From an uncultured Massilia sp. (GTDB lineage: Bacteria > Pseudomonadota > Gammaproteobacteria > Burkholderiales > Burkholderiaceae), in assembly GCA_946886065.1 (NCBI GenBank), contig CAMPHU010000026.1:1-32043 (forward strand): 32,043 nt of DNA, in the 5' to 3' direction. This document shows positions 1 to 32,043 of this stretch, piece by piece (position 1 is the first letter of the stretch; each line of letters starts with the position of its first letter). A model generated the notes under the pieces. That model did no database searches, was not told the origin of the DNA, and saw only the letters and a program-made list of their open reading frames with translations. A program made the translations under genes and the position numbers.

Positions 1-1230
1 TCCAACCTGGGCATGCTCAAGCACGTCTACCGCCGCGGCCTGGCCCTGCGCTACGGGAAGGCGATGCAATGCATCGCCGGCATCCACTACAACTACTCGC
101 TGCCGGAAAAGCTGTGGAAGCTGTTTGCCGAAAGCGAAGGCATCGCGGAAGAACGCCGCAATGCGCTGCGCGACTTCCAGAGCGAGAGCTATATTGCGAT
201 GATCCGCAATTTCCGCCGCTATGCCTGGCTCCTGATGTACCTGTTCGGCGCCACCCCGGCCCTGACCACCAGCTTCCTGCGCGGCCGCCCGCACCAGCTC
301 GAACGGCTGTCCGACGACACGCTCTACCTGCCCTACGCAACCAGCCTGCGCATGAGCGACCTGGGCTACCAGAACGATGCCCAGTCCGGCCTGTGCCCGC
401 ACGAGAACAGCCTGGAAAGCTATGTCACCAGCCTGATGGACGCGGTCAACCGCCCGTATGCGCCCTATGCCGAAATCGGCACCAAGAAGGACGGCGAGTG
501 GATCCAGCTGTCCACCAACGTGCTGCAGATCGAGAACGAATACTATTCGACCATCCGCCCCAAGCGCGTGATCCGCACCGGCGAGCGCCCGGTGCAGGCC
601 CTGTGCAACCGCGGCGTGCAGTACATCGAGGTGCGCTGCCTGGACGTCGATCCTTTCGAGCCGATCGGCATCGCGCTGGAGACCGGCCGCTTCCTGGACG
701 CCTTCCTCCTGTTCTGCGCCCTGGACGAGAGTCCCCTGATCAGCGCCCACGACGGCGCCATCCACGCACGCAACTTCGCGCGCACCGTCAAGGAAGGACG
801 CCGTCCGGACCTGACCCTGACCCGCGACGGGCATGAAGTGCCGCTCAGGGAATGGGCGGAGGAACTGATCGAACGCATCCGCCCGGTGGCCCAGCTGCTG
901 GACGACCAGCACAACGAAGGCGGCGTGCACGAGTCCTCGCTCAACCAGCAGAAGGCCAAGCTCGCGGATCCCTCGCTGACGCCGTCGGCGCGCGTGCTGG
1001 AAGAAGTGCGCGCCCTCGGTTCGGCCGCCGCCTTCGGCCTGCGCCAGAGCGCGCTGCACGCGGCCAGCTTCCGCGACAGCCCGCTGATGCCGGCGGAAGC
1101 GGCGATGTTCGACGAGATGGCGGCGGCTTCGCTGGCCGAGCAGGCCAGCATCGAAGCCACGGACACCGGCAGCTTCGACGACTTCGTCGCGGCCTACAAC
1201 AGCAGTACCCTGTGCGGCAACCACCACTGA
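1..1230 (+). CDS. gshA: Glutamate-cysteine ligase, proteobacterial type (5' end outside window)
   Basis: First step of glutathione synthesis: ATP-dependent joining of glutamate to cysteine in the cytoplasm. The frame is open from base 1, so the true start lies upstream. About 409 residues are visible, and the E. coli enzyme (518 aa) suggests that roughly 110 N-terminal residues are missing. Family landmarks in order are [57 protein letters not shown] and [17 protein letters not shown], all close to E. coli GshA. The last residues are GNHH before TGA. The next gene starts 12 bases downstream on the same strand, so they may be co-transcribed. The gene looks intact over the visible part. Identification is from remembered family sequence and is very secure. 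Confidence 0.95.
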
Positions 1231-1242
1231 TCCGGGGATGCC

Positions 1243-2289
1243 TTGCTCACCTTTTACAACGAACACCATGCCCAGCATGCGGGACGCTTCGCCTTCCTGC
1301 GCGGCGGGCTGGCGCCGTGTTCGGAACAGCCTGAGCGGGCCGCCCTCGTCCTGAAGGAATGCGAGCGGCGCGGGCTGGGCCGCATCGTCACGCCGCACGG
1401 CGTGCCCCTGGTGTCGCTGGAGCGCGTGCACAGCCCGCGCTACCTGCATTTCCTGCGCAGCGCCTGGAGCGAATGGACCGCGCTCGATTCCGCCAATGCG
1501 GCGCGCGACGCTTTTCCCTCGGTCTGGCCGCTGCGGCCCGCGTGCACGGACATCGAGCCTGAACACTTCGATGCGCGCTTCGGCATGCATGCGATGGACA
1601 ATGCGAGCCCGCTCACCGCCGGCACCTGGCTGGCCGCCAAGACCGGCGCCGACTGCGCCGTCAATGCGGCGCATGCGCTGCGCATGGGCGAACGCGGCAG
1701 CTTCGCGCTCACGCGCCCGCCCGGCCACCATGCGGGCGCGGACTTCTTCGGCGGCGGCTGCTTCCTGAACAATGCGGCGCTGGCTGCCCAGCACCTGCTC
1801 GACGACGGCATGGCGCGCGTGGCGGTCCTGGACCTGGGCTACCATCACGGCAACGGCACCCAGGCGATCTTCTACGGCCGCAGCGACGTGCTGTTCCTGT
1901 CGCTGCATGCCGACCCGCGCGGCGCCTACCCGTGGTACACGGGCCATGCCGACGAAACGGGAACGGGAGCGGGACTGGGCTACACGATGAACCTGCCCCT
2001 GGCGGCGGGCGCGGGGAGCGCCGAGTGGTTCGCCGCGCTGGAGACGGCCTGCGTCAAGCTGGCCATGTTCCGCGCCGAGGCGCTGGTGGTGTCCCTGGGG
2101 ACGCCCGCCTTCGGCACGCCGCCCGAGGCGCGCTTCCGGCTGCAGGGAGGCGACTTCCTGCGCATCGGCGAGCGCATCGCCCACCTGGGCCTGCCCACCG
2201 CCTTCATCCTCGAGGGCGGCGACGCGGCGCCGGAGCTGGGCACGCACATCGTGAACGTGCTCGAAGGCTTCGAGACCGCAACCGAGTGA
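1243..2289 (+). CDS. Histone deacetylase / acetylpolyamine amidohydrolase-fold protein with degenerate zinc site
   Basis: A 348-aa protein of the class II HDAC / acetylpolyamine amidohydrolase fold, a family that removes acetyl groups from polyamines or lysines using one zinc. Start is TTG at 1243 after GGGGA; no in-frame ATG is near. The fold markers are clear: MLTFYNEHHA at the N-terminus, LTRPPGHHAGADFFGG (His dyad H162/H163), YHHGNGTQAIFY, and a C-terminal LEGG. However, the family DxDxHHGNG is D197-L-G199-Y-H201-H, so the first zinc Asp is Gly. The usual G-x-D-T-x-x-x-D-P reads G286-T-P-A-F-G-T-P-P, so the second zinc Asp is P288. The catalytic Tyr of EGGY is D327. It is therefore predicted not to bind zinc normally or to deacetylate. 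The reading frame is intact throughout, which argues against simple decay. It sits between gshA and an acetyltransferase gene. Confidence 0.9.
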   Translation: MLTFYNEHHAQHAGRFAFLRGGLAPCSEQPERAALVLKECERRGLGRIVTPHGVPLVSLERVHSPRYLHFLRSAWSEWTALDSANAARDAFPSVWPLRPACTDIEPEHFDARFGMHAMDNASPLTAGTWLAAKTGADCAVNAAHALRMGERGSFALTRPPGHHAGADFFGGGCFLNNAALAAQHLLDDGMARVAVLDLGYHHGNGTQAIFYGRSDVLFLSLHADPRGAYPWYTGHADETGTGAGLGYTMNLPLAAGAGSAEWFAALETACVKLAMFRAEALVVSLGTPAFGTPPEARFRLQGGDFLRIGERIAHLGLPTAFILEGGDAAPELGTHIVNVLEGFETATE

Positions 2290-2311
2290 TTATTCTTTGA
2301 CTGTTACTTCC

Positions 2312-2764
2312 ATGCTCGACTGGCAATTCTCCAGCTTTTCCGACCTGTCCAACAAAGACCTCTACGAGGTGCTGGCCCAGCGCCAGAACATCTTCATCCT
2401 GGAACAAACCTGCCTGTATCCGGACATCGACGGCTACGACCTCGAGGCCCATCACCTGCTCGGCTGGAGGGTGGAAAACGGCAAGCGCGAGCTGGCCGCC
2501 TACCTGCGCGTGCTGGCGCCGGGCGCCAAGTACGAAGAGATGTCGCTGGGCCGCGTGATCACGACCCAGGCCGCACGCGGCAGCGGCGCCGGCCGCCAGC
2601 TGCTGGCGCGCGGCATCGCCTGCGCCGAAGCGCTCCATCCGGGCCACCGCATCCGCATCGGCGCCCAGCAATACCTGGAAAAGTTCTACCAGAGCTTCGG
2701 CTTCGAGACCGTCTCCGCCCCTTACGACGAAGACGGCATCATGCACATCGACATGCTGCGCTGA
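2312..2764 (+). CDS. elaA: GNAT family N-acetyltransferase, ElaA type
   Basis: A 150-aa GCN5-related acetyltransferase using acetyl-CoA; the ElaA substrate is not established. It matches the ElaA pattern: MLDWQFSSFSDLS start, LAQRQNIFILEQTCLYPDIDG, and an acetyl-CoA loop in LGRVITTQAARGSGAGRQLL (R/Q-x-x-G-x-G/A-like) followed by AQQYLEKFYQSFGF. ATG at 2312 is chosen because it aligns with ElaA N-termini. An in-frame TTG at 2297 would add five residues and has a GAG-rich sequence upstream, so it cannot be excluded. The gene lies 22 bases after the deacetylase-fold gene and is probably in one transcript with it. Its stop codon directly abuts the stop of the convergent FKBP gene. Confidence 0.88.
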   Translation: MLDWQFSSFSDLSNKDLYEVLAQRQNIFILEQTCLYPDIDGYDLEAHHLLGWRVENGKRELAAYLRVLAPGAKYEEMSLGRVITTQAARGSGAGRQLLARGIACAEALHPGHRIRIGAQQYLEKFYQSFGFETVSAPYDEDGIMHIDMLR

Positions 2765-3193
2765 TTACTCGACCTTGTTCAGCGTGATCTCGAACACCAG
2801 GCCCGAGTTCGGCGGCACGGCGCGGCTGCCGGTGGCGCCGTAGCCCAGGCTGGCCGGCACCAGGATGGTGCGCTTGCCGCCCACCTTCATGCCCAGCACG
2901 CCCTGCTCGAAGCCGGGGATCACGGCGCTCGTGCCCAGCTTGAAGCTGTAGGGGTTCGATTCCAGCTGGGTGCCCTTGAAGTCGGAGGCCGAGGCGCTGT
3001 ACAGCCACAGGGTGTAGTTCAGGCTGACGGTCTTGCCGGTGACGGCTTCGGCGCCGGTGCCGACCACGTTGTCGGTCTTGGTCAGGGCAGCCGGGCTGCT
3101 GACGGTGGTATTGCTGCCTCCGGAGCCGCCGCCGCAGGCGGTCAGGGCGAGCATGGCGACGAAGGCGGCGATCAGGGGGAACTTCAGTTTCAT
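2765..3193 (-). CDS. FKBP-type peptidyl-prolyl cis-trans isomerase lipoprotein
   Basis: A 142-aa exported prolyl isomerase that would act on protein folding in the periplasm. The N-terminus is a lipoprotein signal: MKLKFPLIAAFVAMLALTAC, with lipobox LTAC and the lipidated Cys at residue 20, then a GGGSGGS linker. A single FKBP domain follows (about residues 38-142). Its marks are VSLNYTLWLY, VIPGFEQGVLGMKVGGKR, LVPASLGYGATGSRAVPPNSGLVFEITL; these include the family's PGFEQG loop, LGYG and the P-N-S-x-L-x-F-E-I end. It lies downstream of kup on the same strand but 121 bases away, with a terminator-like hairpin between, so it is probably transcribed separately. Confidence 0.92.
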   Translation of the reverse strand: MKLKFPLIAAFVAMLALTACGGGSGGSNTTVSSPAALTKTDNVVGTGAEAVTGKTVSLNYTLWLYSASASDFKGTQLESNPYSFKLGTSAVIPGFEQGVLGMKVGGKRTILVPASLGYGATGSRAVPPNSGLVFEITLNKVE

Positions 3194-3218
3194 GGAATCC
3201 TCAACGAGCTAAGGTGAA

Positions 3219-3260
3219 AAATAAGGTGGAAAAAGTTTGCTAGGCGAAACTTTGCACCTT
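3219..3260 (-). terminator. Terminator-like hairpin after kup
   Basis: Read on the minus strand, AAGGTG and AAAGTTT pair with AAACTTT and CACCTT around an 8-base loop (arms 3223-3228/3255-3260 and 3232-3238/3247-3253, with a small internal loop). A short T-rich run (ATTTTTC) follows. Its place between the kup stop and the FKBP start fits a terminator of kup. The internal loop makes it weaker than a classic one. Confidence 0.5.
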
Positions 3261-3314
3261 ACCTCATCAATTCCATGAAAATGTGCGGATTTTGTCGGCG
3301 AATTGTAATCCTGG

Positions 3315-5192
3315 CTAGATCTCGATTTGGGTGCCGAGCTCGATGACCCGGTTCGGCGGGATCTGGTAATAGTCCGCCGCCGCGCGGGCGTTCCTCGACA
3401 TCATCACGTACAAATGCTCGCGCCATGGCGCCATGCCGCGGCCCGGGGTCGAGATCACGGTCTGGCGCGCGATGAAGAACGAGGTCTCCATCATCTCGAA
3501 TGTCAGGCCCAGGCCGGCGCACTGGCGCAGGATGCCCGGGATGTCCGGCTCGTCCTTGAAACCGTACTGGACGTTGAGCTGGTAGCAGTTGTGGCCCAGT
3601 TCGACGATGCGCACCTGTTCCTGCGGCGGCACCCAGGGCTCTTCGCGGATGTGCACGGTCAGGAACACCACGCGCTCGTGCAGCACCTTGTTGTGCACCA
3701 GGTTGTGCAGCAGCGCGTGCGGCACGCCGTCGCTTTCGCCGCGCAGGAACAGCGCGGTGCCCGGCACCCGCACCGGCGGCGCGACGAACAGCGATTCCAT
3801 GAAGGCGTCCAGCGGGATCGCATGCTTTTCCAGGTTGTCGAAGACCAGCTCGCGGCCGCGCTTCCAGGTCAGCATCAGGGTCAGCAGGACGGTACCCAGC
3901 AGCAGCGGGAACCAGCCGCCGTGGAACAGCTTGAGCGTGGTCGACGAGAACAGCATGACGTCGATCGCGAAGAAGAAGCCGGTCGCGCCCAGGCACACGG
4001 CCAGCGGCAGGTGCCAGCGGTAGCGCGTGACGAAGAAGGTCAGGATGGTGGTGGCCATCATGGTCGCGGTCACGGCGATGCCGTAGGCGCCGGCCAGTTC
4101 GTCCGAGGAGCCGAAGCCGATCACGGCGATCAGGACCACGCACAGCTGCAGCCAGTTCACGGCCGGGATGTAGATCTGGCCGATCTCGCTTTCCGAGGTG
4201 TGCAGGATGCGCATGCGCGGCAGCAGGCCCAGCGCGATGGCCTGCTTGGTCATCGAATAGGTGCCCGAGATGGTCGCCTGCGAGGCGATCACCGCCGCCA
4301 TGGTCGACAGGATCACCAGCGGAATCACGCTCCAGGAGCCGAGCTGGTGGAAGAAGGGGTTGTCCACGGCGTCCGGCTGCATGATCAGGAGGCCGCCCTG
4401 GCCCAGGTAGTTCAGCGCCAGCGCCGGGAAGGCGATCGTGAACCAGGCCATGCGGATCGGCTTGCGGCCGAAGTGGCCCATGTCGGCGTACAGCGCCTCG
4501 GCGCCCGTCATGGCCAGCACCACCGCGCCCAGCGCCACGAAGGCCAGCAGCTTGTTTTCCAGCATGAAGCGCAGCGCTTCCCACGGGTTGAGCGCCCGCA
4601 GGATCACCGGCGCCTCGAGGATGTTGATGACGCCCATGACGGCCAGGGCGATGAACCATACCAGCATGATGGGGCCGAAGAAGCGGCCGATGCCGGCCGT
4701 GCCGTGGCGCTGCACGCTGTACAGGACCAGCAGCACGAGGACCGCGATCGGCACCACGTAGTGCGACATGCCGGGCGCCGCCACTTCCAGGCCTTCGATC
4801 GCGCCCAGCACCGAGATCGCCGGCGTGATCACGCTGTCGCCATAGAACATGGTGGCGCCCAGCACGCCGATCACGAGCAGCGGGAAGTGCCAGGCCGAGT
4901 GTTTGGTGACCGAGTTGGTGGCCAGCGCCATCAGGGCCATGATGCCGCCCTCGCCGCGGTTGTCGGCGCGCAGGACCAGGGTCACGTACTTGAGCGAGAC
5001 GACAATCGTCAGGCTCCAGAAGATCAGGGAAACGATGCCGAGGATGTTCGGCGTGTTGAGCGGCAGGCCATGTTCATGGTCGAAGATGGCCCGCAGGGTG
5101 TAGAGGGGGCTGGTACCGATATCGCCGTAGACGATGCCGACCGCGGCCAGGGTCAGCGCGGCCAGGCTGCTTTTCTTGTTCTCGGACGTCAA
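3315..5192 (-). CDS. kup: Low-affinity potassium transporter, Kup/HAK/KT family
   Basis: Inner-membrane K+ uptake protein, probably a K+/H+ symporter, of 625 aa (E. coli Kup is 622). The N-terminal signature GIVYGDIGTSPLYTLR is followed by about twelve hydrophobic segments up to about residue 430 and a soluble C-terminal domain ending GTQIEI. Other family blocks are RADNRGEGGIMALMAL, YGDSVITPAISVLGAIEGLEV and ALYADMGHFGRKPIR. Start is set at TTG 5192 (MTSENKKSSLAAL): the open frame runs further upstream, but that sequence is non-homologous, lies in the divergent promoter region and contains paired repeats. rarD is divergent; the 5' leader carries overlapping palindromes described separately. 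Confidence 0.95.
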   Translation of the reverse strand: MTSENKKSSLAALTLAAVGIVYGDIGTSPLYTLRAIFDHEHGLPLNTPNILGIVSLIFWSLTIVVSLKYVTLVLRADNRGEGGIMALMALATNSVTKHSAWHFPLLVIGVLGATMFYGDSVITPAISVLGAIEGLEVAAPGMSHYVVPIAVLVLLVLYSVQRHGTAGIGRFFGPIMLVWFIALAVMGVINILEAPVILRALNPWEALRFMLENKLLAFVALGAVVLAMTGAEALYADMGHFGRKPIRMAWFTIAFPALALNYLGQGGLLIMQPDAVDNPFFHQLGSWSVIPLVILSTMAAVIASQATISGTYSMTKQAIALGLLPRMRILHTSESEIGQIYIPAVNWLQLCVVLIAVIGFGSSDELAGAYGIAVTATMMATTILTFFVTRYRWHLPLAVCLGATGFFFAIDVMLFSSTTLKLFHGGWFPLLLGTVLLTLMLTWKRGRELVFDNLEKHAIPLDAFMESLFVAPPVRVPGTALFLRGESDGVPHALLHNLVHNKVLHERVVFLTVHIREEPWVPPQEQVRIVELGHNCYQLNVQYGFKDEPDIPGILRQCAGLGLTFEMMETSFFIARQTVISTPGRGMAPWREHLYVMMSRNARAAADYYQIPPNRVIELGTQIEI

Positions 5193-5196
5193 GATT

Positions 5197-5228
5197 GCAC
5201 CATGTTTTTGTTCTGGTGCGGCGCACCA
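5197..5228 (-). promoter_or_regulatory. Overlapping GCACCA/TGGTGC hairpins in the kup leader
   Basis: Just upstream of the kup TTG the plus strand reads GCACCA (5197-5202), 11 bases, TGGTGC (5214-5219), GGC, GCACCA (5223-5228). In the kup mRNA the middle element could pair with the first arm (perfect 6-bp stem, 3-base loop) or with the element that abuts the start codon (6-bp stem, 11-base loop). The two pairings exclude each other. This arrangement is seen directly; a regulatory role is inference. It could instead be a protein-binding site. Confidence 0.4.
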
Positions 5229-5322
5229 TAGAATATCGACAAGAAAATTGCAAGAAGATTTCGTCCTGCATGATACACCTGCGCAAATTTGCGCCGCGCC
5301 AGCAGGGATCGTGCGCATCGGG

Positions 5323-5328
5323 GATAAT
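5323..5328 (+). promoter_or_regulatory. Candidate -10 box for rarD (GATAAT followed by GGC)
   Basis: GATAATGGC lies 28 bases before the ATG chosen for rarD. It resembles the TAnnATnGC pattern found before several other genes in the window. No convincing -35 is seen. If real, the ATG at 5327 lies inside the -10 box and cannot be the start of rarD. Confidence 0.4.
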
Positions 5329-5356
5329 GGCAGCTCAGCAATCGCCCTCCCTTCCC

Positions 5357-6235
5357 ATGCGCTCCGGTATCCTGTCCGCCACCCTCGCCTTCCTGTGCTG
5401 GGGGCTGTTTCCTTTGTATTTCCACGCGATCGGCGAGGTGCCGCCGCTGGAGATCCTGATGCACCGGGTGCTGTGGTCACTTGCTTTTCTTCTTCTTGTG
5501 CTGGCCGTGCGCCGCCAGTGGAAATGGCTGCAGCAGGCGCGCCAGCCGCGCGTGCTGGGCAGTTTCCTGGCCTCGGCCTTCCTGCTCAGCGCCAACTGGC
5601 TGGCCTATATCTGGGCGGTCAAGAACGGCCACGTGATCGAGGCCAGCCTCGGCTACTTCATCAATCCGCTGGTGAACATCATGTTCGGCTACGTGATCCT
5701 GAAGGAGCGCCTGCGTCCGGCCCAGTGGGGGGCCATCGCCCTGGCGGCGCTGGGCGTGGCCTGGCTGACCTGGCAATCGGGCTCGGTGCCCTGGATCGCC
5801 CTGTTCCTGGCCGCCACCTTCGGCGGCTATGGCCTGCTGCGCAAGACCGCGGCGCTGGGCGCCCTCGAAGGCCTGTCCTTCGAGACCATGCTGCTGTTCC
5901 CGATCGCCGCCGCGTATATCGGCTGGCTGACCTATACCGGCGACAACGCCTTCGTCAACGCGCCCTCGGACACCACCCGCCTGCTCTTGATCCTGGCCGG
6001 TCCGATCACCGCGATCCCGCTGCTGCTGTTCGCCAGCGGCGCGCGCCAGATCCCGCTGTCGATCCTGGGACTGCTGCAGTACCTGTCGCCCACCATCCAG
6101 TTCCTGCTGGGCGTGTGGCTGTTCCACGAAGCCTTCAGCGCCGACCGCCTGGTGGGCTTCGTCCTGATCTGGTCCGCGCTGGCCCTGTTCGGCGGCGAAG
6201 GCCTGTGGCGCAGCCGCAGGGCGAACAAAGCGTGA
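5357..6235 (+). CDS. rarD: EamA-family transporter RarD
   Basis: A 292-aa inner-membrane permease of the drug/metabolite transporter superfamily. RarD proteins are named for chloramphenicol sensitivity in Pseudomonas, but the physiological substrate is not known. About ten hydrophobic helices are visible. Family marks include LAFLCWGLFPLYF, EILMHRVLWSLAF, NWLAYIWAVKNGHVIEASLGYFINPLVN, LKERLRPAQW and LGLLQYLSPTIQFLLGVWLF. ATG 5357 gives a length close to E. coli RarD (296). ATG 5327 would add ten residues but overlaps a likely -10 box. No strong ribosome-binding site is seen before either start. The gene is divergent from kup and 78 bases before ettA. Confidence 0.92.
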   Translation: MRSGILSATLAFLCWGLFPLYFHAIGEVPPLEILMHRVLWSLAFLLLVLAVRRQWKWLQQARQPRVLGSFLASAFLLSANWLAYIWAVKNGHVIEASLGYFINPLVNIMFGYVILKERLRPAQWGAIALAALGVAWLTWQSGSVPWIALFLAATFGGYGLLRKTAALGALEGLSFETMLLFPIAAAYIGWLTYTGDNAFVNAPSDTTRLLLILAGPITAIPLLLFASGARQIPLSILGLLQYLSPTIQFLLGVWLFHEAFSADRLVGFVLIWSALALFGGEGLWRSRRANKA

Positions 6236-6313
6236 TGCGATTCCAAAGAAATCCTGTGGTCGGCACGGGTTCTGTCGTATCCTGTGCACCTTAAACAACA
6301 CCAGAGTTAAAGC

Positions 6314-7981
<1,668 letters not shown>

Positions 7982-7998
7982 ATCGTTGTTTCTCAAGG

Positions 7999-8025
7999 AA
8001 AAGCCCACCTCGGTGGGCTTTTTTT
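7999..8025 (+). terminator. Intrinsic terminator of ettA
   Basis: AAGCCCACC and GGTGGGCTT form a 9-bp inverted repeat (8001-8009/8012-8020; effective loop CTCG). It is followed by a run of seven T, starting 19 bases after the ettA stop codon. Confidence 0.9.
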
Positions 8026-8144
8026 ACGCCCGGAAACGGAACGTGGGGTTCAGGGGTTCGTGTGTAGAATTCCCGACGACGAGGCTGTCCAAGCGCCTGG
8101 TCCTGCCTTGCCGTCGCTACGGCTGCCGGGCATCCAACATACCC

Positions 8145-8678
8145 ATGACAGATTACCGCGACAACCGTGTCCCTGGCGGGACCTTCTTTTTCACGGTGCG
8201 CCTTCTTGACCGTGGCAGCGCCCTGCTGACCGAGCACATCTCCGCGTTTGGCGAAGCGATGCGCCTGGCGCGCGTGCGCAAGCCCTTCCACGTCGACGCC
8301 TGGGTGGTGCTGCCCAACCACGCGCATACGATCTGGACCCTGCCGCCGGGCGACCACGACTGCTCCAGCCGCTGGCGCGCGGTCAAGATCGCGTTCTCGA
8401 AAGCCCTGCGCAAGGCCGGCATGGCGGACGCAAGCGATGGCGCGGTGTGGGAGCGGCATTACCGGCATTACCGGGTGCAGGAGGATGCCGACTACGCGGC
8501 GCTGGTCGATTACGTGCACACGGATGCGGTGCGCCATGGGCATTGCGTGGCGCCGCGCGAGTGGCCATGGTCGTCGCTGCACCGCTTCTTGTCGGCGGGA
8601 CATGTGCAGCCGGAGCCGGAGCTGATCGTGCCGCCGTGGGTGACAAGGCCACAAGGTTTAGCGCTGGCGCGGCTTTAA
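8145..8678 (+). CDS. REP-associated tyrosine transposase (RAYT, IS200/IS605-like Y1 superfamily)
   Basis: A 177-aa single-strand DNA transposase-like protein; RAYTs are single-copy relatives of IS200 TnpA thought to mobilise REP palindromes. Start MTDYRDNRVPGGTFFFTVRL matches the family N-terminus. The metal-binding HUH motif is H59-A-H61 in WVVLPNHAHTIWTLPPGD. The region YAALVDYVHTDAVRHGHCV (residues 117-135) corresponds to the usual YIHxNPVKHG block, and Y123 is the likely catalytic Tyr by position. PREWPWSSLHRFL matches the usual DWPYSSFHR. The NP of YIHxNP is replaced by DA, so the block has diverged. The frame is intact. No flanking IS ends or target duplications are recognised; REP-like palindromes occur elsewhere in the window. 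Confidence 0.88.
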   Translation: MTDYRDNRVPGGTFFFTVRLLDRGSALLTEHISAFGEAMRLARVRKPFHVDAWVVLPNHAHTIWTLPPGDHDCSSRWRAVKIAFSKALRKAGMADASDGAVWERHYRHYRVQEDADYAALVDYVHTDAVRHGHCVAPREWPWSSLHRFLSAGHVQPEPELIVPPWVTRPQGLALARL

Positions 8679-8704
8679 CCCCGTTGCAGCCTCTGTCCGA
8701 ACAA

Positions 8705-8736
8705 AAAGCAAAAGGCCCCGCAGGGCCTTTTGCTTT
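8705..8736. terminator. Bidirectional intrinsic terminator
   Basis: A perfect 14-bp inverted repeat (8705-8718/8723-8736) with the loop CGCA lies between the convergent RAYT and outer-membrane-protein genes. On the minus strand it is followed by TTTTTGT, so it serves the outer-membrane gene best. On the plus strand the A/T-rich arm ends in TTTTGCTTT, a weaker tail for the RAYT gene. Confidence 0.85.
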
Positions 8737-8750
8737 GCAACGCGATCCAA

Positions 8751-9323
8751 TCAGAAGCTGTACTTCGCCCCGATCGTCCACACATTCGGCTTCGCGCCGA
8801 AATCCTTGCTCTTGCCGTAGCGCTCGTATTCGGCAATCAAGGAAACATCCTGGTTGATGTTGTACTGCAGCCCCAGTGCGCCATACGCCTCGGTCTTGCT
8901 CTCGCTGCGATTCATGATCGCATTGACGGTCTCGAGCTCGTTCTTGTTGCGCGCCACGCCCAGCTTGGCATACGCCACGAACCGCTCATTGATCGGCATG
9001 CTGGCCTTGCCGGCGACATACAGCGAATGGCCTTTCGTTTCACCGGTACCGCGCACGCCGCCGAGCGAATAACTCACGTCCGAGCTGCGGAAATCGGTAT
9101 AGCCGGCTTCCACGCCCCAGGTACGGTTGAAGTCATAACCGCCAAAGAGCTTGCCCGAGGCTTTGTAGCCATCGGCATCGACGCCGGTAGCGCCCGGCAG
9201 GGAATCCTGGTGGTCGGCGCTGGCCACACCGACGCCCACATAGGCGCGCGGAGCAGCTTGCTGGGCTTGGGCGGCGGACATCGCCGCGACTGACGCGATC
9301 AGTGCAAGGATAAACTTGTTCAT
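8751..9323 (-). CDS. Outer-membrane beta-barrel protein (OmpA/OmpW-like small porin)
   Basis: A 190-aa predicted eight-strand outer-membrane barrel. Residues 1-20 (MNKFILALIASVAAMSAAQA) form a signal peptide with AxA cleavage. The mature part alternates aromatic and polar residues in short strands (AYVGVGVA, GGYDFNRTWGVEAGYTDF, SLYVAGKAS, AYGALGLQYNI, VSLIAEYERYG) and ends in Tyr-Ser-Phe, the C-terminal Phe signature read by the BAM machinery. Start is ATG 9323 with AGAGGA upstream. The open frame extends further upstream, but that part is AT-rich promoter sequence. It is terminated by the 8705-8736 hairpin. The exact family (OmpA N-terminal barrel, Ail or OmpW) cannot be decided by eye. Confidence 0.85.
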   Translation of the reverse strand: MNKFILALIASVAAMSAAQAQQAAPRAYVGVGVASADHQDSLPGATGVDADGYKASGKLFGGYDFNRTWGVEAGYTDFRSSDVSYSLGGVRGTGETKGHSLYVAGKASMPINERFVAYAKLGVARNKNELETVNAIMNRSESKTEAYGALGLQYNINQDVSLIAEYERYGKSKDFGAKPNVWTIGAKYSF

Positions 9324-9498
9324 TATGGATCCTCTACTTGTTACCTGGTTCGCGATTCCCAATGAATCGCAATAGGACCAAGATAGCATTGACAAAAAAT
9401 GAAAGCGTTGCCAAACCCGTAAAAACTGTAAGAAGATGTAACATCCTGACTTTTGAGTCAGATAAAATAGCGCCAAGATACCTGACGAAGAGTGAAGA

Positions 9499-10095
9499 TC
9501 AGACTATCTTCCTGAAAGTTAGATTCACGCGCGGCCCGATCGGCTTACTTATTTTATTAATACCATGCAACCAATTCTGTTGCGTGGATCCCCTCATCAG
9601 GAGCAGCCCACCGTCCGTCAGGGGCAGGCGCAGGGTCTCTTTCGTCCTTTTGTGGCGCAGGATGAAAGTGCGCTCGGCCCCGAAACTCAAGGAAGCGATC
9701 ACGGGCTCAGGTCCCAGTTCGGGTTCGTCGTCGGCATGCATGCCCATGCTGTCGCGTTCGTTGCGGTAGTAGTTCAGCAGGACGCTGTTGAATTCGCAGC
9801 CTGTTGCTTGGCGGACGCTGGCGCGGATGGTCTCCAGCAAGGGCGTGAACGGCGCCGGCGCCAGGCTCAGTCCGGAATAGCGGTAGGCGGCATCGCCATA
9901 CCAGGCGCTCAGGCGCGGCTGCAGGTGACGCTTGCCGAACACGAGCACGGTTTCCTCGCGCCATGCCGTTTCCAGAATCAGGCGCGCCAGCACTTCCTCG
10001 TTCGTCCAGGGCAGCGGCAGCTGCTGCAGCCAGCCGAGTTCGCCGTCCGGGAGTGGAACCGGCATCAGGCCGGGGGCTGCGCTAAATAAATCCAT
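9499..10095 (-). CDS. alkB: Alpha-ketoglutarate-dependent dioxygenase AlkB-type
   Basis: A 198-aa Fe(II)/2-oxoglutarate oxygenase that would reverse alkylation damage on DNA or RNA bases by oxidative demethylation. The iron triad is present: H120 and D122 (MHADDEPELG) and H177 (NWLHGI). The 2-oxoglutarate arginine block is R189-V-N-L-T-F-R195. The substrate-lid region has LNYYRNERDSMGMH. It resembles AlkB homologues of the ALKBH2/3-like bacterial group more than E. coli AlkB, by overall layout. Start is ATG 10095. It is divergent from the gene at 10148, with only 52 bases between. The 3' end (about 9499-9590) is conspicuously AT-rich compared with the rest. Confidence 0.93.
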   Translation of the reverse strand: MDLFSAAPGLMPVPLPDGELGWLQQLPLPWTNEEVLARLILETAWREETVLVFGKRHLQPRLSAWYGDAAYRYSGLSLAPAPFTPLLETIRASVRQATGCEFNSVLLNYYRNERDSMGMHADDEPELGPEPVIASLSFGAERTFILRHKRTKETLRLPLTDGGLLLMRGSTQQNWLHGINKISKPIGPRVNLTFRKIV

Positions 10096-10112
10096 TGTGC
10101 AATATTCAACGC

Positions 10113-10118
10113 TATGAT
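10113..10118 (+). promoter_or_regulatory. Candidate -10 box (TATGAT followed by GGC)
   Basis: TATGATGGC lies 29 bases before the ATG of the 10148 gene, in the alkB divergent region. A ribosome-binding site AGGAAGG follows. No good -35 is visible. Confidence 0.45.
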
Positions 10119-10147
10119 GGCGTCTTTCCCAGGAAGGACATTCTCGC

Positions 10148-10723
10148 ATGGACAAACGGCACTTCCTCGGCGCCGCCGCGCTCGCCGGCGCGGCGCCCGT
10201 GTTCGCCGCAAGCAAACCGGCCCAGCCCGGCCCAGCCCTGCTGACGATCACCGGCGCCATCGGGCGCAGCAACCGCGGCGCGCTCGACCCGGCGCTCGAC
10301 CAGATGATGCACAAGCAGAAGCTGGCCTTTCCCAAGGCCTATGCCATGGATTTCGCCGCCCTGGCCGCCCTGCCCGTGCAGACGATCCGGCCTACCCTCG
10401 AATACGACGGCAAGCCCCATGCCCTGGGCGGCCCCCTGCTGACGGATGTGCTGGCGCAGGCGGGCGCCCGGCCGGGCGATGCGGCCAAGGTGGTGCTGCG
10501 GGCGGTGGACGGCTATGCGGCGGCGCTGGAGATGCGCCAGGTGCGCGCCTGGAGGCTGATCGTCGCCACCCACCTGGACGGCAAGCCGATGCCCCTTGGC
10601 GGGCTGGGGCCCTTATGGGCGGTCTACGACGCCGACCGGGTGCCGGACATGGCGAAGCGCCCCCTCAACGAGCGCTTCGGGGCCTGCCCCTGGGCGCTGT
10701 ATCACATCGAGCTCACGGCTTAG
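10148..10723 (+). CDS. Small exported sulfite-oxidase-fold (molybdopterin-oxidoreductase-like) protein
   Basis: A 191-aa protein with an N-terminal export signal (MDKRHFLGAAALAGAAPVFA; KRHFL is Tat-like but lacks the second Arg). The rest resembles the compact Oxidored_molyb / sulfite-oxidase-like family: LTITGAIG, DFAALAALP, GPLLTDVLAQAGA, VVLRAVDGYAAAL, and GPLWAVYDADRVPDM (residues 154-168). In true sulfite oxidases and YedY a Cys in the middle of this domain binds molybdenum. Here the only Cys is C180 near the C-terminus, so cofactor binding is doubtful. Its periplasmic role is unknown. The stop codon interlocks with that of the convergent 120-aa gene (shared TTAG). Confidence 0.75.
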   Translation: MDKRHFLGAAALAGAAPVFAASKPAQPGPALLTITGAIGRSNRGALDPALDQMMHKQKLAFPKAYAMDFAALAALPVQTIRPTLEYDGKPHALGGPLLTDVLAQAGARPGDAAKVVLRAVDGYAAALEMRQVRAWRLIVATHLDGKPMPLGGLGPLWAVYDADRVPDMAKRPLNERFGACPWALYHIELTA

Positions 10724-11082
10724 CGGTAGGCTTCGGCCAGGCTCATCACGCGCGGAGCGAGCGTGATGCCGACATTGCCGAACAGCGCGTCGAGGGCGGC
10801 CAGGTTGGCCGTGCATTCTTCCGATTTCCAGCCATTGAACAAGTCGGTGCCGTCCTTCTGGAAATGCAGGTCGAGGACCTTGCCCTTGTCCTTGTGGACG
10901 TAGCGCTGCTCGTGGATGTTGCGGAAACCCAGTTCCGCCAGGCCGGCCAGGATGGATTGCGGCGGATTGTCCGGGTCGGTCGCCATGAACACGCCAAAGG
11001 TCTTGCCGGGCGGCTTGGCCGCGACGTCGACTTCATAGATGCCTGGGGCCTTGGTGACGCTGGTGCTCTTCAGAAACAACAT
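10720..11082 (-). CDS. Conserved-looking hypothetical protein, 120 aa
   Basis: Not recognised. ATG 11082 is preceded by GGAGAAGGAG at good spacing, a strong ribosome-binding site, and codon use matches the neighbours, so it is probably a real gene. The protein is soluble, with no signal peptide or membrane segment. It starts MLFLKSTSVTKAPGIYEVDV and contains GKTFGVFMATDPDNPP, then a helix-rich middle (ILAGLAELGFRN), a likely strand pair (KGKVLDLHFQKDGTDLFNGW) and an end AEAYR. It has one Cys (ECTANLAAL). Upstream (11083-11213) is non-coding. The function is not inferable from context. Confidence 0.75.
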   Translation of the reverse strand: MLFLKSTSVTKAPGIYEVDVAAKPPGKTFGVFMATDPDNPPQSILAGLAELGFRNIHEQRYVHKDKGKVLDLHFQKDGTDLFNGWKSEECTANLAALDALFGNVGITLAPRVMSLAEAYR

Positions 11083-11213
11083 GGTGTTCTCCTTCTCCAG
11101 GGTCCGCGCCGGCAAGCTTTCCGATTGGCGCGCGAACCGTGTTTTGTGTGATTAGCAGCTTAGCTTATTGCCCTCTGGGAACTTTGTCGATCTTTCTCTG
11201 TAGTTTCTTGGCT

Positions 11214-11591
11214 CTAGCGCAGCAATAAGCCCACAACTGAGCCGCCAATCAATGCAGCACAGGCAAGCATGCCAAGAATGAAACCCATTTCGCGCTTGGC
11301 CGGATCGCGGTAATAGCCGAGCGCGTACAGGATGCGGCTGGCGCACCACAGCAGGCCGCCGGCGGCGGCCCAGACGTCGCCCAGGAAGGCGCCGCACAGG
11401 AACAGGGGCGCCAGCACCAGCGGCAGCTGCTCGAGGGTGTTCATCTGCACGCGGTGGGCGCGCAGGAAGCCTTCCGGGCCGTCCATCGAGGGCGCCGGCA
11501 CGTCGTAGCGCGCGCGCGCCCGGGCGGCGTTCGCCCAGGTCCAGAAATACACGCCCAGCACGGCCAGCGAGGCCCAGGCGGTCAGCACCAT
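11214..11591 (-). CDS. MAPEG family membrane protein
   Basis: A 125-aa integral membrane protein of the MAPEG group (membrane-associated proteins in eicosanoid and glutathione metabolism); bacterial members are mostly uncharacterised, some with glutathione transferase activity. Four hydrophobic helices are visible. The family signature FLRAHRVQMNTLEQLPLVL (residues about 42-60) has the R-x-x-R-x-Q-x-N-x-x-E pattern that binds glutathione in characterised members. YYRDPAKREMGFILG is also typical. It is the last gene of the minus-strand cluster that begins at aminopeptidase P, 16 bases after the DUF2520 gene. An ATG with AAGGAG just upstream supports the start. Confidence 0.9.
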   Translation of the reverse strand: MVLTAWASLAVLGVYFWTWANAARARARYDVPAPSMDGPEGFLRAHRVQMNTLEQLPLVLAPLFLCGAFLGDVWAAAGGLLWCASRILYALGYYRDPAKREMGFILGMLACAALIGGSVVGLLLR

Positions 11592-11607
11592 ATATTCTCC
11601 TTGTGAT

Positions 11608-12438
11608 TCAGTTTGGCCGCGGCTTGCGCCCGGCCAGGCCGGCGGTCGGCGCCACCAGTGCTTCGTAGAGCTGGCCGGTGGGCGCGTCCCATTGGGTGAG
11701 CGCCGCCTGCTGGCGCGCCACGGTGGCGAAGTCGCCGCGCGCCACCGGCCCGCTGAGGGCGGCGGCCGGCCCCAGGCGGAACACGTTGGCCAGCGTCTCC
11801 TCGGCCAGCGGCCGCGCCAGCTCGCGCGCCACGTCTTCGGGTACGCCCGCGGCCTGGTAAGCGCGCAGCGAAGCGTCCAGGACGGTCACCAGGTAGTTCG
11901 ACGCGAAGACCGCGGCGGCGTGGTAGACCGTCTTGGCGGCCGGATCGATCGCGACCAGGCGCGCCCCGATCGCCTCGAAAGCCGGTGCGAGCACGGCCAG
12001 GGCCTGCGCATCGCCTTCGATGCCGCAGAAGGTGCCGCCGAACTCGCGCGCGACCTTGCCGGGATCGGCGAAGCTGCGGATCGGGTGCACGCTCGCCACC
12101 AGGGCGCCGGCATCGCGCGCCGCCTGCAATTCGGAGGACGCCTTGGCGCCGCTGCAATGGAAGATCACCGCTCCCCTCAGGTCATGCGCGGCGGCCAGCG
12201 CGGCGCATACGGGCGCGATCTGGTCGTCGTTCACGGCCAGCAGCCACACCCGCGCCGGACGCATGCCGGCCAGCGTCGCTGCGGGCGCGCCGGCGCCGAT
12301 GAAGTCCGCCGCCTGCCGGGCGCTGGCGGGAGACCGGGTCAGCAGGTCCTGGGGGGCGAACACGCCGCTTGCGTGGAACAGGCGGCCCAGCGCGCGCCCG
12401 ACGTGGCCGGCGCCGACCAGGTTCAATGCAGGCGCCAC
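11608..12438 (-). CDS. Rossmann-fold / DUF2520 domain protein
   Basis: A 276-aa NAD(P)-binding protein related to the ProC / F420-dependent NADP reductase fold. The N-terminal nucleotide loop NLVGAGHVGRALGRLF is G-x-G-x-x-G. It continues with VWLLAVNDDQI and VIFHCSGAKAS, and SVHPIRSFADP marks the join to the helical DUF2520 domain (about residues 130-270: KTVYHAAAVFASNYLVTVLDAS). The enzymatic role of the family is not established. Start is GTG 12438, one base after the upstream stop. TTG a few codons in (giving MNLVGAGHVG, with AGGTGG in front) is an equally good start. It is translated within the aminopeptidase-to-MAPEG cluster. Confidence 0.88.
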   Translation of the reverse strand: MAPALNLVGAGHVGRALGRLFHASGVFAPQDLLTRSPASARQAADFIGAGAPAATLAGMRPARVWLLAVNDDQIAPVCAALAAAHDLRGAVIFHCSGAKASSELQAARDAGALVASVHPIRSFADPGKVAREFGGTFCGIEGDAQALAVLAPAFEAIGARLVAIDPAAKTVYHAAAVFASNYLVTVLDASLRAYQAAGVPEDVARELARPLAEETLANVFRLGPAAALSGPVARGDFATVARQQAALTQWDAPTGQLYEALVAPTAGLAGRKPRPN

Positions 12439-12439
12439 C

Positions 12440-13033
12440 TCAGAAGCCCGAACCAGGCTGGCGCAGGTAGTCGGTTTCTTCCGGCGTGGAGGCGCGGCCC
12501 AAAATAGCGTTACGGTGCGGGAAGCGGCCGAAGCGCGCGATCACGCCGCGGTGGCGGTGCGCGTAGTCGAGCGTTTCCGCGAAGCCCGGATGTTCGTTCG
12601 ACAGCGCGGTGAACAGCTCCACCGCCTGTTCCTGCATGCGGGCGTCCTCGGCGTGCTCGAAGGGCATGTAGGCGAAGGAACGCTCCACCGGCGACAGTGC
12701 CAGGTGCGCGCCGGAGTCGACCAGCTGGCGCGCGGCCGCCAAGGCCAGCGTGTCGCCGGCGAAGGCATCGGGCGTGTTGCGGTGGGCGTTGCGCGTGAAC
12801 TGGTCGAGCACCAGCAGGCGCGCCAGCACGCCGCGTGGGCCGAGCGCATCCCATTCGCGCAGGCCGCCCGCCACCGCCTTGGCGATGGTGGTATCAAAGC
12901 GCTCGCGGATCTTCGCGTCGAAGGCGTCGTTCTTGCGGAACCATTCGGGACGCTGCTTGCCGTGGCCTTCGTGCGAAGGCGGCAGGAACCAGAAATCGAG
13001 GACATCCTGCGCTTGTACGTCTGTTGCTTCCAT
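12440..13033 (-). CDS. DUF924 family protein
   Basis: A 197-aa soluble, alpha-helical (TPR-like by family) protein of DUF924, with no assigned reaction. Family blocks are all present: VLDFWFLPP at the N-terminus, WFRKNDAFDAKIRERF, LLVLDQFTRNAHRNTPDAFAGD, FAYMPFEHAED, and the C-terminal HRGVIARFGRFPHRNAILGRASTPEE. The length is normal for the family. ATG 13033 is chosen. The next gene starts one base after its stop, so the two are translationally linked; the MgtC gene ends 35 bases upstream. Confidence 0.9.
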   Translation of the reverse strand: MEATDVQAQDVLDFWFLPPSHEGHGKQRPEWFRKNDAFDAKIRERFDTTIAKAVAGGLREWDALGPRGVLARLLVLDQFTRNAHRNTPDAFAGDTLALAAARQLVDSGAHLALSPVERSFAYMPFEHAEDARMQEQAVELFTALSNEHPGFAETLDYAHRHRGVIARFGRFPHRNAILGRASTPEETDYLRQPGSGF

Positions 13034-13068
13034 GGCTGTTCCGGTTTTGGAGAATGTCGTTATTTGAT

Positions 13069-13815
13069 TTAGTTACGGGCGTGCGAGAGCTGGAAGGCCT
13101 CGACGCCTTCGAAGGCGGCCAGTTCGCCGGCCAGTTCGTGCAGCGGCGCGCCGGATTTGCGCGACAGCGCCAGCGCCACGAAGCGCCATTCCTGGCAGCC
13201 GTTGTCGCTGCTGATGGTGAGCGAGCTGCCGGCGATCTCGTAGCCGCGTTCCAGCGCGGCCTGGCGCAGGCCCTCCTCGCGCGGCAGGAAGTCGGGCTTG
13301 AAGCGCATCCGCACCGCCACCGCGTGGCGCGCCGGCAGGAAGCTCTCGATGCGGTTCAGGTAGATCATGATCATCGACGAGAAGAAGGCCAGTCCCATCG
13401 CGGCCAGGTAGAAGCCGACGCCGACCAGGATGCCGATCGCCGACGAGGCCCAGATCGAGGCCGCCGTGGTCAGGCCGCTGATGTTGAAGCCTTCGCGCAT
13501 GATCACGCCGGCGCCGAGGAAGCCGATGCCGGTCACCACGCCCTGGATGATGCGGGTCGGGTCGACCGGCGCCAGCAGGCCGGCGTTGCCGCCGCCGTAC
13601 CAGAAGTCCGGGTAGCCTGCCAGGATGGTCAGCGCGGCCGAGGCCATGCACACCAGGCCATAGGTGCGCATGCCGGCCGCGCGCCCGTGGTAGGCACGCT
13701 CGTAGCCGACCAGCAGGCCGAGCGCCAGCGCCCCAGCCAGGTGCAGCAGGATCAGCGCATTGGTGAAAATCTCGGGCCCTGACCAGTAAGTGGCCAGCAA
13801 TTCGTTCTTGTTCAT
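13069..13815 (-). CDS. MgtC/SapB family membrane protein
   Basis: A 248-aa protein with an N-terminal MgtC/SapB membrane domain of four to five helices (residues about 15-165) and a C-terminal cytoplasmic alpha/beta domain (about 170-248, MRFKPDFLPREEGLRQAALERGYEI...). The signature blocks GLLVGYERAYHGRAAGMRTYGLVCMASA and GVVTGIGFLGAGVIMREG are classic. In pathogens MgtC is linked to growth at low Mg2+ and modulation of the F-ATPase. For environmental homologues the role is unclear. ATG 13815 is chosen because it starts the conserved region. It sits 8 bases after the 86-aa gene and is likely in the same transcript. Confidence 0.93.
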   Translation of the reverse strand: MNKNELLATYWSGPEIFTNALILLHLAGALALGLLVGYERAYHGRAAGMRTYGLVCMASAALTILAGYPDFWYGGGNAGLLAPVDPTRIIQGVVTGIGFLGAGVIMREGFNISGLTTAASIWASSAIGILVGVGFYLAAMGLAFFSSMIMIYLNRIESFLPARHAVAVRMRFKPDFLPREEGLRQAALERGYEIAGSSLTISSDNGCQEWRFVALALSRKSGAPLHELAGELAAFEGVEAFQLSHARN

Positions 13816-13823
13816 GGCGGCGC

Positions 13824-14084
13824 CTAGGGCTTTTTCCTGACCAGCTGCTTCTCGAAGGCGAGGTCGTGCTTGCTGATCCGCTTCACTTCCTGCGGACCGA
13901 GGCCGTTGACGAAGGCGACGAAGTCGTCCAGCTCGAGCGGGGCGCACAGCGGCGGCGCGCCCGGCGCTTCGGCCAGGAAGAACAGGCCGTCGCCGGTGCG
14001 GGCCATCGAATAGCCCATGTTCCCGGTGCGCTTCTTCAGCCGTTCGACCGCCGAGCTGGCGCGGGTGGAGCGTCCGCCGGCCAT
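13824..14084 (-). CDS. Hypothetical small basic protein, 86 aa
   Basis: Not recognised. Its ATG overlaps the TGA of the aminopeptidase P gene (TGATG, one shared base), a classic coupling arrangement and good evidence that it is translated. The N-terminus is basic (MAGGRSTRASSAVERLKKRTG), followed by a possible beta hairpin (MGYSMARTGDGLFFLAE), an acidic segment ELDDFVAFVNGLG and a lysine-rich end HDLAFEKQLVRKKP. No signal peptide, membrane segment or Cys is present. It could be a small accessory or nucleic-acid-binding protein; nothing visible decides. Confidence 0.75.
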   Translation of the reverse strand: MAGGRSTRASSAVERLKKRTGNMGYSMARTGDGLFFLAEAPGAPPLCAPLELDDFVAFVNGLGPQEVKRISKHDLAFEKQLVRKKP

Positions 14085-15892
14085 CAGATGGCCTCCGTGC
14101 GCAGCATCAGCCAGTCGCGCGCGGCGCCCTCGACGTGCGGCGCCAGGCGCGCGCGCACGGTCGCGTGGTAGTCGTTCAGCCACGCGATCTCGTCCGGACG
14201 CAGCAGACCGACGTCGAGGCAGCGGGTGTCGATCGGGCACAGGGTCAGGGTCTCGAAGCCCAGGTACTCGCCGAACTCGGTGCTCTCCACGCTGCGGTTC
14301 AGCACCAGGTTCTCGATGCGGATGCCCCAGCGTCCCGGACGGTAGATGCCCGGCTCGATCGAGGTGATCATGCCCGGCTCCATCGCGGTGTGCGCTTCCG
14401 GCAGCGCCGACGGCGAGATGCTCTGCGGACCTTCGTGCACGTTCAGGAAGTAGCCCACGCCGTGGCCGGTGCCGTGGGCGTAGTCGATGCCGGCGGCCCA
14501 GATCGGCGCGCGCGCGATCGCGTCCAGCATCGGCGAGCGGGTGCCGCGCGGGAAGCGCGTGGCCGACAGGTTGATCAGGCCCTTGAGCACCAGGGTAGTG
14601 TCGCGCTTCTGGGCCTCGGAAGGCGTGCCGACCGGGATCACGCGCGTGATGTCGGTGGTGCCGCCGAGGTACTGGCCGCCCGAGTCGATCAGGAGCAGGC
14701 CGTCGCCTTCGATGGTGGCGCAGGATTCGGGCGAGGCGCGGTAGTGGATGACCGCGCCGTTGGCATTGAAGCCGGCGATGGTCGAGAAGCTCGGGCAGAC
14801 GAAATGCGGCCGGCGCGTGCGCGCCTGCGTCAGGTGGGTGTCGATGTCGACTTCGGTCAGGGGCGCGCGGTCGGCGTTGGCCAGCAGCGGCTCCAGCCAG
14901 GCGAAGAACTCGCACAGCGCCGCGCCGTCCTGCTCCATGGTGGCGCGCACATTGGCCGCTTCCGATTCCAGCTTGCGCGACTTGGCGAAGGTGGTCGGGT
15001 TGACCGCTTCCGCCACGCGCACGCCTTGCGCCACCGCGTCGCGCATGCCGGCCGTCACGCGGCGCGGGTCGAGCAGCAGGGTGGCGCCGTCCGGCAGCGA
15101 GGCCAGGGCGTGGGCGGCGTTGGCATAAGGCGCCAGGTGCACGCCATCAAGCTCCAGACGGGCGCGCAGCTCCTGCGGCACCTTGCCTTCGCCGACGAAC
15201 AGGGTGGCGTCGGCGCGGCCGATCAGCGCATGCGCCAGGAACACCGGGTTGAAGCTGACGTCGGCGCCGCGCAGGTTGAACAGGTAGGCGATGTCGTCCA
15301 GGGTCGAGATGAAGTGGTAGCCGGCGCCATGCGCATCCATCGCGGCGCGGGTCGCGGCGAGCTTGTCGTGGCGTTCCACGGTCGCGAACGGCGGCAGGTG
15401 CTCGAACACGGGGTCGAGCGGCAGCGCCGGGCGCTCGCTCCAGACGTCGTCGAGCACATCGATATCCGTGCGCAGGGTGACGCCGCGCGCCCCCAGCGCA
15501 TCCTGCAGCAGGCGCGCAGCGGCCAGGCCGAGCACGCGCGCGTCCACCGCCACCGTGCCGCCGGCGTGCACGTTGGCGGCCAGCCAGTCGACGTGGATCT
15601 GGCTCGCCGCGCTCGGGATCTTCATCAGCTGGATCTCCGAACCCGCCAGCTCGGTTTCCGCCTGCGTCACGTAGCGGCCATCGGTCCAGACACCCGCAAA
15701 CCTGGCGGTGGCGATGAAGGTGCCCACCGATCCGGTGAAACCGGACAGCCATTCGCGGCCCTTCCAGTGGCCGGGCAGGTATTCCGAGAGGTGCGGGTCG
15801 CTCGACGGGACGATGCAGGCGTCGATGCCGTGGCGCGCCATGGCGCTGCGCAATTGGGCCAGCCGCTCGGCGCGGATGTCGTTGATGGGCAT
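14084..15892 (-). CDS. Aminopeptidase P family protein (Xaa-Pro aminopeptidase, M24B)
   Basis: A 602-aa cytosolic metallopeptidase that removes the N-terminal residue from peptides with proline in position two. It has the three-domain layout of the eukaryotic-like XPNPEP1 group (about 600 aa) rather than the 440-aa E. coli PepP. Two creatinase-like N-terminal domains (residues about 5-310) precede the pita-bread domain. All metal ligands are in place: D403 (LLLIDSGG), D414 (GTTDITR), H477 (GTGHGVG), E513 (SIEPG) and E527 (RIENL), with H486 in NVHEGP. Start is ATG 15892. The gene heads a six-gene minus-strand run. A divergent YjbR-type gene lies upstream. Confidence 0.94.
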   Translation of the reverse strand: MPINDIRAERLAQLRSAMARHGIDACIVPSSDPHLSEYLPGHWKGREWLSGFTGSVGTFIATARFAGVWTDGRYVTQAETELAGSEIQLMKIPSAASQIHVDWLAANVHAGGTVAVDARVLGLAAARLLQDALGARGVTLRTDIDVLDDVWSERPALPLDPVFEHLPPFATVERHDKLAATRAAMDAHGAGYHFISTLDDIAYLFNLRGADVSFNPVFLAHALIGRADATLFVGEGKVPQELRARLELDGVHLAPYANAAHALASLPDGATLLLDPRRVTAGMRDAVAQGVRVAEAVNPTTFAKSRKLESEAANVRATMEQDGAALCEFFAWLEPLLANADRAPLTEVDIDTHLTQARTRRPHFVCPSFSTIAGFNANGAVIHYRASPESCATIEGDGLLLIDSGGQYLGGTTDITRVIPVGTPSEAQKRDTTLVLKGLINLSATRFPRGTRSPMLDAIARAPIWAAGIDYAHGTGHGVGYFLNVHEGPQSISPSALPEAHTAMEPGMITSIEPGIYRPGRWGIRIENLVLNRSVESTEFGEYLGFETLTLCPIDTRCLDVGLLRPDEIAWLNDYHATVRARLAPHVEGAARDWLMLRTEAI

Positions 15893-15987
15893 GGGTCGGA
15901 GAATCGGGTTGTTTTCCAAGCACGTATGATACGCCGCAATTCCGGGAACGTGGCGCGACGGATTATTGCGCGAAGACATCAAAATCC

Positions 15988-16015
15988 TTGGCATCCGGCC
16001 GCCAGGCGTTAAGAT
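15988..16015 (+). promoter_or_regulatory. Promoter of the YjbR/MmcQ gene
   Basis: TTGGCA (15988-15993), a 16-base spacer, TAAGAT (16010-16015) and then GGC form the best-matched sigma-70 promoter in the window. It lies 57 bases before the ATG. Confidence 0.55.
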
Positions 16016-16072
16016 GGCGCTTGAATCATCACGAGACCGGCGCCATGACGCCGGCAGCAACAGGAGACGCAC

Positions 16073-16426
16073 ATGGATTTCGAAGCGGCCAAGGACGTAT
16101 GCCGGACTTTCCCCGGCTGTACCGAGGATATCAAGTGGGACCACGACATCGTGTTCTCGGTCGGCGGCAAGATGTTCGCCGCCACCAACGCCAGTTCGCC
16201 CGCCGAGGGCTTCAGCTTCAAGGTCGAGGACGACCGCTTCCTGGAGCTGACCGACCGTCCGGGGATCAGCCCGGCGCCCTACCTGGCGCGCGCCAGGTGG
16301 ATCCACGTGAGCGGCGAAGCCTCGATGGACGACGGGGAAATGGCCGCGCTGCTGCGCCGTTCCTATGAGCTGGTGTTCGCCAAGCTGACGCGCAAGCTGC
16401 AAAGCGAGATCAACGACGCCTCCTGA
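16073..16426 (+). CDS. MmcQ/YjbR family DNA-binding-fold protein
   Basis: A 117-aa small protein of the MmcQ/YjbR (CyaY-like fold) family, common in bacteria and of unknown function; structural work suggested possible DNA binding. Family marks are the N-terminal VCRTFPGCTEDIKWDHDIVFSVGGKMFA, FKVEDDRFLELTDRPG, PAPYLARARWIHV (substrate-face Trp) and LLRRSYELVFAKL. AGGAG precedes ATG 16073 at correct distance, and a good promoter lies upstream. It is divergent from aminopeptidase P and 74 bases before the hypoxanthine phosphoribosyltransferase, which has its own candidate -10. Confidence 0.9.
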   Translation: MDFEAAKDVCRTFPGCTEDIKWDHDIVFSVGGKMFAATNASSPAEGFSFKVEDDRFLELTDRPGISPAPYLARARWIHVSGEASMDDGEMAALLRRSYELVFAKLTRKLQSEINDAS

Positions 16427-16470
16427 CCGGACCCGTTCCAAGCGGAACACCGCCTCCGCCGGGCTTGGCG

Positions 16471-16476
16471 CATAAT
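16471..16476 (+). promoter_or_regulatory. Candidate -10 box for hpt (CATAAT followed by GGC)
   Basis: CATAATGGC lies 30 bases before ATG 16501. It fits the recurring TAnnATnGC pattern of this window. No clear -35 is seen. Just upstream a small hairpin (GTTCC-AAGC-GGAAC, 16434-16447) has no T-tract. Confidence 0.4.
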
Positions 16477-16500
16477 GGCCCGGCCACCAATTCGACCTGT

Positions 16501-17106
16501 ATGACCATGCAAGAAATTCCTATGCCAGAGTTCCATGACGAGCGCGCACGTGCGCTGCTGGCCAATGCGCGCGAGATCGTCAATGCGGAACAAGTCCAGG
16601 CCGCGGTGCGGCATGTCGCCGACCGGCTCAACGAACGCTTCGGCAAGGACGGCGATCCCGCCTTCCCGCTGGTGCTGGGCGTGATGGGCGGCGCGGTGGT
16701 GTTCACCGGCCACCTGCTGCCCCAGCTCGACTTCCCGCTCGAGTTCGACTACATCCACGTGAGCCGCTACGGCGACGAGGACAGGGGCGGGCAGATCGTG
16801 TGGAAGGTGATCCCGCGCCAGAACGTGGCCGGGCGTACCATCGTGGTGGTCGACGATATTCTCGACGAGGGCGAGACCCTGGCGCACGTGAAGCAGCGCC
16901 TGCTCGACATGGGCGCGGCCGAGGTGATCGTGGCCGTGTTCGCCGACAAGGACCTGGGGCGCAAGAAGCCGATCCAGGCGGACCTGGTGGGGCTGACGGT
17001 GCCGAACGACTTCGTGGTGGGGTTCGGGATGGATGTCTACGGGTACTGGAGGAATTTGCCGGGGTTGTGGATTATCCGGCAGGAAGACCTGAAGCAGCCG
17101 GGTTAA
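16501..17106 (+). CDS. hpt: Hypoxanthine(-guanine) phosphoribosyltransferase
   Basis: Purine salvage enzyme that joins hypoxanthine or guanine to PRPP to give IMP or GMP. The PRPP-binding motif is TIVVVDDILDEGET. FPLVLGVMGGAVVFTGHL is the N-terminal PPi loop, and EFDYIHVSRYGDE is the flexible-loop region. The hood has VPNDFVVGFGMDVYGYWRNLPGLWII, where F/W stack on the base. It is 201 aa from ATG 16501. ATG 16507 and ATG 16522 (MPEFHDERA, 194 aa) are possible starts, and the family alignment slightly favours the last. No clear ribosome-binding site decides. The upstream TTG at 16465 is unlikely because it precedes the -10 box. A REP-like palindrome follows the stop. Confidence 0.93.
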   Translation: MTMQEIPMPEFHDERARALLANAREIVNAEQVQAAVRHVADRLNERFGKDGDPAFPLVLGVMGGAVVFTGHLLPQLDFPLEFDYIHVSRYGDEDRGGQIVWKVIPRQNVAGRTIVVVDDILDEGETLAHVKQRLLDMGAAEVIVAVFADKDLGRKKPIQADLVGLTVPNDFVVGFGMDVYGYWRNLPGLWIIRQEDLKQPG

Positions 17107-17123
17107 AGCCACCTGCTGATGCA

Positions 17124-17151
17124 CGTCATCCCCGCCTGCGCGGGGAAGACG
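17124..17151. repeat. REP-like palindrome
   Basis: Nested inverted repeat: CCCCGC-CTGC-GCGGGG inside outer arms CGTC...GACG, 18 bases after the hpt stop. It belongs to the GTCATyCCsGC...GCsGGGA type dispersed in many proteobacterial genomes; a second copy of the type is at 28119. It may also act as a 3' mRNA stabiliser or terminator for hpt. Confidence 0.6.
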
Positions 17152-17189
17152 TTTATGGGCTGCGGGTGAAAGTGAGCGCAGCGGTGTGC

Positions 17190-18143
17190 TTACAACGCCA
17201 GCCGCGCACGCGCCGCCGCGTATTCCTTCTTCAGGCGCTCCACCATCTCCGCCACGGTCGGCACGTCATCCATCAAGCCGACGCCCTGCCCCGCGCCCCA
17301 GATATCGCGCCAGGCCTTGGCGCTGCCCGAGCCGAAGCTCATCTTGCTCTTGTCCGACTCCGGCAGGTTCTCCGGATCCAGCCCCGCCGCCACGATCGAC
17401 TTCTTCAGGTAGTTGCCGTGCACGCCGGTGAACAGGTTGGTGTACACCACGTCCGCCGCGCTCGACGTGACGATCGCCTCGCGGTAGGCGTCGGTGACGT
17501 TCGATTCCCTGGTCGCCAGCCAGCGCGAACCGATGTACGCGAAGTCCGCGCCCATCGCCTGTGCGGCCAGGATCGCGTCGCCGGTCGCGATCGAGCCCGA
17601 CAGCGCCACCGGCCCATTGAAGAACTTGCGCACCTCGCCCACCAGCGCGAACGGCGACAGCGCGCCCGCATGGCCGCCGGCGCCGGCCGCGACCAGGATC
17701 AGGCCGTCCACGCCCGCTTCCAGCGCCTTCTCGGCATGGCGGATCGAGACCACGTCGTGCAGCACGATGCCGCCGTAGGCGTGCACCGCGTCCAGCATCT
17801 CCTTCGGCGGCGCGCGCAGCGACGAAATGATGATCGGCACCTGGTGCTTCACGCACACCTCGACGTCATGCGCCAGGCGGTCGTTCGACTGGTGCACGAT
17901 CTGGTTGACCGCGATCGGGCCCACCTTCGCATCCGGATGGGCGTCCTGGTAGTCGGCCAGCTCGCGCTGCAGGTCCGTCAGCCAGGTGTCGAGCAGCTCG
18001 GCCGGACGCGCGTTGAGCGCCGGGAAGGAGCCGACGATGCCGGCCTTGCACTGGGCCGCCACCAGCGCGGGGCCGCTGGCGATGAACATCGGCGAGGCAA
18101 TGACGGGAAGGGACAGGTTTTGCAGCGCGGGGGGCATCGTCAT
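17190..18143 (-). CDS. Nitronate monooxygenase family flavoprotein
   Basis: A 317-aa TIM-barrel FMN enzyme of the nitronate monooxygenase / 2-nitropropane dioxygenase-like family; members oxidise alkyl nitronates, but many are only annotated by fold. N-terminal LPVIASPMFIASGPALVAA is the substrate and FMN strand. GIVGSFPALNARP, VNQIVHQSNDRL and VAAGAGGHAGALSPFAL follow; the phosphate-binding GAGGHAG is residues 154-160. ALSGSIATGDAILAAQAMGADFAYIGSRWLAT is the second FMN-phosphate region. The His of GGHAG is the usual catalytic base. Start is ATG 18143, with MTMPP. It has its own promoter candidate (TATAAT at 18183-18188, minus strand), so it is probably monocistronic. Confidence 0.92.
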   Translation of the reverse strand: MTMPPALQNLSLPVIASPMFIASGPALVAAQCKAGIVGSFPALNARPAELLDTWLTDLQRELADYQDAHPDAKVGPIAVNQIVHQSNDRLAHDVEVCVKHQVPIIISSLRAPPKEMLDAVHAYGGIVLHDVVSIRHAEKALEAGVDGLILVAAGAGGHAGALSPFALVGEVRKFFNGPVALSGSIATGDAILAAQAMGADFAYIGSRWLATRESNVTDAYREAIVTSSAADVVYTNLFTGVHGNYLKKSIVAAGLDPENLPESDKSKMSFGSGSAKAWRDIWGAGQGVGLMDDVPTVAEMVERLKKEYAAARARLAL

Positions 18144-18182
18144 GGATGGCTCTCGGTGGTCGGTTGATCGGAATCCTGGGCC

Positions 18183-18188
18183 ATTATA
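18183..18188 (-). promoter_or_regulatory. -10 box TATAAT for the nitronate monooxygenase gene
   Basis: The minus strand reads GGCTATAATGGCC, a consensus -10, 39 bases before the ATG. The -35 region (around 18206-18211) is not close to consensus. Confidence 0.5.
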
Positions 18189-18225
18189 GCCCTGAAAAAA
18201 GAACGACCGTGCTAGTACTTCGACT

Positions 18226-19131
18226 CTAAACGTCGCGCAGCATGTTCCCGGCGATGCGGGCCGCACCGGCGCGCACCAGCGCTTCGGCTGCCCAGCGGGC
18301 CAATTCCCCGGGCGGCATGCCGAACTGCTCCTGCCGGACGCGCTCGACCAGAGGGATAGACGCCAGCAAGGCCGGCAGGCCGTCCAGCGCAATCGCCTGC
18401 CGCTCCAGCAGCAGGAACTTGAGCAGCACCTTGACCGCATTGCGCGCATTGCGCAGCGGATCGGCGCTCAGGTAGTCCAGGCGCTGCCTTGCCCGCGCCA
18501 GCGCAGCCGCCACGTCCGTGAACGCCGCGCCGTGGCCGGGAATGACCAGCCGCGCATCCAGGCCGGCGATCAGGTCGAGGGTGGCGCCCACCTCGTCGAA
18601 GCCCGGTTCGCCCGTCAGCTCGGGAAAGATCACGCCGAACCCATCCTCCCATAAGGCGTCCCCGGCCACCAGCACGCCTTCCTGTGCACAAAAAAACAAC
18701 AGCGCATGCGGATCGTGCCCGGGTGCGGCCAGCACTACCCAGTGCAGGCCGCCCAGGACCAGGCGGTCTCCCGGGACAAGCGTGGCGTCGAAGGCGAAGC
18801 GCGGGCACTGCTGGCCGGTGGCGCGGAAGCTGAGCGCGTCCTCGTCCCAGGCGGCGACCTTGACGGCATCGGCCGCGGGAATCGCGACGTCGCAGCCGAG
18901 TTCGGCGCGCAGCAGCGCATTGCCCCCGCAATGGTCGGAATGCAGGTGGGTGTTGAGCAAGCGATCGAGGGGACGGCCATCGAGCGCGGCGCGCACCAGC
19001 GCCAGGGTCTGTCCGGCGTGGGTGGCGTAGCCGCTGTCGATCAGGGCCGTGTCCTCCGGCCCGAGCAGGAGGACATTGTTGGACGAGAGCCAGCCGCGCT
19101 CCAGGATGCGGATGGCGGGCGGCAGCGTCAT
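18226..19131 (-). CDS. MBL-fold metallo-hydrolase
   Basis: A 301-aa binuclear-zinc hydrolase of the metallo-beta-lactamase superfamily; the substrate is unknown. The metal motif is H62-L-H-S-D66-H67 (TH-x-H-x-D-H) in LLNTHLHSDHCGGN. Further ligands are in APGHDPHAL, GDALWEDGFG and IPGHGAAF. The C-terminal 90 residues are helical (ARARQRLDYL ... VERVRQEQFGMPPGELARWAAEALVRAG), as in glyoxalase-II-like and LACTB2-like members. The N-terminus ERGWLSSNNVLLLGPEDTALIDSGY is typical. ATG 19131 lies one base after the stop of the DUF1289 gene, so the two form a coupled pair. Confidence 0.92.
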   Translation of the reverse strand: MTLPPAIRILERGWLSSNNVLLLGPEDTALIDSGYATHAGQTLALVRAALDGRPLDRLLNTHLHSDHCGGNALLRAELGCDVAIPAADAVKVAAWDEDALSFRATGQQCPRFAFDATLVPGDRLVLGGLHWVVLAAPGHDPHALLFFCAQEGVLVAGDALWEDGFGVIFPELTGEPGFDEVGATLDLIAGLDARLVIPGHGAAFTDVAAALARARQRLDYLSADPLRNARNAVKVLLKFLLLERQAIALDGLPALLASIPLVERVRQEQFGMPPGELARWAAEALVRAGAARIAGNMLRDV

Positions 19132-19132
19132 C

Positions 19133-19327
19133 TCAGTCCCACTCGATCCCGGCTTCGCGGCGCCGGATCTCGGCCCACACGGCGCGCTTGTAGTCTTCGC
19201 TCGCCGTGCCCCAGGCGACGATTTCGTCGATGGTGCGCAGGCAGCCGCGGCACAGGCCGGTGTCGGGCGCCATCTGGCACACGTTGATACAGGGCGAAGG
19301 GACGGGACTAGGCAAATCTTGGTTCAT
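19133..19327 (-). CDS. DUF1289 domain protein (small Cys-rich)
   Basis: A 64-aa protein of the DUF1289 family. The Cys pattern C-I-N-V-C...L-C-R-G-C in SPCINVCQMAPDTGLCRGCLRTIDEIVAWG suggests bound metal, possibly zinc or an Fe-S centre. The C-terminus is EDYKRAVWAEIRRREAGIEWD. ATG 19327 gives the usual short N-terminus. A longer open frame exists but has no homology-like sequence. The function is unknown. It is frequently a small companion gene, and here it is translationally coupled to the MBL hydrolase downstream. Confidence 0.88.
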   Translation of the reverse strand: MNQDLPSPVPSPCINVCQMAPDTGLCRGCLRTIDEIVAWGTASEDYKRAVWAEIRRREAGIEWD

Positions 19328-19408
19328 GCGCTGGGAATGAAAGCGAAAAAGATGAAACCGCATTATCGCGCGTCCGGACACCGGCTGCCGATTCACTCAA
19401 GGCGGCGA

Positions 19409-19414
19409 TATACT
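19409..19414 (+). promoter_or_regulatory. Candidate -10 box (TATACT followed by GGC)
   Basis: TATACTGGC lies 30 bases before ATG 19444. TGCCGA, 17 bases upstream, is a weak -35. Confidence 0.4.
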
Positions 19415-19443
19415 GGCCTGCCCGACGCCTGGAAAGATCTCCG

Positions 19444-19917
19444 ATGGTCCCGCGTTTCCTTTTCGCCGCCCTCTTCGCCTGCGCCACGGCCAGCGCACAA
19501 ACGCTCAGTCCCGACGGCTACGGCAAGATCCGCTTCGGCGACCGTCTCGTCACGGCCGAGAAGCGCCTCGGCCAGCGCGCCACGCCGAGGCCGCGCGAGC
19601 GCGCCTGTTCGATCGTGCGCTTCAAGCGCTACCCGCGCGTCAGCTTCATGGTCGAGCAAGGCCGCATCACCCGCGCCGACGCCAAGACCGTCGTGCCCAA
19701 CAGCGCGGGCGTGACGGCGGCCATGCAGCCGGAAGAAGTGCTGCGCCGCCATCCGCATGCGCGCCTCGAGCCGCACAAGTACGACGAGGACGGCAAGTAC
19801 CTCATCCTGCGCAAAGGAACAGGCAAGGCGCTCATCTTCGAAACCAGCAAGAACAAGCTCAAACGGGTTCGCGCCGGCCTCAAGCCGGCCGTCGATTACG
19901 TCGAAGGCTGCTCGTAG
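19444..19917 (+). CDS. Secreted hypothetical protein, 157 aa
   Basis: Not confidently recognised. The signal peptide (MVPRFLFAALFACATASAQ, cleavage after ASA) predicts a periplasmic protein. The mature part appears to hold two similar halves. The first is YGKIRFGDRLVTAEKRLG ... VRFKRYPRVSFMVEQGRITRADA. The second is VTAAMQPEEVLRRHP ... KYLILRKGTGKALIFETSKNKLKRVRAG. This is a strand-helix-strand layout reminiscent of BamE/SmpA-like domains; that comparison is only an impression. Two mature Cys (RACSIV and the C-terminal EGCS) could form a disulfide. The mature protein is very basic. Its last 22 bases overlap the convergent thioesterase gene. Confidence 0.8.
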   Translation: MVPRFLFAALFACATASAQTLSPDGYGKIRFGDRLVTAEKRLGQRATPRPRERACSIVRFKRYPRVSFMVEQGRITRADAKTVVPNSAGVTAAMQPEEVLRRHPHARLEPHKYDEDGKYLILRKGTGKALIFETSKNKLKRVRAGLKPAVDYVEGCS

Positions 19918-20333
19918 GCCGCCTGCTTGTTCGCCATCTTCTGCGCGAAGCGTTCGGTGTCGATCAGGCAGCGCTCGTGCGTGCCTTCGCACACCTTTTC
20001 CACATCGTCCCAGGCCTCGACCCGGAAGCGCACGCGCCGTCCCTCGACTTCCAGCACTTCGCCGCGGATGGTGAGCGTCATGCCCGGCGGCGTCGGCGCC
20101 AGATGCCGGAAACTCACCATCGTGCCCAGGCTCTGCTCGCGCGGCCAATCCACGAAGGGCATCATTCCGTGCAGACAAGCAAGTTCCATCATGCCGACCA
20201 GGTAGCCTGTGGCCAACACGTCCGGCATCTCTCTGCAAAACAAGGTATCGTGGTAAAGCTCGGGCACGGTAGCGCGCCCGGGCACGGTAGTCTGCCATTC
20301 GAAACGATGGCCAGGTTGGAAGCTGGGATTCAT
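19896..20333 (-). CDS. Hotdog-fold thioesterase, FlK-like
   Basis: A 145-aa hotdog-fold protein resembling fluoroacetyl-CoA thioesterase (FlK) type enzymes, which hydrolyse short acyl-CoAs in the cytoplasm. Visible pattern: the N-terminal VPELYHDTLFCREMPDVLATGYLVGMMELACLHGM has the hotdog helix with an E-x-A-C element. It is followed by GTMVSFRHLAPTPPGMTLTIRGEVLEVEGRRVRFRVEAWDDVEKVCEGTHERCLID, which closely matches the family core. FlK's true substrate is special; most homologues serve general acyl-CoA thioesterase roles. ATG 20333 is chosen. It is divergent from the esterase at 20459. Confidence 0.85.
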   Translation of the reverse strand: MNPSFQPGHRFEWQTTVPGRATVPELYHDTLFCREMPDVLATGYLVGMMELACLHGMMPFVDWPREQSLGTMVSFRHLAPTPPGMTLTIRGEVLEVEGRRVRFRVEAWDDVEKVCEGTHERCLIDTERFAQKMANKQAAYEQPST

Positions 20334-20458
20334 GTTCCTAGAGTAACGCAAGCACAAAAGACGCGCCTGTTTCAGTTGGGCCGTCCGGCAACACCCTGAA
20401 AGGTTCGTGTAAGCCCGCGGGCCGAGATTGATCTCATGCACCCGCACAAGGAGAGCTC

Positions 20459-21478
20459 ATGAAACTGAACAGGAGATTGCTTGCCCAGGTGCGCGCCGCA
20501 ACCCGCACACTGATGCGCAAGGGACCGGCAGGAACAGGCGCCGTGATCCAGGAGGCGATGAAGAATGCGACCGCCATGCAGCGCGCGGCAATGCGCGACA
20601 TGGCCGTGGTGATGCCGGCGCCCTTTGCCGGCGGCGGCGCGCTGCCGGGCAAGTTCGTCGACGGCAGCTACGCCAACGAAGCGGGCAGCCGCGACTACAA
20701 GCTGTACGTTCCGAGCAGCTACACGGGTGAACCGGTGCCGCTGCTGGTGATGCTGCATGGCTGCACCCAGGACCCGGAGGATTTCGCCAACGGCACCGGC
20801 ATGAACGCGCTGGCCGAGGAAATGGCCTTCCTGGTGCTGTATCCGGCGCAGAGCAAGCAGGCCAACCCTTCGCGCTGCTGGAACTGGTTCAATGAAATCG
20901 ACCAGCAGCACGGCCAGGGCGAGCCTTCGATCATCGCCGGCATGACCAATGCGGTGATGGCGCGCCATGCGGTCGATGCGGGCCAGGTGTATGTGGCGGG
21001 CCTGTCGGCGGGCGGTGCGATGGCGACCATCATGGGCACGCTGTATCCCGAGCTGTACGCGGCGGTGGGCGTGCATTCCGGCCTGCCCTTCGCCTCGGCT
21101 AACGACCTGTCCTCGGCGCTGGCGGCGATGAAGGGAGAATTCCGCCGGAGCCAGGCGCCGGGCAGTGCGCTGCCGATCATCGTCTTCCACGGCGACCAGG
21201 ACACAACGGTGCATCCGTCGAACGGCGAGGAACTGGTGGCCCAGGTGGCGCGCGGCTTGCCGCGGCGGCCGGCGGTGGAACCGGGCCGGGTACCGGACGG
21301 CCACGCCTACACGCGCACCGTGCACCGCCACCACGACGGCACCGTGCACGCCGAGCACTGGGTGGTGCACGGCGCCGGCCACGCCTGGTTCGGCGGGAAT
21401 GCGCTCGGCAGCTATACGGATGGCAGGGGACCGGACGCGAGCCGGGAGATGCTGCGCTTTTTCCGCACCCGGCGCTAG
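20459..21478 (+). CDS. PHB depolymerase family esterase
   Basis: A 339-aa alpha/beta-hydrolase of the polyhydroxybutyrate-depolymerase / feruloyl-esterase (LpqC-like) family. The catalytic triad is visible: S183 in the lipase box GLSAGGAM, D248 in GDQDTTV and H308 in GAGHAW. The oxyanion region is VMLHGCTQDPEDFANGTGMNALA (residues about 98-120), and CWNWF is the usual structural Cys-Trp block. No Sec signal is visible; the N-terminus (MKLNRRLLAQVRAATRTLMRKG) is basic and amphipathic, as in many intracellular members. AAGGAG precedes ATG 20459. The substrate could be polyhydroxyalkanoate, polyester or an ester; PHA storage would be typical for this bacterial group. The stop interlocks with that of the convergent CWC gene. 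Confidence 0.9.
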   Translation: MKLNRRLLAQVRAATRTLMRKGPAGTGAVIQEAMKNATAMQRAAMRDMAVVMPAPFAGGGALPGKFVDGSYANEAGSRDYKLYVPSSYTGEPVPLLVMLHGCTQDPEDFANGTGMNALAEEMAFLVLYPAQSKQANPSRCWNWFNEIDQQHGQGEPSIIAGMTNAVMARHAVDAGQVYVAGLSAGGAMATIMGTLYPELYAAVGVHSGLPFASANDLSSALAAMKGEFRRSQAPGSALPIIVFHGDQDTTVHPSNGEELVAQVARGLPRRPAVEPGRVPDGHAYTRTVHRHHDGTVHAEHWVVHGAGHAWFGGNALGSYTDGRGPDASREMLRFFRTRR

Positions 21479-21666
21479 CCGCCTTGACGCTGGCGCGCCT
21501 GCGTAGCGGCCTCGATGTGGGCGCGCAGGCAGGCCGGGCACCAGCAGCCCGCGGCTTCCTGCGGAACGGGGACGGCGGGCGGCAGCGCGGTGCACCAGCA
21601 GGGTTCAGTCGCGCCATCGGCCATGGCGCAGCCGAATTCGGCGCCGCAGCGGGTGCAGACGCTCAT
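21475..21666 (-). CDS. Cysteine-rich CWC family protein, 63 aa
   Basis: A tiny protein with eight Cys (C4, C7, C13, C23, C25, C41, C43, C46) in 63 residues. CTRCGAEFGC and EPCWC match the cysteine-rich CWC domain, which is probably zinc-binding and of unknown function. A second CWCPAC motif lies at 41-46. ATG 21666 is the only sensible start. Its TAG shares the CTAG tetranucleotide with the TAG of the convergent esterase gene. Divergent upstream is the argB promoter region. Confidence 0.85.
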   Translation of the reverse strand: MSVCTRCGAEFGCAMADGATEPCWCTALPPAVPVPQEAAGCWCPACLRAHIEAATQARQRQGG

Positions 21667-21770
21667 TGCGCCACTCCGGGGATGGGCGAAACACTTGATT
21701 TTTTGAAAAGACCTGGATTCACGGTGGCGAGCCTCTGATGCGGACTGCCATAAAATACAACAAGACGCCC

Positions 21771-21776
21771 TATAAT
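21771..21776 (+). promoter_or_regulatory. -10 box TATAAT upstream of argB
   Basis: Consensus TATAAT 70 bases before the argB ATG; no good -35 stands at 17 bases. A second A/T-rich hexamer TAAAAT (21815-21820) could also serve. The region 21667-21846 contains no gene on the plus strand. Confidence 0.45.
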
Positions 21777-21846
21777 CTGCACACGTTTTACGCTAATTGC
21801 ACGGCTTTTGCCTGTAAAATCTCGCGACATTATTTTCGGACCCTCC

Positions 21847-22776
21847 ATGAACGCTCATCTGACCAGCTTGAAGACCGACGACCAGACCAGTGACCTGACC
21901 AAGGTCTCGCCTCAGATCAAGGCGCAAATCCTGGCCGAAGCGCTTCCCTACATCCGTAATTTCCACGGCAAGACCATCGTCATCAAATACGGCGGCAATG
22001 CGATGACCGACGAGCGCCTGAAGCACGGCTTCGCGCGCGACGTCATCCTGCTCAAGCTGGTGGGCATGAACCCGGTCGTGGTGCACGGCGGCGGTCCGCA
22101 GATCGACAACGCGCTCAAGAAGATCGGCAAGCAGGGCACTTTCGTGCAGGGCATGCGCATCACCGACGAAGAGACCATGGAAGTGGTCGAGTGGGTGCTG
22201 GGCGGCGAAGTCCAGCAGGACATCGTGATGCTGATTAACCACTACGGCGGCCAGGCGGTGGGCCTGACCGGCAAGGACGGCGGCCTGATCCGCGCACGCC
22301 GCATGGCGATGCCGGACAAGGACAAGCCGGGCGAGTTCCTCGACATCGGCTTCGTCGGCGAGATCGAAGCGATCAACCCGGCCGTGGTCAAGGCGCTGCA
22401 GGACGACGCCTTCATCCCGATCATTTCGCCGATCGGTTTCGGCCAGGACGGCCAGGCCTACAACATCAACGCCGACGTCGTCGCCGGCAAGATCGCCGAA
22501 ATCCTGAAAGCCGAAAAGCTGATCATGATGACCAACATCGCCGGCGTGCAGGACAAGAACGGCAAGCTGGTCACCGACCTGTCGGCGCGCGAGATCGACG
22601 AGATGTTCGCGGACGGCACGATCTCGGGCGGCATGCTGCCGAAAATCTCGTCGGCGCTGGACGCGGCGAAGTCGGGCGTCAATACCGTGCACATCATCGA
22701 TGGCCGTATCGAACACAGTTTGTTGCTGGAAGTCTTGACCGAACAGGCTTTTGGCACTATGATCCGGTCGCACTAA
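21847..22776 (+). CDS. argB: Acetylglutamate kinase
   Basis: Second step of arginine biosynthesis: phosphorylation of N-acetylglutamate by ATP. It is 309 aa, amino-acid-kinase fold. The N-terminal phosphate loop is [14 protein letters not shown], the substrate loop is [18 protein letters not shown], and the N-acetylglutamate-binding block is [22 protein letters not shown]. The nucleotide region is [16 protein letters not shown] ... [18 protein letters not shown]. The N-terminal extension (residues 1-30) resembles the helix found in arginine-inhibited hexameric enzymes, so feedback inhibition by arginine is likely (inference). ATG 21847 is chosen over an in-frame upstream start that overlaps promoter sequence. 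It is followed by a hairpin and a tRNA gene. Confidence 0.97.
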
Positions 22777-22813
22777 AACATTTGTGGCAGAAAAAAGCCA
22801 TAAGTGATCGTCA

Positions 22814-22832
22814 CGGTGGGCATTGCCCACCG
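22814..22832 (+). terminator. Stem-loop between argB and tRNA-Thr
   Basis: A perfect 8-bp stem CGGTGGGC / GCCCACCG with an ATT loop, 9 bases before the tRNA. There is no T-tract, so it is not a classic terminator. It may be an RNA-processing or anti-decay hairpin if argB and the tRNA are co-transcribed. Confidence 0.45.
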
Positions 22833-22841
22833 CGCCTACCC

Positions 22842-22916
<75 letters not shown>

Positions 22917-22973
22917 TCTCTTCTTCCCCCGCTCGTCATCGACCTTTCCGCTGCGCAGTCGCGCCCGGATGGC

Positions 22974-22979
22974 TATAAT
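22974..22979 (+). promoter_or_regulatory. -10 box TATAAT before the nucleotidase gene
   Basis: GGCTATAATCGC lies 41 bases before the GTG start of the nucleotidase, just downstream of tRNA-Thr. The -35 is poor. It would allow transcription of the nucleotidase-slmA-pabBC genes independent of argB and the tRNA. Confidence 0.5.
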
Positions 22980-23014
22980 CGCATGTTGCAACCATCCTGC
23001 TTCATGCTCACATC

Positions 23015-23746
23015 GTGGCTACTTCGACGACCCTCCGCGCGCCGGTCTGGCTATTCGACCTGGACAACACGCTGCACGACGCCTCGTACGCCATCTTCCC
23101 GGCGATCAGCGCCAACATGAACATCTACATCGCCCGCGTGCTGGGCGAGAACGGCATGCCCGCCAACCAGGCCGCCGTCGATGCCGCGCGCCTGGGCTAC
23201 TGGAAGCGCTACGGCGCCACCCTGCTCGGCATGATCCGCCACCACAAGGTGCGCGCCGCCGACTTCCTGCACGAGACCCACGACATCGGCCCGCTGGACC
23301 GCATGATGCGCGCCGAGCGCGGCCTGGGGCGCCTGCTGCGCCGCCTCCCGGGCCGCAAGATCCTGCTGACGAATGCGCCGACGCGCTATTCGACCGAGAT
23401 CGTGCGGCGGCTGAAGCTGCACAACCACTTCAGCCACCACATCGCGATCGAGAACATGCATGTGCACGGCCAACTGCGCCCCAAGCCTTCGAAGCTGATG
23501 CTGCGCCGCCTGCTGCGCCAGCACGGCGTATCGGCGCGCCGCTGCGTGCTGGTCGAGGACACGCTGGCCAACCTGAAAAGCGCCAGCCAGCTGGGCCTGC
23601 GCACGGTCTGGGTCACCCAATACCTGCGCATGAGCGATCCGATTGGCCGTGCGCCATTGCCGCGGACCCTGAAACGCCCCGGTTACGTCGATGTCAAAGT
23701 AAAATCCGTACGGCAACTTCCTGCACGCCTGCACCGGTTGCGCTAA
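23015..23746 (+). CDS. Pyrimidine 5'-nucleotidase (HAD superfamily, SDT1/PHM8-like)
   Basis: A 243-aa HAD-family phosphatase expected to dephosphorylate pyrimidine nucleoside monophosphates in the cytoplasm. Motif I is LFDLDNTLHD (nucleophile D15, acid D17). Motif II is ILLTNAPTRY. Motif III/IV is RPKPSKLM ... RRCVLVEDTLANLKSASQLG. The cap domain is helical (ISANMNIYIARVLGENGMP). GTG 23015 is the start; there is no in-frame ATG before the HAD motif. The basic C-terminus (KVKSVRQLPARLHRLR) is typical of the betaproteobacterial proteins. It is followed after 26 bases by slmA, probably one transcript. Confidence 0.9.
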   Translation: MATSTTLRAPVWLFDLDNTLHDASYAIFPAISANMNIYIARVLGENGMPANQAAVDAARLGYWKRYGATLLGMIRHHKVRAADFLHETHDIGPLDRMMRAERGLGRLLRRLPGRKILLTNAPTRYSTEIVRRLKLHNHFSHHIAIENMHVHGQLRPKPSKLMLRRLLRQHGVSARRCVLVEDTLANLKSASQLGLRTVWVTQYLRMSDPIGRAPLPRTLKRPGYVDVKVKSVRQLPARLHRLR

Positions 23747-23772
23747 ACATCACAATAACGATTAGGGAATCC

Positions 23773-24351
23773 ATGGCAAGCACCAAGCCAGGCCAGCGCA
23801 AGCTGCAAATCCTCCAGGCCCTGGCCTCGATGCTCGAGCAGCCGAAGGGCGACAAGATCACCACGGCCGCCCTCGCGGCGCGCCTGTCGGTCTCGGAAGC
23901 GGCGCTGTACCGCCATTTCGCCAGCAAGGCGCAAATGTACGAAGGCCTGATCGAATTCATCGAGTCCACCGTATTCGGCCTGATCAACCAGATCAGCGAG
24001 CGCGAGGAAGGCGGCGTCGAGCAGGCTCACGCGATCCTGCAGATGCTGCTCGGCTTCGCCGCCAGCAATCCGGGCATGACCCGCGTGCTGATCGGCGACG
24101 CGCTGGTGGGCGAGGACGACCGCCTGCAGGCGCGCATGAACCAGTTCTACGACAAGATCGAGCTGGCCTTCAAGCAGGCGCTGCGCGTGGCCGTGACCCA
24201 GGGCCACGGCCAGGAAGCCGATGTCGCCGCGCGCGCCGGCCTCCTGGTGAGCTACGTCACCGGCCGCTGGCACCGTTTCGCCAAGAGCGGCTTCAAGCAG
24301 AACCCCGCGGAAAACACCACCTTGCAGCTGTCGGTACTGCTCGCTGCATAA
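23773..24351 (+). CDS. slmA: Nucleoid occlusion factor SlmA (TetR family)
   Basis: A 192-aa TetR-type DNA-binding protein. SlmA bound to chromosomal sites antagonises FtsZ so that the septum does not cut the nucleoid. The helix-turn-helix is ITTAALAARLSVSEAALYRHFASKAQMYEGLIEFIE (residues about 29-64), which matches SlmA closely. The C-terminal ligand/FtsZ domain includes GFAASNPGMTRVLIGDALVGEDDRLQARMNQFYDKIE and RAGLLVSYVTGRWHRFAKSGF. AGGGA precedes ATG 23773. The stop is two bases before the pabBC start, so translation is coupled. In betaproteobacteria the nucleoid-occlusion role is inferred from E. coli. Confidence 0.93.
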   Translation: MASTKPGQRKLQILQALASMLEQPKGDKITTAALAARLSVSEAALYRHFASKAQMYEGLIEFIESTVFGLINQISEREEGGVEQAHAILQMLLGFAASNPGMTRVLIGDALVGEDDRLQARMNQFYDKIELAFKQALRVAVTQGHGQEADVAARAGLLVSYVTGRWHRFAKSGFKQNPAENTTLQLSVLLAA

Positions 24352-24353
24352 AA

Positions 24354-26177
24354 ATGGACACCCCGGAAGTCTTCGCGCTGCTGGACGACGCCAGCGCAGG
24401 CCAGCAAACCCACGAAGCCGGTTCCCGGCTGTACAACGGCCACGTGGGCAGCTTGCGCTGCGAAGACGCCGCCGGGTGGCCGCGCCTGCTCAACGAGCTC
24501 CAGCAGGCGCTGGGACGCGGCCTGTACGCGGTTCCGCTCCTGAGCTACGAACTGGGCGCGCACTTGCAGGGCCTGCCCGCCAGGCCGCTGGATGGGCCGC
24601 TGGCGCAGGTGCTGCTGTTCTCGCACTGCGAACGCATGACGGCGCCCCAGGTCGAAGCCTGGCTCGCAACCCGCGCCAGTTCGGAAGCAGCCGGCGTTGC
24701 GGGCATCCAGGCCAACGTCGACGAAGCGACCTTCACCGACGCCATCAATCGCATCCGCGACTACATCGCGGCCGGCGACACCTACCAGGTCAACTACACC
24801 TACCGCCTGCGCTTCGACGCCTTCGGTCCGCTGTTCGGGCTCTACACCCGCCTGCGCGCGCGCCAGCCGGTGCCCTACGGCGCACTGATCGCGCTGCCGG
24901 ATGGCGGCGCGGTGCTGTCCTTCTCGCCCGAACTGTTCGTGCGCCACCAGGCCGGTACCCTGCTGGCGCGGCCGATGAAAGGCACGGCGCCGGCCAGCGG
25001 CGAGGCGGCGGTGGACGAGGAGCGCGCCAAGGCGCTGGCGCAGGACACCAAGAACCGCGCCGAGAACCTGATGATCGTCGACCTGCTGCGCAACGACCTG
25101 GGACGCGTGGCGCAGACCGGCAGCGTGCAAGTGCCGGCGCTGTTCGAGGTGAAGCGCTACGGCGCCGTGCTGCAGATGACCTCCACGGTGCAGGCGCGTG
25201 TGCGCGAGGACGCCAGCTTGCCCGAGATTTTCGCGGCGCTCTACCCTTGCGGCTCGATCACGGGCGCGCCCAAGCGGCGCACGATGGAAATCATCCACGA
25301 ACTGGAACCGGATGCGCGCGGCATCTACACGGGCGCCATCGGCTGGTTCGATCCGCCGCAGGATGGCCGCGCCTTTGGGGACTTCTGCCTGTCGGTGCCG
25401 ATCCGTACCCTGGCTTTGCAGGCGCCGGAGAACGGCTTGCGGCGTGGCGAACTGGGTGTGGGCGCGGGCATCGTCTACGACAGCGATCCGCAATCCGAAT
25501 TCGCCGAATGCCAGTTGAAAGCGCGCTTCCTGACCGGCCTGCTCAACGAGTTCGAGATTTTCGAAACCCTGCGCGCGTCGTGGGACGACGGGCCGCGCCA
25601 CCTGGAGCAGCACCTCGACCGCATCGCGGGCTCCTGCGCCTACTTCGGCCTGCCTTTCGAGCGCGAGGAAGCGCGGCGCATGCTGGTCGAGGCTTGCCTG
25701 GCCCTGCCCCATGGCCAGCTATACCGCATGCGCCTGTCGAATTCGCACGCAAACGGCCTGCAATTGCAATCCGGCGCCATCGTGGAGCTGCACGAACCCG
25801 TCATGGTCGTGCTGGCGGCGGAGCCGACCCAGTCAGATGACCTCTTCCTGCGCCATAAGACCAGCCTGCGCAGCCGCTACGACGCAGCCTGGAAGGCGGC
25901 CGAGACGCAAGGCGCCTTCGACATGCTGTTCTTTAACGAGCGCGGGGAATTGACGGAAGGTGGGCGCAGCAACGTCTTCGTGCGCTTCGGCGACGCCTGG
26001 TACACCCCGCCGCTGTCCTGCGGCCTGTTGCCGGGCGTGATGCGCAGCGTGCTGCTGACGGCGCCGGCCTGGCATGCGAGCGAGCGCGTCATCACCCGCG
26101 AGATGCTGGAGCAGGCCGACGACCTCGTCGTGTGCAATGCCTTGCGCGGCCCGCTGCGTGCGCTGATCCTGGATTAA
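24354..26177 (+). CDS. pabBC: Fused aminodeoxychorismate synthase component I / aminodeoxychorismate lyase
   Basis: A 607-aa bifunctional enzyme for p-aminobenzoate, the folate precursor. The PabB part (residues about 1-390) aminates chorismate: PMKGTAP has the chorismate-binding Lys K209 (family PIKGT), with NRAENLMIVDLLRNDLGR, YPCGSITGAPKRRTMEII and the C-terminal GELGVGAGIVYDSDPQSEF. The PabC part (about 395-607) is a PLP class IV aminotransferase fold that removes pyruvate: EIFETLRAS, LEQHLDRI, the PLP lysine K502 in RHKTSLRSRYDAAW, and ERGELTEGGRSNVFV. The glutaminase PabA is not in the window. It starts two bases after slmA. Its TAA interlocks with the stop of the convergent peroxidase gene. 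Confidence 0.94.
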   Translation: MDTPEVFALLDDASAGQQTHEAGSRLYNGHVGSLRCEDAAGWPRLLNELQQALGRGLYAVPLLSYELGAHLQGLPARPLDGPLAQVLLFSHCERMTAPQVEAWLATRASSEAAGVAGIQANVDEATFTDAINRIRDYIAAGDTYQVNYTYRLRFDAFGPLFGLYTRLRARQPVPYGALIALPDGGAVLSFSPELFVRHQAGTLLARPMKGTAPASGEAAVDEERAKALAQDTKNRAENLMIVDLLRNDLGRVAQTGSVQVPALFEVKRYGAVLQMTSTVQARVREDASLPEIFAALYPCGSITGAPKRRTMEIIHELEPDARGIYTGAIGWFDPPQDGRAFGDFCLSVPIRTLALQAPENGLRRGELGVGAGIVYDSDPQSEFAECQLKARFLTGLLNEFEIFETLRASWDDGPRHLEQHLDRIAGSCAYFGLPFEREEARRMLVEACLALPHGQLYRMRLSNSHANGLQLQSGAIVELHEPVMVVLAAEPTQSDDLFLRHKTSLRSRYDAAWKAAETQGAFDMLFFNERGELTEGGRSNVFVRFGDAWYTPPLSCGLLPGVMRSVLLTAPAWHASERVITREMLEQADDLVVCNALRGPLRALILD

Positions 26178-26761
26178 TTCGCCAGCGCCTGTTCGATCTT
26201 GCCGACCAGTTGCGCGTCTTCAGGCGCGACCTTGCTCGGGAAATGCTCGAGCACCTTGCCGTCGCGGCCGATCAGGTACTTGGTGAAGTTCCATTTCGGT
26301 TCCTTGCCGGTGATCCTGGCCAGCTCCGCGTGCAGCGGATTGGCTTGCGGGCCCGAGACCACGCTCTTGGCGAACATCGGGAACTTGACCCCGTAGGTAT
26401 TGAAGCAGAAGTCGGCGATCTCCTTCGCGCTGCCCGGCTCCTGCTTGCCGAAGTCGTTCGACGGGAAGCCCAGCACCACGAGGCCGCGGCCGCCGTACTT
26501 GGCGTACAGCTTCTCCAGGCCTTCGTACTGCTTGGTGAAGCCGCAGTAGCTGGCGGTGTTCACCACCAGGACCACCTTGCCGGCGTACTGGCACAGGTCC
26601 TGCGGCGCCTCGTCCTGCAGGCGCTTGAAGGTGTGCTTGAGGACGGACGGGCAGCTCGCCGGACGGGCGCTCAGCGCTGGGGTGGCGGTCTGTGCGAACG
26701 CAGGCGGGGTGATGCTCGCGGCGGCCAGGGTGGCCAGGGCGAGAGCGAGGATCTTGGTCAT
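26174..26761 (-). CDS. Periplasmic glutathione peroxidase family protein
   Basis: A 195-aa thiol peroxidase of the GPx fold that reduces hydroperoxides; bacterial Cys-GPx enzymes usually use thioredoxin or other reductants rather than glutathione. The signal peptide MTKILALALATLAAASITPPAFA (AFA cleavage) predicts periplasmic location, which is less usual for the family. The peroxidatic C73 is in VNTASYCGFTKQYEGLEKLY. The Gln of the tetrad is in GFPSNDFGKQEPG, and the Trp/Asn are in PKWNFTKYLIGRDG. C-terminal FCFNTYGVKFPMF carries a possible resolving Cys. N-terminal Cys residues (ASCPS, DLCQY) could also take part in disulfides. The gene is convergent with pabBC. Confidence 0.92.
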   Translation of the reverse strand: MTKILALALATLAAASITPPAFAQTATPALSARPASCPSVLKHTFKRLQDEAPQDLCQYAGKVVLVVNTASYCGFTKQYEGLEKLYAKYGGRGLVVLGFPSNDFGKQEPGSAKEIADFCFNTYGVKFPMFAKSVVSGPQANPLHAELARITGKEPKWNFTKYLIGRDGKVLEHFPSKVAPEDAQLVGKIEQALAN

Positions 26762-26823
26762 GGTGAGGGTTCCACAAAGAGGATGGCCACGATTGTAACG
26801 CAGCCGCCCTTGCGTGGATGGCC

Positions 26824-27246
26824 TCAGGCCTGCAGGCTGCGGTGCTCGATCTTGATGCAGTGGTTCACGACCACGTCCAGCCCGGCGGCGCGCGCCAGGT
26901 CGGCGGCGGCCTGGTTCTCGATGCCGAGCTGCATCCACAGGCAGCCGGCGCGCACGGCGATGGCCTCGCGTGCGATCGGGGGAATGTCTTCGGACTTGCG
27001 GAAGCAGTCGACGATGTCGATGCGGCGGCCGCTGGTGGCCAGGGTGTCGGCGGCTTCCTGCAAGGTGGCACAGACCCTCTCGCCGAGGATGGTCTGGCCC
27101 GCATAGCTCGGGTTGACCGGGATGATCTGGTAGCCGTGGCCCTGCAGGTATTCGGCAACGCCATAGCTGGCGCGGTCCGGCTTGTTCGACAGGCCGACAA
27201 TGGCGATGGTTTTGCTCTCGTTGAGGATCTGGGCGATGCTTCTCAT
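26824..27246 (-). CDS. CoA-binding domain protein (YccU-like)
   Basis: A 140-aa Rossmann-type CoA-binding protein related to YccU and the succinyl-CoA synthetase alpha N-domain; the cellular role is unknown. The nucleotide loop is TIAIVGLSNKPDRASYGVAEYLQGHGYQIIPVNP. The middle strand is RIDIVDCFRKSEDIPPIAREAI, and C-terminal CLWMQLGIENQAAADLARAAGLDVVVNHCIKIEH carries the conserved MQ-GI-N and NxCxxxEH blocks. ATG 27246 is given. An in-frame TTG at 27267, with AAGGA in front, would add seven residues and has the better ribosome-binding site. The gene is divergent from the amidase. Confidence 0.92.
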   Translation of the reverse strand: MRSIAQILNESKTIAIVGLSNKPDRASYGVAEYLQGHGYQIIPVNPSYAGQTILGERVCATLQEAADTLATSGRRIDIVDCFRKSEDIPPIAREAIAVRAGCLWMQLGIENQAAADLARAAGLDVVVNHCIKIEHRSLQA

Positions 27247-27359
27247 GGTGGATGGGGAGTAGTTCAAGGTTCCTTGTTAGCTTATCAGGTTTGCATCGCC
27301 GCTGGCGTGGCGCGCGCAAACGTGAAAAGATGCGGACTCGTTCCCGATCCCGGTATCCC

Positions 27360-27980
27360 ATGCGCCTGTTTGCCTTCTCCTGCTTCGCTGCCGCGCTGGC
27401 GGCCTCCCCTGCCCTTGCCCAGCAGCCGCTGGCCAGCGTCGAAAGCGCCATCGTGCCCGTGGCGGCGTGGGGCGGCACGCCGGCGGATGCGGCCAAGGCG
27501 CGCCGCCATCGGATTAGCCAGATCACGCTGCATCACCAGGGCGAGCCTTTCTTGCCGGGGACCGATGCGCAGGCCTATCTGCGCCGCCTGCAGAGCTGGT
27601 CGCGCACCACCAAGGGCTGGCTCGATATTCCCTACCATTACGTGATCGATCTCGAAGGGCGGGTGTACGAGGCGCGTCCCATTGAGTTCGCGGGCGATAC
27701 GAATACCGAATACGACCCGGCCGGGCATGCGCTGATCGAGGTGGTGGGCAATTTCGAGGAAGTGGAGCCGAACCAGCGCCAGCTCGATGCGGTCGTGGAC
27801 GTGATGGCGATGCTGGCGAAGAAGTATGGGGTGTCGCTGGACGATATTCGCAGCCACCGGGATTACTCGGACAAGACCGTGTGTCCAGGGGCGAATCTGT
27901 ACCGGTATGTGAAGGAGGATTATTTCCGGCACAAAGTGGCGTTGAGGTTGGCGGGGGAGCAGGCGCGCCATTCACCGTGA
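27360..27980 (+). CDS. Periplasmic peptidoglycan amidase (N-acetylmuramoyl-L-alanine amidase, amidase_2/PGRP type)
   Basis: A 206-aa zinc amidase that would cleave the muramic acid-L-alanine bond. Signal peptide MRLFAFSCFAAALAASPALA predicts export. Zinc ligands by family position are H58 (ITLHHQG), H166 (SHRDYS) and C175 (KTVCPG), the usual H/H/C set of the amidase_2/PGRP fold; DIPYHYVIDLEGRVYEARP has the catalytic-side Tyr. NTEYDPAGHALIEVVGNFEEVEPNQRQLDAV matches the family's core helix. It lacks an extra cell-wall-binding domain. It is divergent from the CoA-binding gene and followed by palindromes, one of which looks like a terminator. Confidence 0.9.
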   Translation: MRLFAFSCFAAALAASPALAQQPLASVESAIVPVAAWGGTPADAAKARRHRISQITLHHQGEPFLPGTDAQAYLRRLQSWSRTTKGWLDIPYHYVIDLEGRVYEARPIEFAGDTNTEYDPAGHALIEVVGNFEEVEPNQRQLDAVVDVMAMLAKKYGVSLDDIRSHRDYSDKTVCPGANLYRYVKEDYFRHKVALRLAGEQARHSP

Positions 27981-28019
27981 GTGGTGCAAGGCTGCCTCTC
28001 ACTATGCTGAGGAATTGGG

Positions 28020-28037
28020 TTCCGGCCTTCGCCGGAA
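28020..28037. repeat. Short palindrome, REP-like
   Basis: TTCCGGC-CTTC-GCCGGAA, a perfect 7-bp stem with a 4-base loop, directly followed by the next hairpin at 28038. It resembles half of the dispersed GGATTCCGGC-type repeats of proteobacteria. Confidence 0.5.
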
Positions 28038-28071
28038 GTCGTTGCTGCCAATGGCAGGAACGACGGTTTTT
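28038..28071 (+). terminator. Hairpin with T-tract after the amidase gene
   Basis: GTCGTT-G-CTGCC-AAT-GGCAG-G-AACGAC: 11 paired bases with one internal G/G mismatch, then GG and five T. It lies 57 bases after the amidase stop and fits a terminator, though it abuts a REP-like palindrome and may be part of one element. Confidence 0.6.
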
Positions 28072-28118
28072 AAGCCAGCTAAAGTGGCTACCGGTGTTAA
28101 TCGCCTACACCTACCAAC

Positions 28119-28141
28119 GTCATCCCGGCGCAGGCCGGGAT
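28119..28141. repeat. REP-like palindrome GTCATCCCGGC-type
   Basis: ATCCCGGC-GCAG-GCCGGGAT, a perfect 8-bp stem with a 4-base loop, preceded by CGTC and followed by CCAAG. It is the same general type as 17124-17151. The rest of 27981-28220 shows nothing gene-like. Confidence 0.6.
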
Positions 28142-28220
28142 CCAAGTTTGCCCGCGTTTAGTTAGCACTCACTGCTGCCATCGCGCTCACCCAGCCTGAT
28201 CTCTGGCCACGCCGATGCGC

Positions 28221-28613
28221 TCAAGGCAGTTTCGCGGCCATAAACACCCACATCACCGTCATCACGGCAATCCCGGTCAGGGTCAGGCAAGACCACGTAA
28301 AGAACCACGCCGACAGCACCGTCGCCTGCAGCACCCGCTCGAACAGGAAGCCCAGCGTGAAATCGCAGGCAGCCAGCACCGACCAGCGCCGCATGTAGAG
28401 CGGCAGGTAGCGGCTCATGCGGTAATTGTGCTCACGCGCGGCATGGCGCTCGAACAGGTTGCGCGCGGCGTTCACGTCGCGGAACAGCCAGTCGAAGAAC
28501 AGGAAGCGATACAGGGTGCGGCCGAAGGACGCTTCCTTCGGCGCCTGCTCCCCTTCGCCAGGTGCTTGAATGTTCGGCATGATGGGCTCGACGGATAGGT
28601 AGGGCTTGCGCAT
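28221..28613 (-). CDS. Hypothetical small inner-membrane protein
   Basis: Not recognised; about 130 aa from ATG 28613. ATG 28628 and ATG 28580 are also possible, and no ribosome-binding site decides. The N-terminal half is soluble and charged (RTLYRFLFFDWLFRDVNAARNLFERHAAREHNYRMSRYLPLYMRRW). It is followed by two hydrophobic helices (about residues 77-98 and 104-126: VLQATVLSAWFFTWSCLTLTGIAVMTVMWVFMAA) separated by a very short turn. Codon use fits a real gene. It is divergent from the Rrf2 operon, with about 125 bases between, so the two could share regulation from the operator at 28722. Confidence 0.7.
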   Translation of the reverse strand: MRKPYLSVEPIMPNIQAPGEGEQAPKEASFGRTLYRFLFFDWLFRDVNAARNLFERHAAREHNYRMSRYLPLYMRRWSVLAACDFTLGFLFERVLQATVLSAWFFTWSCLTLTGIAVMTVMWVFMAAKLP

Positions 28614-28702
28614 GGCTGGCTGGGCCATCCCGCTGCGGGCGCTGGTCCCGACCGACTCTACCTGAATTACCGCCGCGCTTCCAAACGTAGCGTGCGCGGC
28701 GC

Positions 28703-28738
28703 TTGACACGGGAACTCAAAGGTAACATCATAAGTTAC
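28703..28738 (+). promoter_or_regulatory. Promoter and inverted-repeat operator of the Rrf2 operon
   Basis: A consensus -35 TTGACA (28703-28708) is followed 17 bases later by CATCAT (28726-28731), a possible -10. Over this lies the perfect inverted repeat GTAAC-ATCATAA-GTTAC (28722-28738), whose last base touches the ATG of the regulator gene. Rrf2 proteins commonly bind such short dyads in their own promoters, so autorepression is likely (inference). Confidence 0.65.
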
Positions 28739-29182
28739 ATGAACCGAGACAGCCGCTTATCATCCGTCCTGCATGCCCTGCTCCACATGGCCGAACATGA
28801 TGGACCCGTCACGTCGGAAGCCCTGGCCCGGTGCCTGGACACCAACCCCGTCGTTGTCCGCCGCACCATGGGATGTTTGCGCGATGCGGGGATCGTGCGC
28901 TCAGAACGCGGTCACGCAGGAGGCTGGCGCCTGGTCGCCGACCTGGGTACGGTGACCCTGCGCCAGTTGCACGATGCATTGGGAGAAACGGCGCTGTTCG
29001 CGATCGGCAATCGCAACCTGGCGCCGGCATGCCTGGTCGAGCAAGCGGTGAATGCCGCGCTCGAAGACACGTTTGCCGAGGCCGAGGCCTTGCTGCTGCG
29101 CCGGTTTTCGGAAATCACGCTTGCCGACCTCGCCGCCGACTTTGCGCGCCGGCATGCGGCAGCACGCGCTGACAGGAGCTAA
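28739..29182 (+). CDS. Rrf2 family transcriptional regulator (YwnA-like, no Fe-S cysteine triad)
   Basis: A 147-aa winged-helix regulator. The N-terminus RLSSVLHALLHMAEHDGPVTSEALARCLDTNPVVVRRTMGCLRDAGIVRSERGHAGGWRL contains the HTH (about residues 25-48) and the Rrf2 wing GxxGGW. Fe-S members (IscR, NsrR) have three clustered Cys around residues 90-105. Here only C98 is in that area, with C32 and C46 in the HTH, so a cluster is unlikely and thiol or ligand sensing is possible. ATG 28739 has no ribosome-binding site at normal distance and sits at the edge of the operator, so the message could be leaderless. The flavin oxidoreductase follows after 3 bases. Confidence 0.92.
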   Translation: MNRDSRLSSVLHALLHMAEHDGPVTSEALARCLDTNPVVVRRTMGCLRDAGIVRSERGHAGGWRLVADLGTVTLRQLHDALGETALFAIGNRNLAPACLVEQAVNAALEDTFAEAEALLLRRFSEITLADLAADFARRHAAARADRS

Positions 29183-29185
29183 GCA

Positions 29186-30109
29186 ATGCAACACGACCTG
29201 ATCGTCATCGGCGGAAGCTATGCGGGCATGGCCGCGGCCTTGCAACTGCTGCGCGCGCGCAAATCCGTGCTCGTGATCGACGCGGGAGAGCGGCGCAACC
29301 GCTTCGCGAGCCATTCGCACGGCTTTCTCGGCCAGGATGGCGCCGATCCCGCCGCGATCGCGGCGCAAGCGCGCCGCCAGCTCGACGCCTACCCGACCTT
29401 GTCCTGGCACGAGGGCCGTGCCGAGCGCGTATCCGGGCAAGCCGACGACTTCACCGTCACCACCAGCGGAGGGCAAGCGCATCGGGGCCGCCGCATCCTG
29501 CTGGCGATCGGCGTGGCCGACCAGCTTCCTTCAATCAGCGGACTGGCGGAACGCTGGGGCAACAGCATCTTCCATTGCCCCTACTGTCACGGTTACGAGC
29601 TCGACCAGGGCCGCATCGGCGTCATCGCCACCGGTCCCATGTCCTTGCACCAGGCCGAGTTCCTGACCGAATGGGGCAAGGTCACCTTGCTGCTGAACCA
29701 TGCGGTGTCGCCGGGCCCGGACGAGCGCGCCGGCCTCGAGCGGCGCGGCGTGGCGATCGAGGACGTGGCCATCGACAGGATCGAGGAACACGCCGACGTG
29801 CGGCTCGCCGATGGCAGGCTGTTGCGCTTTGCCGGCCTGTTCACGGCGGCGCGCTCGGTTCCCTCGACCTCGCTGGCCGAGGCGGCAGGATGCGCGCTCG
29901 AGGAAACGCCGCTGGGCCTGCAGGTGCGCACCGACGCCGAGAACAAGACCTCGGTGCGCGGGATATTCGCATGCGGCGATGTCGCCCGCGTTCCCCATTC
30001 GGTATCGCTGGCGGTGGGCAGCGGCGCCATGGCCGGCATCCAGGTCCACCGCTCCTTGTTCTGGCCGGAGCCGGCCGCTGACGAGGCCGCCGAGGCGGCC
30101 GCCCGATGA
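29186..30109 (+). CDS. FAD/NAD(P)-dependent oxidoreductase, thioredoxin-reductase-like with CPYC
   Basis: A 307-aa soluble flavoprotein of the thioredoxin reductase fold. The FAD dinucleotide loop is LIVIGGSYAGMAAALQL at the N-terminus, and the redox pair is C131-P-Y-C134 (HCPYCHGYE). The NADPH region has GVIATGPMSLHQAEFL, which lacks the canonical GxGxxA/G of TrxR. The C-terminal FAD block is GIFACGDVARVPHSVSLAVGSGAMAG. The CPYC pair (CATC in true TrxR) and the altered NADPH loop place it in the uncharacterised group often paired with Rrf2 regulators. AGGAG precedes ATG 29186. It overlaps the methyltransferase start (ATGA). The C-terminal AADEAAEAAAR tail is low-complexity. Confidence 0.92.
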   Translation: MQHDLIVIGGSYAGMAAALQLLRARKSVLVIDAGERRNRFASHSHGFLGQDGADPAAIAAQARRQLDAYPTLSWHEGRAERVSGQADDFTVTTSGGQAHRGRRILLAIGVADQLPSISGLAERWGNSIFHCPYCHGYELDQGRIGVIATGPMSLHQAEFLTEWGKVTLLLNHAVSPGPDERAGLERRGVAIEDVAIDRIEEHADVRLADGRLLRFAGLFTAARSVPSTSLAEAAGCALEETPLGLQVRTDAENKTSVRGIFACGDVARVPHSVSLAVGSGAMAGIQVHRSLFWPEPAADEAAEAAAR

Positions 30110-30780
30110 CGCCGTTTTCCGACCCGGCGGCCGTGAAGGACTATCGCGAGAAGACTGCGCGGCTGGTCCCCGGCCTGGGCGACCTCCACAAGATGGCCGG
30201 CGTCCTGCTGGCGGAGCATGCCCCCGCCGCGGCCCGTATCCTGGTGCTCGGCGCCGGCGGCGGCCTCGAACTGCAGGCCTTTGCCGCGATGCAGCCGGGC
30301 TGGCGCTTCGACGGCGTGGATCCCTCCAGCGAGATGCTGCGCCTGGCAAGCGCGACGCTGGGCGAGCTCGCCTCCCGGGTCGCGCTGCACCACGGCTATA
30401 TCGACAGTGCGCCCGAGGGCCCTTTCGACGGCGCGACCTGCCTGTTGACACTGCACTTTCTTCCCAGGGACGAACGCCTCGCCACCTTGAAGGAGCTGTA
30501 CCGCCGGCTCAAGCCAGGGGCGGTCCTCGTAGTCGCCCATCACAGCTTCCCGCAGACCGCGCCCCATCAGGAGACCTGGTTGCGGCGCAACGCAGCCTAC
30601 GGCATCGTCTCCGGCGTGCCTGTGGGCCAGGCCGAAAACAGCATGCGCGCGTTCAGGGAACGGCTTCCCGTGCTCTCGCCGCAGGAGGATGCCGGCCTGC
30701 TCCATGAAGCCGGTTTCGTGAACGTCGAGTTGTTCTATTGTGCCTTCACTTTCAGGGGCTGGACTGCCCGCAAGCCCTGA
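30106..30780 (+). CDS. Class I SAM-dependent methyltransferase
   Basis: A 224-aa Rossmann-fold methyltransferase; the acceptor is unknown. SAM motif I is ILVLGAGGGLELQAFA (residues about 45-60), the acidic ribose-binding residue is D72 in FDGVDPSSEMLRLA, and motif IV is FDGATCLLTLHFLP. The post-motif is LKPGAVLVVAHHSF. The overall pattern resembles small-molecule methyltransferases of the UbiE/Tam type. ATG 30106 overlaps the TGA of the oxidoreductase gene by four bases (ATGA), so the three genes are one translation-coupled operon. No terminator of its own is apparent; the 30841-30870 hairpin, about 60 bases after the stop, may serve from this side too. Confidence 0.9.
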   Translation: MTPFSDPAAVKDYREKTARLVPGLGDLHKMAGVLLAEHAPAAARILVLGAGGGLELQAFAAMQPGWRFDGVDPSSEMLRLASATLGELASRVALHHGYIDSAPEGPFDGATCLLTLHFLPRDERLATLKELYRRLKPGAVLVVAHHSFPQTAPHQETWLRRNAAYGIVSGVPVGQAENSMRAFRERLPVLSPQEDAGLLHEAGFVNVELFYCAFTFRGWTARKP

Positions 30781-30840
30781 TTCGCCGCATCCGTCCGGCA
30801 GCGCCGGCATCCGCTTGATGCTCGGGGGCCTGGGACTTGC

Positions 30841-30870
30841 AAATAAAAAAGGCAGCCCGAGGGCTGCCTT
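30841..30870 (-). terminator. Terminator of the atp operon
   Basis: GGCAGCC-CGAG-GGCTGCC stem with AA/TT extension (arms 30849-30857/30862-30870). On the minus strand it is followed by TTTTTTATTT, 22 bases after the atpC stop. The plus-strand side (CTTTCTTG) is a weaker tail for the methyltransferase operon. Confidence 0.9.
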
Positions 30871-30891
30871 TCTTGATGCCACGTCAAGGGC

Positions 30892-31314
30892 TTAACGGCC
30901 CTTCGAGCGCAGCTTCTGGATCGCTGCCAGCTGCGCGATCGCCGCGGCCATTTCGGCCTGGGCTTTCGCGTAGTCGATCTTCGATTCCTTGTTCAGCATC
31001 AGCTCTTCAGCCTGCTTCTTGGCTTCCAGTGCCTTCGCTTCGTCCAGGTCGCTACCGCGGATCGCGGTGTCGGCCAGCACGGTCACGCCGTTCGGCTGCA
31101 CTTCGAGGATGCCGCCGGCGACGAAGACGAACTCTTCGCCACCACCGGCCACCTGGATTCGCACAGCACCCGGCCTGATGCGCGTGATCAGCGGGGTGTG
31201 CTTCGGGTAGATACCCAGCTCGCCCGCTTCACCCGGCAACGCGACGAATTCAGCCTGGCCGGAGAAGATCTGCTCTTCGGCCGAGACCACGTCCACTTGA
31301 ATAGTGTTTGCCAT
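30892..31314 (-). CDS. atpC: F0F1 ATP synthase subunit epsilon
   Basis: A 140-aa subunit of the F1 central stalk that couples rotation and can inhibit ATP hydrolysis. N-terminal beta-sandwich: [78 protein letters not shown]. The C-terminal two-helix inhibitory domain is [18 protein letters not shown] ... [26 protein letters not shown]. Standard length and order. It is the last gene of the atp operon, 25 bases after atpD and before the terminator. Confidence 0.97.
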
Positions 31315-31339
31315 GTCTGTCCTTCAGGTTAAGAGCAGC

Positions 31340-32043
<704 letters not shown>

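Follow-up and report, generated by a model that had tools for sequence, protein, structure and literature searches.

Why would a bacterium keep a complete gene for a deacetylase-fold protein that lacks most of the residues with which such enzymes work? The question is raised by a reading frame near the start of a 32,043-nucleotide contig from an uncultured Massilia sp. (CAMPHU010000026.1 of assembly GCA_946886065.1), referred to here in its full length as the window. A first-pass annotation, made from the letters alone, had described an intact gene related to histone deacetylases (HDACs) and acetylpolyamine amidohydrolases (APAHs) that has lost both zinc aspartates and the catalytic tyrosine and may have been kept as a binding or regulatory protein. 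The comparative analysis presented here leads us to the reading, to which we assign a probability of about 0.65, that the Massilia APAH orthologue has become a pseudo-deacetylase without zinc, retained for a role that is non-catalytic and probably consists in protein binding. The features that enter into the argument are listed in Table 1.

Table 1. Coordinates in the window of the gene under study, its neighbours and the codons discussed in the text.
Feature	Position	Strand	Evidence or remark
gshA, glutamate-cysteine ligase	13..1230	+	TIGR01434, 496 bits, model positions 122-512; 5' part off the window
Pseudo-acetylpolyamine amidohydrolase gene	1243..2289	+	348 aa, TTG start; ORF list, PF00850, solved relatives
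Lid region, residues 15-30	1285..1332	+	Present in the window; E17 replaced by Ala
His dyad H162/H163 codons	1726..1731	+	Kept in the window
D197 codon	1831..1833	+	By motif, the K+1-binding Asp; role per PMC11532494 (excerpts)
G199 codon, GGC	1837..1839	+	Replaces zinc ligand Asp (M. ramosa D195)
H201 and H202 codons	1843..1848	+	H201 is the remaining zinc ligand
P288 codon, CCC	2104..2106	+	Replaces zinc ligand Asp (M. ramosa D284)
D327 codon, GAC	2221..2223	+	Replaces catalytic Tyr (M. ramosa Y323)
GNAT acetyltransferase gene	2297..2764	+	PF13673; NF007644, 123 bits, under its cutoff of 171

The gene begins 12 bases past the stop codon of gshA, and its product, encoded by a single full-length frame, matches the deacetylase family PF00850 in one stretch with 197 bits. 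Its best relatives of known structure are acetylpolyamine amidohydrolases (9gkz, 341 bits; 6phr, 289; 3q9b from M. ramosa, 270). The arginase-deacetylase fold spans the whole protein according to PF00850, the alignments to solved sequences and a Foldseek search with a predicted model (pTM 0.81, mean pLDDT 71.1), in which APAH structures rank first (6pht, E-value 1.6e-30, TM 0.85; 9gkz, 42% identity). The annotation of a deacetylase-fold gene next to gshA and an acetyltransferase is thus borne out. Low model confidence at the pocket loops was considered as a sign of pocket collapse and discarded, as the control model of an intact orthologue (P0038), built from the same 34 sequences, is scored even lower (67.8 vs 71.1); the low local pLDDT in both models reflects the shallow alignment, and no structural inference was drawn from it. 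No stop codon or frameshift interrupts the gene. The window is GC-rich, with overlapping and antisense frames of up to 843 aa (for example, 3315-5480 and 5477-8008 on the minus strand and 3327-5231 on the plus strand). With such long frames in the same DNA, an uninterrupted frame does little by itself to establish a gene, and it is the substitution patterns that carry the case for retention.

In alignment with the M. ramosa APAH, H162/H163 of the window protein correspond to H158/H159, G199 to D195, H201 to H197, P288 to D284 and D327 to Y323. We take D195, H197 and D284 of the M. ramosa enzyme to be its zinc ligands, and this Asp/His/Asp set is incomplete in the window protein (G199, H201, P288); the EGGY motif with the oxyanion Tyr reads EGGD, and the PPGHH and HHGNGTQ motifs are present. 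From GAC, GAC and TAC, the three altered codons require one, two and one base changes, respectively. All three replacements are common to the window, G001 (93% identical protein) and G182 (88%), which rules out a sequencing error as their cause; another Asp hidden in the metal site by misalignment was also rejected, since separate alignments agree on the residues of the window protein. The first-pass reading of this active site therefore stands: three catalytic positions altered, the His dyad kept, and, with both zinc aspartates and the Tyr replaced, a normal zinc deacetylase unlikely. By sequence and by place the gene is an APAH orthologue; by its residues it would not be a zinc deacetylase, and we consider it very probable that the protein is non-catalytic.

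The orthologue was surveyed in 62 genomes of the genus to which the nearest genome, G001, belongs, a set that includes M. aurea, M. brevitalea, Massilia sp. PDC64 and IC2-477. It is present in 61 of these genomes and is flanked by gshA and the GNAT gene in 60 of the 61; in L173 the contig ends inside the orthologue and only the GNAT side is visible. A GNAT gene lies beside all 61 orthologues (a partial match in L064). The orthologue was not found in G114 (L187/L175/L176), where the matched parts of gshA and GNAT are 20 bases apart, and that of G177 contains a frameshift or a sequencing fault. Eight positions (162, 163, 197, 199, 201, 202, 288 and 327) were scored, with HHDDHHDY as the intact pattern; the distant loci L039 and L040 (38% identical, both HHDDHHDY) were left out of the genus residue survey. 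The pattern is intact in only two of the 61 genus orthologues. Elsewhere in the family, 27 of 31 orthologues have it, the four exceptions being L021 and the Duganella-like L027, L028 and L032. The latter three (genus code g40; Duganella-like by L022 and L023) read N288/S327, with H163 also replaced by Leu in L032, and intact orthologues (L018, L022-L024) are found beside them; they apparently represent a separate origin in a second genus.

Database sequences give a similar picture. Among 80 named loci, 70 are intact, nine are altered, all of them Massilia by title, and one, L115, is unreadable; HHDDHHDY is found in 60 of the 60 named loci that by title lie outside Massilia, Janthinobacterium and Duganella. 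The name Massilia is no sure guide, since the pattern is also complete in M. horti, M. frigida and Massilia sp. CF038, the last belonging to another genus code (G095, g12). In L115 (Massilia sp. H-1), the APAH gene and gshA alike are broken into pieces, which points to assembly indel errors rather than biology. Altered sites are not rare among close relatives, as 49 of the 120 nearest database proteins listed have them and 71 are intact. A metagenome protein, P0004, is identical to the window protein at 309 of 313 shared residues and has a 35-residue in-frame gap opposite residues 177-211, which removes the whole DxGxHH segment; this could be one more stage of the dismantling or else a misassembly of its 1286-base contig.

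Loss of the catalytic positions is graded. Among the 60 unbroken genus genes (the window gene included, the contig-edge L173 and the frameshifted L174 dropped), 58 are without the catalytic Tyr, 30 without D288, 20 without D199 and 12 without the first dyad His, H162; at least one zinc Asp is gone in 34 genes and both in 16, and H163 is lost in none of the 61 orthologues. The Tyr is missing from every gene that lacks another catalytic residue, no gene has lost D288 and kept the Tyr, and none of the 60 has lost H162 while keeping D199. A strictly nested order of loss across the genus was nevertheless rejected, given that D199 is lost and D288 kept in four of the 60 (L033, L057, L064, L164). The Tyr is the only one of the eight positions to be lost in 24 of the 61 orthologues, in 14 of them by change to Ser; it has become His in four genes (L057, L064, L169, L172), each of which also lacks at least one zinc Asp. 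In M. niastensis P0005 and in L042, D327 is the sole replacement, and the metagenome protein P0002 combines P288 and D327 with an unaltered D199. Since G199 is present in P0003, whose branch lies outside P0002, this residue either arose twice or was reversed. What had been noticed as a single altered gene is accordingly a real alteration, but also one stage of a genus-wide series.

These changes were mapped on a tree of 73 taxa derived from the codons of the flanking gshA and GNAT genes by a quick method, the backbone of which is partly weak; 20 of 93 taxa without both flanking genes in the stretch were left out. By parsimony over 72 taxa (13 from outside the genus), with counts in which loss and regain are not distinguishable, the minimum number of changes is four for Y327 (27 when letters are counted), nine for D288, six for D199, seven for H162, two for H201, one for H163 and none for D197 and H202. 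Besides Tyr, position 327 holds ten different residues or a gap, and position 288 holds P, G, N, A or a gap, the latter being partly alignment-dependent where the loop is deleted (L054 has a gap in one alignment and Ala in another). Site 327, fixed in active relatives, has accumulated more changes than 97% of all sites.

The relaxation extends from the catalytic residues to the pocket and its loops. In 97 intact orthologues (at least five of which are duplicates of the same genomes), 99 sites are at least 97% fixed; 70 of these are kept in at least 90% of the 58 degenerate genus genes and 29 are not, and 44 of the 99 show no change at all on the tree. The 29 relaxed sites include E17, H162, Y172, D199, N204, D288, D293, P294, Y327 and A328. 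Catalytic and substrate-contact sites are relaxed in seven of nine cases vs 22 of 90 other sites (p = 0.002) and, with motif residues added, in nine of 16 vs 20 of 83 (p = 0.013), both with contact lists chosen after the data had been seen. E17, presumably one of the APAH substrate contacts, is other than Glu in 45 of 72 taxa and Y172 other than Tyr in 52 of 72, both being replaced in the window as well; P294, the Pro of the DPxS segment, is kept in 48% of the 58 degenerate genes. Deletions fall mainly in the lid, the D288 loop and the EGGY loop, with residues 15-30 missing in up to 26 of the 60 genus genes, 287-297 in up to 16 and 327-334 in up to nine; residue 121 (4/60), residue 159 (2/60) and the last residue are also missing in some members, and the window protein itself is full length. 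H8 and F305 are the only residues that are common (at least 85%) in degenerate genes yet rare (below 30%) in intact ones.

Excerpts of a structural survey of bacterial deacylases (PMC11532494) allow some of these sites to be named. By numbering (offset 4), N204 is the charge-relay Asn200 of PsApaH. R98 and D167, the counterparts of the PsApaH salt bridge R95-D163 of the head-to-head dimer formed through the L1 and L2 loops, are both present in the window protein, and the Arg is lost in 18 of the 60 genus genes. D197 and S220, unchanged on the tree, match the side-chain ligands of potassium site 1 by motif and spacing rather than by alignment, and potassium may still be bound by proteins of the window type.

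Selection after the loss was assessed in the window gene, L001 and L041, all of which carry G199, P288 and D327, under an MG codon model with kappa and F3x4 frequencies. This trio has an omega of 0.136, and 38 of 40 codon bootstraps fall within 0.094-0.183; the same-species values for the neighbouring genes are 0.074 (gshA) and 0.113 (GNAT). By clade, omega is 0.176 for the window clade, 0.206 for the most dismantled clade (12 genes), 0.128 for the Ser clade, 0.108 for the M. aurea clade and 0.099 for the intact clade; the trio is thus at 1.4 times the intact value and the degenerate clades at 1.1-2.1 times, all far below 1. Relative to gshA, omega comes to approximately 0.9 for the intact clade and to 1.6-2.4 for the degenerate ones, which is a partial relaxation, far from neutrality. 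Differences between the window gene and G001 are distributed 16/11/46 over the three codon positions (chi-square p = 4e-7), and 41 distinct in-frame gap patterns, which are not independent events, occur in the 60 genes against one frameshifted gene (L174). When the active-site loops are compared with the rest of the protein, using borders chosen after conservation and gap data had been seen and hence not blind, they are the more constrained part in the intact clade (omega 0.073 vs 0.108) and the less constrained part in all four degenerate clades: 0.305 vs 0.147 in that of the window, 0.266 vs 0.199 in the most dismantled one, and 0.150 vs 0.094 and 0.154 vs 0.121 in the other two. In the trio the two parts scarcely differ (0.147 vs 0.132). 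Outside the loops, the most dismantled clade exceeds the intact one (0.199 vs 0.108).

Three changes shared between species and an omega of this size after the loss indicate neither sequencing error nor neutral decay. The first-pass view that the gene has been retained thus holds on the strength of its substitutions, and not by the open frame on which it had rested. Simple decay against a background of intact congeners is likewise not what is observed, for the most part, with two of the 60 genus genes intact and only the modest rise in omega given above. Neither a broken frame nor neutral substitution, the marks of a pseudogene, is found in the window gene; a catalytic motif lost and purifying selection thereafter, the marks of a pseudoenzyme kept by selection, are what the alignments indicate. 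At the level of sequence, the comparison demonstrates that, on top of the Tyr, several lineages have separately lost zinc Asp ligands, the first His of the dyad, residues that contact the substrate and portions of three active-site loops, with the scaffold under purifying selection.

Paralogues intact at the catalytic positions, suggested at the outset as something to look for, remain in genomes of the genus. Besides the orthologue, each of the 61 genomes that carry it contains one or more additional HDAC-fold matches, and in G114 such a match stands alone. Of ten such paralogue loci in nine genomes, nine read HHDDHHDY; the tenth, L183 of G099, has HN for HH at the H202 position and is intact at the other seven. 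Among the further matches listed in the genus genomes there is no second close APAH, as they are 32-42% identical over the matched part.

Known members of the fold provide points of comparison. Class IIa HDACs (HDAC4/5/7/9) also have the catalytic Tyr replaced and keep the zinc site. They have His at the place of the Tyr, whereas the window protein has Asp and lacks both zinc aspartates, which places it outside that class. Low activity and a suggested scaffold role are described for them in the survey excerpts (PMC11532494), as are the APAH family, 'cluster 4' of the bacterial deacylases, its motifs RPPGHH (154-159) and EGGY (320-323) and the substrate-touching residues F27, I29, E106, Y168, F225 and Y323. 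With APAHs (M. ramosa 3q9b, Marinobacter 6phr, Pseudomonas PsApaH 9gkz) the window protein shares the fold, the His dyad, PPGHH and HHGNGTQ; unlike them, it has two of the three zinc ligands, the catalytic Tyr and the E17 and Y172 contacts replaced. By its own account, the survey came upon no bacterial enzyme with a Tyr to His change, and the representatives chosen in it all have conserved active sites. The pseudo-deacetylase domain of HDAC10, as described in excerpts of PMC5454378, is a non-catalytic HDAC fold without the active-site loops L1-L5; in the Massilia genus, too, some members are without portions of the lid, D288 and EGGY loops. The HDAC10 domain is fused to an active one, whereas the Massilia protein is free-standing, with living intermediate stages and, in the window, full length. 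The open-licence literature matches listed contain no description of a Massilia pseudo-APAH and none that pairs Massilia with acetylpolyamine.

The main rival to retention is slow decay, in which the enzyme became dispensable in an ancestor and the gene has been drifting to loss, constrained only by selection against misfolding or operon polarity. Such drift would account for the one absence (G114), which shows that the gene is dispensable somewhere and counts against retention, for the one frameshift (G177), the omega raised against gshA, the loop deletions, and a Tyr position that wanders through ten other residues and a gap. It is harder to reconcile with the low omega among genes that had already lost their catalytic residues, the excess of in-frame gap patterns (again patterns, not events) over frameshifts, the 44 conserved sites that never change on the tree, the near-universal presence of the orthologue in the genus, and G114, where gshA and GNAT are adjacent without a placeholder frame. 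On balance we regard slow decay as unlikely and the gene as probably kept by selection for its own product.

What that product does is a separate matter. According to the first-pass annotation it might be a sensor, and an inactive pocket that binds acetyl-polyamine or acetyl-lysine could regulate the GNAT or polyamine metabolism; the fold is kept, and the 24 orthologues that have lost the Tyr alone, most often to Ser, are in a state like that of class IIa HDACs. We do not retain this proposal and consider it very improbable, because the pocket and ligand contacts decay in parallel: the loss of constraint on catalytic residues is accompanied by relaxation at E17, Y172, the Pro of DPxS and the lid loop. 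Slightly less credible still is a changed enzyme that remains catalytic through a new metal site or metal-free chemistry. H201, H163, H202 and D197 are largely or wholly retained, as it would require, and supposed pseudoenzymes have sometimes proved active, such as USP53, filed as a pseudoenzyme (PMC12037411, excerpts). The replacements at 288 and 327 vary, however, so there is no common new site, and nothing beyond H8 and F305 has become newly common in the degenerate genes.

For the pseudo-deacetylase that we favour, the following scheme can be proposed. Without D199, D288 and Y327, the window protein would hold no catalytic zinc and would hydrolyse nothing. It would be retained as a folded, perhaps dimeric protein, dimerisation being unproven in view of the loss of R98 in part of the genus. 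Its surface may bind a partner or stabilise a complex, which is the least certain step; that the protein is a protein-binding scaffold is a guess, offered tentatively and with more doubt than conviction. A candidate partner would be another cell protein, for example the product of the adjacent GNAT gene or an intact paralogue with the HDAC fold. The former pocket would have become superfluous and would be undergoing dismantling, in stages of Tyr loss, zinc ligand loss, dyad loss and loop removal. The broader proposition is that, throughout the genus, a zinc-free pseudo-deacetylase has taken the enzyme's place at this locus in a new role independent of the pocket, and that the living species preserve stages of this conversion, several of them reached in parallel; it seems to us evenly balanced between true and false.

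Pseudoenzymes have mostly been examined as isolated end points. In this genus, intact forms coexist at a single locus with forms that lack the Tyr, zinc ligands or loops, which makes the order and the cost of losing catalysis directly testable by biochemistry and genetics. The bacterial HDAC family is extended by members with altered active sites, Tyr to His changes among them, and the automatic enzyme names given to altered copies, such as 'histone deacetylase family protein' for P0005 and 'acetoin utilization deacetylase AcuC-like enzyme' for P0006, are misleading. If the proposed reading is true, the HDAC10 pseudo-domain would have a bacterial counterpart in the Massilia protein, which is free-standing.
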